A stretch of 64,000 nt of DNA, from positions 54,234 through 118,233 of the forward strand of contig JAPKHL010000001.1 in the NCBI GenBank assembly GCA_026646875.1. Reading direction: 5' to 3'. The notes under the pieces were generated by a model that worked only from the letters and a program-made list of their open reading frames with translations, did not search any database and was not told where the DNA came from. This stretch comes from Rhodocyclaceae bacterium. Lineage in GTDB: Bacteria > Pseudomonadota > Gammaproteobacteria > Burkholderiales > Rhodocyclaceae. Positions 1-64,000 of the stretch are shown piece after piece; within the stretch, counting starts at the first letter, position 1, and every line of letters starts with the position of its first letter. A program made the position numbers and the translations under genes.

Positions 1-115
1 CGAAGACTGGGATGTCGCCCTGATAGATGCGCGCCATGTACAGGCCGAGCGGCACCGACAGCGCGAGCAGCGCGACGACGTAAAAGGCGAGCTGGAGATA
101 GCCGTTGCCGGTCAT
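1..115 (-). CDS. kdpA: Potassium-transporting ATPase subunit A, N-terminal fragment (runs off window)
   Basis: Reverse-complement translation MTGNGYLQLAFYVVALLALSVPLGLYMARIYQGDIPVF resembles KdpA N-terminus; directly downstream of kdpF-like ORF. Confidence 0.85.
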   Translation of the reverse strand, partial: MTGNGYLQLAFYVVALLALSVPLGLYMARIYQGDIPVF

Positions 116-204
116 GAGAAGTCCTCCGGGTAGAAGAGCACAGCGACGAGGTAGACGAAGACGCCCACCGCGACGACGAGGGCAATCAGGTAGAGGGGAT
201 TCAT
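112..204 (-). CDS. kdpF: K(+)-transporting ATPase subunit F (30 aa)
   Basis: MNPLYLIALVVAVGVFVYLVAVLFYPEDFS; tiny single-TM protein overlapping kdpA start by 4 bp. Confidence 0.75.
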   Translation of the reverse strand: MNPLYLIALVVAVGVFVYLVAVLFYPEDFS

Positions 205-293
205 TGTTTCCTCCGGAGCCTGTCGATGAGCGGTACCAGCGCGAGGGTGGCGATGAAGAAGCCGAAGATGGCGAGCAGATAGATCAGATCCAT
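201..293 (-). CDS. Small single-TM protein (30 aa) preceding kdpF
   Basis: MDLIYLLAIFGFFIATLALVPLIDRLRRKQ; stop overlaps kdpF start; hydrophobic helix plus basic tail. Confidence 0.55.
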   Translation of the reverse strand: MDLIYLLAIFGFFIATLALVPLIDRLRRKQ

Positions 294-451
294 GGCGGGT
301 CCTTTGTGCAAGAGTCGCTCGGAAACGATGCCGGATTTTTCCGGTATGGCCGCGCGGCCGACGACGCACCGGCGAGCCGGTGCGAATCGTTTCTGCATGC
401 GACAGATTCCTTGCGGCCGACTGAATATCTCCACACGATAGCCGTACCGTC

Positions 452-505
452 GTAAAGATTCCGTTAAGACTGCTCGTGGCGGCGTTAAGCCCGCGTAAAA
501 CCGGC
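452..505. promoter_or_regulatory. Direct repeats with 11-bp spacing upstream of kdp operon
   Basis: GTAAAGATTCC GTTAAGACTGC (452, 463) and GTTAAGCCCGC GTAAAACCGGC (484, 495). Confidence 0.4.
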
Positions 506-525
506 GTGCACCCGCTGCCGGGGCA

Positions 526-555
526 TAAAAAAAGCCCGCCTGGATGGCGGGCTTT
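526..555 (-). terminator. Rho-independent terminator of rlmB
   Basis: AAAGCCCGCC TGGAT GGCGGGCTTT stem-loop; followed by a U-tract when read on minus strand. Confidence 0.85.
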
Positions 556-571
556 GGCGGAGCCGGCGGGA

Positions 572-1309
572 TCAGCCGCGCCGGCGTCGCGCCTCGTACA
601 GGCAAACGCCCGACGCCACCGAGACGTTGAGGCTGGAAACGCTGCCGAGCATGGGGATGCGCACCAGCAGATCGCAGGTTTCACGCGTCAGGCGGCGCAT
701 CCCCTCGCCCTCGGCGCCGAGCACCCAGGCGGTGGCCTGCGGCCATTCGGCGGCATACAGATCGGTGGCCCCCTCGTCGTCGGTGCCGATCACGCAGATG
801 TCGCGCTCCTTGAGTTCGCGCAGGGTGCGCGCCAGGTTGGTGACGGTGATGTAGGGCACGCTCTCGGCGGCGCCGCTGGCGACCTTGATGGCCGTCTGCG
901 TGAGGCCGACAGCACGGTCCTTGGGGGCGATCACGGCATGCGCGCCGACGGCGTCGGCGACGCGCAGGCAGGCGCCCAGATTGTGCGGATCCTGCACGCC
1001 GTCGAGCACCAGCAGGAAGGGGGGCTCCTCCAGCGTGTCGAGCACGTCGTCGAGTGAGACGTGGCGATAGTCGGCGGTGACGCAGGCGACCACGCCCTGG
1101 TGGCGGGCGCTGCCACCGGCCATGCCTTCCAGCCGCTTGCCGTCCACCGGCATGACGCGCACCTTGTGCAGTTCGGCATGGCGCAGCAGATCGCGCGCGC
1201 GCGCATCCTGGCGCTGCGCGTCGATGAAGATTTCCTGGATCGCCCCCGGCTGGTGGCGAAGCTTGGCGATGACGGCGTGAAAGCCGTGAATGAAACGGGT
1301 CTGGGACAT
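572..1309 (-). CDS. rlmB: 23S rRNA (guanosine(2251)-2'-O)-methyltransferase, SpoU/TrmH family
   Basis: 245 aa; [67 protein letters not shown]; downstream of rnr. Confidence 0.93.
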
Positions 1310-1374
1310 CGGTTTTTCCGGAAAAAGGCGCCGGCGGGGGCGCAGGCGGGCATTCTACCCGTCCCCCTGGCCGT

Positions 1375-3792
1375 TCAGCTGCGTTTGCGGGAGTCGGTCT
1401 TCCGGGGCTTCGTTGCGACCGTCTTGGCGGTTTTCGCAGCCGCCTTCGGGGGCGCTTTCGGAGCCGCCTTCTTCGGACTCGACTTCTTGGTGCTCGCCGC
1501 CTTCGCGGTTGCCTTCTTCGCGGCCTTCTCCGGCGCGGCCGTTTTGCCCTTTCCCTTCGCCGCGTCCGGCGCCGCCTTGCCAGTACGCTCGGAGGCGGCC
1601 GGCACGGCCTGCGTGTCCGGCGGCAGCGGTGTGCCCAGGACGAAGTCGATGCGCCCGGATTCGAGATCGGCACGCACCAGCTTCACGCGCAGACGGTCGC
1701 CGAGCCGGTAGCGCTTGCCGCTGCGCTCGCCGAGCATCTGATGCTTGACGTTGTCGTACTGGAAGTAGTCCTCGCCAAGCTCGGAGACGTGGACCAGCCC
1801 CTCCACATAGACCGTGTCGAGGGCGACGAACACGCCGAAGGGCACGACGGCGGCGATGGTGCCGGCGAACTCCTCGCCGATGCGATCGCGCATGTAATAG
1901 CACTTCAGCCAGTTGTTCACGTCGCGCGTGGCCTCGTCGGCGCGGCGTTCGGTCATCGAGCAGTGCAGCCCGATCTCGTCCCAGGCACCCGGGGTGTAGC
2001 GGCTGCCGTCGAGCACGGCCTTGATCGCGCGGTGCACCAGCAGGTCTGGATAGCGGCGGATCGGTGAGGTGAAATGGGTGTAGTGCTCGTAGGCCAGGCC
2101 GAAGTGACCGACGTTGTCCGGACTGTACTGCGCCTGACGCAGCGAACGCAGCATCACCGTCTGCAGCAGCTGGGCATCCGGGCGCGGCTTGATCCGCTCG
2201 AGCAGTGCGGCGTAGTCCTTCGCGGTGGGCTCCTCGCCCCCGGCCAGCGAGAGGCCGAATTCCTTGAGGAAGTTGCGCAGACCTTCCAGTTTCTCCGGCG
2301 TCGGCCCTTCATGCACGCGGTACAGGCAGGGCTGCTGGTGACGCTCCAGGAAGGCCGAGGCGCAGACGTTGGCCGCCAGCATGCACTCCTCGATCAGCCG
2401 GTGCGCATCGTTGCGCACCACGGGGACGATGTTCTCGATCTTGCCCTGGTCGTTGAACAGCATCATCGTCTCGATGGTCTCGAAATCGATGGCGCCGCGC
2501 TTGCCGCGCGCCTTCAGCAGGATTCCGAAGAGGGCGTAGAGCGCCTGCAGGTGCGGCAGCAGGCTGCGGTGCGTGTCATTGTCCGGCTGTGCGGCACCGG
2601 ACAGCCAGTTCCAGACCTGCGTGTAGGTCAGGCGCGCCTGCGAGCGGAACACCGCCGGGTAGAACTTGTAGGCCTTGATCTCGCCGCTGTTGCTGATGTC
2701 CATGTCGCAAACCATGGCCAGGCGTTCGACCTCGGGATTGAGCGAGCACAGGCCGTTGGACAGTTTCTCCGGCAGCATCGGGATCACCCGGCGCGGAAAG
2801 TACACCGAATTGCCGCGATCCCGGGCGTCGCGGTCGAGCGCGCTGCCCGGCTGCACATAGTGGCTGACGTCGGCGATCGCCACCACCAGGCGCCAGCCAC
2901 GCCCCTTCTTCTCGGCGAACACCGCGTCGTCGAAATCCCGGGCCGTCTCGCCGTCGATGGTGACCAGCGGCAGATCGCACAGATCGACGCGTCCGGCCCG
3001 GTCGCTCTTCTTCACCCGGGCCGGCAGGGCCCGGGTTTCCTCGAGCGCCTTCGCGGAAAATTCGAAGGGTAGATCGTGCTTGCGCAGCGCGATCTCGATT
3101 TCCATGCCGGGGTCGGCGTAATTGCCGAGCACCTCGACGATGCGGCCGATCGGCTGGGCATGCCGGGTCGGCTGTTCGATGATCTCGACCACCACCACCT
3201 GCCCGGCCGTGACCCGGGCCTTGCGGTCAGGCGTGACCAGGATGTCCTGGTTGATGCGGCGGTTTTCCGGCACCACGACCATGATGCCGTGCTCGATCAG
3301 CACGCGGCCGACCACCATGCTGTTGGCCCGCTCGAGCACCTCGACGATGGCGCCCTCGCGCCGCCCCTTGCGGTCAACACCGGTGACGCGCGCCAGCGCG
3401 CGGTCGCGGTGCAGCACCTTGGACATCTGCTTGTTGTCGAGAAAGAGATCGTCGCCGCCGTCGTCCGGGACCAGGAAGCCATAGCCGTCGGGATGCCCCT
3501 CGACGCGGCCGGCAATCAGGCTGGCGCGCTCGGGGACGATGTAGGCGCCCTTGCGGTTGCGCATCAGCTGCGCTTCGCGTTCCATCGCGGCCAGGCGGCG
3601 CTGGAACATCTCGACTTCGTGCGGGTGGATGTCGAGCAGCTGGCACAGGCGCTCGAAGCTCACCGGACATCCCTGCTCCTCGAGCATCTGCAGGACGTAC
3701 TCGCGCGAAGGCAGCGGTTGATCGTAGGTTTTGGACTCCCGCTCGAAATGCGGGTCGTTCTTTCTGATTTTCGATAGTTTGCGTATTGACAC
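1375..3792 (-). CDS. rnr: Ribonuclease R with Lys/Ala-rich C-terminal tail
   Basis: RNB motif DFDDAVFAEKKGRGWRLVVAIADVSHYV and S1 domain; GTG start MSIRKLSKIRKNDPHFERESK chosen over longer ORF. Confidence 0.93.
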   Translation of the reverse strand: MSIRKLSKIRKNDPHFERESKTYDQPLPSREYVLQMLEEQGCPVSFERLCQLLDIHPHEVEMFQRRLAAMEREAQLMRNRKGAYIVPERASLIAGRVEGHPDGYGFLVPDDGGDDLFLDNKQMSKVLHRDRALARVTGVDRKGRREGAIVEVLERANSMVVGRVLIEHGIMVVVPENRRINQDILVTPDRKARVTAGQVVVVEIIEQPTRHAQPIGRIVEVLGNYADPGMEIEIALRKHDLPFEFSAKALEETRALPARVKKSDRAGRVDLCDLPLVTIDGETARDFDDAVFAEKKGRGWRLVVAIADVSHYVQPGSALDRDARDRGNSVYFPRRVIPMLPEKLSNGLCSLNPEVERLAMVCDMDISNSGEIKAYKFYPAVFRSQARLTYTQVWNWLSGAAQPDNDTHRSLLPHLQALYALFGILLKARGKRGAIDFETIETMMLFNDQGKIENIVPVVRNDAHRLIEECMLAANVCASAFLERHQQPCLYRVHEGPTPEKLEGLRNFLKEFGLSLAGGEEPTAKDYAALLERIKPRPDAQLLQTVMLRSLRQAQYSPDNVGHFGLAYEHYTHFTSPIRRYPDLLVHRAIKAVLDGSRYTPGAWDEIGLHCSMTERRADEATRDVNNWLKCYYMRDRIGEEFAGTIAAVVPFGVFVALDTVYVEGLVHVSELGEDYFQYDNVKHQMLGERSGKRYRLGDRLRVKLVRADLESGRIDFVLGTPLPPDTQAVPAASERTGKAAPDAAKGKGKTAAPEKAAKKATAKAASTKKSSPKKAAPKAPPKAAAKTAKTVATKPRKTDSRKRS

Positions 3793-3813
3793 TTTATTTT
3801 GATCCCTTATAAT
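3786..3813 (+). promoter_or_regulatory. Near-consensus sigma70 promoter for tRNA-Leu
   Basis: TTGACA (3786-3791), 16-bp spacer, TATAAT (3808-3813), 17 bp before the tRNA. Confidence 0.85.
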
Positions 3814-3830
3814 GCGGCCTTCTTCGCAAG

Positions 3831-3917
3831 GCCCAGGTGGCGAAATTGGTAGACGCGCCAGGTTCAGGTCCTGGTGGTGGCAACACTGTGGAGGTTCGAG
3901 TCCTCTCCTGGGCACCA
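3831..3917 (+). tRNA. tRNA-Leu(CAG)
   Basis: GCCCAGG...CCTGGGC acceptor stem, CCAGG-TTCAGGT-CCTGG anticodon arm (CAG), GGTTCGAGTCC T-arm, encoded CCA; long variable arm. Confidence 0.95.
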
Positions 3918-3926
3918 AGACAAAAG

Positions 3927-3953
3927 AAAAGCTCTGATCTTCAGGGCTTTTTT
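3927..3953 (+). terminator. Rho-independent terminator of tRNA-Leu
   Basis: AAAAGCTCTGA TCT TCAGGGCTTTTTT. Confidence 0.85.
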
Positions 3954-4176
3954 GTCGTTTACGGCCCGCTGCGACAGCGGTGGCCACGATACGCGCGATT
4001 TCTTGACCCGGGCGGCATGCCCACGGGCTCGAAGGCAGTTGTGTGGAATTCCCGAAGCATGCACGGAACGGATTGTACTCCTTCCCGCCGCCGTTCCCCG
4101 ACCGATTTGAGCGCCCCCGCACGGGTGCCGGCGTGATCGCCGGCCATCACCGCCCCAGGAAGGAGAAGGAAAACCG

Positions 4177-4839
4177 ATGTCGGTCCGTGGCAACGAACTG
4201 TCCATCGTCAGCCTCGGCATGTCCTGCCAGACGGCCTATCAGATCAAGCGGCAGGCCGCCCTGCTGGCCCACCTGACCGGCGCGGCCGACCTGCGTCCGC
4301 TGACCCTGCCGTTCGACTGGGTGATCCGCTCGCCGGGCGACACCGTCGGCGCGATCGAGGCCCTCTCCTTCTACCCCGAATCCGTGCGGGAAATGACGCT
4401 CAATGACGGGATTCCCTACTGGGCACGGCGGCGCACCTTCTACTGGCACGATTTCGACAGCCCCGACTTCGCCGCGCAATTCGACGAGGTGGCCGGAAAA
4501 TACCGCCACCTGACGGACAATTTCGTCGGCCTGGGCACGTGCCGGCGCAACGTTTTCGTGATTTCCAACGTCCAGAACAACCTCGAGCTGCACGCCACGC
4601 GCACGGGCAGCATCGACATTTTCCTCGATGCGGACACGCTGCGGGCGACGACGCAGTCCATCGCCCGCCGCTTTCCCGCCAGCCGCAACGAATTCCTCGT
4701 CGTTTCCTACCGTGACCGCATCGCGCCGGGCATCGACCTGCCCGATACCCGCATCGCCTTGTTCCCGCGCGACCCCAGCGAATGGGAAGGCGCCGACGCG
4801 CTGTGGGCGTCGATCTTCCGCACGGTGCTGGGGGACTGA
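4177..4839 (+). CDS. DUF1796-like putative papain-like cysteine peptidase
   Basis: SLGMSCQTAYQIKRQ...LPFDWVIRSPGDTVGAI pattern typical of the family. Confidence 0.65.
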   Translation: MSVRGNELSIVSLGMSCQTAYQIKRQAALLAHLTGAADLRPLTLPFDWVIRSPGDTVGAIEALSFYPESVREMTLNDGIPYWARRRTFYWHDFDSPDFAAQFDEVAGKYRHLTDNFVGLGTCRRNVFVISNVQNNLELHATRTGSIDIFLDADTLRATTQSIARRFPASRNEFLVVSYRDRIAPGIDLPDTRIALFPRDPSEWEGADALWASIFRTVLGD

Positions 4840-4867
4840 ACGATCGTCGGGCCGCCGGCCCCTGATC

Positions 4868-5287
4868 TCAAGTGCACCAGGCCATCATCAGCGCGAAACC
4901 GCCGATGCCCAGCAGCGCCGTGCCGACGACGAAGAACAGCGGCCGCCAGACGCTCTCGCGCGAGGGCGAACGGCCGGGGGCGCGGGATTCCCGCCAGGCT
5001 TCGATCCAGTGCGTCACCTCGCCGAGCGTGAACACGCAGGCAAGCCCGAACACGAAGAGTCCGACGATGATCACGCCGACCTGCGCCTCCCCGGTGCGGC
5101 AGGACAGTGACATGCCGAGCTGACCACGGGTCAGCGGGTCGAAACCGGCCGCGAGGTAGCCGGCGGCGACGGCGATCAGGACGAGCAACACGATCACCGC
5201 GAAGTACAGCCAGAATTCGCGCGTCTTCAGGGTACGCGCCACGGTGGCGGCCTGTGCCCGCAACTCGGTCAGCATTCCCCTGAACAT
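4868..5287 (-). CDS. Hypothetical membrane protein (139 aa)
   Basis: Three hydrophobic segments; plausible codon usage. Confidence 0.6.
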   Translation of the reverse strand: MFRGMLTELRAQAATVARTLKTREFWLYFAVIVLLVLIAVAAGYLAAGFDPLTRGQLGMSLSCRTGEAQVGVIIVGLFVFGLACVFTLGEVTHWIEAWRESRAPGRSPSRESVWRPLFFVVGTALLGIGGFALMMAWCT

Positions 5288-5324
5288 CAGGCGGTCTCCC
5301 GGTAACGGACGCTCGCGCGGCGCA

Positions 5325-6197
5325 TCAGTCGATGGCCGCGCGCATGCGCTCGGTCAAGACGTCGATTTCCTCGCGCAGGGCGGGATAGGCGGTATCGGCG
5401 AGGGAGGCGTACGGATCGTCGCCGGTGCCACCCGCGCCCCCCGTCGGCTCGAAGGTGCCACCGGCCAGCAGGTTGGCCACATGGACCACCTCGGCCAGTG
5501 TTTTCGGCGCGGCGGGCAGCGGACGCGGCTGGTCGTGATCGCGGACCGCCTCGATGATCTGCTCGTCGACCCCGAGCGCGCCCAGCAGGCTGACGCCGAT
5601 ACCCTCGTGCCACTGGATCACCAGGTGCCTGAGGGAATCGGGTCGTGCGCGCAGCTCGGCATACTGCGCGGCGCGATACAGCATGTAGAAGGCTCCGAGG
5701 TCGTGCAGGAGGCCGGCGAGCAGGGCATCGTCCGGGTTCAGGCGGGTCAGCCGCCGGGCCACCACGCTGGCCGCCGCTGCACAATGCAGGGTGTGCTCCC
5801 ACAACCGATCGGCCAGATCCATGAAATCGACCATCTCGCGCGAGCGCAGCAGCTGCCGCATGGCGATGGCCATCGCCGTGCTGCGCACCGTCTTCAGGCC
5901 GAGCCGCCCGATCGCCGCGGTGAGGTCGCGCACCTCCTGTCCGCCCGGGTTGTAGGCGGCCGAGTTGGCCATGCGCAGGAGCCTGACGGCGATCAGCGGA
6001 TCGAGGTTGATGGCCGCCGCCAGACGGTCGAGGGACAGCGTGGGGTCTTCCGAAAGCTTGCGGATGCGCAGGGCAATGTCGAAATTGATCGGAAAGATCA
6101 CCTCGCCCTGCAATTCCCGGGCTATGTCCTCGAGCATGCGGAAGCGCTGTGCGTTGAGCGCGCTTCCGGTCAGATCCTGCTGTGCCTGCGTCTGCAT
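5325..6197 (-). CDS. HDOD domain protein
   Basis: LQGEVIFPINFDIALRIRKLSEDPTLSLDRLAAAINLDPLIAVRLLRMANSAAY and LLAGLLHDLG. Confidence 0.85.
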   Translation of the reverse strand: MQTQAQQDLTGSALNAQRFRMLEDIARELQGEVIFPINFDIALRIRKLSEDPTLSLDRLAAAINLDPLIAVRLLRMANSAAYNPGGQEVRDLTAAIGRLGLKTVRSTAMAIAMRQLLRSREMVDFMDLADRLWEHTLHCAAAASVVARRLTRLNPDDALLAGLLHDLGAFYMLYRAAQYAELRARPDSLRHLVIQWHEGIGVSLLGALGVDEQIIEAVRDHDQPRPLPAAPKTLAEVVHVANLLAGGTFEPTGGAGGTGDDPYASLADTAYPALREEIDVLTERMRAAID

Positions 6198-6263
6198 GAA
6201 AAAATACCCTGTCGGACACCCTGCCCGTCTACGGCGGAATGCTACGCAGCCCCCCGGCAAGCG

Positions 6264-7190
6264 TCAAATGAAGCGCCTGCCGAAGGCCGGATCGAGCGGC
6301 GGACAACGGCCGTCGGCAAGACGGAAGCACGCGTCGAGATGGCGCTCCGAAAGCGGTGCAAAACGGCGATAGAGCGTCCGGCACAGGGCGCGCGCCGCCT
6401 GGCCCGGCCAGCCGGCGGGCAGCAGCACGTCGGGCAGTTCGGGATCACGCAGAAGCAGACGGCGATAGTCGTGGATCAGCAGCAGGCGCATGAAGAAAGC
6501 CTCCGCGTCCGTCGGCGCGTGCGGAGGATGCCCGTCGAGCGCGGCGAGCACCGGCCGGTAGGTGGCGACGAACTGTGTGTACGCGGCAGCCAGCGCATCG
6601 AGATTCCAGGCACGTGCCACCAGCCCGGCGCTGCTGGCCGTGCCGTCCGGCAGGAAATCCGTGGCAAGCAGCGGCATCAGATCAGCAATCAGCGCGCCGA
6701 GCCCGTCACCGCGCAGGGCGTCGAGCACGGCGGCCAGATCGGCCGAGGGATGCACGAAACATTCGCCGTCGAGCGCGCCAAAGCCCTGCCAGAACAGCGC
6801 CCGCCGCAGGGCTTCGCGTTCCTTCGGCGGGCGCCGGCCGATATCGAGGATCAATCGCCAGCGATGATCCCAGGACGGTGCGGCAGTCGCGTAGATATGG
6901 CGTGAGGCCTCGTCGAAGCGGCGCTGCCCCTGCTCGGTCAGCAGGTAATCGCTGCGCCGCCCGCAGGCCTCGGTGCGCAACCAGCCCGCCTTCGCCAGCC
7001 GGAACACCGTCGTGCGCACCAGCCGCTCGCTGAGACCGAGCGGCTCCAGCAACCGGATCAGGCTGCCCAGCCAGATCCGGCTGCCGCGCGGCACCACCAT
7101 GTCGCCGAACACCGAAACGATCAGCGAGTTGGCATGGACGCGTTTCTGCTGCGCGAAGGCCTCGAGACGGGTGTGGATCGGAGAGTTCAT
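6264..7190 (-). CDS. PaaX-family transcriptional regulator
   Basis: MNSPIHTRLEAFAQQKRVHANSLIVSVFGDMVVPRGSRIWLGSLIRLLEPLGLSERLVRTTVFRL. Confidence 0.85.
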   Translation of the reverse strand: MNSPIHTRLEAFAQQKRVHANSLIVSVFGDMVVPRGSRIWLGSLIRLLEPLGLSERLVRTTVFRLAKAGWLRTEACGRRSDYLLTEQGQRRFDEASRHIYATAAPSWDHRWRLILDIGRRPPKEREALRRALFWQGFGALDGECFVHPSADLAAVLDALRGDGLGALIADLMPLLATDFLPDGTASSAGLVARAWNLDALAAAYTQFVATYRPVLAALDGHPPHAPTDAEAFFMRLLLIHDYRRLLLRDPELPDVLLPAGWPGQAARALCRTLYRRFAPLSERHLDACFRLADGRCPPLDPAFGRRFI

Positions 7191-7338
7191 TGCGGAGCCG
7201 TGCGGGTCCGGCGACGGGGCCGGACGCGGATGGGAAACGCCGATTCTAGCGGACAAGCGCCGGAAGGCGGCGCCGATCGAGTGCCGCGGGGTCATCGAGA
7301 AGAGGACAAGCGTTGCCGAACAATGGGATAATGGCGCC

Positions 7339-7722
7339 ATGAATACACCGCAACCAACCTCCCCCCGTCGCCGCCTGCAGGAACTCCTCGCGATTCCGGA
7401 CAGCGAGCGGACCGACGCCCAGTGGGACGAGCTGAACGATCTGGAAATCCAGCTGGCGCCGGGCAATCGCCTGGACGGCCCGGCGCCGGGCGGCGGCCGG
7501 AACTCCGGCAACCCCGGGAATTCGCAGAACCCCCAGGCGCGCGGCGCGCAGTCCCGCGCCTCCGCGCATCCCCGCGCCAACCCGCAGGGCCGTGCCAACG
7601 CCCGCCCGCCGCAGGACGGCGAAAACGCAGGGGGCGCCGGCGGCGCCCCGGGACAGGCGAAGAAACCGTTCCGCAAGTTCCACAAGCGGCCGGCCAAGCC
7701 CAACCCCCAGGGCGGCGCCTGA
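7339..7722 (+). CDS. Low-complexity basic Gly/Pro/Asn-rich protein (127 aa)
   Basis: Ordered N-terminal about 45 aa, then disordered tail ending KKPFRKFHKRPAKPNPQGGA. Confidence 0.55.
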   Translation: MNTPQPTSPRRRLQELLAIPDSERTDAQWDELNDLEIQLAPGNRLDGPAPGGGRNSGNPGNSQNPQARGAQSRASAHPRANPQGRANARPPQDGENAGGAGGAPGQAKKPFRKFHKRPAKPNPQGGA

Positions 7723-7820
7723 CCCGCCCGGGGGACAGCCGCCCGCCCGCGCCTGCCCCCTGCCCGCCACACGCGGCGTCCCGACGGGGTGTCGCGCGCC
7801 CCTTCCGCGCACCGGAAACC

Positions 7821-8927
7821 ATGCCCCTGCCCAGCTTCGACCCGACGACCTACGCCGCGCAACTGGCCGACAAGGTCGCGCGATTCACGAACGACTTCGC
7901 CCCCTTCGGCGTTCCCGCGCCCACCGTGTTCGCCTCGGCACCGCGGCATTACCGCCTGCGCGCCGAATTCCGCATCTGGCACGAGGGCGCGCGGATGGAT
8001 TACGCGATGTTCGATCCCGCCGCGCCGAAAACGCCGGTGCCGATCGAGGATTTTCCGCCCGCGGCGGCGCCCATCGGCACCCTGATGCCGCGCCTGCGCG
8101 ACCGCCTGCGGGACGACCCGCTGCTGCGCCGCGCCCTCTTCCAGATCGACTTTCTCGCCACGCTGAGCGGCGAACTGATGGTTACCCTGATCTACCATCG
8201 CCGCCTCGACGCGGACTGGGAAAGCGCCGCGCATGCGCTGGCCGGCGAACTCGGGATCCAGCTGATCGGCCGCAGCCGGGGGCAGAAGCTCGTCATCGGC
8301 CGTGACTGGCTGCAGGAGTCCTTCGAATTCGCCGACCCGGCGACGCCCGCCGGCCGCCACTTGCGCTACCGGCAGATCGAAGGCAGCTTCAGCCAGCCCA
8401 ACGGCGGCGTGAACCGGCAGATGCTCGGCTGGGCCTGCGCCCGCACCGACGGCCTGGGCGGTGACCTGCTCGAGCTGTACTGTGGCAACGGCAACTTCAC
8501 GGTGGCGCTGGCGCCACGCTTCCGACGCGTGCTGGCCACCGAGGTCAGCAAGTCCTCGGTGCAGGCCGCGCGGCACAACCTGATCGACAACGGTATCGAC
8601 AACGTCGAACTGGTGCGCATGTCGAGCGACGAGATCAGCGCCGCCCTCGCCCGCACCCGGCCGTTCCAGCGCATGAAGCACATCGACCTGGACAGCTACC
8701 GCTTCAGCACGCTGTTCGTCGACCCGCCGCGCAGCGGGCTGGACGCGGCAACCTGCGCGCTGGCCCGGGAATTCCCGCACATCCTGTACATCTCGTGCAA
8801 TCCGGAAACCCTGCGGGAAAACGTCGCAGCGCTGCAGGCCACCCACGCCATCGCCGCCGCCGCCGTGTTCGACCAGTTTCCCTACACGCCGCACCTCGAG
8901 TGCGGCCTGCTGCTGAGCCGCCGCTGA
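7821..8927 (+). CDS. trmA: tRNA (uridine(54)-C5)-methyltransferase
   Basis: SQPNGGVNRQML, LLELYCGNGNFT, VDPPRSGLD, YISCNPETL motifs. Confidence 0.95.
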   Translation: MPLPSFDPTTYAAQLADKVARFTNDFAPFGVPAPTVFASAPRHYRLRAEFRIWHEGARMDYAMFDPAAPKTPVPIEDFPPAAAPIGTLMPRLRDRLRDDPLLRRALFQIDFLATLSGELMVTLIYHRRLDADWESAAHALAGELGIQLIGRSRGQKLVIGRDWLQESFEFADPATPAGRHLRYRQIEGSFSQPNGGVNRQMLGWACARTDGLGGDLLELYCGNGNFTVALAPRFRRVLATEVSKSSVQAARHNLIDNGIDNVELVRMSSDEISAALARTRPFQRMKHIDLDSYRFSTLFVDPPRSGLDAATCALAREFPHILYISCNPETLRENVAALQATHAIAAAAVFDQFPYTPHLECGLLLSRR

Positions 8928-8949
8928 ACGCGGCGCTGCCCACCGAAGG

Positions 8950-9186
8950 TCAGGCCGGCTCGTCGCCGGCCTTGTCGTCCGCCGCCGGGGTGTCGCTGCC
9001 GGGGGGTGCCTCGACATCGAAGCCCCAGTCGCCGTGCAGGTACCAATCCTCGCCGAGGAGTTCGGCGGGATGCTGGGTGCGGCTCGAACCGTTGCCGCAC
9101 ATCAGCGCATCGGTCGAACAATATTTGTCGCAGCCCCAGCAGATGCGCTCGGGGTGCTTCGGGTGCAGGGGAAATTTCTTGGCCAT
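8950..9186 (-). CDS. DUF3079 family protein
   Basis: MAKKFPLHPKHPERICWGCDKYCSTDALMCGNG. Confidence 0.85.
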   Translation of the reverse strand: MAKKFPLHPKHPERICWGCDKYCSTDALMCGNGSSRTQHPAELLGEDWYLHGDWGFDVEAPPGSDTPAADDKAGDEPA

Positions 9187-9265
9187 CGCGTCCTTGCCAT
9201 GCCGGGACCGGCAGGCATGCCCGGCGCACGGAGGAAAATTCTAGCCACTCCGGCGACCGGCCCGG

Positions 9266-9279
9266 TTGATCCCGGTCAA
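9266..9279. promoter_or_regulatory. FNR/DNR-like dyad
   Basis: TTGAT-CCCG-GTCAA within perfect 8-bp inverted repeat CCGGTTGA...TCAACCGG (9262-9283). Confidence 0.35.
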
Positions 9280-9298
9280 CCGGCCGGCACGGCGGTGC

Positions 9299-10120
9299 TC
9301 AGCAACCGCGCCACACCGGCGGACGCTTGCCGACGAAGGCATCGATGCCCTCGGCGGCATCCTCGCTCATCATGTTGCAGGCCATCACCTCGGCGGCGTA
9401 CTGGTAGGCGGCGTCGAGCCCCATTTCCAGCTGCCGGTAGAACATCTGCTTGCCCATGCCGACGGCCACCGCCGACTTGGCGACGATCGAGCGGGCCAGG
9501 CGCTCGACCTCGGCGTCGAGCGCATCGAGCGGCACCACCCGGTTGACCAGCCCCTGCTGCTGCGCCGCCAGCGCATCGATGAATTCACCGGTCAGCAGCA
9601 TCTCCAGCGCCTGCTTGCGCCCGAGGTTGCGCGACAGGCCGACGCCCGGCGTCGCGCAGAACAGTCCGACATTGATGCCCGAGGTGGCAAAGCGCGCAAC
9701 GTCGGCGGCGACCGCCAGATCGCACATCGAAACCAGCTGGCAGCCGGCGGCGGTGGCGATGCCGTGCACCCGCGCGATCACCGGCTGCGGCATGCCCGTC
9801 AGCGTCATCATCATCCGCCCGCACTGGCGGAACAGCGCCTGCATGAAGGCCTTGTCGCGGTTTGACCGCATCTCCTTGAGGTCGTGCCCGGCGCAGAAGG
9901 CCTTGCCAGCGCCCGCGATGACGACGACACGCACCGCCGGATCGGCGGCGATGGCATCGAGTTCGGCCTGCAGCGCCGCGATCATGGCGACCGACAGCGC
10001 GTTGAACTGCGCTGGCCGGTTCAGCGTGAGCGTCGTCACGCCCTCCCGATCGTCGCGCAGGACAAAGGGATCGCGGGAGGGATCGCTCCCGGTTCCGGCG
10101 GTATTTTCCATTGTGCTCAT
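9299..10120 (-). CDS. Enoyl-CoA hydratase/isomerase family protein
   Basis: VTTLTLNRPAQFNALS, AGAGKAFCAGHDLKEM, GLFCATPGVGLSRNLG. Confidence 0.92.
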   Translation of the reverse strand: MSTMENTAGTGSDPSRDPFVLRDDREGVTTLTLNRPAQFNALSVAMIAALQAELDAIAADPAVRVVVIAGAGKAFCAGHDLKEMRSNRDKAFMQALFRQCGRMMMTLTGMPQPVIARVHGIATAAGCQLVSMCDLAVAADVARFATSGINVGLFCATPGVGLSRNLGRKQALEMLLTGEFIDALAAQQQGLVNRVVPLDALDAEVERLARSIVAKSAVAVGMGKQMFYRQLEMGLDAAYQYAAEVMACNMMSEDAAEGIDAFVGKRPPVWRGC

Positions 10121-10161
10121 GTCTCCTCCTCGTTCTGTCCAGATCGGATGCCGCGCGCCGA

Positions 10162-10623
10162 TCAACCGCCGAAACCTTCCGGCATCTGCACCGCGACCAC
10201 CTCGCCGGTGGCGGTGAGCACACCGTCGACGAGCACGCTCGATGCGACGATCACCTTGCGCCCGCGGATCTCGCGCACACTGCCGCGGATTTCCAGTTCG
10301 GGTCCGAGTGGCGTCGGCTTCAGGTAGCTGACCTGCAGCGCGGCGGTGACGAAACGATAGGCCGGCAGGGAATCCATCGCCCGCCCGTCGGCGCGGTACA
10401 TCGCAGCGGCGGCCGTACCGGTGCTGTGGCAATCGATCAGCGAGGCCAGCAGTCCACCATAGACGAAACCCGGCACGGCCGTATGAAAGGGCGCCGGCGT
10501 GAACCGCGTGACGCTCTCCTCGCCATCCCAGACAGTCCGGATGCGGTGGCCATGCGCGTTGAGACGGCCGCAGCCGTAGCAGTGCGAGAGATGTTCCGGG
10601 TAGTAGTCCTGAAAGGCTTTCAT
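10162..10623 (-). CDS. PaaI-like hotdog-fold thioesterase
   Basis: CYGCGRLNAHGHRIRT...TAVPGFVYGGLLASLIDCHSTGTA. Confidence 0.85.
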   Translation of the reverse strand: MKAFQDYYPEHLSHCYGCGRLNAHGHRIRTVWDGEESVTRFTPAPFHTAVPGFVYGGLLASLIDCHSTGTAAAAMYRADGRAMDSLPAYRFVTAALQVSYLKPTPLGPELEIRGSVREIRGRKVIVASSVLVDGVLTATGEVVAVQMPEGFGG

Positions 10624-10751
10624 GGCGCGCCGTCTCCTCGTGCCCGGGTGGATCGTTGATGCCCCCATGGTAGGCAAGGCAGGCGCCGCTGACCATTGCC
10701 GGCGACGCCGTCCGCCGTGCATTTTCGGCCAGCGCGGAGCGCCCGGCGGGT

Positions 10752-11354
10752 TCAGCGCGCGGACGGCAGGCAGGCCTGGGTGGCCGGCAGCCCGGCCAGC
10801 CAGTCGGCAAGCTGCTGGCCGAGCGTGTCGCCGGCAGCGGCAAGAGCGGCCACGCCGCCCGCCGCATCGGCCGTCGCCGCCGCCTGCTCGACCGCGAACA
10901 CCTGGCCGGCCAGCCCCTGGCGGCGGGCATCGAGCAGATCGACGCGGGCATGCAGGACGCCCCGGCTCGTCCGGGGTGTATCGAACACCTGCGCGAACTC
11001 CTGCAGGTCGATCCGCAGCAGGCAGCCCGGTTCGCCGTCACCGCCGGCGCCGCGCGCGCCAAGCAGCTGGCGCAGGCGCAAGCCGAGCAGGCGCGCCGGC
11101 GGTCCCGCCCAGCGACTGCTGGCATATTCGCGCAACTGCCGGGGATTGTCGTAGGCCAACCGGTATTCGATGGTCAGCGAATCGAACCAGTGCGGCGCGC
11201 GCACCTCGACGATCAACCGCGACCAGCGCGCGTCGGCGCCGAGCGCGCCGGCCGGCGGACCGAAATCGTAGACGCCGGCCGGGGGACGGTCGCGCCCGCC
11301 GGTGGCGCAGGCGGCAAGCAACAGGGTCGCGAACAGGAGGACAGTGCGCTTCAT
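10752..11354 (-). CDS. ABC-type transport auxiliary lipoprotein
   Basis: Lipobox LLLAACATG; last gene of Mla-type operon; ABC_trans_aux-like. Confidence 0.75.
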   Translation of the reverse strand: MKRTVLLFATLLLAACATGGRDRPPAGVYDFGPPAGALGADARWSRLIVEVRAPHWFDSLTIEYRLAYDNPRQLREYASSRWAGPPARLLGLRLRQLLGARGAGGDGEPGCLLRIDLQEFAQVFDTPRTSRGVLHARVDLLDARRQGLAGQVFAVEQAAATADAAGGVAALAAAGDTLGQQLADWLAGLPATQACLPSAR

Positions 11355-12283
11355 GGATTCTCCCTGGCGGGCACGGGGGGGACGAAACCCGGCTCGCCGG
11401 GGCCTGGCGAGGCCCGCGGCGTGCCGAAGATCAGGCTTTCGGGCGTTTCCTCGAGCATCCGGAGGATGCGCGAGAGCTGGCGCGAGCTCTGCGAAAGTTC
11501 GTCGCTCAGCGCATTGATGCGCGGCACCAGCGCCGCCGTTTCCACCGGATCGCCGAGCGCCAGGTCGAGCTTGCCGGTCGCCGCGCGCAGGCGGCCGATC
11601 AGTTCGCGCGCCTCGCCGGCCACCGGCAGCGCCTGTGCGCTGGCTGCCTCGGCATTCGCCAGCAGACGCTCGACGCGCTCCAGGTTGGCCGGCGACAGCA
11701 CCCGCTCGACGCCGGCCAGGGCCTGCTCGGCGCGCGCCGTCGCAGCCTCCAGGCTGGCCAGCGTGCGCGAAATGCGCGCGCGGTTCTCCGGTTTCAGCAG
11801 CTCGTTGGCGGCGGCGAGGAAATCGCGCGCCTGGCGCATCGTCTCGCCACCGACATCGGAGAGTTCCTCGATCAACGAGGCCTGCATGGCGATGCGCGGC
11901 GGCTTGCCGCTGCCGTCGGCGAGCGGCGCCGGATCGCGCCCGCTTTCCTCGAGCAGCACGTGGGCGATCCCGGTGACGCCCTGGTAGCCCAGGCGGGCCG
12001 TGGTGCCGCGGGTCACCGGCACCTCGCTGTCGACGCGGATGCGGATCAGGATGTTGCGGATGTCGTCGGGGTCGAGCCGGATCGACTGTACCTTGCCGAC
12101 ACCGATGCCCCGGTAGCGGACCTGCGCCTGCGGCGAGAGGCCGGTGACGTTCTGCCGGGCGACCACGATGAAGTCCTGGGTCGCCTCGCGCTGCCCGCCG
12201 AACCACCAGATCGAGGCGATCGCCGACGCCCCGAGCAGCAATGCGAAGAGACCGGCGATCAGGGCGTGCGAACGGTTTTCCAT
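11351..12283 (-). CDS. MlaD/MCE family protein
   Basis: FIVVARQNVTGLSPQAQVRYRGIGVGKVQSIRLDPDD MCE domain, N-terminal TM. Confidence 0.9.
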   Translation of the reverse strand: MENRSHALIAGLFALLLGASAIASIWWFGGQREATQDFIVVARQNVTGLSPQAQVRYRGIGVGKVQSIRLDPDDIRNILIRIRVDSEVPVTRGTTARLGYQGVTGIAHVLLEESGRDPAPLADGSGKPPRIAMQASLIEELSDVGGETMRQARDFLAAANELLKPENRARISRTLASLEAATARAEQALAGVERVLSPANLERVERLLANAEAASAQALPVAGEARELIGRLRAATGKLDLALGDPVETAALVPRINALSDELSQSSRQLSRILRMLEETPESLIFGTPRASPGPGEPGFVPPVPARENP

Positions 12284-13062
12284 CAGTGTCCTTTCCTCTG
12301 CGGCGCGGCGGCCTCGAGCTCCCTGCGGAAGAAATTCCGCACGAAGGGATGATCGACCCGCAGCACCTCGTCCGGTGTTCCGTGCGCCACGATGCGCTGA
12401 TCGGCCAGCGCCGCCACCGAGGTCGCCAGGCCGGCCAGCGTATCGAGGTCGTGCGTCACCATCACCACGGTGAAGCCCAGCTCGTTCTGCAGCGTGCGGA
12501 TCAGCCGGACGAAGGTGGCGCTGCGGTCGGGATCGAGTCCGGCGGTCGGCTCGTCGAGCACCAGCAGTTCCGGCTCGAGCGCCAGCGCGCGCGCCAGCGC
12601 CACACGCTTGACCATGCCGCCGGACAGCTCGGCCGGCATCAGGCGGCCATGTTGCGGCTCCAGCTCGACCATCGCCAGCTTGAGCAGCACCAGATCGCGC
12701 AGCGTCGCCGTGTCGAAGCAGCGCAGTTCGCGCAGCGGGAAGGCGATATTGTCATACACCGAAAGGGCCGAGAACAGCGCACCGTGCTGGAAGAGCATGC
12801 CGAAGCGCTGGCGCACCGCCCGCTGCACCAGCGGATCGGGATGCCGCACCGGCTGGCCGAACAGGCGCACGCTGCCGGCGCTCGGCGCCAGCAGGCCGAC
12901 CATCTCGCGCAGCAGCGTCGTCTTGCCGCTGCCCGAGCCGCCGACCAGACCGAGGATCTCCCCGGCCGGCACCACGAGATCGATGTCGCGATGGATCACC
13001 GTCTCGCCGAAGCGCGAGGAGACGCCGTGCATCTCGATCACCGGCACCGGCGCGGCGTTCAC
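12283..13062 (-). CDS. Mla-type ABC transporter ATP-binding protein
   Basis: GGSGSGKTTLL, LSGGMVKRVALARALALEPELLVLDEPTAGLD; GTG start overlapping upstream stop. Confidence 0.92.
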   Translation of the reverse strand: MNAAPVPVIEMHGVSSRFGETVIHRDIDLVVPAGEILGLVGGSGSGKTTLLREMVGLLAPSAGSVRLFGQPVRHPDPLVQRAVRQRFGMLFQHGALFSALSVYDNIAFPLRELRCFDTATLRDLVLLKLAMVELEPQHGRLMPAELSGGMVKRVALARALALEPELLVLDEPTAGLDPDRSATFVRLIRTLQNELGFTVVMVTHDLDTLAGLATSVAALADQRIVAHGTPDEVLRVDHPFVRNFFRRELEAAAPQRKGH

Positions 13063-14174
13063 AGCGGCATGCCCACGTTGCGGGTGAAGATGGCGAACAG
13101 CGCATCGACCAGGATCACCACGGTGATCGCGGTAACCACCGAGGAGGTCGTGTTGGCCGAAAGGCTCTCGGTGTTCGGCCGCACCCGCAGGCCGAAGTGG
13201 CAGGCCACCAGGGCGATCAGCGCGCCGAAGGCGACGCCCTTGCCCAGTCCGATCCAGAGGTTGGCCACCGGCACCACCTTGGGCAGGGTGTCGATGAAGA
13301 AGCCGTAAGCCAGGTCCATCTCCAGGTTGGCGGCGACCATGCCGCCGACGATGCCGGCAGCGGAGCACCAGACGACCAGCAGCGGCATCGCCACGGCCAG
13401 CGCCGCCACCTTCGGCAGCACCAGGCGCAGAGTGCGCGAGACCCCCATCGTGGCCAGCGCGTCGATCTCCTCGGTGACGCGCATCACCCCGATCTGCGCG
13501 GTCATCGCCGACCCCGAACGACCGGCCACCAGCACGGCGACCAGCACCGGTCCGAGTTCGCGCACGATGCTGATGCCGAGCAGATTGACGATGTACACAT
13601 CGGCGCCGAAACTCTTCAACTGCAGCGAGGAGAGGTAGGACAGCACCACCCCGATCAGGAAGCCGACCAGCGCGGTGACCGGCAGCGCCAGTGCGCCGCT
13701 CTTGTAGAGATTGGCCGAAAATTCGCGCCAGGGAAGATCGCGCGGATGACGGCACAGCCAGGCCAGATCGAGCAGCAGCTGACCGAACAGGGCGATCATG
13801 CCGAGCAGGTTGCCGACGGCGCGCAGGGTCAGGCGGCCGGCCAGCAGCGTCAGCGGAAAGGGTTCGCGCACCGGTACGACGAAGCTCTCCGGCGGCAGCA
13901 CCGCGGCGCGCTCGATCACATGCCGGTGCGCCGGCGAAACGGTGATCCGTTCCGGCCAGCGGCGCCCCCAGGCACGCCACAGCAGCACCGCGCCGACGCT
14001 GTCGAGCCGCTCGATGGCGGCGAGATCCCAGTGCAGCCCGGCGGCGGCGCCCAGCGAGGACTGGATCGACGGCAGCCGGGGACGCAGGCCGACCAGCGTC
14101 CAGTCGCCGGCCAGGCGCACGGTACCCGGCGTGGTGTCGTCGCCGGCCAGCCGCTCGAGCGTCGCCCCGGCCAT
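13059..14174 (-). CDS. MlaE-family permease with N-terminal STAS-like domain
   Basis: VLVAGRSGSAMTAQIGVMRVTEEIDALATMGV. Confidence 0.92.
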   Translation of the reverse strand: MAGATLERLAGDDTTPGTVRLAGDWTLVGLRPRLPSIQSSLGAAAGLHWDLAAIERLDSVGAVLLWRAWGRRWPERITVSPAHRHVIERAAVLPPESFVVPVREPFPLTLLAGRLTLRAVGNLLGMIALFGQLLLDLAWLCRHPRDLPWREFSANLYKSGALALPVTALVGFLIGVVLSYLSSLQLKSFGADVYIVNLLGISIVRELGPVLVAVLVAGRSGSAMTAQIGVMRVTEEIDALATMGVSRTLRLVLPKVAALAVAMPLLVVWCSAAGIVGGMVAANLEMDLAYGFFIDTLPKVVPVANLWIGLGKGVAFGALIALVACHFGLRVRPNTESLSANTTSSVVTAITVVILVDALFAIFTRNVGMPL

Positions 14175-14180
14175 CGCCGC

Positions 14181-15692
14181 TCAGCCGGCGAGCGCTTCCG
14201 GCGCGCGCCGGCGCACCCGCAGCGGCAGGCCGACGCGCTGCCAGGCCTGCGTTTCGTCGCCGAGCGCCGACGAGGTCAGCGGATTGGCGGCCAGCCAGTC
14301 GGCCGGCAATTCGAACTGGAAGCCCGACGCCCCCTGCGTGGCGCGGAACACCGGCACGGCCTGGTCGTCGCGCGCGCGGTGCAGCAGCGCCGCGAGGCGC
14401 AGGCAGAACACCAGCCGCCAGGTGCTATCGGCGGGCGGCATCGCCGTCAGTTTTTCCAGCTTGCCGCGCTGCCCGAGCACCAGCAGCGCGAGCCGCGCCT
14501 GGTCCTTCTTGGAGAAGCCCGGCATGTCGGCGAAGGTGATGATGTAGGCGCCGTGCTTGTGAAAACCGCTGTGCGCGATCGAAATGCCGATCTCGTGCAG
14601 ACGCGCAGCCCAGGTGAGGAAGGCCACGTCGACCTCGTGCTCCGGCGCGCCGACGTCGATCAGCTGCCCGAGGATGGCCAGTGCCGTGCCCTCGACGCGC
14701 GCCGCCTGCGGACGGTCGACCTGGTAGCGGCGCATGAACTGGAGCACCGTCGCATCGCGCATGTCATGGTGATGGAAGCGGCCGAGCAGGTCGTACAGCA
14801 CCCCCAGGCGCAGCGCACCATCGGCATAGGCCATGTGCTCGATGCCCAGTTCGTCGAACACCGCGCTCATGATCGCGATGCCGCCCGGCAGCACCGGCAG
14901 GCGATCGGTGCGCAGGCCCTCGAGATTCATCCCGTCGGCCGAGCCGGCCCGGATCATCAGCGTGCGCAGCCGTTCCAGCCCCGCGCGGGAAATCCCGCTG
15001 GCGCGGCCGGGGTTGAGGTCGTTGAGTTCCAGCAGGTCGGCAATGGCGCGCGCGGTGCCCGAGGAACCGATCGCCTCCTTCCAGCCGAAGCGCCGGTAGT
15101 CGCTGGCGATCGTGTCGATTTCGCGGGCTGCGGCAAGCTCGGCCTCGCGCAAGCGCTTCTTGTCCACTCGCCCGTCCGGAAAGAAGCGCAGCGTATAGCT
15201 GACGCAGCCCATGTACAGCGACTCCATGAGCAGCGGCTCGACCTGGCGGCCGATGATGAATTCCGTGGAACCGCCGCCGATATCGACGACCAGGCGCTGC
15301 TGGGTCGAATGCGGCAGCGAATGCGCGGCACCGACGTAGATCAGGCGCGCTTCCTCGCGGCCACCGATGATCTCGATGGGAAAGCCGAGCGCTGCCTCGG
15401 CGTGCGGCAGGAAGGCGGTGGCGTTCTTGGCCACGCGCAGCGTGTTGGTGGCCACAGCCCGCACCGCCTCGGGAGCGAAGCCGCGCAGGCGCTCGCCGAA
15501 GCGGCGCAGCGCGTCGAGCGCCCGCTGCTGCGCGGCGACGTCGAGCAGCTTGGCCTCGGTCAGGCCGGAAGCGAGCCGCACCGGCTCCTTGAGTGAATCG
15601 AGCGGATAGATCTGGTCATCGAGAACCCGCCCGATCTGCAGGCGGAAGCTGTTGGAGCCGAGGTCCACGGCGGCGATCAGTTCGTAACCCAT
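14181..15692 (-). CDS. ppx: Exopolyphosphatase Ppx/GppA family
   Basis: AAVDLGSNSFRLQIGRV, VVDIGGGSTEFIIG; divergent from ppk. Confidence 0.92.
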   Translation of the reverse strand: MGYELIAAVDLGSNSFRLQIGRVLDDQIYPLDSLKEPVRLASGLTEAKLLDVAAQQRALDALRRFGERLRGFAPEAVRAVATNTLRVAKNATAFLPHAEAALGFPIEIIGGREEARLIYVGAAHSLPHSTQQRLVVDIGGGSTEFIIGRQVEPLLMESLYMGCVSYTLRFFPDGRVDKKRLREAELAAAREIDTIASDYRRFGWKEAIGSSGTARAIADLLELNDLNPGRASGISRAGLERLRTLMIRAGSADGMNLEGLRTDRLPVLPGGIAIMSAVFDELGIEHMAYADGALRLGVLYDLLGRFHHHDMRDATVLQFMRRYQVDRPQAARVEGTALAILGQLIDVGAPEHEVDVAFLTWAARLHEIGISIAHSGFHKHGAYIITFADMPGFSKKDQARLALLVLGQRGKLEKLTAMPPADSTWRLVFCLRLAALLHRARDDQAVPVFRATQGASGFQFELPADWLAANPLTSSALGDETQAWQRVGLPLRVRRRAPEALAG

Positions 15693-15789
15693 TCCCTGTC
15701 TTCAGCCTTGCGGCAACTTGTCGGCGGCCATTCTAACATCGCCCGCGGAACGGCCCGGGCGCCCGGTTGATTGCAGCGCCGACACATCC

Positions 15790-15807
15790 CTGTAACATAC
15801 CGGTAAC
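15790..15807 (+). promoter_or_regulatory. Pho-box-like element upstream of ppk
   Basis: CTGTAAC-ATAC-CGGTAAC, two 7-mers separated by 4 bp. Confidence 0.55.
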
Positions 15808-15876
15808 AGAATGGCGGATGCATTGCGTCCCCGTACATTCACGCATCCCGTCCACCCAACCCGCACCGACCGGAAC

Positions 15877-17982
15877 ATGACCGCCCGCTCCGCCTCACCG
15901 CATGGCGCCCAGCGCCGCTTCCCCCCGGAACACTTCCTCAACCGCGAACTCGGCCTGCTCGCCTTCAACCGCCGCGTGCTCTCGCAGGCGCGCAACCCGC
16001 AGGCACCCCTGCTCGAGCGGCTGCGCTTCCTGTGCATCGTCTCGAGCAACCTCGACGAGTTCTTCGAGATCCGCATGGCCGGTCTCAAGGAGCAGATCAA
16101 GCTGCGCTCGACAACGCTGTCGACCGACGGCAAGACGCCGCAGGAAGCCTTCCAGGAAGTGAGCGCCGCCGCGCACGCGCTGGTCGCCGAGCAGTACGCG
16201 CTGTTCAACGACGAGGTGCTGCCGCAGCTCGCCGGCGAGGGCATCCGCTTCCTGCGCCGGGTGGACTGGACCGACGCGCAGCGGGCGTGGATCCGCGAGT
16301 ATTTCTTCCGCGAGGTGATGCCGGTGCTGACACCGATCGGTCTCGACCCCTCGCACCCCTTCCCGCGTGTGCTCAACAAGAGCCTCAACTTCGCCGTGGA
16401 ACTCGAAGGCAAGGATGCCTTCGGACGCAGCTCGGGCGCCGCCATCGTGCAGGCCCCGCGCGTCCTCCCCCGGGTGATCCAGCTGCCCTCTCAACTGTGC
16501 GACTGCGCGCACGGATTCGTCTTCCTCTCCTCGATTCTGCACGGCTTCGTCGGCGAACTGTTCGCCGGCATGGAAGTGCGCGGCTGCTACCAGTTCCGCG
16601 TCACGCGCAACAGCGACCTCTTCGTCGACGAGGAAGAGGTGAAGAACCTGCGCGCCAAGATCCAGGGCGAGCTGCCGCAGCGCCACTTCGGCGACGCCGT
16701 CCGCCTCGAGGTCGCCGACAACTGCTCGCCGGCGATGACCGAGTTTCTCCTCGCCCAGTTCGGCCTCGGCGAGGCCGACCTCTACCGCGTGCCCGGCCCG
16801 GTGAACCTGGTGCGCCTGATGCAGGTGCCCGACAAGGTCGGCCGCGACGACCTCAAGTTCCCGGCCTTCCAGCCCGGCACGCCGGCCGCGCTGCAGAAAT
16901 CGCGCAATCTCTTCGCCAGCATCCGTGCCGGCGACATCCTGCTGCACCACCCCTACCAGAGCTTCAACCCGGTGATCGAGCTGCTCGACCAGGCGGCGAC
17001 CGACCCTCAGGTGGTGGCAATCAAGATGACCGTCTACCGCACCGGCACCGACTCGGTGCTGATGCAGTCGCTGCTGCGCGCCGCGCAGAACGGCAAGGAA
17101 GTGACGGTGATCGTCGAGCTGATGGCGCGCTTCGACGAGGAAGCCAACATCGGCTGGGCGACCAAGCTCGAGGAGGTCGGCGCGCACGTGGTCTACGGCG
17201 TCGTCGGCTACAAGACGCACGCCAAGATGCTGATGGTGGTGCGCCGCGAGGACGGACGCGAGGGCAGCGTGCTGCGCCGCTACGTGCACCTCGGCACCGG
17301 CAACTACCACCCGCGCACCGCCCGCCTGTACACCGACTTCGGCCTGCTCACCTGCAACGAGGAGATCGGCAGCGACGTCAACGAGGTCTTCAAGCAGCTC
17401 ACCGGCCTCGGCCGCGCGCAGAAGCTGCACCACCTGTGGCAGGCGCCGTTCTCGCTGCAGTCCAACATCATCGCGGCGATCCGCGCCGAGACCGAGGCTG
17501 CGCGCGCCGGCCAGCGGGCACGCATCATCGCCAAGATGAACTCGCTGCTCGAACCCGAGACCATCGCCGCGCTCTACGAGGCCTCGCAGGCCGGTGTGCG
17601 GATCGACCTCATCGTGCGCGGCGTCTGCGCACTGCGGCCGGGCATCAAGGGGCTCTCCGAGAACATCCGCGTGCGCTCGATCATCGGCCGCCTGCTCGAA
17701 CACCATCGCATCTTCTACTTCCACGCCGGCGGCGAGGAGAAGGTCTACCTGTCGAGCGCCGACTGGATGGAGCGCAACTTCTTCCGGCGCATCGAGCTCG
17801 CCTTCCCGGTACTCGACCGCAAGCTCAAGCGGCGCGTGATCGCGGAAGGCCTGCAGATGTACCTTGCCGACAACCGGCAATCCTGGGAAATGGACGGCAA
17901 CGGCGGCTACCAGCTGCGCCGCGGCACCCGCGCCAAGCCGCGCTGCGCGCAGTGCGAGCTGATCGAACTGCTGAAGCCCTGA
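15877..17982 (+). CDS. ppk: Polyphosphate kinase 1 (ORF could start at 15811)
   Basis: NRELGLLAFNRRVL, KMTVYRTGTDS, HLGTGNYHPRTARLYTDFGLLT. Confidence 0.96.
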   Translation: MTARSASPHGAQRRFPPEHFLNRELGLLAFNRRVLSQARNPQAPLLERLRFLCIVSSNLDEFFEIRMAGLKEQIKLRSTTLSTDGKTPQEAFQEVSAAAHALVAEQYALFNDEVLPQLAGEGIRFLRRVDWTDAQRAWIREYFFREVMPVLTPIGLDPSHPFPRVLNKSLNFAVELEGKDAFGRSSGAAIVQAPRVLPRVIQLPSQLCDCAHGFVFLSSILHGFVGELFAGMEVRGCYQFRVTRNSDLFVDEEEVKNLRAKIQGELPQRHFGDAVRLEVADNCSPAMTEFLLAQFGLGEADLYRVPGPVNLVRLMQVPDKVGRDDLKFPAFQPGTPAALQKSRNLFASIRAGDILLHHPYQSFNPVIELLDQAATDPQVVAIKMTVYRTGTDSVLMQSLLRAAQNGKEVTVIVELMARFDEEANIGWATKLEEVGAHVVYGVVGYKTHAKMLMVVRREDGREGSVLRRYVHLGTGNYHPRTARLYTDFGLLTCNEEIGSDVNEVFKQLTGLGRAQKLHHLWQAPFSLQSNIIAAIRAETEAARAGQRARIIAKMNSLLEPETIAALYEASQAGVRIDLIVRGVCALRPGIKGLSENIRVRSIIGRLLEHHRIFYFHAGGEEKVYLSSADWMERNFFRRIELAFPVLDRKLKRRVIAEGLQMYLADNRQSWEMDGNGGYQLRRGTRAKPRCAQCELIELLKP

Positions 17983-18003
17983 CGCCGCCTGCCGCGCGGC
18001 GGC

Positions 18004-21000
18004 TCACGCAGGCAGCGCGGCAAGCGCCGCGTTGCCGCCCGCCGCCGCCGTATTCACCGTCAGCACGCGCTCGACCAGCAAGCGGTCGAGCGGCCAGCCC
18101 CGGGGCCAGTGACGCCGGGCAAGCAGCGGCCGCAGGGGACCGTCGAGACCGGCGAGACGGGCGCGCAGAGCCGCCTCGGTCGCCACGCTGCCGCTGAACA
18201 GCAGCGCATCGCAGGCGGTCAGCGCCGCCGCCTCCGGCAGGCAGCGCAGGCGCGCGGCCACGGCCGCCGGCAAGCGCTCCCGCAGCGCCTCCACGGCCGG
18301 CGCGGCGACCAGCAGCACCCGGTTGCCGCAAGCCAGGGCGGCGGCGATCTGCGCCAGCAGCAGCGCCTCCCCGGCGGCCGGGTCCGGCCCGGAGCACGCC
18401 TCCACCAGGCACAGCACGCGGCCGCGCGGCGCAAAGGTCAGACGATTGGATTCCCCGGTCGGCCCGGGCAGATCGATCCGCCAGCCCAGGAGCGAACACG
18501 CCGCGAACCCGGCGCAGCAGGCCGCCAGACCCTCGTTGCCGCCCTGTCGCGCCCACCCGGCGAACGCACGGAAGGCTGCCTGCGCCTCCGCCATATCCTC
18601 CATACCCTCCGGCGACGATGGTGGCAACGACGGCGGCGGCAGCGCGCCGAAGCGCGCCGGCGGCATGTTGCCCAGCCCGGCGAGACGCGGCAGGTAGAGC
18701 GGGCCGCCGGCCTTCGGCCCGGTGCCCGAGCGCCCCTCGCCGCCGAAAGGCTGCACGCCGACCACGGCACCGATCATGTTGCGGTTCACGTAAAGGTTGC
18801 CGGCGCGGATGCGCGCGGCGACCCGCCCGACGGTGGCGTCGATGCGCGTGTGCAGGCCGCAGGTGAGGCCATGGCCGGTGGCGTTGATCGCCTCGATCAG
18901 CGCATCGAGTTCCGCATGCCGGTAGCGCAACACGTGCAGCACCGGGCCGAAGACCTCGCGGCCGGGATCGGCCGGCGTGTCGATCCCGATCAGCGTCGGC
19001 GGCACGAAGCTCCCGCCCGCGCAGCCCGCCGGCAGGGGCAGGCGGAACACCGGCCGCCCTGCCGCCCGGCAGGCCGCGACATGGGCCTCGACGGCGTCGC
19101 GCGCCGCCGCGTCGATCAGCGGCCCGACATCGGTCGACAGGCACGCCGGATCGCCCACGGCGAGTTCACCCATGGCCGCCCGCAGCAGTCCGAGCACCGG
19201 CCCGGCGATCTCCTCCTGCAGACAGAGCACGCGCAGCGCCGAACAGCGCTGACCGGCGCTGTCAAAGGCCGAGGTCAGCACGTCCTGCACCACCTGCTCG
19301 GGGTGCGCCGAGGCATCGACGATCATCGCGTTCTGCCCGCCGGTCTCGGCGATCAACCGGGGCTCGGCGCTCCCCGGCGGACGCCGGGCGAGCGTCCGGT
19401 TGATCGACTGCGCCACCTCACCGGAACCGGTGAACACCACGCCGCGCACGCGCGGGTCGCCGACCAGCGCCGCGCCGACCGTCTCGCCGCGACCGGGCAG
19501 GAACTGCAGCGCGGCGGGCGGCACTCCGGCGCGACGGAAGAGCGACGTCGCCAGCGCGGCGACCAGCGGCGTCTGCCCGGCCGGCTTGGCCAGCACCGGG
19601 CTGCCGGCGGCAAGCGCGCCGGCCACCTGGCCGACGAAGATGGCCAGCGGAAAATTCCACGGGCTGATGCAGGCCACCGGGCCGGGCGCGGCCATCCCAC
19701 TCCCTCCCGGGTCCCCTGGAATTTCAGGGTCTTCCGCCCATATCCCGCGCGCCTGCTGCGCGTAGTAGCGGCAGAAATCGACCGCCTCGCGCACCTCGGC
19801 GACGGCATTCGCCCAGGTCTTGCCGGCTTCGCGGATGCACAGGCTGCACAGCGCGTCGCGTTCCCCCTCGAACAGGTCGGCGGCCTTCTCGAGCAGTTCG
19901 GCGCGCCGTGCCGCCGGCGTGGCGTGCCAGTCGCCGGCAAAGGCAGCGGCCGCCTCGATCGCCCGGGCGACCGTCGCCGCGTCGGCCTCGTGCACATGGC
20001 CGACGATCTCCGCATGGCGCGCCGGATTGCGCACCGGCCGCCCGCCCTCCGCTCCGCCCGGCGCGCCCCCGGGCAAGGGCTGCGCGAGCAGCGGCGCAGC
20101 CTGCCAGTGCCGCGCGCGCAAGGCCTCGAGGGCACACGCGAAGGCGTGCAGCGGCGCCTCGCCGGCGAGGTCGACACCGGCCGAGTTGCGGCGCGCGCCG
20201 TAGAGCGCGGGCGGACGCGGAATCGCCGGATGCGGCGTGCCGCCGTCGCGGACGACGGTTTCGAGCGGATCGGCGAGCAGCGCTTCGGTGTCCAGCGCCG
20301 CATCCTCGAGGCGGTTGACGAAGGAGGTGTTGGCGCCGTTCTCCAGCAGGCGGCGGACCAGATAGGGCAGCAGGGTGGCGTGGCTGCCCACCGGCGCGTA
20401 GATGCGGCAGCGGTGGCCGGAGCCGGCGAGCCCGTCGTAGAGCGCCTCGCCCATGCCGTGCAGGCACTGGAATTCGTAATCGTCGACCCCGTGCGCGGCG
20501 GCCAGCCGCAGCAGGCAGGCCAGGGTCTGCGCGTTGTGCGTGGCGAACTGCGGATAGACCGCGTCCGGCGCGGCGAGCAGGCGCTCCGCGCAGGCCAGGT
20601 AGGCCAGGTCGGTGTGCGCCTTGCGCGTGTAGACCGGATAGTCGTCGAGACCGTCGACCTGCGCGCGCTTGATCTCGCTGTCCCAGTAGGCTCCCTTGAC
20701 GAGGCGCAGCGGCAGGCGGCGGCCGCTGCGCCGGGCGAGCGCCAGCAGGTGGTCGATCACCGCCGGGCAGCATTTCTGGTAGGCCTGCACGACGAAGCCC
20801 AGCCCCGTCCAGCCGGCGAGATCGGGGTCGGCGACGAGCGCCTCGAAGAGATCGAGCGAGAGCGCCAGGCGGTCGGCCTCCTCGGCGTCGATATTGACGC
20901 CGAGATCGTGGGTCTTCGCCCGCAGCAGCAGCGCCTTCAGGCGCGGCAGCAGCTCGGCGCGCACCCGCGCCCGCTGCGCGCGGCAGTAGCGCGGGTGCAG

Positions 21001-21774
21001 CGCGGAAAGCTTGAGCGAGATGCCGGGGCCGGCACGCGGCCCGGCACCGCCGGCGGCGCGGCCGATGGCCTCGATGGCATCGGCGTAGGCGCGCGCATAG
21101 CGCTCGGCGTCGGCGCCGGTCAGCGCCGCCTCGCCAAGCATGTCGAAGGAGTGGACGTAGCCGCGCGCGACCCCTGCCCGGCTGCGCGCCAGCGCCCCCC
21201 CGATCGTTTCGCCCATCACGAATTGCCGGCCGAGCAGACGCATGCCGAGATCGATGCCGCGCCGCAGCAGCGGCTCGCCGCCACGCGCGAGCAGCCGCCC
21301 CAGCGGATCGCCGCCGGCATGCGCGCCGGCCAGGCGGCCGCCGAGCAGCAGACCGCGGGTGGCCGCCTCGATCAGCAGCGAGCCGCTGTGGCCAAGATGG
21401 GCCGACCAGTCGCCCTGCGCCAGCCGGTCGCGGATCAGGCGGTCGGCGGTGGTCGCGTCGGGAATGCGCAGGAGCGCCTCGGCGAGGGACATCAGCGCCA
21501 GGCCCTCGCGGCTGTCCAGGGGATATTCGTGGAGCAGCCGGGCGACGTCGACGCGGCCGCGCCGGCGCGCGCGCACGGCGTCCACCAGCGCGGCGGCCTG
21601 CGCACGCACCGCGGCGGGATCGACCCGCGAGGCGCCCCCCGCCTGCCATTCGGCGAGCAGCCCGGCAACGCACGCCGCTTCGCCGCGCCGGCAAGCCGCA
21701 TCGATGGCCCGGCGCAGAGGATCGTCGGAAACAGCGGAAAGATCGGAATCAGCGGCAATCGACGGTGTGCTCAT
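18004..21774 (-). CDS. putA: Bifunctional proline dehydrogenase / L-glutamate gamma-semialdehyde dehydrogenase PutA, without N-terminal RHH domain
   Basis: ISLKLSALHPRY, LVKGAYWDSEIKRAQ, CISPWNFPLAIFVGQVAGALAAGSPVLAKPA, DSAGQRCSALRVLCLQ. Confidence 0.95.
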   Translation of the reverse strand: MSTPSIAADSDLSAVSDDPLRRAIDAACRRGEAACVAGLLAEWQAGGASRVDPAAVRAQAAALVDAVRARRRGRVDVARLLHEYPLDSREGLALMSLAEALLRIPDATTADRLIRDRLAQGDWSAHLGHSGSLLIEAATRGLLLGGRLAGAHAGGDPLGRLLARGGEPLLRRGIDLGMRLLGRQFVMGETIGGALARSRAGVARGYVHSFDMLGEAALTGADAERYARAYADAIEAIGRAAGGAGPRAGPGISLKLSALHPRYCRAQRARVRAELLPRLKALLLRAKTHDLGVNIDAEEADRLALSLDLFEALVADPDLAGWTGLGFVVQAYQKCCPAVIDHLLALARRSGRRLPLRLVKGAYWDSEIKRAQVDGLDDYPVYTRKAHTDLAYLACAERLLAAPDAVYPQFATHNAQTLACLLRLAAAHGVDDYEFQCLHGMGEALYDGLAGSGHRCRIYAPVGSHATLLPYLVRRLLENGANTSFVNRLEDAALDTEALLADPLETVVRDGGTPHPAIPRPPALYGARRNSAGVDLAGEAPLHAFACALEALRARHWQAAPLLAQPLPGGAPGGAEGGRPVRNPARHAEIVGHVHEADAATVARAIEAAAAFAGDWHATPAARRAELLEKAADLFEGERDALCSLCIREAGKTWANAVAEVREAVDFCRYYAQQARGIWAEDPEIPGDPGGSGMAAPGPVACISPWNFPLAIFVGQVAGALAAGSPVLAKPAGQTPLVAALATSLFRRAGVPPAALQFLPGRGETVGAALVGDPRVRGVVFTGSGEVAQSINRTLARRPPGSAEPRLIAETGGQNAMIVDASAHPEQVVQDVLTSAFDSAGQRCSALRVLCLQEEIAGPVLGLLRAAMGELAVGDPACLSTDVGPLIDAAARDAVEAHVAACRAAGRPVFRLPLPAGCAGGSFVPPTLIGIDTPADPGREVFGPVLHVLRYRHAELDALIEAINATGHGLTCGLHTRIDATVGRVAARIRAGNLYVNRNMIGAVVGVQPFGGEGRSGTGPKAGGPLYLPRLAGLGNMPPARFGALPPPSLPPSSPEGMEDMAEAQAAFRAFAGWARQGGNEGLAACCAGFAACSLLGWRIDLPGPTGESNRLTFAPRGRVLCLVEACSGPDPAAGEALLLAQIAAALACGNRVLLVAAPAVEALRERLPAAVAARLRCLPEAAALTACDALLFSGSVATEAALRARLAGLDGPLRPLLARRHWPRGWPLDRLLVERVLTVNTAAAGGNAALAALPA

Positions 21775-21851
21775 GACTTTCCCCTCGCATGGCGGCCGGT
21801 ACCCGTGTCCAGTGTAGCCCGCCCGGCGCATCCGGTGACCGCGTCGCGGCC

Positions 21852-22784
21852 TCAGCCCGGGGGCGGCCGCCCCGCGCCCGGCGGATCGCCCTCCCAGTAG
21901 GGATGCTCACCGATCCGCATGGCCAGGTAGTCGATCAGCGTGCGCACGCGTTGCGGCACGTAGCGATTGCCCGGCAACAGGGCATGGATGCCGAGTTCCG
22001 GCTGCCGGTAGGCGGTGAGGATGGGCCGTACGCGCCCCGCCTCGATCGCCGGCGCCGCGATGAAGGTCGGCTGGCAGGTGATGCCGAGACCACGGCAGGC
22101 CGCGTCGAGCAGCGCGTCGCCGTTGTTGGCGCGCAACCGTCCGCGCACCGGAAAGCGCTGTGCCTGGCCATCGATCAGGAAAATCCAGCCGGCCTGCTGC
22201 GCCGGCAGATAGACCAGGCAGTCATGCCCGGCGAGCTCGGCCGGATGGGTCGGCTCGCAGCGCCGGCGCAGGTATTCCGGCGAGGCGACCACGACCAGGC
22301 TGCTGAAGCCGATGCGCCGCGCCACGTCGAGCGGATCGAGGCGGTGCGTGAGCCGGATCGCCAGGTCGATGCCCTCCTCGATGAGGTTCACGCGGCGGTC
22401 GGTGAAATCGAGTTCGACGGTAACCTCCGGCCAGGTGACGCTGAAATCGGCGAGCAGCGGCGCCAGATGCCGCAGGCCGAAGCTGAGCGGCACGCTGACG
22501 CGCAGCAGGCCGCGCGGCGCCTGCCCCTCGCGCGCCACGACGGCGTCGGCGGCCTCGACGAGGTCGAGGATCTCGCGGCATTTCTCCAGATAGGCGACGC
22601 CCGCCGAAGTCAGCGTCAGGCTGCGCGTGCTGCGCGCGATCAGCTTGCAGCCGAGGCGGGCCTCCAGCGCGGCGACCTGACGCGTCACCACCGAGCGGGC
22701 GACGCCGCTCTGCCGCGCCACCGCCGAAAAACTGCCCAGCTCGGCGACGCGCACGAAGGTCCGCAGGGTGTCGAGACGATCCAT
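21852..22784 (-). CDS. LysR-family transcriptional regulator
   Basis: MDRLDTLRTFVRVAELGSFSAVARQSGVARSVVTRQVAALEARLGCKLIARSTRSL. Confidence 0.93.
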   Translation of the reverse strand: MDRLDTLRTFVRVAELGSFSAVARQSGVARSVVTRQVAALEARLGCKLIARSTRSLTLTSAGVAYLEKCREILDLVEAADAVVAREGQAPRGLLRVSVPLSFGLRHLAPLLADFSVTWPEVTVELDFTDRRVNLIEEGIDLAIRLTHRLDPLDVARRIGFSSLVVVASPEYLRRRCEPTHPAELAGHDCLVYLPAQQAGWIFLIDGQAQRFPVRGRLRANNGDALLDAACRGLGITCQPTFIAAPAIEAGRVRPILTAYRQPELGIHALLPGNRYVPQRVRTLIDYLAMRIGEHPYWEGDPPGAGRPPPG

Positions 22785-22817
22785 TGTTGCTCCAGTGACA
22801 ACGATCAATTGCTTTCT

Positions 22818-22846
22818 GTCGCCTATTTAAGCGCAGATGAGGCGAC
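22818..22846. promoter_or_regulatory. Possible LysR operator in divergent intergenic region
   Basis: Inverted repeat GTCGCC (22818-22823) / GGCGAC (22841-22846). Confidence 0.3.
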
Positions 22847-22886
22847 TACAGTACGCCCATCGACAACGTTTCCGAAGGAGCAGATC

Positions 22887-23759
22887 ATGATTCTCGTCAC
22901 CGGCGCCAACGGCCAGCTCGGCCGCCGCATCGTCGAACACCTCGTCATCCGCCTCGGCGGCACCGCCGGCATCGCCGTCAGCGTGCGCGACGCCGGCAAG
23001 GCGGCCGATCTGTCCCGGCGCGGCATCGCCGTGCGCCAGGCCGATTTCGACCAGCCGGCCACGCTTGCCGCCGCTTTCGCCGGCATCGACAAGCTGGTGC
23101 TGATCTCGACCGACGGTCCCCGGGACGCGCGCATCGCCCAGCACCGCAACGCCATCGCCGCCGCCCGCGCGGCCGGCGTGCGGCACATCCTGTACACCAG
23201 CTTCCTCGACGTTGCCGCCGATTCGCCGGCCGAGTTCGCCGCCGTGCATCGCGCCACCGAGGCCGAGCTGGCCGCCAGCGGCCTGCGCGTCACCCTGCTG
23301 CGCAACCCCCTCTACGCCGACCTCCTGCCGATGGCGCTGGGCGGCGCGCTGGCCGGAGGCGACGGCAGCTTCGCCCTGCCCGCCGGCACCGGCAAGGCGA
23401 GCTTCGTCAGCCGCGAGGAACTGGCCGAGGCGATCGCCGCTGCGGCCGCCGCGCCGGCTCTCGCCAAGGACGTCTACGAGCTGACCGGACAGGCGGTGCA
23501 CGACTACCACGAGGTGGCCGCCGCGGTCGCCGCGGTCACCGGCCGGACGCTGCGCTACCTGCCCACCGACGCGGCGAGCCACGCCGCCGCACTGGTCGCG
23601 CACGGCCTGCCGGACTGGCTGGCGGGCGCGCTGGCGAACATGTACGCAGCCGTGGCGGCCGGCCGCTTCGAGCGCGTGACCAACGACTTCGCGGCACTGG
23701 TCGGCCGCCCGCCGCGTCCGCTCGCCTGCCTCGCGCAGGAACTGTTCGGCAGCCGCTGA
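22887..23759 (+). CDS. NAD(P)H-binding NmrA/QorB-like oxidoreductase
   Basis: MILVTGANGQLGRRIVEHL; atypical SDR. Confidence 0.85.
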   Translation: MILVTGANGQLGRRIVEHLVIRLGGTAGIAVSVRDAGKAADLSRRGIAVRQADFDQPATLAAAFAGIDKLVLISTDGPRDARIAQHRNAIAAARAAGVRHILYTSFLDVAADSPAEFAAVHRATEAELAASGLRVTLLRNPLYADLLPMALGGALAGGDGSFALPAGTGKASFVSREELAEAIAAAAAAPALAKDVYELTGQAVHDYHEVAAAVAAVTGRTLRYLPTDAASHAAALVAHGLPDWLAGALANMYAAVAAGRFERVTNDFAALVGRPPRPLACLAQELFGSR

Positions 23760-23865
23760 GTCGGAACGACGGAGAAGCGGAATGCCGGCCCACCGGAATC
23801 ATCGAGAACGGGAGAACGACGATGTTCGCCTGCGCAAACCAGTCCCCCCGGCCGGAGCATCGCCG

Positions 23866-24408
23866 ATGAGCGGCCAGCGCTACACGCGCACCGCCATCGC
23901 CCTGCACTGGCTGATGGCCCTGCTGATCCTCGGACTGCTCGGCGTCGGCCTGACGATGACTGCACTGCCGCTGTCGCCGTTCAAGCTGCAGGTCTACTCC
24001 TGGCACAAGTGGGCAGGCGTCAGCGCCTTCCTGCTGGTCTGCCTGCGCCTGGCCTGGCGCCTTGGCCACCGACCGCCGGCGCTGCCGCCCGGGATGCCGG
24101 GCTGGCAGCGGCACGCCGCGCACGGCCTGCACCACCTGCTCTACCTGCTGATGTTCGCGATTCCGCTGACCGGCTGGCTGATGAGCTCGGCGAAGGGCTT
24201 CCAGACGGTGTGGTTCGGCGTGCTGCCGCTGCCCGACCTGCTGCCGCGCGACGAGGCCCTCGGCGATCTGCTCAAGCGCGTGCATGCGGGGCTCAACTAC
24301 GGCCTCATCGCGCTGCTCGCCGCGCACGTCGGCGCCGCCCTCAAGCACCACTGGATCGACCGCGACGACATCCTCGTCCGCATCCTGCCCTGGCGGGGCC
24401 GGCGCTGA
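23866..24408 (+). CDS. Cytochrome b561-family protein
   Basis: YTRTAIALHWLMALLIL, SWHKWAGVSAFLLVCLRLAWRL, four TMs with His pairs. Confidence 0.88.
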   Translation: MSGQRYTRTAIALHWLMALLILGLLGVGLTMTALPLSPFKLQVYSWHKWAGVSAFLLVCLRLAWRLGHRPPALPPGMPGWQRHAAHGLHHLLYLLMFAIPLTGWLMSSAKGFQTVWFGVLPLPDLLPRDEALGDLLKRVHAGLNYGLIALLAAHVGAALKHHWIDRDDILVRILPWRGRR

Positions 24409-24470
24409 TGCCTCGCCTCCCACCGCCCCCATGGCGCCTGTCGCCACCGAACCCGTGGAAAGGAATTCCG

Positions 24471-25055
24471 ATGACCCGTTTTCTTCCTCTCGACATCCGC
24501 CTCGCCCTCGCCTGCCTGCCGCTGCTCGCCGCCGGCGGCGCGACGGCGGCGGGCGCGACCTACGGCCAGGTCCTGCCCGAACGGAGCACGCTGACCTTCG
24601 TTTCGAAGCAGATGGGCGTGGCGGTCGACGGCCGCTTCCGCCAGTTCGCCACCACCCTGACCTTCGATCCGGCCCGGCCGGCCCAGGGCAGCGCCCGCTT
24701 CGAGCTCGACATGGCCAGCATCGACGCCGGCTCGAAGGACGCCAACGACGAAGTGGTCGGCAAGGCCTGGTTCGACGTGCGGACACATCCCCGGGCGACC
24801 TTCGTTTCCTCGTCGGTGAAGGCCCTCGGCGGCGACCGCTACGAAGTCGCCGGCACGCTGACGATCAAGGGCCGCGCACTGCCGGTGACGGCCCCCTTCA
24901 CCTTCCGTCAGGAAGGCGGCAACGCCGTCTTCGCCGGTCACTTCCCGCTGCGCCGGCTCGATTTCGGCATCGGCGAGGGCATCTGGTCCGACACCTCGGT
25001 CGTCGCCAACGACGTGCAGATCCGTTTCCACATCGTCGCCGCGCCGCGCAAGTGA
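24471..25055 (+). CDS. YceI family periplasmic protein
   Basis: Signal peptide; DGRFRQFATTLTFDPARP...FELDMASIDAGSKDANDEV. Confidence 0.88.
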   Translation: MTRFLPLDIRLALACLPLLAAGGATAAGATYGQVLPERSTLTFVSKQMGVAVDGRFRQFATTLTFDPARPAQGSARFELDMASIDAGSKDANDEVVGKAWFDVRTHPRATFVSSSVKALGGDRYEVAGTLTIKGRALPVTAPFTFRQEGGNAVFAGHFPLRRLDFGIGEGIWSDTSVVANDVQIRFHIVAAPRK

Positions 25056-25101
25056 CGCCCGGCAACCCGCGAATCCCCCCACCCCCCAAGGAGAAATAAC
25101 C

Positions 25102-25677
25102 ATGAAACCACGCTTCGCCCTGCTCGCCCTCGCCACCGCCGCCACCCTCGCCGCGCCGGCCTTCGCCGCGCCGGAAACCTATGCGATCGACGGCACGCAC
25201 ACCTTCCCGCGCTTCGAATACAACCACCTCGGCTTCTCCAACCAGTCGCACCGCTTCAACAAGACCAGCGGCACCCTCGTGCTGGACACGGCGGCCAGGA
25301 GCGGCGCCGTGGATATCGTGATCGACGCCCGCTCGGTCGAAACCGGCAGCGCGCTGTTCAACCAGCACATCCAGGCCGAGGATTTCTTCGACACCGCCCG
25401 GCATCCGACGATCACCTACAAATCGACCGCGGTGAAGTTCGAGGGCGACAAGCCGGTGGCCGTCGAGGGCAACCTGACGATCAAGGGCGTGACCCGCCCG
25501 GTGACGCTCACCGTCACCGGCTTCCACGCCATGCCGCACCCGATGCTGAAGAAACCCGCGCTGGGCGCCAACGCCACCGCCCGCGTCAAGCGCTCCGACT
25601 TCAACATGAGCAAGAACGTCCCCTACGTCAGCGACGAGGTGACGCTGACCATCGCGGTCGAGGCCGTGCAGCAGTAA
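25102..25677 (+). CDS. YceI family periplasmic protein (second copy)
   Basis: YAIDGTHTFPRFEYNHLGFSNQSHRFNKTSGTLVLD. Confidence 0.92.
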   Translation: MKPRFALLALATAATLAAPAFAAPETYAIDGTHTFPRFEYNHLGFSNQSHRFNKTSGTLVLDTAARSGAVDIVIDARSVETGSALFNQHIQAEDFFDTARHPTITYKSTAVKFEGDKPVAVEGNLTIKGVTRPVTLTVTGFHAMPHPMLKKPALGANATARVKRSDFNMSKNVPYVSDEVTLTIAVEAVQQ

Positions 25678-25735
25678 GCCCTCCCGGCGCGGGCGACCCG
25701 GCCCGCGCCGCCCGTCGGGTCAGGCCGGCCCGGGT

Positions 25736-25939
25736 CTATTTCCGGCGGCCCTGCCGGGTTTCCCGCAGCAGCCGGAGCGCCCCCACGACATTGACCAGAA
25801 CAACCGCAATGGCCGGCCACAGGGGCAGCTCGTGCCCGCCCAGCCAGCCGTAGGCAAGCAGGCCGACCAGCGCCAGGCTGCCGACCAGCAGGCTCATGCT
25901 GCCGAAACTGATGAACCCCGATTCCCTTTGCTTCACCAC
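25736..25939 (-). CDS. Small two-TM protein (67 aa, GTG start)
   Basis: VVKQRESGFISFGSMSLLVGSLALVGLLAYGWLGGHELPLWPAIAVVLVNVVGALRLLRETRQGRRK with upstream GGGGAGG. Confidence 0.5.
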   Translation of the reverse strand: MVKQRESGFISFGSMSLLVGSLALVGLLAYGWLGGHELPLWPAIAVVLVNVVGALRLLRETRQGRRK

Positions 25940-26090
25940 ACGCACCTCCCCGATCGAACACCGGCGACGGCAGGCTCCCGCCGCCCGGACCGCCGGAAAA
26001 TAGCACGAGGCGTGCGCGCCAGTCAGCCCCGGGCACGCAGGCGGTTTTTCACGCGGGCGGTTCCGGTCGGCGGCGGGGCACGGTAAACTT

Positions 26091-26118
26091 CCCGGCCCCG
26101 AACGATCCCGGGGCCGGG
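26091..26118 (+). repeat. Perfect 10-bp inverted repeat in radical SAM 5' region
   Basis: CCCGGCCCCG aacgatcc CGGGGCCGGG. Confidence 0.6.
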
Positions 26119-26185
26119 GCCCTGCTCCGCGCCCGGGTCGATCCGTTTCCGAATCCCCGAATTCCAGAAGCCCCGCGCGAAGACC

Positions 26186-27370
26186 ATGACCCACATTCCG
26201 ATCGCTCCCGTCCGTGCCACCGCCGCCTGCGCCGTGCCGCAATCCGATGCCGACCCCATCGTCGGCAACCGCGTCGAGCTGCAGCTGCTGACCACGCTGA
26301 AGTGCAACCTCAAGTGCACCTACTGCTCGCTCGGCGTCGGCGATGTGCTCGGCTCGCAGACGCACGTCGAATACACGGTCGACGAACTGGCGGCCTTCGT
26401 GCACAAGCATCTGCAGGGCAAGGAGGTGTACGTGACCTTCTACGGCGGCGAGCCGACGCTCAACCTGCCGATGATGCTCGAGGTGATGCAGCGCTTTCCC
26501 GCCTTCCGCTACCAGCTGCAGACCAACGGGACGCTGCTCGACGGCGTGCCGGACTGGGCGCTGGCCAAGCTCTCGAACATCCTCGTGTCGATCGACGGCG
26601 GCGAGGCGACCACCGACGGCTACCGCGGCCGCGGCATCTACCGCCAGGTGCTGAAGAACCTGCGCGAGGTGCGCCACAAGATCGGCGGCAGCGTCACCGC
26701 GCGCGTCACCTGGGGCAACCCCGACACCACCTTCGAGGAGCTTGACGAGCTGGTCTCGTCCGAGGGGGCCTTCGACTACCTCTACTGGCAGTTCGTGGCC
26801 GACGAGATGTACGCCGGCGATTCGGTGGAGAAGCGCAAGGCCGTGCTGCGGCCGCTGATCGAGAAGTTCTTCGCGCGCACCGACGCGCTCTATCCGCTGA
26901 TCCCGCTGATGGGCATCGTGCGCAACAAGGTGCTGCCGACGCGCGGCCAGGAACTCTACGCCGGGCTCACGCAATGCCGCGTGTCCACCCACCTGATCAA
27001 CGTGATGCCCAACGGGCAGATCTATCCCTGCCCGGACATGATGTACGCCCCGCAGATGCAGATGGGCGACGTGAAGGCCAACTGGCTGAAGAAGAGCCCG
27101 CTGCAGCCGACACCGGAGATGCCCTGCGAGGGCTGCGAGGCGTTTTCGTGGTGCCGGCGCAACTGCATGAAGAACCTCTGGCTCGGCTACGTGAAGAACG
27201 ACCTGCGCTACCGCGCCAACGTGGTCGAACCGATCTGCGAGCTGCTGAAATTCATCGGCCGCGAGGTGGACCGCCACGACCCGCAGGACTGGTTCTCCCG
27301 CCTGACGCTGCCGGTGCGCCGGCAGATCACCGACTGCGAGGTCTACGAGTACGTCGAGATCATGCCCTGA
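26186..27370 (+). CDS. Radical SAM/SPASM domain protein
   Basis: CNLKCTYC cluster motif, FYGGEPTLN; C-terminal Cys-rich SPASM-like region CRVSTHLINVMPNGQIYPCPDM and CEGCEAFSWCRRNC. Confidence 0.88.
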   Translation: MTHIPIAPVRATAACAVPQSDADPIVGNRVELQLLTTLKCNLKCTYCSLGVGDVLGSQTHVEYTVDELAAFVHKHLQGKEVYVTFYGGEPTLNLPMMLEVMQRFPAFRYQLQTNGTLLDGVPDWALAKLSNILVSIDGGEATTDGYRGRGIYRQVLKNLREVRHKIGGSVTARVTWGNPDTTFEELDELVSSEGAFDYLYWQFVADEMYAGDSVEKRKAVLRPLIEKFFARTDALYPLIPLMGIVRNKVLPTRGQELYAGLTQCRVSTHLINVMPNGQIYPCPDMMYAPQMQMGDVKANWLKKSPLQPTPEMPCEGCEAFSWCRRNCMKNLWLGYVKNDLRYRANVVEPICELLKFIGREVDRHDPQDWFSRLTLPVRRQITDCEVYEYVEIMP

Positions 27371-27388
27371 CGACGCGTCGGCCGCGGC

Positions 27389-29614
27389 TCACACCCGCCG
27401 CGCGCCGACCACGCCGGGCACGTCGTGGATCAGCGTCAGCGTGCGCTTGAGCTGCTGCACGTTGTGGATCTCGGCGGTGAAGCCCATGTGCGCGGTGCCG
27501 AGCCGGGACTGGGTGTTCACGGCGATGACGTTGATCTTCTCGCGCGCGAAGACTTCCGAGATGTCGCGCAGCAGGCCCTGCCGGTCGTGCGCGTCGACCG
27601 CGATGTCGACGGCGAAGAGGCCGTCGGTCTGGCTGCCCCATTCGGTCTCGATGACCCGTTCGGGGTGCATGGCGGCCATGTTGGCGAAGTTGCTGCAGTC
27701 GTCGCGATGGATGGAGACGCCCTTGCCGCGCGTGACGAAGCCGAGGATGGGGTCGGGCGGCGCCGGCTTGCAGCAGCCGGCGAGCTGGGTCAGCAGCTTG
27801 TCGACGCCGACGATCAGGATGCCCTTCTCCGCTTCGTCGCTGGCCTTGCGCCGGCGCGGCTGCGGTTCATGCAGGACGCGTTCCTCGACCGGCATCTCGC
27901 TGCCGCGCACGGCGACCTGGAACTGCCGCAGGTTGAGCTCGTTGCGCGCGGCGGCGATGAACAGGTCGTCCAGCCGGGCGAAGCCGAGCTTGCCGGCGAG
28001 ATCCTCGAGATTGGTGCCCCCCTGTCCGAGGCGCTGCAGCTCGCGCGTGACGATGGTGCGTCCCTCGGCCAGCGACTCTTCCAGCGCCAGGGTCGAGAAC
28101 CATTGCCGCGCCTTGGCCCGGGCGCGGTGGGTGAACAGGTAGCCGAGCGCGGGGTTGAGCCAGTCGCGCGAGGGGCCGCCCTGCTTGGCGACGACGATCT
28201 CGACGCGCTGCCCGGTTTCGAGCTGGGTGTTGAGCGGCACCAGCGCGCCATCCACCTTGGCGCCCCGGCAGCGGTGGCCCAGGTCGGTGTGCACGCGGTA
28301 GGCGAAGTCGACCGGGGTGGCGCCGCGCGGCAGGTCGACCACGCGGCCCTGCGGGGTCATCACGTAGATCGTCTCGTCGAGCGCGGCTTCCTTGTAGTGG
28401 CGCACCCAGTCGGACGAGTCGGCGACTTCGTCCTTCCAGGTCAGCAGTTGCCGCAGCCAGGCGATCTTCTCGTCGTAGTTGTCCTCGGCGGCGCGCTTGC
28501 TGCCTTCCTTGTAGCGCCAGTGGGCGGCCACGCCGAGCTCGGCGTGGCGGTGCATTTCCCAGGTCCGGATCTGCACTTCCAGGGCGCGGCCGTCGGGGCA
28601 GCGCACGGCGGTGTGCAGCGAGCGGTAGTGGTTGCCCTTGGGATTCGAGATGTAGTCGTCGAATTCCTTGGAGATCGGCGTCCACAGGTTGTGCACGATG
28701 CCGAGCACCGTGTAGCAGTCCTTCACCTCGTCGACGATGACGCGCAGGGCGCGCACGTCATAGACCTCGGAGAAGTCGACGTCCTTCTTGCGCATCTTGT
28801 TCCAGATGCTGTAGATGTGCTTCGGCCGGCCGTAGATCTCGGCATTGGTGATGCCCGTCCCGGCCAGTTCGTCGCGCAGGCGGGCGATGGCGTCGGCGAT
28901 GAACTGCTCGCGCTCGGTGCGCTTCTCGTCGAGCTGCCGGGCGATCTTCTTGTAGGTGTCGGGGTGCAGGAAGCGGAAGGACAGGTCCTCCAGCTCCCAC
29001 TTCAGTTCCCAGACGCCGAGACGGTTGGCCAGCGGCGAGTAGAGTTCGAGCGTCTCGCGCGCCACCTGGGCGCGCAGGTCGTCCGGCTCGGCGGCGTAGT
29101 AGCGCAGGGTCTGCGTGCGCGAGGCGAGCCGCAGGAGGACGACGCGGATGTCCTCGACCATGGCCAGCAGCATCTTGCGCAGCACCTCGACCTGCGCCTT
29201 CATGTCCTGCGGGTTCTGCTCGCCGCTCTCGACCGAGTGGGCGACGAAGCCGCGCGTGATCGGACGCAGGCGGTTGAGGCGGGTGATGCCGCTGACCAGG
29301 TGCGCGGCGGCGTGGCCGAAGCGCTCCTCGATCAGCGTCAGGCCGTGTTCCTCGTAGGTCGGCACGGCGAAGAGCAGCGCCGCCAGCCGCGAGTCGGCGT
29401 CGAGCCGCAGACCGACCAGGATCAGCGCCATGCCCAGCGCGTGCGGCCAGACTCCCTCGCCGCTGCCGAGGGCATGCCCGGCGTAGATTTCGCGGGCGAA
29501 GGCGGCCGCCTCGCGCAGCTTGGCTGCCTCCTCGGCGGATACACCGTCGCTCAGGGTCAGCAGGGAATGTTCGAGGTCGCTCTGGGCGGCGACGGAATGG
29601 ACGACGGAAACCAT
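27389..29614 (-). CDS. relA: GTP pyrophosphokinase RelA (synthetase-type)
   Basis: EFDDYISNPKGNHYRSLHTAV (EXDD), HAELGVAAHWRYKEG, TGS and ACT regions; degenerate HD hydrolase motif. Confidence 0.93.
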   Translation of the reverse strand: MVSVVHSVAAQSDLEHSLLTLSDGVSAEEAAKLREAAAFAREIYAGHALGSGEGVWPHALGMALILVGLRLDADSRLAALLFAVPTYEEHGLTLIEERFGHAAAHLVSGITRLNRLRPITRGFVAHSVESGEQNPQDMKAQVEVLRKMLLAMVEDIRVVLLRLASRTQTLRYYAAEPDDLRAQVARETLELYSPLANRLGVWELKWELEDLSFRFLHPDTYKKIARQLDEKRTEREQFIADAIARLRDELAGTGITNAEIYGRPKHIYSIWNKMRKKDVDFSEVYDVRALRVIVDEVKDCYTVLGIVHNLWTPISKEFDDYISNPKGNHYRSLHTAVRCPDGRALEVQIRTWEMHRHAELGVAAHWRYKEGSKRAAEDNYDEKIAWLRQLLTWKDEVADSSDWVRHYKEAALDETIYVMTPQGRVVDLPRGATPVDFAYRVHTDLGHRCRGAKVDGALVPLNTQLETGQRVEIVVAKQGGPSRDWLNPALGYLFTHRARAKARQWFSTLALEESLAEGRTIVTRELQRLGQGGTNLEDLAGKLGFARLDDLFIAAARNELNLRQFQVAVRGSEMPVEERVLHEPQPRRRKASDEAEKGILIVGVDKLLTQLAGCCKPAPPDPILGFVTRGKGVSIHRDDCSNFANMAAMHPERVIETEWGSQTDGLFAVDIAVDAHDRQGLLRDISEVFAREKINVIAVNTQSRLGTAHMGFTAEIHNVQQLKRTLTLIHDVPGVVGARRV

Positions 29615-29697
29615 GGCCGCGATTATACGCCGCCCGGCATCGGGCATAATGCCCCCTTCCGCCGCTCCCGGCCGTCCCTGCCCGCACCGATTCCCGC

Positions 29698-30618
29698 ATG
29701 TCTTCCCGGCCCTCGCTGCTCGCCCGCTTGCAGCACCCCTACCTGCTGCTCACCCTGACCACGCTGTTCTGGTCCGGCAACATGGTGCTCGGCCGCGCCA
29801 TCCGCGCCGACGTACCGCCGATGGCGCTCGCCTTCTGGCGCTGGACGCTGGCCCTGCTGCTGGTGCTGCCGCTCGCGCTGCCGCACCTGCGCGCGCAGTG
29901 GCCGCTGCTCCGGCGGGGCTGGAAGCCGGTGGTGGTGCTCGGCGTGCTCGGCGTCGGCGGCTACAACACGCTCGCCTACGTGGCCCTGCAGTACACGGCG
30001 GCGACCAACGCGGTGCTGCTTAATTCCTTCATTCCCATCGCCACCATCGCGCTTTCCTGGCTGTTCCTCGGCAAGCGGCTGCACCCGGTCGAGGGCATCG
30101 GCGTCCTCGTTTCCCTGGCCGGCGTGGCGACCATCGTGCTGCGCGGCGATCCGGCCGCGCTGGCCAGCCTGAGCCTCAACGCCGGCGACCTGTGGATGCT
30201 CGGCGCGGTGCTGGTCTGGGCGATCTACACCATCGGCCTGCAGTGGCGGCCGGCGGGGGTGCATCCGATGCTGATGCTGGCGGCCTTCACCAGCGTCGGC
30301 GTGCTGGCGCTGATTCCCTGCTACGCCTGGGAGCTGGCCTCCGGCCGCCACATCGTGCTGCACTGGGGCTCGCTGGCCGGGCTGCTCTACGTCGGCGTGT
30401 TCCCCAGCTTCCTCGGCTACATCTTCTACAACCGGGCGGTCGGCGAGGTGGGCGCGAGCAAGGCCAGCCTGTTCATCCACCTGATGCCGGTGTTCGGCAC
30501 CCTGCTCTCGGCGCTGTTCCTCGCCGAGATTCCGCAGGCCCACCACTACGCGGGCATCGCGCTGATCTTCGCCGGCATCTGGCTGACCACGGCCGCTCTG
30601 CCGCGCCTGAAGCGCTGA
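29698..30618 (+). CDS. EamA/DMT family transporter
   Basis: Ten hydrophobic segments, FWSGNMVLGRAIRADVPPMALAFWRW, FPSFLGYIFYNRAV. Confidence 0.9.
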   Translation: MSSRPSLLARLQHPYLLLTLTTLFWSGNMVLGRAIRADVPPMALAFWRWTLALLLVLPLALPHLRAQWPLLRRGWKPVVVLGVLGVGGYNTLAYVALQYTAATNAVLLNSFIPIATIALSWLFLGKRLHPVEGIGVLVSLAGVATIVLRGDPAALASLSLNAGDLWMLGAVLVWAIYTIGLQWRPAGVHPMLMLAAFTSVGVLALIPCYAWELASGRHIVLHWGSLAGLLYVGVFPSFLGYIFYNRAVGEVGASKASLFIHLMPVFGTLLSALFLAEIPQAHHYAGIALIFAGIWLTTAALPRLKR

Positions 30619-30634
30619 CGATGGCGGCGCGGGC

Positions 30635-31423
30635 ATGATCGGCCGCCTGTTCGACTGGCTGCGCGGCACTGCGACGCCGGCGCCGATCCCCGATGCGCTG
30701 TGGCGGGCGACGGTGGCCGGCCTGCCCTTCCTCGCCGCGCTCTCCGCCGACGAGCAGGCGCGCCTGCGCGCGCTGGCCACGCAGTTTCTCGCCGAGAAGG
30801 AATTCACCGCCGTCGGCGGCCTGGCGCTCAGCGACGAGATCACCGTTTCGATCGCCGCGCAGGGCTGCCTGCCGATCCTCAATCTCGGTCTCGGCTGGTA
30901 TCGCGGCTGGGTGGGCATCGTCGTCTATCCGGACGAGTTCGTGATCCCGCGCCAGGTGACCGACGAGTTCGGCGTGGTGCACGAGTACGACGACATCGCT
31001 TCGGGCGAGGCCTGGGAGGGCGGGCCGCTGCTGGTTTCCTGGCGCGACGCGCAGATGGCCGGCGCCGGCTACAACGTGGTGATCCACGAATTCGCGCACA
31101 AGATCGACATGCGCAACGGCGACGCGGACGGGATGCCGCCGCTGCCGCCCGACATTCCGCCGCGCGAGTGGGAAACGACCCTGCTGGCCGCCTACGACGA
31201 CTTCTGCGCGGCGGTGGACGCGGCCGAGGCGGCCGGCGAGGAAACGCTGATCGATCCCTACGCGGCGGAGAATCCCGGCGAGTTCTTTGCCGTGCTCAGC
31301 GAGGTGTTCTTCGAAACGCCGGCCCTGCTGCGCGGCGACTGTCCGGCCCTCTACGCGCTGTTCGCGCGCTTCTACCGCCAGGACCCGGCGCTCAGGCCGG
31401 GGATGGCGCCGCCCGACCCGTAA
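30635..31423 (+). CDS. mtfA: MtfA-like zinc-dependent peptidase
   Basis: VVIHEFAHKIDMRNGDADGMPPLP, NPGEFFAVLSEVFFETP. Confidence 0.9.
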   Translation: MIGRLFDWLRGTATPAPIPDALWRATVAGLPFLAALSADEQARLRALATQFLAEKEFTAVGGLALSDEITVSIAAQGCLPILNLGLGWYRGWVGIVVYPDEFVIPRQVTDEFGVVHEYDDIASGEAWEGGPLLVSWRDAQMAGAGYNVVIHEFAHKIDMRNGDADGMPPLPPDIPPREWETTLLAAYDDFCAAVDAAEAAGEETLIDPYAAENPGEFFAVLSEVFFETPALLRGDCPALYALFARFYRQDPALRPGMAPPDP

Positions 31424-32201
31424 CGACGCGATCGACCAGGCGTCCGATCGCGGCCAGCACCGCTTCCGGCTGGTCGCGCTGCGGCACGTGCCCGCACGGA
31501 GCGAGGCGCAAAAGTTCGACATCGGGGGCGCATTCGGCGATCCGCTCGATCTGGCGCATCGTCGCGTATTCGTCGTCCTCGCCCTGGATCGCGAGGACCG
31601 GGCAACGGATCGCGGACAGGCAGGCCTCGATGTTCCAGTCGCGGAAGGCGGGGGAAAGCCAGGTGTCGTGCCAGGCGCGGAAGAGCGCGTCCGGATCGCG
31701 GTGGTAGCGCGCCAGCCGCGCGGACCAGTCGCTGCCGGCATGGAGTTCGCCGGCGCGGCGGATGCCTTCCAGCGTGCGCGCCTCGACGAATTCGTGCGGA
31801 GCCAGCGCCACCACGCCGGCCACCTGCCCGGGAAAGGCGCCGGCATGAATCAGCGCGATCGAGGCGCCGTCGCTGTGACCGACGAGCAGGGGCCGCGTCA
31901 CGCCCAGCCGTGCGAGCACGGCCGGCGTCACCTCGAGCGCCTCCTCGTGCAGATAGCGCGCCGTGCGCGGCGCCGGCGGCGGCGGCGAATCGCCGTGGCC
32001 GCTGCGCGACCAGAGCAGGACGCGGCAGGCGGTGTGCTCGGCGAGCCGCGCGGGAAAATCGCGCCACATGGCGATGCTGCCCAGCCCCTCGTGCAGCAGG
32101 ACCAGCACCGGCCGCCCGGACGTGGCTGCTGCAGCGGCCGCGTGCGGCGGATCGACCCAGGCGTAGTCGAGGCGGCGTCCGGGCAGGTCGAGCCAAGGCA
32201 T
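31392..32201 (-). CDS. Alpha/beta hydrolase
   Basis: LLHEGLGSIAMWRDFPARLA, LVGHSDGASIAL; 32-bp convergent overlap with mtfA. Confidence 0.85.
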   Translation of the reverse strand: MPWLDLPGRRLDYAWVDPPHAAAAAATSGRPVLVLLHEGLGSIAMWRDFPARLAEHTACRVLLWSRSGHGDSPPPPAPRTARYLHEEALEVTPAVLARLGVTRPLLVGHSDGASIALIHAGAFPGQVAGVVALAPHEFVEARTLEGIRRAGELHAGSDWSARLARYHRDPDALFRAWHDTWLSPAFRDWNIEACLSAIRCPVLAIQGEDDEYATMRQIERIAECAPDVELLRLAPCGHVPQRDQPEAVLAAIGRLVDRVVTGRAAPSPA

Positions 32202-33103
32202 CAGGCCGTCCGCAGGAAATCGCGCACGACCGCGATCTGCGCCGCGTCGAGGAACATCGGCGCGTGCCCCACCCCGGGAAGCTCCACGGTGCGCGGGCGG
32301 GGGCCGCGCACCGCCATGGCCTGCAGCGTTTCCGGCGTGAGCAGGTCGGAATCGGCGCCGCGCACCACCAGCGTCGGACAGCGAATGCGCTCGTACACCG
32401 GCCACAGGTCGACATCCTGGAAGGCCAGCGCGTTGCGGAAGGGCGCGCCGATGCCCGGGTCATAGCGCATTTCCAGCCGCCCGTCGGCCCCCTGGCGCAG
32501 GCTGCTCTCGGTGAGATGGCGCCATTGCGCGTCGTCGAGCGCGCCGAAGGGGGCGCTGACCAGGCGGATGTATTTCTCGGCGTCCTCGTAGGTGTCGAAG
32601 CGCGGCGCGCGGCCGACGTATTCGCCGATGCGCCGCAGCGCGTCGGCGGCGATCAGCGGGCCGACGTCGTTGAGCACCAGCCGGTCGATCGGCGCATCGT
32701 CCTGCGCGGCGAGGAACATGCCGATCAGCCCGCCCATCGAGGTGCCGACCCAGTGCACCTTCTCGACGTCCAGCCGCGCCAGCAGGACGGTCATGTCCGC
32801 CACGTACTGCGGGAAGCCGTAACCGGCGGGGTCGCGCAGCCAGTCACTGCGGCCGCGCCCGACCACGTCCGGGCAGATCACCCGGTAATCGGCGGCAAGC
32901 GCGCGCGCCAGCGCGTCGAAATCGCGGCCGTTGCGCGTCAGTCCGTGCACGCAGACCAGCACCTCGGGATTGTCGCGCTCGCCCCATTCCAGGTAGGCCA
33001 TGCGGTGGGTGCCGGCGGGCGAGACGCAGCGCACGCTGCGCTCGCTGCAGTGCGGGCCGCGGTGCCCGGCGAACCAGCGCGAGAAGCGCGCAAGCAGGCT
33101 CAT
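32201..33103 (-). CDS. Alpha/beta hydrolase
   Basis: VCVHGLTRNGRDFDALARAL, WVGTSMGGLIGM; TGATG overlap with next gene. Confidence 0.88.
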   Translation of the reverse strand: MSLLARFSRWFAGHRGPHCSERSVRCVSPAGTHRMAYLEWGERDNPEVLVCVHGLTRNGRDFDALARALAADYRVICPDVVGRGRSDWLRDPAGYGFPQYVADMTVLLARLDVEKVHWVGTSMGGLIGMFLAAQDDAPIDRLVLNDVGPLIAADALRRIGEYVGRAPRFDTYEDAEKYIRLVSAPFGALDDAQWRHLTESSLRQGADGRLEMRYDPGIGAPFRNALAFQDVDLWPVYERIRCPTLVVRGADSDLLTPETLQAMAVRGPRPRTVELPGVGHAPMFLDAAQIAVVRDFLRTA

Positions 33104-33141
33104 GTCGTTCTCCTTCATGGGGGGCAGCGGGCGAGCATACC

Positions 33142-35538
33142 CTACTTGCCGTGCCAGTAGCGCGGGGCGCGGCGGCGCTCGGCGGCCAACGCCAGCGTCG
33201 GGCCGAGATCGACCCGCAGCGCGCCGTCGCGGTCGGTCCGCCAGACCTCGGCGGCGCCGATCCGCTCCAGCACCGCCGGATGCGGATGCCCGAAGCGGTT
33301 GCGGTAGCCGGCCGAGAACAGCACCGCGCGCGGCGCCACGGCGGCGATGAACGGCGCCGTGCTCGAGGAGCGGCTGCCATGATGGGCGGCCAGCAGCACG
33401 CTCGCGCGCAGCGGCTGTCCGCTGGCGATCAGCTGCCGCTCCTGCGCCGCCTCGATGTCGCCGGTGAGCAGGACGCTGCCCGCCGCGTTGCCGATCCACA
33501 GCACGCAGCTCTGCTGATTGGCCGGGCGCGCCGGCGGCGCGGGCCGTTCCGGATCGTCCGCCGGCGGATGCAGGAGAGCGAAGCGCACGCCGTCCCACGT
33601 CCACGCCTGCCCGGCGGCGCAGCGCTCGCCCGGCAGCTCGGCCGGCGTCAGCGAGGAAACGATGCGGGCCACCGGCAGCGCCGCGCGCACCGACTCGACC
33701 CCGCCGGCATGGTCGCTGTCACGATGCGAGACGACCAGCGTGTCGAGCGCGCGCACGCCGGTGGCGCGCAGGAAGGGCACCACGACGCGCTCGCCGGCGT
33801 CGGCCTCCGGCCCGTAGCGCGGGCCGGCGTCGTAAAGCAGGGTGTGCCGCGCGGTGCGCACCACCACCGCCAGTCCGTGCCCGACATCGAGCACATCGAC
33901 CCAGGCCGCGCCGTCGGGCGGCCGCGAGGCGGGCCAGAGCAAGGCGGACAGCAGCGGACAGACCCCCAGCCAGCGGGCCGGAAAGCCGCGCGGCAGCAAC
34001 AGCCACAGCGCCCCGGCGAAGGCGGCCAGCAGCACCGGCCAGGGCGCCGCCGCCTGCTCCCAGAGCGGCCAGCCGGCCAGCGCCTCGATGCCCCGCATCA
34101 AGCCGGCGAGCAGGGCGTGCGCGATGCCGGCCAGCGGCGCCCAGGGCAGCAGCGCGAACAGCAACGCCAGCGGCGTGATCAGGAAACTGACGACGGGGAT
34201 GGCCAGCGCGTTGGCCAGCGGCGAGACCAGCGAGAACTGCTGGAACAGCAGCAGCAGGACCGGCAGCGTGCCGAGCGTCACCGCCCACTGCGCCACCCCC
34301 CAGCGGTGCAGCGCGGCACGCCAGCCGCGCGCGCCGCCGGGCGCGCTGGCGGCGTGAAAAAGCACGGCGACGGCGATGAACGACAGCCAGAACCCGGGCG
34401 CCAGCACCGCCCAGGGATCGGGCAGCAGCACCGCCAGCAGAGCCAGCGCCAGGGTGCGCGAGGCGCCCGGACTGCGGCCGGTCCACAGGGCCAGGGCCAC
34501 CACGCCGAGCATGTACAGCGTGCGCTGCGTCGGCACGCCGAAGCCGGCCAGCAGCGCGTAGGCGAGCGCCGCCAGCGCCCCGGCGGCGACGGCGGCGCGC
34601 TGCGCGGGCAGGCGCAGCGCGAGCGCTTCGCTGCGGCGCCAGAGGGCGCCGGCCAGCCCCGCAAACAGTGCCGCGATCATCGTCACGTGCAGGCCCGAGA
34701 TGCTCATCAGGTGCGTGATTCCGGTCTGCCGGAATACCCGCCATTGCGCCGGCGTGATGGCGCGCTGGTCGCCGACCGCCAGCGCCACCAGCACGCCGGC
34801 GTACTCGCCATCCGGCAGCGCCTCGAGGAAATCGCGGCGCACCGCGTCGCGCAGCCGCTCGATCAGCGTGGCCGGCCGCACCACGAAATCGTCGAGCCGC
34901 CGCGCCCCCTGCGGCCGCACATGGCCGGTGGCGCGCACCCCGCGCTCGAGCAGCCAGGCCTCGTAGTCGAATCCGTGCGGATTGGCGCTGCCGTGCGGCC
35001 GCTTCAGGCGCACCACCAGCCGCCAGCGCTCGCCCGGGCGCAGCAACGGAACGCTCGCGGCCCCGGCCTCCGCATCGGCAGCCTCCGCTGCCTCGCGCCC
35101 CCGGTACCAGGACAGCAGCAGGCGCGCCGGCACCCGCGCGCCGGCCGTCTCCACCGACTCCACGGCCAGGGTGAAACGTTCCCCGCGCGACAGCGCCTGC
35201 GGCAGATCGGCGACGATGCCGGTCAAGGCGATGTCGCGCCCCTCCCACTCGGCCGGCAGGGCATCGGCCAGCCGCCCGTGCGCCAGCAAGGCCGCCCAGC
35301 AGAAGCCGAACACGGCACAGGCCAGCCCCGCCGCCGCCCGCCGCCATGCCGCGCGTATCGTTACCCTCGGCCCCCCCGCATCGCCCGCCCCAGCGCGGCG
35401 ATGCGGCAAGCACGCCGACAGCAGCCCCGCACCCACCGCGGCCGAGGCCAGCGCCCCCAGCCACGCCATGTCCGGCAACCCGGCCTGCCACTGCAGGAAC
35501 AGGATGCCAAGCGTGAAGGCAAGCACGTTCAGGCGCAT
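33142..35538 (-). CDS. comEC: DNA internalization competence protein ComEC/Rec2
   Basis: DUF4131-like N-terminus, HLMSISGLHVTMIAALFAG, C-terminal metallo-beta-lactamase VSHRDSDHAGGVESV. Confidence 0.93.
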   Translation of the reverse strand: MRLNVLAFTLGILFLQWQAGLPDMAWLGALASAAVGAGLLSACLPHRRAGAGDAGGPRVTIRAAWRRAAAGLACAVFGFCWAALLAHGRLADALPAEWEGRDIALTGIVADLPQALSRGERFTLAVESVETAGARVPARLLLSWYRGREAAEAADAEAGAASVPLLRPGERWRLVVRLKRPHGSANPHGFDYEAWLLERGVRATGHVRPQGARRLDDFVVRPATLIERLRDAVRRDFLEALPDGEYAGVLVALAVGDQRAITPAQWRVFRQTGITHLMSISGLHVTMIAALFAGLAGALWRRSEALALRLPAQRAAVAAGALAALAYALLAGFGVPTQRTLYMLGVVALALWTGRSPGASRTLALALLAVLLPDPWAVLAPGFWLSFIAVAVLFHAASAPGGARGWRAALHRWGVAQWAVTLGTLPVLLLLFQQFSLVSPLANALAIPVVSFLITPLALLFALLPWAPLAGIAHALLAGLMRGIEALAGWPLWEQAAAPWPVLLAAFAGALWLLLPRGFPARWLGVCPLLSALLWPASRPPDGAAWVDVLDVGHGLAVVVRTARHTLLYDAGPRYGPEADAGERVVVPFLRATGVRALDTLVVSHRDSDHAGGVESVRAALPVARIVSSLTPAELPGERCAAGQAWTWDGVRFALLHPPADDPERPAPPARPANQQSCVLWIGNAAGSVLLTGDIEAAQERQLIASGQPLRASVLLAAHHGSRSSSTAPFIAAVAPRAVLFSAGYRNRFGHPHPAVLERIGAAEVWRTDRDGALRVDLGPTLALAAERRRAPRYWHGK

Positions 35539-35553
35539 GGCGGGTCGGGAAGA

Positions 35554-36303
35554 TCAGCGGAGCACAGCGGAAAGCTCCAGCACCCCGACCAGCGAGGCGC
35601 CACCGACGAGATAGAGCAGCGGGCCATCCCAGGTATGCGGCGAAACGGCCTCGGCCAGCGTCATGCTTGGCGGCACGATGAGCAGGGCAAGCAGTAGCTG
35701 GGTTTCGGTAAGGTGCGCACGCAGGACGATCACGGCAAGGATGGCGCTGAGAAACACACAGGCGCTTCCTTCCAGACTGCGCGTGTAGCGCCGGCCGGTG
35801 AACAAGGCATGGACACGGTATGTGTGTCTGCCAAAGCGCACGCCCACCGGTTCGGCCAGCCCGTCGCCGATACCGGCGACGAGGACAGCGATGTAGATCA
35901 GCGCCGGCTTCCCGTAACGGGACAGCCAGAAAACGACCAGCACGATGACCAGATACGTGACCACAACCTGCGTGGACACCCAGAGAAGGGTGAATGGACG
36001 ATCCTCGGGCCGGTCGATGGCGGCATAGGCGGTGGCGAGAAAGGGCAATCGCATGCGCAGCGGCCGAATGAAGGTCACAATGCAGAGCAGGAAGATCAGG
36101 CCACTCAGCATCGTGGTCGTGATCGAGGCTTGGTAGGGCAGGTGATCGGCGAGAAGCAGCGGGAAGAAGAAGAGAATGAAGTGAAAGATCTTCCGCGTGT
36201 AATTCACCCGGATGCCATGATCGACGACCCAGCGCCCAAGCAGGTAGGCAGAGCCATAGAGCACCAGCACCCTGAGGATTTCGTTGAGCCAGTAGTTTTC
36301 CAT
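35554..36303 (-). CDS. Dolichol/phytol kinase-like integral membrane protein
   Basis: RKIFHFILFFFPLL, IGDGLAEPVGVRFGRHTY, GRRYTRSLEGSACVF. Confidence 0.6.
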   Translation of the reverse strand: MENYWLNEILRVLVLYGSAYLLGRWVVDHGIRVNYTRKIFHFILFFFPLLLADHLPYQASITTTMLSGLIFLLCIVTFIRPLRMRLPFLATAYAAIDRPEDRPFTLLWVSTQVVVTYLVIVLVVFWLSRYGKPALIYIAVLVAGIGDGLAEPVGVRFGRHTYRVHALFTGRRYTRSLEGSACVFLSAILAVIVLRAHLTETQLLLALLIVPPSMTLAEAVSPHTWDGPLLYLVGGASLVGVLELSAVLR

Positions 36304-36322
36304 TCCTTGTCGCCGGCGCGGC

Positions 36323-36724
36323 TCAGGCCTTGAAGGCGGCCTTGAACCCGGGCGAGGGTTCGCGCGGGGAGTAGAGGTAGAGCGTCAGGCCGTTGGGATC
36401 CTCGACGGCGAATCCCCGGTCGCCCCACGGGTGGTCCTCGAGAGGCATGACGGGCACCAGGCCGGCGGCGGTGAGAGCGGCGAATTCGGCGTCGACATCG
36501 ACGACGTCGATGTTGCAGGTCAGCCCGGCGGGGTTGCAGGCCGGCTGACCGGGCTGTGGCGCCATGAACTGCAGCGCGGCGCCCTGCCCCGCCCCACCCA
36601 GTTCGAGGCTGACGTACCAGCCACAGTCGAAGACGACCCGCGCGGCGAAGTGGCGGACGTAGAAATCGCGGGAGGCTTCGACCGCGGGGGTGACGATGCA
36701 GGGGGACAGCGAACGGGCATGCAT
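36323..36724 (-). CDS. VOC (glyoxalase/bleomycin resistance) family protein
   Basis: IVTPAVEASRDFYVRHFAARVVFDCGWYVSLEL, VEDPNGLTLYLY. Confidence 0.88.
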   Translation of the reverse strand: MHARSLSPCIVTPAVEASRDFYVRHFAARVVFDCGWYVSLELGGAGQGAALQFMAPQPGQPACNPAGLTCNIDVVDVDAEFAALTAAGLVPVMPLEDHPWGDRGFAVEDPNGLTLYLYSPREPSPGFKAAFKA

Positions 36725-36858
36725 GGGGCGCTCCGGAAGACGGCACGGGAAAGAAAAACCCGTTCATCATGCCGCGCGACCTTGTCGCGATCAAGCCATG
36801 GGCATATTCTGCCGGGCCCGGGCATGGCATCGCCGGTGCGCTCGGCTAAACTTCCGCC

Positions 36859-37391
36859 ATGCGCAAACTCTTCCGCACCTACCTGCCCGGCCATGCGGCG
36901 GTCAGCGGCAATCGCTGGCTGGCGCCGTTCTCGCGCACGCTGCTGCATCCGCGCCTGTGGCACCTCAACCGGCGCTCGGCGGCCGGCTGATTCCGGGGCC
37001 CTTCCAGATGCTCGGCGCGGCGCTGGCCTGCCTGATCTTCCGGGTCAACCTGCCGCTGGCGCTCCTCACCACGCTCTATACCAATCCGCTGACCATCGTG
37101 CCGCTGTATCTGCTGGCGTTCGAGCTCGGGCAGCTGCTGCCGGGCGTCGGCGGCCATTTCGTGGCGCCGCCGGAGCTGGCCCTGGCCGGGGTGCTCGATC
37201 CGGCCCGGCTGGGCGCGTGGCTGATGGCGTTGCTGGCCTGGATGACGGAACTGGGCCGTCCCCTCTTTTTCGGCCTGCTGATGCTCGCCAGCCTGCTGGC
37301 GGGCGGCGGCTATCTCGTCGTGCGCGGCCTCTGGCGGCTGTATCTGGTGCGCGCCTGGCACGCGCGGCGCGGACACGGCGGACGCCCGTGA
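36859..37391 (+). pseudogene. DUF2062 family membrane protein, interrupted by deletion/frameshift
   Basis: MRKLFRTYLPGHAAVSGNRWLAPFSRTLLHPRLWHLNRRSAAG-stop (36988-36990), continuing in another frame at 36987 as LIPGPFQMLGAALACLIFRVNLPLALLTTLYTNPLTIVPLYLLAFE. Confidence 0.8.
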
Positions 37392-37412
37392 GCGGGCATC
37401 CGCCGGGGATGC

Positions 37413-39454
37413 TCAGGCGACCTTGAAGCGGCGCACCTCGGCTTCGAGACGCTCCGAAAGCTCCTCGAGCTGCGCGGCGGTAGCGGCGTTCTCCGCCACG
37501 GCGGCGCTGTTTTCCTCGGCCATCTGGGCGATGCGCTCGACGTTCTTGGCGATCTCCATGCTGGCCGCGCTCTGTTCGCGCAGGGCGGTGGAAATCTCGC
37601 CGACCGTCTCGACCACCTGGCCCGCGCCGCCCTCGATCTCGGCGATCGAACCGCCGGCCCGGGTGGCCAGGGTGACGCCCTGATTCACGCGCTCGACACG
37701 CCCTGATTCACGCGCTCGACACCCTCGGTCATGCTGTTCACGGCGTTCTGCGTGCCGTTCTGGATGGCGACGATCATCTCGGAGATTTCCTGGGTCGACT
37801 TGGCGGTGCGCTCGGCGAGCTTGCGCACCTCGTCGGCCACCACCGCGAAGCCGCGGCCGGATTCGCCGGCACGGGCGGCCTCGATGGCGGCGTTGAGCGC
37901 CAGCAGATTGGTCTGGTCGGCGATTTCCTTGATCACGTTGACGATCGCCGAGATCTGCTCGGAACGCTGGCCGAGCTCGTCGATGATCGCCGCCGACTTG
38001 CGCACCACCTCGGCGATCAACTCGATCTCGCGCACCACGGTTCCCACCACGCGGCCGCCCTCGGCCGAGAGCTCGCCGGCATGGCGGGAAATCTGGTTGG
38101 CGCTCTGCGCGTTGGTGGCGATGTGGTCGATGCCGACCGTCATCTGCTCGACGGCGGCCGCCATCGAGGAGGCGGCCTCGCTCTGCTGCTCGGTGCTGCG
38201 CGTGATCTGCGCGGACGATTCGGACAGCCGCTTGGTCGCCTCATAGACGTGGTCGGTGCCGCCCTGCACGTTGCGGATCAGGTTGCGGAAGGCATCGGCC
38301 ATCTCGTTGAAGCTGTCGGCCACCCGCATGAGCTCGTCGCGCGTGCCAAGGTCGATGCGCACGCTGAGATCGCCGGTGGCCATCACGTGGGCGCCGCGCG
38401 CCAGCTCGGTGATGCTGTTGATGGTCGTGTAGTAGGCGCCGACCGTGAAGTAGCCGACGATGGACAGCACCAGGATGGTCACGCCGAGGCTCAGGTAAAG
38501 GTTGTCGTGGGCCTTCTCGACCCGGCGCGCGACCAGCGTCTCGAGCGCGGGATAGAGGGTCTCGAACATCTGCGCGTAGCCCTTGTCGATGGCCTCGGTG
38601 GTCATGGCGAAATAGGCGGCGGGCTCGGTCGCGAAGGTGCCGATGAAGATGTCCTCGACGATCAGCGTCGACAGCTTCTCGGTGTTCTCGCGCATCTCGC
38701 GCGCGGTGGTGTCGAGCGCGGCCTTCATGCCCGGGTTGTAGCGCGCCGTCTTCTCCACGTTGTAGCCGAGCGCGGTCACGGCCGAGCGCAGTTCGGCGAG
38801 CAGGGCCGTCATGTCCACCTGTTGCTGCTGCAGCAGCTGCTTCTTCGAGAGCACCCCGGTGCCCATGGCGCGCAGGCGCCCGAGCCGCTCGAGGGCGGTC
38901 GGCATCTTGCCGATCGCGGTGTCGATCAGGTACATCGAATCGATGTCCGGATCGTTGGTCAGCGCGTACTCATCGGCCATCGCCACCTGCAGGATCAGCA
39001 CCTCGTCGATCAGTCGGGTGTGCGCGGCGAAGTTCTCGGTCGCCACCAGGTTCATGCCGTCGGCGGCCAGATCCTTCCAGGACTTGCGCACGCGCTGCCA
39101 GGCCTCGCCCTCGACCAGCGCGGGCGGCATGTGCGGCGCCAGGGCCTGCAGTGCCTCACCGACCTCCCGCTCCTTGGCGACGCGCCGGTCCTTCATCGCC
39201 GCGTTGCCGTTGAGCACGCCGGACGACAGCCCGCGATGCTGCTGCAGGGACTGCACGAGGCGCGAGGCCGGCTTCATCGCCGCCACGCCGCGCAACTCGG
39301 TCTCGGACTTGCGGATCACCCCGTCGAGGACGGTGAACAGGTTGAACAGCAGCACGCCGATCGCCACCAGGGACAGCGCGCCCATCACCGCGAACTTGCG
39401 GGTGTAGCTGAGCCGGTTCATCAGGGCCACGGCGGGAGCGAAGAGTGCCTGCAT
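37413..39454 (-). pseudogene. Methyl-accepting chemotaxis protein frameshifted by a 23-bp tandem duplication (N-terminal ORF 37685-39454; C-terminal ORF 37413-37688)
   Basis: HAMP, MCP hairpin [39 protein letters not shown]; ends [11 protein letters not shown]-stop, with continuation NQGVTLATRAGGSIAEIEGGAGQVVETVGEIS in next ORF. Confidence 0.85.
37675..37722. repeat. 23-bp tandem duplication (two copies plus 2 bp) inside MCP gene
   Basis: GCCCTGATTCACGCGCTCGACAC at 37677-37699 and 37700-37722. Confidence 0.97.
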
Positions 39455-39552
39455 TGATTTGATTCTCCGAAAACCCGGCAAACCGGGGTAAACGTATCTT
39501 TTCACAAACGCCCGCCGCGACCGAGCGACGGCGATCAAGCGAATTGCTGCCG

Positions 39553-40248
39553 CTATACGGAATCCTGATCGATGCGACCGTCGCGCAGGGTCAGCACCCG
39601 CTCGGCGCGCGCCGCCAGCGCCAGATCGTGGGTGACGATCACGAAGCTGGTGCGATGCGCGCGATTGAGCGCCAGCATCAGCTCGAACACGCTCTCCGCC
39701 GTCTGCCGGTCGAGATTCCCGGTCGGCTCGTCGGCCAGCACGCAGGCCGGCTCGGTGACCAGGGCGCGCGCGATCGCCGCCCGCTGCCGCTCGCCGCCGG
39801 AAAGCTCGGCCGGCGTGTGCGACAGACGGTGGCCGAGCCCGACCTCGCCGAGCATCGCCGCCGCCCGGCGCTCCGCCTCGGCGCGCGGAACGCGGCGAAT
39901 CAGCAGCGGCATGGCGACGTTCTCCAGCGCCGTGAATTCCGGCAGCAGGTGGTGGAACTGATAGACGAAACCGAGGTGACGATTGCGCCACAGCCCGCGT
40001 TCGCGCTCATTGACTCCGGTCAAATCGCGCCCCATCAGCTCGACGGTCCCGCCGCTGGCGGCGTCGAGCCCGCCGAGCAGGTGCAACAGCGTGCTCTTGC
40101 CCGAGCCGGAAGCACCGACGATGGCCACCCGCTCGCCGGCCACCACGTCCAGATCGATGCCGGCGAGCACCGGCACCGCCAGGCTGCCCTGGCGATAGGT
40201 CTTGGCCAGCCCGCGCGCGCGCAGGACGAGTTCCGCGGACTCACTCAT
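39553..40248 (-). CDS. lolD: Lipoprotein-releasing ABC transporter ATP-binding protein
   Basis: [50 protein letters not shown]. Confidence 0.93.
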
Positions 40249-41488
40249 AGCGCAGCGCCTCCGCCGGATTGGTGCGCGAGGCGCGCCAGCTCGGATAGAG
40301 CGTGGCGCCGAGCGCAAGCACGAAGGCCACGCCGGTGATGGTGGTCACGTCCCCCCACTGCAACTCGGAAGGCAGCGCGGAGATGTAATAGACCTCCTTG
40401 GCGAGGAACTGCGTGCCGAGCAGGCGCTCGATGAAGGGCACCACCACATCGACGTTGAGCGCCAGCGCGACGCCGCCGGCGACGCCGAGTGCAAGACCGA
40501 TGCAGCCGATCAGGGTGCCCTGCACCATGAACACCGCCATGATGCTGCCCGGACTGGCGCCCAGGGTGCGCAGGATGGCGATGTCGGCCTGCTTGTCGGT
40601 GACCGCCATGACCAGCGTGGACACCACGTTGAAGGCGGCGACCGCGACGATCAGCGAGAGGATGATGAACATCATGTTCTTTTCGATCTGCACCGCCCGG
40701 AAGAAATTGGCATGGCTGCGCGTCCAGTCGCTGATGAAGGCCTCGACATCGATGCGCGCGGCCAGCTCGCGCGCCACCCGCGGCGCCGCGAACAGCTCGT
40801 CGAGCTTGAGGCGCACGCCGGAAACGCGGTCGTCCATGCGGTACAGGCGCTGCGCGTCCTCCAGGCGGATCAGCGCGAGGCCGCTGTCGTACTCGTACAT
40901 GCCGACCTCGAACAGCCCGACCACGGTGAAAGTCTTCAGGCGCGGCACCACGCCGGCCGGCGTCACCACGCCCTGCGGCGCGATCAGCGTCACCTTGTCG
41001 CCGACGAAGACGCCGAGCGCGCGCGCCAGCTCGCTGCCGAGGACGATGTTGAAACCGTCCGGCGTCAGCGCGTCGAGGCTGCCGCTCTTCATGTGCGGGC
41101 GGAAATCGGCGACCTTGTCCTCGAGATCGGGCAGGATGCCGCGCACCAGCGCGCCACGCACCGACTGTCCGTAGGAAAGCATGCCCTGCGCCTGCACGAA
41201 GGGCGCCGCGCCGGTCACCCGCGGATGCTGCTCCGCCTGCGCCGCCACCCGCGCCCAGTCGGGCATCTCGCCCTGCGCGCCGCTGATCTGCACATGCGAG
41301 ACGACGGCGAGGATGCGGCTGCGCAGCTCGGTCTGGAAACCGTTCATCACGGACAGCACGACGATCAGCGCGGCGACGCCGAGCGCGATGCCCAGCATGG
41401 AGATCAGCGAAATGAAGGAAATGAAGTGGTTGCGCCGCTTGGCGCGGGTATAGCGCAAACCGATCAGGAGTTCGTAGGGCAGGGCCAT
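40241..41488 (-). CDS. lolC: Lipoprotein-releasing ABC transporter permease LolC/E
   Basis: [47 protein letters not shown]. Confidence 0.93.
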
Positions 41489-41644
41489 CGGCGGCAGGAT
41501 TCGGGCGGCAGGGGCGGCAGGAAGAAGGCGCGGAACGCCGGCAAGCACGGGCCCGACAGCGTCACGACCCGCCGGACCGGCAAAGGCGCCATGGTACACT
41601 GTTTGCGCCTCACTTCTCTCCCCCGCACGCCCGCCGGAAGCCCC

Positions 41645-42709
41645 ATGCAGCTCACCCTCCTCGTCCCGGAACTGGTCTGGCCGGAACCCGGCGACCGCCA
41701 GACACTGGACGCCGTGCGCTGCCCGGCGCTGACCACCCTGCTCGCGCGCGGCCACCTGGCCCGGCGCCCGCCGCAATCGCTCGAGGCGACGCTGGCCGAC
41801 GCCTTCGGCCTGCCGCCCGGCGCTCCCTACGGCGCCTACCGCCTGCTCGGCGAAGCGCGGCGCCCGGAGACGGCCGACGCCAGCGCCTGCTGGCTCTGCG
41901 CCGACCCGGTGCACCTGCGCTTCCACCAGGAGCGGATCATCCTCGCCGACGGCAGCCGGCTGGAAATCGCCACCGCCGAGGCCGAAGCGCTGGCCGCCGA
42001 GCTCAACCGCTGGTTCGGCGACGTCGGCACCTTCCACGTCGCCAGCGCCGAACGCTGGTACCTGCGGCTTGCCGACGCCGCGCGCCTGGAAGATTTCGAC
42101 GTTCCGCCGCTGTCCGCCGTCGCCGGCCGCCGGGTCGAGCGGCTGCTGCCGGAAACCGCGCGCACCGGCTGGCTGCGCCGGCTGCTCAACGAAGCGCAGA
42201 TGGTCATGCACGGCCACGCGGTGAACGCCGGCCGCAACGCCGACGGCCGCCCCCCGATCAACAGCCTGTGGCTGTGGGGTGCCGGCGCCCTGCCCGCCGC
42301 CGCGCCCGGCACGGCCCCCTTCGACAGCGTCTGGAGCACGCACCCGCTGGCCCTCGGGCTGGCCCGCGCGCACCGCCTGCCAGCACACCCGCCCGCCGCC
42401 GGCCTGGCCGACCTGCGCGCTGCCGGCGATGCCGGCGAGCGCCCGCTGGTGCTGCTCGACGACCTGCTCGGCCCGGTGCACTACGAGGACGGCGACGCCT
42501 ACGCCGCCGCGCTCGCCGCCCTCGAGACACGCTGGTTCGCCCCCGCCCGCGCCGCGCTGGCCAGCGGCCGGCTGCGGCGCCTGCGCATCCTCGCCACCAC
42601 CGCCTACGCCCTGCTCGACTGGCAGGGCGGCCGCCTCGATCCGTGGCGCTTCTGGCAACGCCCGCAACCCCTCGCCGCGCTGGCCGAACGGCTGGCCCGG
42701 GAAGCCTGA
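41645..42709 (+). CDS. Conserved phosphoglycerate mutase-like/hypothetical protein upstream of recJ
   Basis: 355-codon ORF with WLCADPVHLRFHQERIILAD; stop 8 bp before recJ start. Confidence 0.65.
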   Translation: MQLTLLVPELVWPEPGDRQTLDAVRCPALTTLLARGHLARRPPQSLEATLADAFGLPPGAPYGAYRLLGEARRPETADASACWLCADPVHLRFHQERIILADGSRLEIATAEAEALAAELNRWFGDVGTFHVASAERWYLRLADAARLEDFDVPPLSAVAGRRVERLLPETARTGWLRRLLNEAQMVMHGHAVNAGRNADGRPPINSLWLWGAGALPAAAPGTAPFDSVWSTHPLALGLARAHRLPAHPPAAGLADLRAAGDAGERPLVLLDDLLGPVHYEDGDAYAAALAALETRWFAPARAALASGRLRRLRILATTAYALLDWQGGRLDPWRFWQRPQPLAALAERLAREA

Positions 42710-42717
42710 GTCCCGCC

Positions 42718-44460
42718 ATGACCCGCATCGTCGCCCGCCCGGTTCCGCCGCGCCAGCAATGGCAGCTCGAACAGCAGGGCCTGCACCCGCTGCTCGCCCG
42801 CCTCTACGCCGCGCGCGGCGTGGGAACGCGCAGCGAGCTCGACTACGAACTGAAGGCCCTGCTGCCGCCGGCGGCGCTGACCCGGGCGCCGGAGGCCGCC
42901 GGGCTGCTGGCCGACGCGCTGGAGGCCGAGGCGCGCATCCTGATCGTCGCCGATTACGACTGCGACGGCGCCACCGCCTGCGCCGTCGGGGTGCGCGCGT
43001 TGCGCGCGATGGCCGCCGGCACGGCCGCCCGCATCGACTACCTGGTGCCCAACCGCTTCGCCTACGGCTACGGCCTCTCGCCGGAAATCGTCGATCTCGC
43101 CGCGCAGCAGTCGCCCGACCTCATCGTCACCGTCGACAACGGCATCGCCAGCCTCGACGGCGTCGCGCGCGCGCAGGCGCTCGGCATCGCCACCCTGATC
43201 ACCGACCACCACCTGCCCGGCGACGCCCTGCCCGAGGCCGACTGCATCGTCAATCCGAACCAGCCCGGCTGCGATTTTCCGAGCAAGTGCATCGCCGGCG
43301 TCGGCGTGATGTTCTACGTCATGCTGGCGCTGCGCGCCGAACTGCGCGCGCGCGGCTGGTTCGCCGACGGCGTGCGCGCCGAGCCCAATCTCGCCGCCCT
43401 GCTCGATCTCGTGGCGCTCGGCACGGTCGCCGACGTGGTGCGGCTCGACCGCAACAACCGCATCCTCGTCAGCCAGGGCCTGCGGCGCATGCGCGAGGGC
43501 CGCCTGACGCCCGGCATCCGCGCCCTGTTCCGCGCCGCCGGCCGCGATCCGGCGCAGGCCTCGGCCTTCGACATGGGCTTCATGCTCGGCCCCCGCCTCA
43601 ACGCCGCCGGCCGCCTTGCCGACATGTCGCTCGGCATCGAATGCCTGATCACCGACGACGAGGCGCGCGCCCTCAACATCGCGCAGGAGCTCGACGCACT
43701 CAACCGCGAGCGGCGCGAGATCGAGGCCGGCATGCAGACGCAGGCCCTCGCCCACCTCGAACGGCTGGGCATCGCGGAAGGCGGTGCCGGGGACGGCGAC
43801 GCTCCGGCCGCCGGCATTGCCCTGTTCGACCCGGACTGGCACCAGGGCGTGGTCGGCATCCTCGCCTCGCGCATCAAGGAAAAGCTGCACCGCCCGGTGT
43901 TCGCCTTCGCGCGCGGCGAGGACGGCAGCGGCGAGATCAAGGGCTCCGGCCGCTCGATCCCCGGCCTGCACCTGCGCGACGCGCTCGATCTCGTGTCCAA
44001 GCGCGAGCCCGGCCTGCTGCACAAGTTCGGCGGCCACGCGATGGCCGCCGGCGCAACCTTGCGCGAGGCCGACTTCGAGCGTTTCCGCGCGGCCTTCGCG
44101 CAGGTCGCCGGCGAACTGCTCGCCCCGGCCGACCTCACCCGCACCCTGGAAACCGACGGCAGCCTCGCCGCCGGCGAGCTGTCGCTGGAGACCGCGCGCC
44201 TGCTGGAGGCCGAGGTCTGGGGCCAGGGCTTCCCGCCGCCGCTGTTCGACGACGAATTCGTCGTCGAGAGCCAGCGCATCCTCAAGGACAAGCACCTCAA
44301 GCTGCGCCTCAGGAAGGGCGAGCTGCGCCTCGACGCGATCCAGTTCAACTTCACGCGGGCCCCCGGCCCGCGCATGCGCGCCGCCTACCGGCTTGGCATC
44401 AACGACTACAACGGCGTGCAGACGCCGCAGCTGCTGATCGAGCACATCGACGGCGACTGA
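42718..44460 (+). CDS. recJ: Single-stranded-DNA-specific exonuclease RecJ
   Basis: ILIVADYDCDGATACAVG, TVDNGI, LITDHHLPGDALP, GGHAMAAGATL. Confidence 0.96.
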   Translation: MTRIVARPVPPRQQWQLEQQGLHPLLARLYAARGVGTRSELDYELKALLPPAALTRAPEAAGLLADALEAEARILIVADYDCDGATACAVGVRALRAMAAGTAARIDYLVPNRFAYGYGLSPEIVDLAAQQSPDLIVTVDNGIASLDGVARAQALGIATLITDHHLPGDALPEADCIVNPNQPGCDFPSKCIAGVGVMFYVMLALRAELRARGWFADGVRAEPNLAALLDLVALGTVADVVRLDRNNRILVSQGLRRMREGRLTPGIRALFRAAGRDPAQASAFDMGFMLGPRLNAAGRLADMSLGIECLITDDEARALNIAQELDALNRERREIEAGMQTQALAHLERLGIAEGGAGDGDAPAAGIALFDPDWHQGVVGILASRIKEKLHRPVFAFARGEDGSGEIKGSGRSIPGLHLRDALDLVSKREPGLLHKFGGHAMAAGATLREADFERFRAAFAQVAGELLAPADLTRTLETDGSLAAGELSLETARLLEAEVWGQGFPPPLFDDEFVVESQRILKDKHLKLRLRKGELRLDAIQFNFTRAPGPRMRAAYRLGINDYNGVQTPQLLIEHIDGD

Positions 44461-44502
44461 GCCGCCCCCCGCACCGGTCACCGCGCCCGCCGCAATGCCG
44501 GC

Positions 44503-44535
44503 GTAACCTGCGTGTAATCCGCGTTTAACCGGCGT
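44503..44535 (+). promoter_or_regulatory. Three contiguous 11-bp direct repeats upstream of siaA-like gene
   Basis: GTAACCTGCGT-GTAATCCGCGT-TTAACCGGCGT. Confidence 0.6.
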
Positions 44536-44603
44536 TTCACGCCCCCCGGTTACTGTCTCGCCTCGCACCGCGATCCACGCGATTCACGAGAGAGGAACCC
44601 CGG

Positions 44604-46757
44604 ATGTCCCGCGCCCACGTGGCCGCGACGCACTGGCTGGCCGCCAACCCGGCCGTCGAGCTGATGTCGCGCCTGAGCTACCCCAAGAAGATCCAGACCA
44701 TCGGCCTGATCGCCGGCATCGCCATCCTGCTGCTCACCGGCCAGCTGTTCTTCAGCCTCGCCGGGCAGATCGAGCGCGCCCGCCTCGAACGCACCGGACT
44801 GCGGCTGGTGCAGCCGCTGCGCGCGGCGATCGAGCCACTGCAGCAGCATCGCGGACTGTCCAATGCCTGGGCCAGCGGCGACGAGACCTATCGCAGCGAA
44901 CACGCCGCCGTGCTGCAGCCGGCCCTGCGCGCCACACGGCAGGCGGTGGACGCCCGCCTCGCCGAAGCCGACGCGGCGTTCCGGGAGCACATGCCGGCGC
45001 TCGCCGACGATCCGCGCTGGCTGGCGGCGCGGCGCGCCTGGGACGAAATCCGCGCGGACGGCGCGCCGACTCCGGGCAGCACCCTCGAACGCCACAACGA
45101 GGCCATCGCCCGCCTCAACGCGCTGCTCTCCTCGGCCGCCGACGCCACCCACCTCTCGGTCGACCCCTACGTCGGCACCTTCTACCTGGCGCAGCTGGTG
45201 GTGCGCCAGATGCCGGCGCTGATCGAGCACACCGCGCGCATCGGCATCTACGCCAGCCGCGAACTGCTGCGCGACGACAAGAACCTGCTGATCTCGCTCA
45301 ACACCATGACCGGCACCGGCCTCGAGGAAGTGCGCGAGATCATCGAGCAGAAGGTGGTGGTGACCATGCCCGGCCTCGGCAAGGCGCTGGGCAGCGATGC
45401 CGCGCGCCTGACCGGCGTCGCCGACGCGGTCGACACCTTCACCCAGCTCAAGCTGCTCGGCAAGCTCTTCGACGTCACCCCGGAGGCCTTCTTCGCCGGC
45501 ATGACCTGGGCCGGACGCCAGGAACTCGACGCCTTCCGCGTCGGCCCCCGCGACCTCTCGCTGGACAGCGGCGAGGCCATCGCCCCCGGCCCGATCGGCC
45601 GCATGTACGGCGCCCTGGATCAGTACGCGCGGCTGCTCGACGAGACCATCGAGCAGCGCATGTGGCGCCTCTACCAGCAGCTCGCGCTCAACCTGCTGGT
45701 CGCCTTCGGCGCGCTGCTGGTGGTGATCTACATGCTCTACGTGATGTATGTCTCCTTCCCGATCCGCAAGCTGATCGTCGCCACCGAGGAAGTCGCCGGC
45801 GGCAACCTCGACGTGAAGATGGCGATCGAGCGCAACGACGAGATCGGCCAGCTGGCGCGCGCCTTCAACACCATGACCGAGGCGGTCAAGTACAACCGCG
45901 ACAACCTCGAGCGGCTGGTCGGCGAACGCACCGCCGACCTCGCCGGGAAGAACCACCTGATCATGGAGAGCATCAACTACGCCCGCGTCATCCAGTCGTC
46001 CTTCCTGCGCGCCTCGCGGCAGGACATGGCAACCACGCTGAACGACTACTTCATGATCTGGGAACCGCGCGACACGGTCGGCGGCGACTACCTCTACTTC
46101 CGCCGCTTCGACGACGGCTACTTCTTCGCCGTGATCGACTGCACCGGCCACGGCGTGCCCGGCGCCTTCATGACGCTGATCATGGCCTCCTACCTCAACA
46201 ACCTGCTGACCGAGGACAACCGGCACGACCCGGCGGCGCTGCTCGGCCGCCTCAACCGCTCGGTCAAGCAGGCGCTCGGCCAGATCGAGGGGCAGGCAGC
46301 GCTCGACCTGCACGACGACGGCCACCGCTCGGACGACGGCATGGACGCCGCCTTCGCCTGGGTCGACACGCAGGCGCACACGCTGACCTACGCCGGCGCC
46401 AAGACACCGCTCCACTACCTGCCCCCGGCGGCCGACGCCACGGTGCAGACCCTCGACGGCCAGCGCACCGGCGTCGGCTACACCGACACCCCGCTCGACT
46501 TCGCCTGGGAGAACACCGTGCTACCGCTGCAGCCGGGCAGCGCCCTCTACGTCACCACCGACGGCATCATCGACCAGGTGGGCGAGCGCAAGCGCATTTC
46601 CTTCGGCAAGCGCCGCCTGCACCAGGCCATCCTCGCCGCGCGCGACCTGCCGATGAGCGCGCAGCAGCTGGCGATCCGCAACGCCCTCGGCGAACATCAG
46701 GGCGGACAGCCGCGCCGCGACGACGTGAGCATGTTCGCCTTCCGCTATCAGCCCTGA
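44604..46757 (+). CDS. siaA: SiaA-like membrane protein: N-terminal sensor, HAMP, PP2C-type SpoIIE phosphatase
   Basis: FPIRKLIVATEEVAGGNLDVKMAIERNDEIGQLARAFNTM HAMP; DTVGGDYLYFRRFDDGYFFAVIDCTGHGVPGAFMTLIM phosphatase. Confidence 0.85.
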   Translation: MSRAHVAATHWLAANPAVELMSRLSYPKKIQTIGLIAGIAILLLTGQLFFSLAGQIERARLERTGLRLVQPLRAAIEPLQQHRGLSNAWASGDETYRSEHAAVLQPALRATRQAVDARLAEADAAFREHMPALADDPRWLAARRAWDEIRADGAPTPGSTLERHNEAIARLNALLSSAADATHLSVDPYVGTFYLAQLVVRQMPALIEHTARIGIYASRELLRDDKNLLISLNTMTGTGLEEVREIIEQKVVVTMPGLGKALGSDAARLTGVADAVDTFTQLKLLGKLFDVTPEAFFAGMTWAGRQELDAFRVGPRDLSLDSGEAIAPGPIGRMYGALDQYARLLDETIEQRMWRLYQQLALNLLVAFGALLVVIYMLYVMYVSFPIRKLIVATEEVAGGNLDVKMAIERNDEIGQLARAFNTMTEAVKYNRDNLERLVGERTADLAGKNHLIMESINYARVIQSSFLRASRQDMATTLNDYFMIWEPRDTVGGDYLYFRRFDDGYFFAVIDCTGHGVPGAFMTLIMASYLNNLLTEDNRHDPAALLGRLNRSVKQALGQIEGQAALDLHDDGHRSDDGMDAAFAWVDTQAHTLTYAGAKTPLHYLPPAADATVQTLDGQRTGVGYTDTPLDFAWENTVLPLQPGSALYVTTDGIIDQVGERKRISFGKRRLHQAILAARDLPMSAQQLAIRNALGEHQGGQPRRDDVSMFAFRYQP

Positions 46758-46769
46758 ACCCCGACCCCC

Positions 46770-47333
46770 ATGAACATCCAGATCTTCAAGGCCTACCGCC
46801 AGTTCGTCACCGAGCAGGGCCTGCTCTTCTACTACGACGGCTACCTCTCGCAACCGATCATCACCGCCATGGGCGAAGCCCTGCGCGGCCGCCTGGAAGC
46901 CGAGGAAGCATCGAGCAAGGCGGCGCGCAAGGTGTTCTCCACCTTCATCGAGATGATGCAGAACATCGTCCATTACGCCGACCCGGACGGCCAGTCGGCG
47001 GTGCCGCGCGGCAACGTCGCCGTCGGCCGCCTCAACGATGCCTACTACATCGTCTCCGGCAACGCCATTGCCAGCGAGCACGTCCCGCGCCTGCGGGCCA
47101 AGCTCGAGGAAATCCGAACCATGTCGCTCGACGAGATCAAGGCCGAATACCGCCGCAAGCTGCGCGGCGACGAACAGGACGAGAACAGCAAGGGCGCCGG
47201 GCTCGGCTTCCTCACCGTCGCGCGCGAAACCTCGCAGCCGATCGAATTCCTCTTCGAACCCTTTCCCGGGAGCGGCGGCGCGCACGGCGCGTCCGCCCCG
47301 CTCTCCTTCTTCCACCTCAAGGCCACCATCTGA
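46770..47333 (+). CDS. siaB: SiaB-family protein kinase
   Basis: ARKVFSTFIEMMQNIVHYADPD, GAGLGFLTVARETSQPIEFLF; between siaA and siaC homologs. Confidence 0.82.
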   Translation: MNIQIFKAYRQFVTEQGLLFYYDGYLSQPIITAMGEALRGRLEAEEASSKAARKVFSTFIEMMQNIVHYADPDGQSAVPRGNVAVGRLNDAYYIVSGNAIASEHVPRLRAKLEEIRTMSLDEIKAEYRRKLRGDEQDENSKGAGLGFLTVARETSQPIEFLFEPFPGSGGAHGASAPLSFFHLKATI

Positions 47334-47373
47334 GGCCGGCCGCGCGCCCAGCCTCCGACCGGAGAACGAAACG

Positions 47374-47757
47374 ATGCAAGACCTGCACATCCCCGCCGAA
47401 CGCGACAAGCCCGAAGTCGACTTCCGCTTTTCCAGCCACCGGCTCGCCCTGCGCGGCGAATCCTTCCCCGAGAACGCGCTCGCCTTCTACGGCCCGGTGG
47501 TCTCGGCGCTGATGGAATACCTGGGCGCCACGCACGGCACCGAGATCACCGTCGACATCGAGCTGCGCTACTTCAACTCGAGCAGCACCAAGATCCTGCT
47601 CAACATCTTCCGCATGCTCGACGGCGCCTCGTCCAACGGCAACACGGTGCACCTCAACTGGCACCACGACCCCGAGGACGACACCATCGCCGAATTCGGC
47701 AACGACATCGCCAGCGACTTCATCACCCTCGACTTCCGGGCCGTGGCGACGGCCTGA
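47374..47757 (+). CDS. siaC: SiaC-like (DUF1987) regulatory protein
   Basis: GESFPENALAFYGPVVSAL, DIELRYFNSSSTKILLNIFRMLD. Confidence 0.85.
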   Translation: MQDLHIPAERDKPEVDFRFSSHRLALRGESFPENALAFYGPVVSALMEYLGATHGTEITVDIELRYFNSSSTKILLNIFRMLDGASSNGNTVHLNWHHDPEDDTIAEFGNDIASDFITLDFRAVATA

Positions 47758-47771
47758 ACGGAGACACGGCG

Positions 47772-48506
47772 ATGGAAGGACGGACGGCGGCGCCCGGGGA
47801 GTTCAACCTCTTCGAGCGCGAGGAAGGGATCGCCGAGGCCGCTCAGCGCGCCCTGGCATCGCCGGCGCTCGGCGACGACTGCCGCGCGATGCTGGCGCCG
47901 CTGCTCGACGGCTACCGGCACCTGCTGCGCGAAACGCGGCAGCTGATCCGCATCGCCGACCGCCGCGAGCGCGACCTCAACCGTCTCAACCGCAAGCTCG
48001 AGGCGCTGACGCGCACGCTCGCCTACCAGGCCGAGCACGACCCGCTGACCGGCGCCCTCAACAAGGGCGCCCTGCACGCACGCATCGGGCAGCTGCTGGC
48101 GGCCGGGCCGTTCAGCCTGCTGATCATGGACATCGATCACTTCAAGAAAATCAACGATACCTTCGGGCACCTGGCCGGCGACCGCGTCCTCGCCGGACTG
48201 GCCGACCGCCTGCAGGACATGATCGGCGAAGGCGACGCGCTCGGCCGCTTCGGCGGCGAGGAATTCATCGTGCTCAGCCGCGAGGGCTCCCTGCTCAAGG
48301 CACGCATGCTGGCCGAGCGGCTGCGCCGGGGCGTCGAGGCGGAACCGTTCGAGATCGACGGCACGGCGCCGATTCCGCTCACCCTGAGCATCGGCCTCGC
48401 CCTCGCCGAGAGCGAGGCCTCGGTCGACGCCCTGCTCGCGCGCGCCGATGTGGCGCTCTACGTGGCCAAGGAAAACGGCCGCAACCGCGTCGAGGTCGCC
48501 GGCTAG
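47772..48506 (+). CDS. siaD: SiaD-like diguanylate cyclase (GGDEF/GGEEF)
   Basis: DPLTGALNKGAL, MDIDHFKKINDTFGHLAGDRVL, RFGGEEFIVL. Confidence 0.88.
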   Translation: MEGRTAAPGEFNLFEREEGIAEAAQRALASPALGDDCRAMLAPLLDGYRHLLRETRQLIRIADRRERDLNRLNRKLEALTRTLAYQAEHDPLTGALNKGALHARIGQLLAAGPFSLLIMDIDHFKKINDTFGHLAGDRVLAGLADRLQDMIGEGDALGRFGGEEFIVLSREGSLLKARMLAERLRRGVEAEPFEIDGTAPIPLTLSIGLALAESEASVDALLARADVALYVAKENGRNRVEVAG

Positions 48507-48553
48507 GCGAACGCCCGCCGGCGGCCGGTGCCGGCCGCCGGGGCACCAGCACC

Positions 48554-49036
48554 TCAGACGAGGGCGTCGAGTTGCACCACCAGGCTGGCCTCGTAGCCGT
48601 TCCAGCACAACGGGATGGCGAAGGGCGGGCTGTGGGTGGCGGAGGCCGCGAGCGCCGCCGCGCCGGCGCTGCCGGCGAAGGTGCGCGGCGGCGAGATGCA
48701 CAGGCGATCGCCGAAATGCCGGCGGGCACGGCCGGAGAAGATGTTGGCGATCTCGCCGACGATGTCGAGATGCTGCTCGTCGGAAAAATCCGCCTGCCCC
48801 ATGCGCAGCAGCAGGTGACTGAGCAGCGAGCGCGGCGCCGAGAAGCAGATGCGGCCGCTGTAGCCGCCGCTGGCCTCGACGATGCCGTTGAAATCCCCCC
48901 AGGGCAGCGGCGCCCGCGCGTCGAGCAGGAAGGCGGTGCGCACCTGCGCCTTCTCGCCGCAGGTGGTTTCGAAAAAGTGCGTGACGGCCTCGGAGAAGAC
49001 CTCGATGTCCGCGGTTTCCAGTGCTTGCGCCTTCAA
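48554..49036 (-). CDS. CheX-like chemotaxis phosphatase (TTG start)
   Basis: DIVGEIANIFSGRARRHFG contains CheX-type E-x2-N motif; overlaps response regulator stop. Confidence 0.72.
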   Translation of the reverse strand: MKAQALETADIEVFSEAVTHFFETTCGEKAQVRTAFLLDARAPLPWGDFNGIVEASGGYSGRICFSAPRSLLSHLLLRMGQADFSDEQHLDIVGEIANIFSGRARRHFGDRLCISPPRTFAGSAGAAALAASATHSPPFAIPLCWNGYEASLVVQLDALV

Positions 49037-49404
49037 TTCATCAACTCCAGGAGAGCATCGACCAGCTGGTCGTCGTTGAACGGTTTGCGGATGAAGCCAT
49101 GCGCGCCCTTGCGGATCGCGCGCAGCGCGGTCATCTTGTCGCTGAGTGCGGAGACCACCAGGATGCGCGCCTCGGGCAGCTCGCCGGCGATCCGCTCGAT
49201 GCACTCCTCGCCGTCCATCAGCGGCATGGTCAGATCCATGGTGATCAGCGAGGGGCGATGCAGGCGGGCCAGCGACAGCGCGCCGAGCCCGTTCGACGCG
49301 GTGCCGACGATGTCCAGCGCCGGCAGGCGCGCATCCTGGCAAAGCCGGGCGATGCGGTTGCGGATGACCATCGAGTCATCGACGATCATGAGCGAAGGGG
49401 TCAT
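49033..49404 (-). CDS. CheY-like response regulator (single receiver)
   Basis: LMIVDDSMVIRNRIARL, ITMDLTMPLMDGEECI, VVSALSDKMTALRAIRKGAHGFIRKPF. Confidence 0.93.
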   Translation of the reverse strand: MTPSLMIVDDSMVIRNRIARLCQDARLPALDIVGTASNGLGALSLARLHRPSLITMDLTMPLMDGEECIERIAGELPEARILVVSALSDKMTALRAIRKGAHGFIRKPFNDDQLVDALLELMN

Positions 49405-49461
49405 CGGAAAATCCTCGGGTTTCGGGAAAACGGCGGGGAAAGACGGATCGGCCTGACGGAA

Positions 49462-51516
49462 CTAGGTTCCGAAGCGCAGCCGGAACTGCGTATAGGCGTT
49501 CGGCACGGTGCTCACGCGCAGGCGGGCGCCGGCCTGCTGCAGCGCGGCCTTCACCGCATCGAGCCCGACGCCGCGCCCGGCGTGCGCGTCGGCCGCGGCC
49601 CGGATGCTGAATCCGGGTTCGAACATCAGGCCGAGCGCGGCGCGGTCGTCGAGCGCCTCGACGCGCTCCGGGGCGTAGCCGAGCGCCAGCGCCCGCTGGC
49701 GCAGCTGTTCGGGCGAGATGCCGCGCCCGTCGTCGGACAGCGACAGCGTGAAGCCGCCGGCCTCGCGCGCGAGTTCCATGCGGATCACGCCTTCCGCCGC
49801 CTTGCCGGCGCCGACGCGCTCCTCGCTCGCCTCGATGCCGTGCGCCACGGCGTTGCACACGATCTGCGGCAGCGATTCGCGCAGCACGCGCAGCTGCGTC
49901 TCGCCGATCTCGGGCAGGCGGTGCGGCAGCACCGCCTCGAAGCGCACCTTCTTGCCGAGGTCGTGCGCGACATGCAGGGCGAGCTGCTCGATCTGCTCGA
50001 TCAGCGGACGGATCGGATGCGCCTCGCCGGCCGGTGCGGCGCCGCGCGCGCGGCCGGCGCGCTCGAGCACGCTGCCGACCAGCAGCAGCTGCTCGCGCAG
50101 CCCGGCCACCTCGACCGCCAGCGGGATCAGGTCGTCGCCGGAGAGGTCGCCGCGCCGGCGCAGCGGCGCGAGGCTCTCCTCGAAACCGTGCGCCTGGCGG
50201 AGGACGGTGCCGAGGCCGAGCGCGCCGGCCTCGCCCTTGATCGAATGGACCATGCGGAAGATGTGGTTGACCAGCTGGCTGTAGGCGCGCGCCTCGGGCC
50301 TGACCTCCTCCAGCTCGCGGTTGATGCCGAGCAGCTTGGCCTCGGCCGATTCGAGAAAGTCGCGCACCGCCGCCGGCTCCTGGTCGAGCACCGCGAGCAG
50401 CAGGCCGACGTCGGATTCGGCCCGCGCATTGGCGCCAGCAAGCTCCTGCTGCAGGCGGATCTTCTGCGTCACGTCGAATACCGTGACCAGCAGCGCGGCG
50501 ACCTCGCCGCCCTCCTCGACCTGGGTGAATTCGAAGGTCAGGTAGCTGTCCGCGCCCGCCTTGCCGCCCGCGCTGGCGAAGGGGATCTCGCGCAGCGGAT
50601 TGAGCTCCTCGAGCAGCGCCGGCTTGACCCGCTTGTTGAAGAGCAGGCCGACGTATTCCTCGGCGGCCTCGTGCACCTCCGGCGCCAGGCGCCCGGCCAG
50701 CTGTTCGAGGAAGCGCGCGCCGGGCGCCATGCCGGCGCCGAGCAGGCGGGCAATCGAGGCCGAGCGCTGCACGCCGACGCGGCCGTCGCGCTCGAGCAGG
50801 AACAGGCCCTCGCGGACCGTGTCGAGAATCCGCGTCGTTTCGCGGCGCGCGGCCTCGGTGCGGCGGTCGCTCTCGGAGAGGCGGCGCAGGAACTTGAAGA
50901 CGATGAAGACGAAATTGAGCGTGGCCAGCAGGATCGCGCCGATCTGGATGCGGCGCAGCGCGGCGGCGTGCGCGCGCGCCGAGCCCTCGAGGTGCGCCGA
51001 GAGATCGTCCGCCTGCTGCATCAGGCGGACGTTGCGCGTCACCGCCTTGTTCACCGCGTAGTCCACGTCGGCCTGCGCCGGCGCCGCGCCGGCGAGCAGC
51101 GGCGCCACCGCCTCGGAAAGCGGGAACCACTGGCGGCCCAGGTCGTCGAGCTTCTCCATGCCCTCGGCGTCGTTGCCCAGACCGCTGCCGACCGACCCCC
51201 AGGCGCCCGGCGCATCGTTCTTCAGGCGGTCGAAGGCGCGCGCGAAGGCGGCGTGCGATTCGGCGATCTGCGATGCGCTGGTCTGCGTCGATTGCTCCTC
51301 GCGCAGTTCGTGCGAGAGGGTCAGCAGCGCCTTGGTGAGCTGCTGCGAATACACCCGCAGCTCGCCGGCGGCGTTGATCCGCGAGGCATCGGCGCCGATC
51401 TGCAGCGAGGTGTACAGATTGAAGAACAGAACACCGAGGTCGAGGACGAGAAACAGCCCGATCGCCAGAAAGAGGTCGCGATACTTGCCAAAACGCAGAT
51501 CAGCCCGGGGGGTCAT
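49462..51516 (-). CDS. CheA-like histidine kinase: PilJ-type N-terminus, PAS-like region, HPt, HATPase; no CheW-like C-terminus
   Basis: INAAGELRVYSQQLTKALLTLS; FRMVHSIKGEAGALGLGTVL HPt; VCNAVAHGIE...LSDDGRGISPEQL...GRGVGLDAVKAAL. Confidence 0.85.
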   Translation of the reverse strand: MTPRADLRFGKYRDLFLAIGLFLVLDLGVLFFNLYTSLQIGADASRINAAGELRVYSQQLTKALLTLSHELREEQSTQTSASQIAESHAAFARAFDRLKNDAPGAWGSVGSGLGNDAEGMEKLDDLGRQWFPLSEAVAPLLAGAAPAQADVDYAVNKAVTRNVRLMQQADDLSAHLEGSARAHAAALRRIQIGAILLATLNFVFIVFKFLRRLSESDRRTEAARRETTRILDTVREGLFLLERDGRVGVQRSASIARLLGAGMAPGARFLEQLAGRLAPEVHEAAEEYVGLLFNKRVKPALLEELNPLREIPFASAGGKAGADSYLTFEFTQVEEGGEVAALLVTVFDVTQKIRLQQELAGANARAESDVGLLLAVLDQEPAAVRDFLESAEAKLLGINRELEEVRPEARAYSQLVNHIFRMVHSIKGEAGALGLGTVLRQAHGFEESLAPLRRRGDLSGDDLIPLAVEVAGLREQLLLVGSVLERAGRARGAAPAGEAHPIRPLIEQIEQLALHVAHDLGKKVRFEAVLPHRLPEIGETQLRVLRESLPQIVCNAVAHGIEASEERVGAGKAAEGVIRMELAREAGGFTLSLSDDGRGISPEQLRQRALALGYAPERVEALDDRAALGLMFEPGFSIRAAADAHAGRGVGLDAVKAALQQAGARLRVSTVPNAYTQFRLRFGT

Positions 51517-51601
51517 CGTGGAATGCCGTCAATGCAACGGCGGAACTATCGCACCGCGGTATTGCAGTGTTATGACCGGACGGGGCGGCGCGCCTCCGCC
51601 C

Positions 51602-54052
51602 TCAGGGCGTTTCGGGAGTGCGCCCGCGCCAGAGCGCCGACCAGTATCCGGCCGGTTGCGGCCGGCCGTAGAGGTAGCCCTGCAGGAGATCGCACTGGTG
51701 CGCGACCAGAAAATCGCGCTGTCCGGTCGTTTCGACGCCCTCGGCGACGACCCGCAGGCCAAGGCTGTGGGCCAGTGCCAGCGTGGCGGCGCTGATCGCG
51801 GCGTCGTTCGTGTCGTCCTCGATGTCGCGCACGAAGGCGCGGTCGAGCTTGAGCGTCTGGATGGGCAGCAGCTTGAGGTAGGCCAGCGAGGAATAGCCGG
51901 TGCCGAAATCGTCGATCGCCAGGTCGACGCCCAGCGCCCGCAACGCGCGCAGCTGGTCGATGGCGTGCGCGGGGTCGGCCATGGCCACCGATTCGGTGAT
52001 CTCCAGTTCGATGTCGCCGGAGCGCAGGCCGTGCCGGCTCATCGCCGACGCCACCTCGCCGACCAGCTGCGGCGAGCGCAGCTGCTGCGCGGAGAGGTTG
52101 ACCGCCATGCCCAGGTCGAAGCCCTCGCGGCGCCAGGCCGCCAGCTGCCGGCAGGCCTCCTCGAGCACCCACGCACCGAGCGCCTCGATCATCCCGGTTT
52201 CCTCGGCCACCGGAATGAAGCGCAGCGGCGGGATCAGCCCCTGCTGCGGATGATTCCAGCGCACCAGCGCCTCGACGCCGCGCAGCGTGCCGTCGGCGGC
52301 ATTGACCTTGGGCTGGTAGTAGAGCATGAACTGGCCGCCGGCCAGCGCCGCGCGCAGATCGCGCTCGAGCAGCATGCGCTCGCTGGCCGCCGCGTTCATC
52401 CGCGCGGTGAAGAACTGGTAGTTGTTCCGCCCCTGGTCCTTGGCGTGGTACATCGCCGTGTCGGCATGCTTCATCAGCGTCTCGCCGTCCTCGCCGTCCT
52501 CGCCGCCCGCCGCGAAGACGCTGATGCCGATGCTGGCGGCCGAATGCAGGCGGTGCCCGGCCACCGCGTACTCGGCGGCCAGCGCGCGCAGGATTTTCTC
52601 GGCCAGCGGCGCGGCGTCCATTCCTTCGGCAAGGCCGGTGAGGACGACGACGAACTCGTCCCCGCCGAGCCGGGCGACGATGTCGCTTTCGCGCACGCAG
52701 CGCTCGAGGCGACGGGCCACCTCGACCAGCAGCTGGTCACCGGCATGGTGGCCGAGGGTGTCGTTGATCACCTTGAAGCGGTCCATGTCGATGAACATCA
52801 CCGCCAGCACGGTGTTGTCGCGGCGCGCCTGGAGAATCGCCTGCGACAGGCGGTTCTCCAGGTTGAAGCGGTTGAACAGGCCGGTCAGCGGATCGTGGTG
52901 CGCGAGGTAATCGATGCGCGCCTCGGCGGCCTTGCGCTCGCTGATGTCGGTGAAGCTGGCGATGTGGTGCGTCACCTCGCCCGCCGCGTCGCGGATCACC
53001 GAGATCGCCGCCCATTTCGGATAGGCACCGCCGTCCTTGCGCCGGTCCCACAGCTCGCCCTGCCAGAAGCCGGTGCTGTGCACCGCGGCCCACAGCACCT
53101 GGTAGGTTTCCGGCGGCGTGTGGCCGGAGGCGAGGACACGCGGATTCTGGCCGCGCAGGTCGTCGATCTCGAAGCCGGTGTAGTGGGTCAGCGCCTGGTT
53201 GATGGCGACGATGCGGTTCTCGCGGTCGGTGATCAGGATCGCCTCGCCGCTGTGCTCGAAGACATTCGCGTAGAGGCGCAGCGCCTCTTCCGCCGCCAGC
53301 CGCTCGCGGTCGCGCCGGCGGACCTGCTGCCAGGCCCAGCCGATGCCGCCCAGACCGAGCAGCCAGATCAGGCCGTGGCTGAGGCCCAGATCGACCCGCG
53401 CCTCGGCGATGCGCTGGTAGTAGGGGGTCAGCGGCAGGTTGAGGCCGGTGGCGCCGCGCATGTCGCCGGTCTTGTAGCCGAGGATGGCGTGGCACTTGTC
53501 GCACCCCGGCTCCATGAACATCGCGCGCAGGTAGCGCAGGTGCGGCACGCCGTCCAGGTCGGCGACCGACCACACCTCGGTCTTCTCGCCGCGCGCGAAG
53601 GCTTCGAGCTGCGCGCGCTCCCAGTCGTCCGGGGCGTTGCCGGGGTTGAGCTGGCGCAACCCGATGATGCGGCCGCGTATGCCGTACTGCTCGGCGTAGC
53701 GATCCATCATCTGGCGCAGCATCGAGGCCGGATTGAGCAGGGTCAGCTGCTGGCCGTCCACGGTCGTCACGTCGCGGTCGGGGATGTGCGACAGCCAGGG
53801 CACCGACTGCTGCCTCTCGGTGATCGGCACATACACGCCGCCGTGCTCGGTGCCCCAGCGGCGCAGCGAGATGTCCTTGTTGAGGTTGGCGCGCGCCTCG
53901 GCGTAGGCGGTTTCCATCGCCTGCGATTCGGAACGGTGCAGGTTCCAGGCCAGCGACAGCGCGAGCACCAGGGTCCACAGCAGCGCCGCGAAGAGGGACA
54001 GGCTGGACCGGAGTGGCCCGATCTGCGTGCCGGTGGCCGGAGGGGTGGGCAT
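51602..54052 (-). CDS. Membrane PAS-GGDEF-EAL protein with Tll0287/DUF3365-like periplasmic CxxCH sensor
   Basis: MEPGCDKCHAILGYKTGDMRGATGLNLPLTPYY; RLGGDEFVVVL; GVEALVRWNHPQQG. Confidence 0.88.
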   Translation of the reverse strand: MPTPPATGTQIGPLRSSLSLFAALLWTLVLALSLAWNLHRSESQAMETAYAEARANLNKDISLRRWGTEHGGVYVPITERQQSVPWLSHIPDRDVTTVDGQQLTLLNPASMLRQMMDRYAEQYGIRGRIIGLRQLNPGNAPDDWERAQLEAFARGEKTEVWSVADLDGVPHLRYLRAMFMEPGCDKCHAILGYKTGDMRGATGLNLPLTPYYQRIAEARVDLGLSHGLIWLLGLGGIGWAWQQVRRRDRERLAAEEALRLYANVFEHSGEAILITDRENRIVAINQALTHYTGFEIDDLRGQNPRVLASGHTPPETYQVLWAAVHSTGFWQGELWDRRKDGGAYPKWAAISVIRDAAGEVTHHIASFTDISERKAAEARIDYLAHHDPLTGLFNRFNLENRLSQAILQARRDNTVLAVMFIDMDRFKVINDTLGHHAGDQLLVEVARRLERCVRESDIVARLGGDEFVVVLTGLAEGMDAAPLAEKILRALAAEYAVAGHRLHSAASIGISVFAAGGEDGEDGETLMKHADTAMYHAKDQGRNNYQFFTARMNAAASERMLLERDLRAALAGGQFMLYYQPKVNAADGTLRGVEALVRWNHPQQGLIPPLRFIPVAEETGMIEALGAWVLEEACRQLAAWRREGFDLGMAVNLSAQQLRSPQLVGEVASAMSRHGLRSGDIELEITESVAMADPAHAIDQLRALRALGVDLAIDDFGTGYSSLAYLKLLPIQTLKLDRAFVRDIEDDTNDAAISAATLALAHSLGLRVVAEGVETTGQRDFLVAHQCDLLQGYLYGRPQPAGYWSALWRGRTPETP

Positions 54053-54157
54053 GATCGGCTTCCATTGCGGAAGGAATCGATAACTCCCGCATTATGCCCG
54101 AGATGGCCGGCAACGCGGAGGCGGAACCGACGGATGCGGGGGCCGGCCCCGCGCGGG

Positions 54158-54445
54158 TCAGCGGCGCAGTCCCAGCTCGCCGGCCAGGCGTGCCTCGAGC
54201 GCCGTGCCGGGCACCGCCGTCTCGCGGAGACAGCCGGGCTGCGGCGCGTTGCGGCGCTCGTCGGCGAGCGCCCGGTTGAGCGCCGTCATGCGCTGGCCGA
54301 AGGCCTCGCGCTGCGCGGGCGCGGCGCGCGTGGCCTCGATGCTGCGCAGGCAGCGCCAGCGCACGCCGGATTTCAGCCGGACCCGGCGCATCTCGGCGAT
54401 CGGGTGATGACGGCCACAGTGATAGCAGTAGGCGGTTTCGCGCAT
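54158..54445 (-). CDS. Hypothetical small zinc-ribbon-like protein
   Basis: MRETAYCYHCGRHHPIAEMRRVRLKSGVRWRCLRSIEA. Confidence 0.6.
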   Translation of the reverse strand: MRETAYCYHCGRHHPIAEMRRVRLKSGVRWRCLRSIEATRAAPAQREAFGQRMTALNRALADERRNAPQPGCLRETAVPGTALEARLAGELGLRR

Positions 54446-54492
54446 GTCCGTTCCAGTCCGGAAAACGACGCGAGGATCATCCCGCCGCTTTC

Positions 54493-55446
54493 TTACGCGC
54501 CGATGACAGCCGCCGCGCCGGTTTCCTGGCGCAGCCCGGCGACGTCGCGCGCGGGCGGCGCGCCGAACAGGCGGCTGTATTCGCGGCTGAACTGCGAGGG
54601 ACTCTCGTAGCCGACGCGGAAGGCGGCGGTGGAGGCCTCCAGGCGTTCCGCCAGCATCAGCCGGCGGGCCTCGGTCAGGCGCAGCCATTTCTGGAACTGC
54701 AGCGGACTCATCGCGGTCAGCGCGCGGAAGTGGTGATGGAAGCTGGAGGCGCTCATCTGCACGTGGGCGGCCAGGTCGTCCACCCGCAACGGCCGGGCGT
54801 AGTGCGCCTTCAGCCAGTCGATGGCGCGCGCGATGCGGTGGCTCTGGCTGCCCACCGAGGCGATCTGGCGCAGGCGGGCACCCTGGTCGCCGGTGAGCAG
54901 GCGGTAGACGATTTCCCGCTCGATCAGCGGCGCGAGGACGGGCAGGTCGTCGGGGGTGTCGAGCAGATCCACCAGGCGCAGGACGGCGTCGAGCAGCGGC
55001 CGGGTGGCCTGGCCGAGGACCATCCCCCGGCAGGCCGGCTGCTCGCGCGGCGGCGGCAGGCTGCCATCGACCATCAGCTCGGTCACCATGCGCAGATCCA
55101 GTTTCAGCGCCAGCCCGAGATAGGGGGTGCGCGGCGTGGCCTCGATCACATCGGCGACCACCGGCAGGTCGAGCGAGGTGATCAGGAAGCGCCGCGCGTC
55201 GTAGATGTAGGCATCGCTGCCCAGGCGCACCCGCTTGGCGCCCTGGACGATCAGCGCCAGGCTGGGCGGGTAGAGGCAGCTCGCCGGCTCGCTCGGCGCC
55301 TCCCGGCGGAAGAAGGTCAGGGCCGGCGTGACCGCGACGGGCGAGTCCCCGGCGGCGGTCCATCGGGCAATGCGTGCCGCCAGGGTGGCGCGCACGTCCT
55401 CCAGCGCACCGGCCGGCGTCCCGGTCGGTTTTTCCTGTTCCGTCAT
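54493..55446 (-). CDS. AraC-family transcriptional regulator (AraC_N type)
   Basis: LRVDDLAAHVQMSASSFHHHFRALTAMSPLQFQKWLRLTEARRLM. Confidence 0.92.
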   Translation of the reverse strand: MTEQEKPTGTPAGALEDVRATLAARIARWTAAGDSPVAVTPALTFFRREAPSEPASCLYPPSLALIVQGAKRVRLGSDAYIYDARRFLITSLDLPVVADVIEATPRTPYLGLALKLDLRMVTELMVDGSLPPPREQPACRGMVLGQATRPLLDAVLRLVDLLDTPDDLPVLAPLIEREIVYRLLTGDQGARLRQIASVGSQSHRIARAIDWLKAHYARPLRVDDLAAHVQMSASSFHHHFRALTAMSPLQFQKWLRLTEARRLMLAERLEASTAAFRVGYESPSQFSREYSRLFGAPPARDVAGLRQETGAAAVIGA

Positions 55447-55606
55447 CGTCTTTCCCCCATGCTTGCCGACGCCATGGTACGCCAGCCGCGCCCGTGGAAA
55501 ACGGGGCCGCGCAGGATCGGGCAAGAATCCGACAGAATCGGTCTATCGTCCGCCCCCGGCGTCCGGGAAACAATAGGGGCCGCGAACAATCCCGACGGAG
55601 GCTCCC

Positions 55607-56065
55607 ATGATCACGCTCGACATCAACGGCCAGCGCATCCCGGTCGATACCGACCCCGACACCCCGCTCCTGTGGGCGCTGCGCGACACCCTGCGCCTGA
55701 CCGGCACCAAGTACGGCTGCGGCATGGCCCAGTGCGGGGCCTGCACGGTGCTGCTCGACGGCCAGCCGGTGCGTGCCTGCAGCACGCCGGTGTCCGCCGC
55801 GGCCGGCGGCAAGGTGCGCACCATCGAGGGCGTCGACCGCACGCCGGTCGGCCTGGCGGTGCAGGCAGCCTGGGAACGGCTCGACGTGGTCCAGTGCGGC
55901 TACTGCCAGTCCGGCCAGATCATGAGCGCCACCGCCCTGCTCGAACGCAACCGCGCCCCCACCGACGCCGAGATCGACGAGGCGCTGGGCGGCAACCTCT
56001 GCCGCTGCGCCACCTACGTGCGCATCCGCGCCGCCATCCACGAAGCCGCCCGCGCGCTGGCCTGA
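55607..56065 (+). CDS. (2Fe-2S)-binding small subunit, xanthine dehydrogenase/IorA family
   Basis: GTKYGCGMAQCGACTVLLDG, CGYCQSGQIMSATALL, NLCRCATYVRIRAAI. Confidence 0.93.
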   Translation: MITLDINGQRIPVDTDPDTPLLWALRDTLRLTGTKYGCGMAQCGACTVLLDGQPVRACSTPVSAAAGGKVRTIEGVDRTPVGLAVQAAWERLDVVQCGYCQSGQIMSATALLERNRAPTDAEIDEALGGNLCRCATYVRIRAAIHEAARALA

Positions 56066-56079
56066 GCAAGGAGACCGTC

Positions 56080-58308
56080 ATGAGTTCACTGGAATCGAAG
56101 CCGCCCGTCGCGCCCGGCGATCCCGCCGGGACCCTCGAGAACGTCAGCCGCCGCCATTTCCTGCAGGGCAGCGCCGGGCTGACCCTGGGCATCTACCTGG
56201 CGCTGCCGCCGGCCGTCGCCCGCGAACAGGCGGCCGGCGCGGCGCCCTTCTCGCCGAACGCCTTCCTGCGCATCGGCGAGGACGACCGCGTCACGGTGAT
56301 CGCCAAGCATCTGGAGATGGGCCAGGGCACCTACACGGGACTGGCCACCCTGGTCGCCGAGGAACTCGACGCCGACTGGGCGCAGGTGCGGGTCGAGGGT
56401 GCGCCGGCCAACGCCGTGCGCTACAACAACCTGTTCTGGGGCCCCAACCAGGGCACCGGCGGCAGCACCGCGATGGCCAACTCCTGGGAGCAGCTGCGCA
56501 AGGCCGGCGCCTCGGCGCGCGCCATGCTGGTCGCCGCCGCCGCCGAGGAATGGCGGGTACCCGCCGGCGAGATCGTGGTGCGCAGCGGCACCCTGGCCCA
56601 CCCGCCGACGCAGCGCCAGGCAAGCTTCGGTCGCCTGGCCGGCGCGGCGGCCCGGCAGCCGCTGCCGGCGACGGTGCGGCTGAAGGACCCGGCGGAATTC
56701 CGCCTGATCGGCCGGCGCGTGCCGCGCAAGGACAGCGCCGAGAAGGTCAGCGGCAAGGCCGTATTCACGCAGGACATCCATCTGCCGGGGATGCTCACCG
56801 CCGTGGTGGCCCATCCGCCGCGCTTCGGCGCCCGCGTGCAGTCCTTCGACGCCACCGCGGCGCGGGCGGTGAAGGGCGTCGAGGCGGTGGTGGAGATTCC
56901 CGGCGGTGTCGCCGTGCTGGCGAAGGACACCTGGAGCGCGAAGCAGGGGCGCGACGCCCTGCGCGTCGAGTGGGACGAAAGCCGGGCCTTCCGGCTGGGC
57001 AGCGAGGAGATTCGCGCCCGCTACCACGCGCTGGCCGAAACCCCGGGCGCCGTGGCTCGGCAGGAGGGCGACGCGGCGCAGGCGCTGGCCGGCGCGGCGC
57101 GCACCCTGGAGGCCGCCTACGACTTTCCCTTCCTCGCCCATGCGGCGATGGAGCCGATGAACTGCGTGGTGCGCCTGGGTCCGGACAGCTGCGAGATCTG
57201 GAACGGCGAGCAGTTCCACACCGGCGACCAGAAAGCCCTCGGTGCCCTGCTCGGCCTGCCGCCGGAGAAGATCACCATCCACATGCTGTATGCCGGCGGC
57301 AGCTTCGGGCGGCGCGCCAGCAAGGATTCCGACTATCTCCTGGAGGCGGTGCACATCGCCCGGGCAATCGGCGGCCGCGCCCCGGTCAAGCTGGTCTGGC
57401 TGCGCGAGGACGACATGCGCGCCGGCTACTACCGCCCGGCCTTCCACCACCGCCTGCGTGCTGGGCTGGATGGCGACGGACGGCTGGTGGCCTGGCGGCA
57501 CCGCCTGGTCGGGCAGTCGATCATGGCCGGCTCGCCCTTCGAAGCGATGCTGGTCAAGGACGGCATCGACACGGTCTCGGTCGAGGGGGCAGCCAACCTG
57601 CCTTACCGCATCCCCCACCTGCGCGTCGAGCTGCACACTCCCACCGACATCGGCGTCCCGGTGCTGTGGTGGCGTTCGGTCGGCTCCACCCACACCGCCT
57701 TCTCCACCGAGTGCTTCATCGACGAGCTGGCGCAGGCGGCGGGCGCCGACCCGGTGGCCTGGCGGCTGGCCATGCTCGACGCGCATCCGCGCCATGCCGG
57801 CGTGCTGCGCCTGGCCAGCGAGCGGGCCGGCTGGGGACAGCCGCTGCCGGCGGGGCAGCCGGGAGAGCGCCGGGGACGGGGCGTGGCGGTGCACGAATCC
57901 TTCCAGACCTTCGTCGCCCAGGTGGCGGAAGTCACGGTGCGGGCCGACGGCAGCTTCCGCGTGGACCGCGTGGTCTGCGCGGTGGACTGCGGGATCGCCA
58001 TCAATCCGGACGTCATCCGGGCGCAGGTGGAAGGCAGCGTCGGCTTCGCCCTCACCGCCATGCTGCACGGCGCCATCACCCTGGAGGAAGGACGGGTGGT
58101 GCAGTCGAACTTCCACGACTATCCGTTGCTGCGGATCGGCGAGATGCCGCGCGTCGACGTGCACATCGTGGCCTCCGCCGCCAATCCCACCGGGATCGGC
58201 GAGCCGGCGGTGCCGCCGCTGGCGCCGGCGGTGGCCAACGCCCTCGCGGCAGCCACCGGCAAGCGCGTGCGCAGCCTGCCGGTCGATCCCGCACTGCTGA
58301 AGGCATGA
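56080..58308 (+). CDS. Molybdopterin-binding aldehyde dehydrogenase/IorB-family large subunit with TAT signal
   Basis: [55 protein letters not shown]. Confidence 0.92.
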
Positions 58309-59336
58309 GCATGGAACGGCCAACGGGAATCGACGGCACCGACCTGCAGGTGCTTGCCGCCGCCGGCCGCTGGGCAGCGGCGGGACATCGCTTCGCGCTG
58401 GTGACGGTGGCCCGCACCTGGGGCTCGGCGCCGCGCCCGCCGGGCGCCTGGCTGGCGCTGCGCGACGACGGACGGGTGGAGGGCTCGGTGTCCGGCGGCT
58501 GCATCGAGGACGACCTGATCGCCCGCATGCGGGCCGGCGAGTTCGCCGGCGACCGCCCGCTGCGGCAGGTGTACGGCGTGACCCGCGAGGAGGCCGCCCG
58601 CTTCGGCCTGCCCTGCGGCGGCACCCTCGAGCTGGTGGTGGAACCGGCGCCCGACGCCGCGCTGCTGGCGGACCTGGCCGGGCGCCTGGCCGGTCGCCAG
58701 CTGGCCCGGCGCACGGTGGACCTGGCGAGCGGCAGCGTCAGCGTCGGCGCGGCCAGCCGCGGCGACGCCATGCACTGGGACGGCAACCGCCTGACCACCG
58801 TGCACGGCCCGCAGTGGCGTCTGCTGATCATCGGCGCCGGGCAGATCTCCCGCTACCTCGCCGGCATGGCCCGGGCGCTCGACTACGACGTCACCGTCTG
58901 CGACCCGCGCGAGGAATACACGCCCGGCTGGGACGTTCCCGGCACCCGCCTGGTCACCACCATGCCCGACGACACGGTGCTGGCCATGGCGCCGGACAGC
59001 CGCTGCGCCATCGTCGCGCTGACCCACGATCCCAAGCTGGACGACATGGCCCTGCTGGAGGCGCTCAAATCGCCGGCCTTCTACGTCGGCGCCCTGGGTT
59101 CGCGGCGCAACGACGCCCTGCGCCGGGCGCGGCTGGCCGAGCATTTCGACCTCAGCGATGCCGAGCTGGCGCGCCTGCACGGCCCGGTCGGCCTGCCGAT
59201 CGGCAGCCGCACCCCGCCGGAGATCGCCGTGGCCATCCTGGCCGAAATGATCGCGGTGAAGAACGGCGCCGGCGATGCCGCGACGCGGCGGCCGGCGGAC
59301 GCCCCCCGGGCGGCCGGCGCCCTTGCCGCGCCATGA
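58305..59336 (+). CDS. XdhC/CoxI family molybdenum insertion protein
   Basis: [47 protein letters not shown] overlap with upstream gene. Confidence 0.92.
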
Positions 59337-59917
59337 CGCGGATCGCCGGCCTGCTGCTGGCGGCCGGACGCGGCCGCCGCTTCGGCAGCGACAAGCTGCT
59401 GCACCCCCTGCCCGACGGCGAACCCGTCGTGCTGGCCAGCGCGCGCAGCCTGCGCACGGCGCTGACGCGCGCGGTGGCCCTGGTGCGTCCCGACCAGCCG
59501 CTGCTGGCGGCACGCCTCGCAGCGCTCGGCCTGGAGGTGGTCGAGGTGGGCGACGCCGATGCCGGAATGGGGCACACCCTGGCTGCCGGTGTCGCCGCCA
59601 CCGCCGACGCCGACGGCTGGGTGGTCGCCCTCGGCGACATGCCCCGGCTGGCGCCCGCCACCACGGCCCGGGTCGCCGCCGCACTGGCGGCCGGCGCCTC
59701 GATCGCCGCGCCCGTCCACGCCGGCCGGCGCGGCCACCCGGTCGGCTTTGCCGGCGAGTGGCGGACGGCGCTCGGCGCGCTGCGCGGCGACGCCGGCGCC
59801 CGCCACCTCCTGGCCGCCCATGCGGCGCGCATCACCGCGCTGGCGGTGGACGATCCGGGCTGCCTGCTCGACGTGGACACCCCGGCCGATCTGGCGTCCC
59901 TCGCCCCACCGGCCTGA
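59333..59917 (+). CDS. MocA/MobA-like nucleotidyltransferase
   Basis: [46 protein letters not shown]. Confidence 0.9.
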
Positions 59918-60006
59918 GGCGCTGCCCAATCGCGCCAGACGCGCAGCGGCAGGGGGCCCCGGGCATTGCGCCGCGCGCGGCGGACCGGGGAAGCCTCCGC
60001 GCCGTA

Positions 60007-60012
60007 TATAAT
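60007..60012 (+). promoter_or_regulatory. Putative -10 element of prfB promoter
   Basis: TATAAT 32 bp before prfB ATG; no clear -35 seen. Confidence 0.35.
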
Positions 60013-60044
60013 GCCGGGTTTGATTCAGCGCGGAAGCAATCATC

Positions 60045-61149
60045 ATGGAAGCGGAACAACTCAATGCCCTCTCCAACCGGCTCGCGGACCTCGCCCAGCG
60101 GGCCGCCGAGCTACGGAGGTATCTTTGACTACGATCAGAAGAAGGATCAGCTGAACGCCGTTTCGCGCGAGCTCGAGGACCCGAAGGTCTGGGACAACGC
60201 CGAGCGCGCGCAGGAGCTCGGCAAGGAGAAAAAGTCGCTGGAAGGCGTCGTGCTGGTGCTCGACCGCGTCGGCGACGGCCTCAAGGACGCCGGCGAGCTC
60301 TTCGAGATGGCGCGCGAGGAGAACGATGACGACACGCTGAACGCCGTGCTGGTCGACGTCGACGGCATCGAGAAGGACATTGCCAGCCTCGAGTTCCGCC
60401 GCATGTTCAACAATCCGGCCGATCCGCTCAACTGCTTCGTCGACATCCAGGCCGGCGCCGGCGGCACCGAGGCGCAGGACTGGGCGTCGATGCTCCTGCG
60501 CATGTACGTGAAGTACGGCGAGCGCAAGGGCTTCGGCGTCGAGGTGCTGGAAGAATCCGAGGGCGACGTCGCCGGGATCAAGACGGCGACCATCAAGCTC
60601 AGCGGGGAATACGCCTACGGCATGCTGCGCTCGGAATCGGGCATCCACCGCCTGGTGCGCAAGTCGCCCTTCGACTCGAACGCCCGGCGTCACACCAGCT
60701 TCTGCTCGGTGTTCGCCTACCCCGAAATCGACGATTCCTTCGAGATCGAGATCAACCCGGCCGACCTGCGCGTGGATACCTACCGCGCCTCGGGCGCCGG
60801 CGGCCAGCACATCAACAAGACCGACTCGGCGGTGCGCATCACGCACATTCCGTCGGGCATCGTCGTGCAGTGCCAGAACGACCGCTCGCAGCACCGCAAC
60901 CGCGCCGAGGCCATGGCCATGCTGAAATCGCGCCTGTACGAAGCGGAGATCCGCAAACGCCAGGCCGAGCAGCAGAAGCTCGAGGACGCCAAGACCGACA
61001 TCGGCTGGGGCCACCAGATCCGCTCCTATGTCCTCGATCAGTCGCGCATCAAGGATCTGCGCACCAACGTCGAAGTCGGCAACACCCAAGGGGTGCTCGA
61101 CGGCGACCTCGACCAGTTCATCGAAGCCAGTCTGAAACAGGGAGTCTGA
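60045..61149 (+). CDS. prfB: Peptide chain release factor 2 with programmed +1 frameshift
   Basis: ATG 60045; in-frame TGA at 60126-60128 in AGG-TAT-CTT-TGA-C context; +1 frame continues to 61149; GGQ motif [16 protein letters not shown]. Confidence 0.96.
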
Positions 61150-61152
61150 ACC

Positions 61153-61632
61153 GTGCCCAGGACACTCACCGCCCGCCTCGCCGTCCTTTCCCTCACCCTG
61201 ACCCTCGCCGGCGGCGCCCTCGCGGCCGACGCCGCCAGCCTCGCCGGCCAGCAGCCGGAAGCGCTGCTGCGGACCGCGCCGGCGTTCGCCAAGGCCTACC
61301 GGCAGCTGGCCAGGACCGCCGAGCTGCCGGCGTGGACCCGGCGCCTGGCGGCCGGCACGCCGGCCGAGGCGGTGCGGATCGGCAACCGTGACTATCTCCT
61401 GACCTCCGCCTGCAGCCAGCGCGGCTGTCTCGACGAGCGCCTGTACCTGCTGTTCGATCCCGGCACGCGGACCCTCCACGGCTTCTTCTTCCTGCCCCCG
61501 CAGCCGGACCAGCCGGGCGATGCGCGCATGGCGTTCTCGCAGTGGCTCGGCAAGCCGGGCAAGGAGATCGCCGATTTCCTGATGGCGCGGGCCATGCAGG
61601 ATGTCCAGGCCGCCCTGCCGGCCAATCACTGA
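61153..61632 (+). CDS. Ivy-like lysozyme inhibitor family protein
   Basis: Signal peptide; [29 protein letters not shown]. Confidence 0.7.
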
Positions 61633-61654
61633 TCACTTGACTGCGAGACAGACC

Positions 61655-63163
<1,509 letters not shown>

Positions 63164-63227
63164 GGGTGAAGCGGCCACGCCCGATCCCGTGGCCCGCCCC
63201 GGCCACCCGAGCCGGGACGGGGTCGCC

Positions 63228-64000
63228 GTGACCGGCGCCGGCACCGACCCGGCGCTGGTCGCCGCCGCCGAGGCGGCGCTGGCGGCACAGCCGACGCGGC
63301 GCACGGTGCTGGTCGAGCACGCCGGCCGGCGCTACATCGCCAAGCGCCTGGCCGAACGGCCGCGCCGGCTGACGCAGACGCTGTTCATGCGCTGGCTGGT
63401 CAAGCGCATCACCGGGCAACCGCTGCCGCTGCGCACCCTGGCGCTTTCGGAAGCGGCGTACAGCATGGACTTCGAGGCGCGGCGCATCGCGGCGCTGGCG
63501 GCCGCCGGCGCGCGCGTGCCGCGCCTCGCCCACCGCAGCGACGGCTACCTGCTGCTGGAGCACTGCGGCACCGTCGCCGCCGAACACCTCGAACGCTGGA
63601 CGCCGGAGGAATGGCGGACGATGCTGCCGCGCCTCGCCGCCGAGCTGGGCGCCTTCCACCGCGCCGGCCTGTGGCACGGCGGCGCGCAGCTCAAGAACAT
63701 CACCCTCGAGGACGGCGTGTCCACGCGCATCGACTTCGAGGAGAACTTCGGCGAATTCCTGCCGCTGCCGGTGGTCCAGACGACCGACCTGGCGCTCTTC
63801 CTGAATTCCGTCTCGCTGGCCGGGCCGATCGACGAGGCCGAATCCCGCCGCCTGCTGCCCGCTCTGCTCGCCGCCTACTTCGCGGCGCACTCGCCCGAGG
63901 GCGGCAACGCGGTGCGCGCGGTGCTGGCGCGCGCGCTCCCCTGGCTGCGCCGTCTGAGCCGCCTGGCGCGGCCGTTCCGGCGCTTCTCGCGCAAGGGCAT
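63228..64000 (+). CDS. LPS/Kdo-kinase-like protein kinase-fold protein (GTG start, runs off window)
   Basis: Open frame to window end; GAFHRAGLWHGGAQLKNITLEDGVSTRIDFEENFGEF kinase-like catalytic loop. Confidence 0.65.
   Translation, partial: MTGAGTDPALVAAAEAALAAQPTRRTVLVEHAGRRYIAKRLAERPRRLTQTLFMRWLVKRITGQPLPLRTLALSEAAYSMDFEARRIAALAAAGARVPRLAHRSDGYLLLEHCGTVAAEHLERWTPEEWRTMLPRLAAELGAFHRAGLWHGGAQLKNITLEDGVSTRIDFEENFGEFLPLPVVQTTDLALFLNSVSLAGPIDEAESRRLLPALLAAYFAAHSPEGGNAVRAVLARALPWLRRLSRLARPFRRFSRKG

Follow-up and report, generated by a model that had tools for sequence, protein, structure and literature searches.

Conserved kinase, receiver and CheX cassettes in nitrate-use operons suggest an undescribed, probably nitrate-type, signalling module

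Introduction

The core domains of CheA in a genome-wide survey are HPt, dimerization, HATPase and CheW, and the CheW domain was present in 100% of CheAs (PMC10782961). In NarX and NarQ, the P-box supplies the nitrate pocket as a G-x-x-R motif (PMC8199190). The nitrate pocket of McpN is formed by an N-box with R61, and the PilJ domains of the PilJ receptor, which are without the N-box, showed no nitrate binding (PMC6381276). In NarX, NarQ and McpN alike, two TM helices bracket a periplasmic helical sensor of the PilJ type, whose pocket has G-x-x-R at its core. They differ in their outputs, NarX and NarQ using NarL and NarP, and McpN a CheA array.

The window analysed here, a stretch of 64,000 nucleotides from a Rhodocyclaceae bacterium, carries on its minus strand three adjacent genes encoding a membrane HPt–HATPase sensor kinase, a stand-alone CheY-like receiver (RR) and a predicted CheX-family phosphatase. 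A sequence-only reading had picked these genes out as a candidate for a poorly described module, and a search of open-licence papers for a description of a kinase–RR–CheX cassette found none. The three-gene signalling module is real, and is undescribed in the literature searched. The HmrABCX pathway of Caulobacter was considered as a counterpart and rejected, since HmrX is an HPt. Going beyond the earlier reading, the sensor has a nitrate-type P-box and the cassette is repeatedly sited in nitrate assimilation operons of other lineages.

A CheA-like kinase without a CheW domain

The kinase gene (49462..51516, minus strand) encodes a protein of 684 aa that ends after the ATPase, an assignment resting on Pfam, AlphaFold, Foldseek and matches to CheA P4. 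Pfam recognizes PilJ (30.6 bits), Hpt (33.2 bits) and HATPase_c (46.6 bits), each above gathering, whilst searches for CheW and H-kinase_dim gave no match; this is the single kinase with PilJ, HPt and HATPase but no CheW that had been proposed. The PAS-like region that was also proposed has no Pfam match. It is seen instead in the alpha/beta secondary structure of the AlphaFold model, which places a PAS-like cytoplasmic domain at residues 236–348 (50473..50811, minus strand). Two TM segments (TM1, residues 15–33; TM2, residues 192–210) enclose a periplasmic helical sensor of the PilJ/NarX type. The model (mean pLDDT 84.2, pTM 0.51) orders the protein as a helical periplasmic bundle, the PAS-like domain, a coil (350–377), the HPt helices and the ATPase.

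The HPt domain (Pfam Hpt; residues 381–490; 50047..50376, minus strand) holds the putative phospho-acceptor H424 within HSIKGEAGALGL, and both H424 and K427 are invariant in 100/100 kinase relatives. The ATPase (residues 502–683; 49468..50013, minus strand) is identified as CheA P4-type by Pfam, PDB matches, Foldseek and alignment, and its closest solved structures are those of CheA P4. Its N, G1 and G2 boxes are intact in the window kinase (N555; D595, G597 and G599; G647, G649 and G651) and essentially invariant across up to 100 sequences. The concern, raised with the original proposal, that the HPt histidine or the ATP-binding residues might be missing can thus be set aside. Every one of the 100 kinase relatives ends at the ATPase, with at most 19 residues following it. 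Searches of the kinase for HAMP and HisKA gave no match, HPt and P4 standing in place of HAMP/DHp. No P3 dimerization hairpin appears in the model, where HPt helix 460–490 is followed by ATPase helix 502–519, an absence to be read alongside the low sensitivity of Pfam for P3 (PMC10782961).

The kinase shares with CheA an HPt that has a phosphorylatable His in an HSIKGxA-type motif, and a P4-type HATPase_c whose best PDB matches are CheA; a CheA-like kinase would be expected to transfer phosphoryl groups to a stand-alone CheY. Unlike CheA, however, it comes with a TM sensor and a PAS domain of its own, and it is without a CheW domain, a P3 hairpin in the model, or a receptor or CheW partner. 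Identification as a CheA was rejected because CheW is a defining domain and is missing, and no P3 is visible. The chemistry of the kinase may nevertheless resemble that of CheA.

The receiver and the CheX-family protein

The RR gene (49033..49404, minus strand; 123 aa; Pfam Response_reg, 83 bits) encodes a single-domain receiver with no output domain. The residues expected of such a receiver are all present, namely the pair D9/D10, the acceptor D57, S/T at position 85 (S85) and K107, and they are invariant in 84/84 sequences. The best solved relatives of the RR are T. maritima CheY, which is part of a system of the CheX/CheC type, and archaeal CheY, for which the RR profile gives 115 bits; for E. 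coli CheY it gives 68 bits. Such a kinship fits a CheX-serviced regulator whose dephosphorylation is predicted.

The predicted phosphatase gene (48554..49036, minus strand; 160 aa) begins with a TTG start codon, in a 4-nt overlap with the RR stop. Its product scores 51.4 bits with Pfam PF13690 (cut-off 27), and the AlphaFold model of this product (pLDDT 90.5) finds its best PDB matches exclusively among CheX/CheC folds, with a Foldseek probability of 1.00 to CheX entries; the matching solved CheX structures include those of Thermotoga (T. maritima 1xko/1squ) and Borrelia. HMM and fold therefore agree on the CheX homology, which the sequence-only reading had named as a point on which its proposal could fail. 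Its outline of a stand-alone receiver followed by a CheX-like protein with an E-x2-N motif likewise stands, on the strength of Response_reg, PF13690 and the motif itself (E95-I-A-N98), in which E95 and N98 are invariant in 97/97 sequences. The CheX fold and a single E-x2-N motif are shared with the CheX, CheC and FliY phosphatases of CheY-P. Unlike these, the cassette protein belongs to a distinct proteobacterial subfamily that is tied to the cassette and not to a chemotaxis operon.

Conservation of the three-gene unit

A scan with the single kinase sequence gave no matches, whereas an alignment-based scan found relatives at 80 loci in named genomes; contig ends truncate 4 of these, which leaves 76 testable. 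In all 76 of these kinase-selected loci, kinase, RR and CheX lie on one strand. An independent search based on CheX gave 15 strong matches in 399 genomes of the order, the window included, with 14 of the 15 in a cassette; among 369 genomes of the class there were strong matches in 11 further genomes, from other families, and all 11 are cassettes. The order is kept in 25/26 genomes found by the CheX subfamily. Since it is so consistently preserved (76/76 and 25/26), the association is not a matter of chance, and the search for the same gene order elsewhere that had been recommended finds it conserved far beyond chance. The cassette occurs in Beta- and Gammaproteobacteria, at nearly a hundred other loci.

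CheX matches below about 55 bits stand alone, without kinase or RR partners, and this bimodal score distribution sets the cassette-bound CheX proteins apart as a subfamily of their own. Pairwise distances among the three proteins correlate with r = 0.88–0.91 across 84 loci (permutation maximum 0.09), a pattern such as would be left by genes inherited together. Same-strand flanking genes with a gap of <50 bp are found at 3/87 loci downstream and 5/89 upstream; tight coupling to a flanking gene being so rare, the unit consists of these three genes. No relatives were found in viral contigs and plasmids, which gives no hint that phages or plasmids carry the cassette.

Several loci vary this arrangement. 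One genome of the class (G572) has three separate cassettes (L204, L205, L206), and another (G516) has a tandem pair with three CheX copies (L202, 6742–14431), in which one RR is directly followed by two CheX genes. At L203 (7113–8357, plus strand) a gene for a Ser/Thr protein kinase with a fused receiver starts 4 bp after CheX, and its product may be an output protein in that lineage. The kinase at L208 (5147–7706, G586) is split over three ORFs beside an intact RR and CheX, possibly a decayed or frameshifted member. An orphan CheX (L085, 9638–10129, G132) is the sole strong subfamily match without an adjoining kinase or cassette RR.

A nitrate-type sensor and nitrate assimilation operons

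Alignment of 100 kinases, read against the published consensus motifs, identifies a P-box/N-box-like nitrate-pocket motif at residues 47–58 (I-N-A-A-G-E-L-R-V-Y-S-Q; 51343..51378, minus strand). The window kinase has G51-x-x-R54, the G-x-x-R of the NarX/NarQ P-box. Set against the McpN N-box, [IVL]-[ND]-x-A-G-x-Q-R-M-L-[ST]-Q, the window's INAAGELRVYSQ has 3 mismatches; its P-box (AGELRVYSQQ) is not a strict N-box, and is NarX-like rather than McpN-like. Across the 100 kinases G51 is kept in 96%, R54 in 97%, Q58 in 97% and N48 in 90%, positions that correspond to residues forming or flanking the nitrate pocket in NarX, NarQ and McpN (PMC8199190, PMC6381276); the strict N-box is exact in 27/100. 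Mean conservation is 0.73 over the N-box stretch versus 0.47 over the whole sensor, and the motif is lost in three divergent members (L079, L080, L082). The kinase thus has the helical sensor and pocket core of NarX, NarQ and McpN. Unlike NarX and NarQ it is without HAMP/DHp, unlike McpN it is without an MCP signalling domain, and its output would run through HPt, the CheY-like RR and CheX.

Loci with at least two nitrate assimilation genes flanking the cassette were classed as nas-adjacent, and these number 26/110. The typical order, in Comamonadaceae and neighbours, is an ANTAR or NIT-ANTAR regulator (nasT/nasR), nrtA, nrtB, nrtD, [kinase-RR-CheX], narK, nirB, nirD, nasA. A Thiobacillus MAG (L161) has nasT-[cassette]-nrtABD, and other arrangements occur at L128 and at L211, the latter in a genome of another family with nirB-nirD-nasA nearby. 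NrtB (TIGR01183), NrtCD (TIGR01184), NirB and NirD among the neighbours score above NCBIfam cut-offs, and further neighbours are NarK-family, ANTAR and NIT-ANTAR proteins (ANTAR and NIT by Pfam). On a rough estimate, a nas cluster lies within 9 kb of ~1% or less of random loci, which makes chance adjacency unlikely. Cassettes in nitrate-use operons suggest an undescribed, probably nitrate-type, signalling module. In the nas-linked loci the cassette shares an operon neighbourhood with NasS–NasT/NasR, the ANTAR genes adjoining it.

The nas-adjacent loci are unevenly spread over the kinase tree: a single clade of 22 accounts for 21 of the 26, and the tree as a whole requires at least 5 changes of label. 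The window kinase belongs to another clade, of 34 sequences (SH-aLRT 100), with 0/34 nas-adjacent members. As Polaromonas sp. A23 carries one member from each clade (L104 and L133), the nas-linked and window clades are paralogues, and they may differ in ligand. NapA is above cut-off in 10/31 cassette carriers versus 25/61 relatives generally, and so is not enriched; NarG is found in 6/31 carriers. At L157 (18930–19721, plus strand), a gene between nirB and nirD encodes a protein of 263 aa that begins with a signal-like stretch and contains the N-box-like motif INKAGRQRMLSQR; it is possibly a soluble nitrate-type sensor.

Proposed mechanism and alternative readings

From the established domains, catalytic residues, gene order, motif and operon context we infer the following scheme of ligand, phosphotransfer, phosphatase activity and output. 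The PilJ-type helical sensor would bind a ligand in the periplasm, in the ancestral system most likely nitrate or nitrite, and the signal would pass through TM2, the PAS-like domain and the coiled coil to the CheA-P4-type ATPase. The ATPase would phosphorylate H424 of the built-in HPt, from which the phosphoryl group would move on to the neighbouring RR, at D57. Phosphorylated RR would act by binding a partner protein encoded outside the cassette, and CheX would hydrolyse RR-P by means of its E-x2-N motif, so setting the lifetime of the signal. On the sequence evidence, such a circuit of sensing, phosphorylation and dephosphorylation is very probable. Of the sequence-only account of this circuit, the self-contained module without a CheW domain or MCP partner holds, and its three genes prove to be strictly conserved together; the tie to SiaABCD is not supported. 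The cassette is probably a receptor-independent, CheX-gated two-component system made of chemotaxis-type parts and ancestrally of nitrate/nitrite type. Nitrate or nitrite as the ancestral ligand is itself the likelier case; for the window's own kinase this ligand has slightly less than an even chance. We entertain, at a similar level just under even, a broader proposal: an undescribed nitrate/nitrite-sensing family in which a CheA-like kinase, its NarX-type sensor fused to HPt-P4, works with its own CheY and CheX and without receptors, CheW or arrays, as a portable module repeatedly recruited into nas operons beside NasT/NasR. If true, a chemotaxis phospho-core can work stand-alone and array-free, with a dedicated phosphatase, and nitrate becomes a concrete candidate ligand for a kinase family without a known signal. 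Furthermore, nitrate assimilation, where NasS–NasT and NasR act by ligand-controlled RNA antitermination (PMC3795266), would gain an additional, phosphorylation-based sensor.

The same phospho-circuit could serve another ligand in the window clade, the GxxR being inherited PilJ-bundle structure or a site for some other small anion, with only the nas-linked clades sensing nitrate. The lack of nas-adjacent loci in that clade and the variant P-box of the window kinase make this quite possible, if somewhat doubtful, since the pocket G and R are kept across nearly the whole family, window included, and the window's genome encodes NapA, NirB and, on the window's own contig and ~30 kb before it, NarG. 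Service to flagellar or type IV pilus chemosensory machinery, with RR as an extra CheY and CheX tuning motor signalling, is unlikely. CheX, CheY and the CheA-type ATPase are indeed chemotaxis families, and the genome has ordinary CheW-bearing chemosensory genes (CheA/CheW), but these che loci sit on other contigs (C86 and C100), the cassette is without a CheW domain, MCP or other che gene, and its recurrent neighbours are nitrate genes. The CheX/CheC fold also includes the switch protein FliM (Foldseek), which is not a phosphatase, and the cassette encodes no other output protein. CheX might on these grounds be an output adaptor or RR-P scaffold, a reading that the invariance of the phosphatase motif renders very improbable.

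Equally improbable is control of c-di-GMP together with the adjacent SiaABCD operon and an upstream GGDEF-EAL protein. As had been noted, the cassette converges on siaD, the gap to the siaD stop being 47 bp (48507..48553, no strand assigned); by sequence it contains a GC hairpin, whose folding as a terminator is no better than that of shuffles (z-score -0.69). The SiaABCD-like operon (44604–48506, plus strand) encodes SiaA (717 aa), a SiaB-family kinase, SiaC (PF09345) and a GGDEF protein, SiaD, and looks intact; all four score below NCBIfam equivalog cut-offs, and the SiaB-family cut-off is exceeded. A check on SiaABCD co-occurrence had been called for, and it goes against a link: in 61 related genomes SiaC occurs in 2/7 cassette carriers versus 7/54 non-carriers, and sia genes adjoin the cassette in this window only. 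In the closest genome with both (G017), siaABC are 69–82% identical and on another contig, and the 244 bp that follow its CheX encode no SiaD. A functional link between cassette and SiaABCD was accordingly rejected, the adjacency being private to this genome and without co-occurrence support, and the convergence with siaD is best read as coincidence. On the other side, a GGDEF-EAL gene (51602–54052, minus strand) lies upstream of the kinase on the same strand, with a gap of 85 bp, and GGDEF or EAL proteins occupy position -1 in 6/83 loci. Five of the six, however, come from one Dechloromonas-type cluster, in opposite orientation, and a conserved c-di-GMP neighbour was rejected as a general feature, GGDEF-EAL at -1 being limited to the window and that cluster. 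The N-terminal domain of the window's GGDEF-EAL protein is Tll0287-like and includes a heme-binding CxxCH motif (EPGCDKCHAILGYK); the protein is possibly a redox- or gas-sensing c-di-GMP enzyme.
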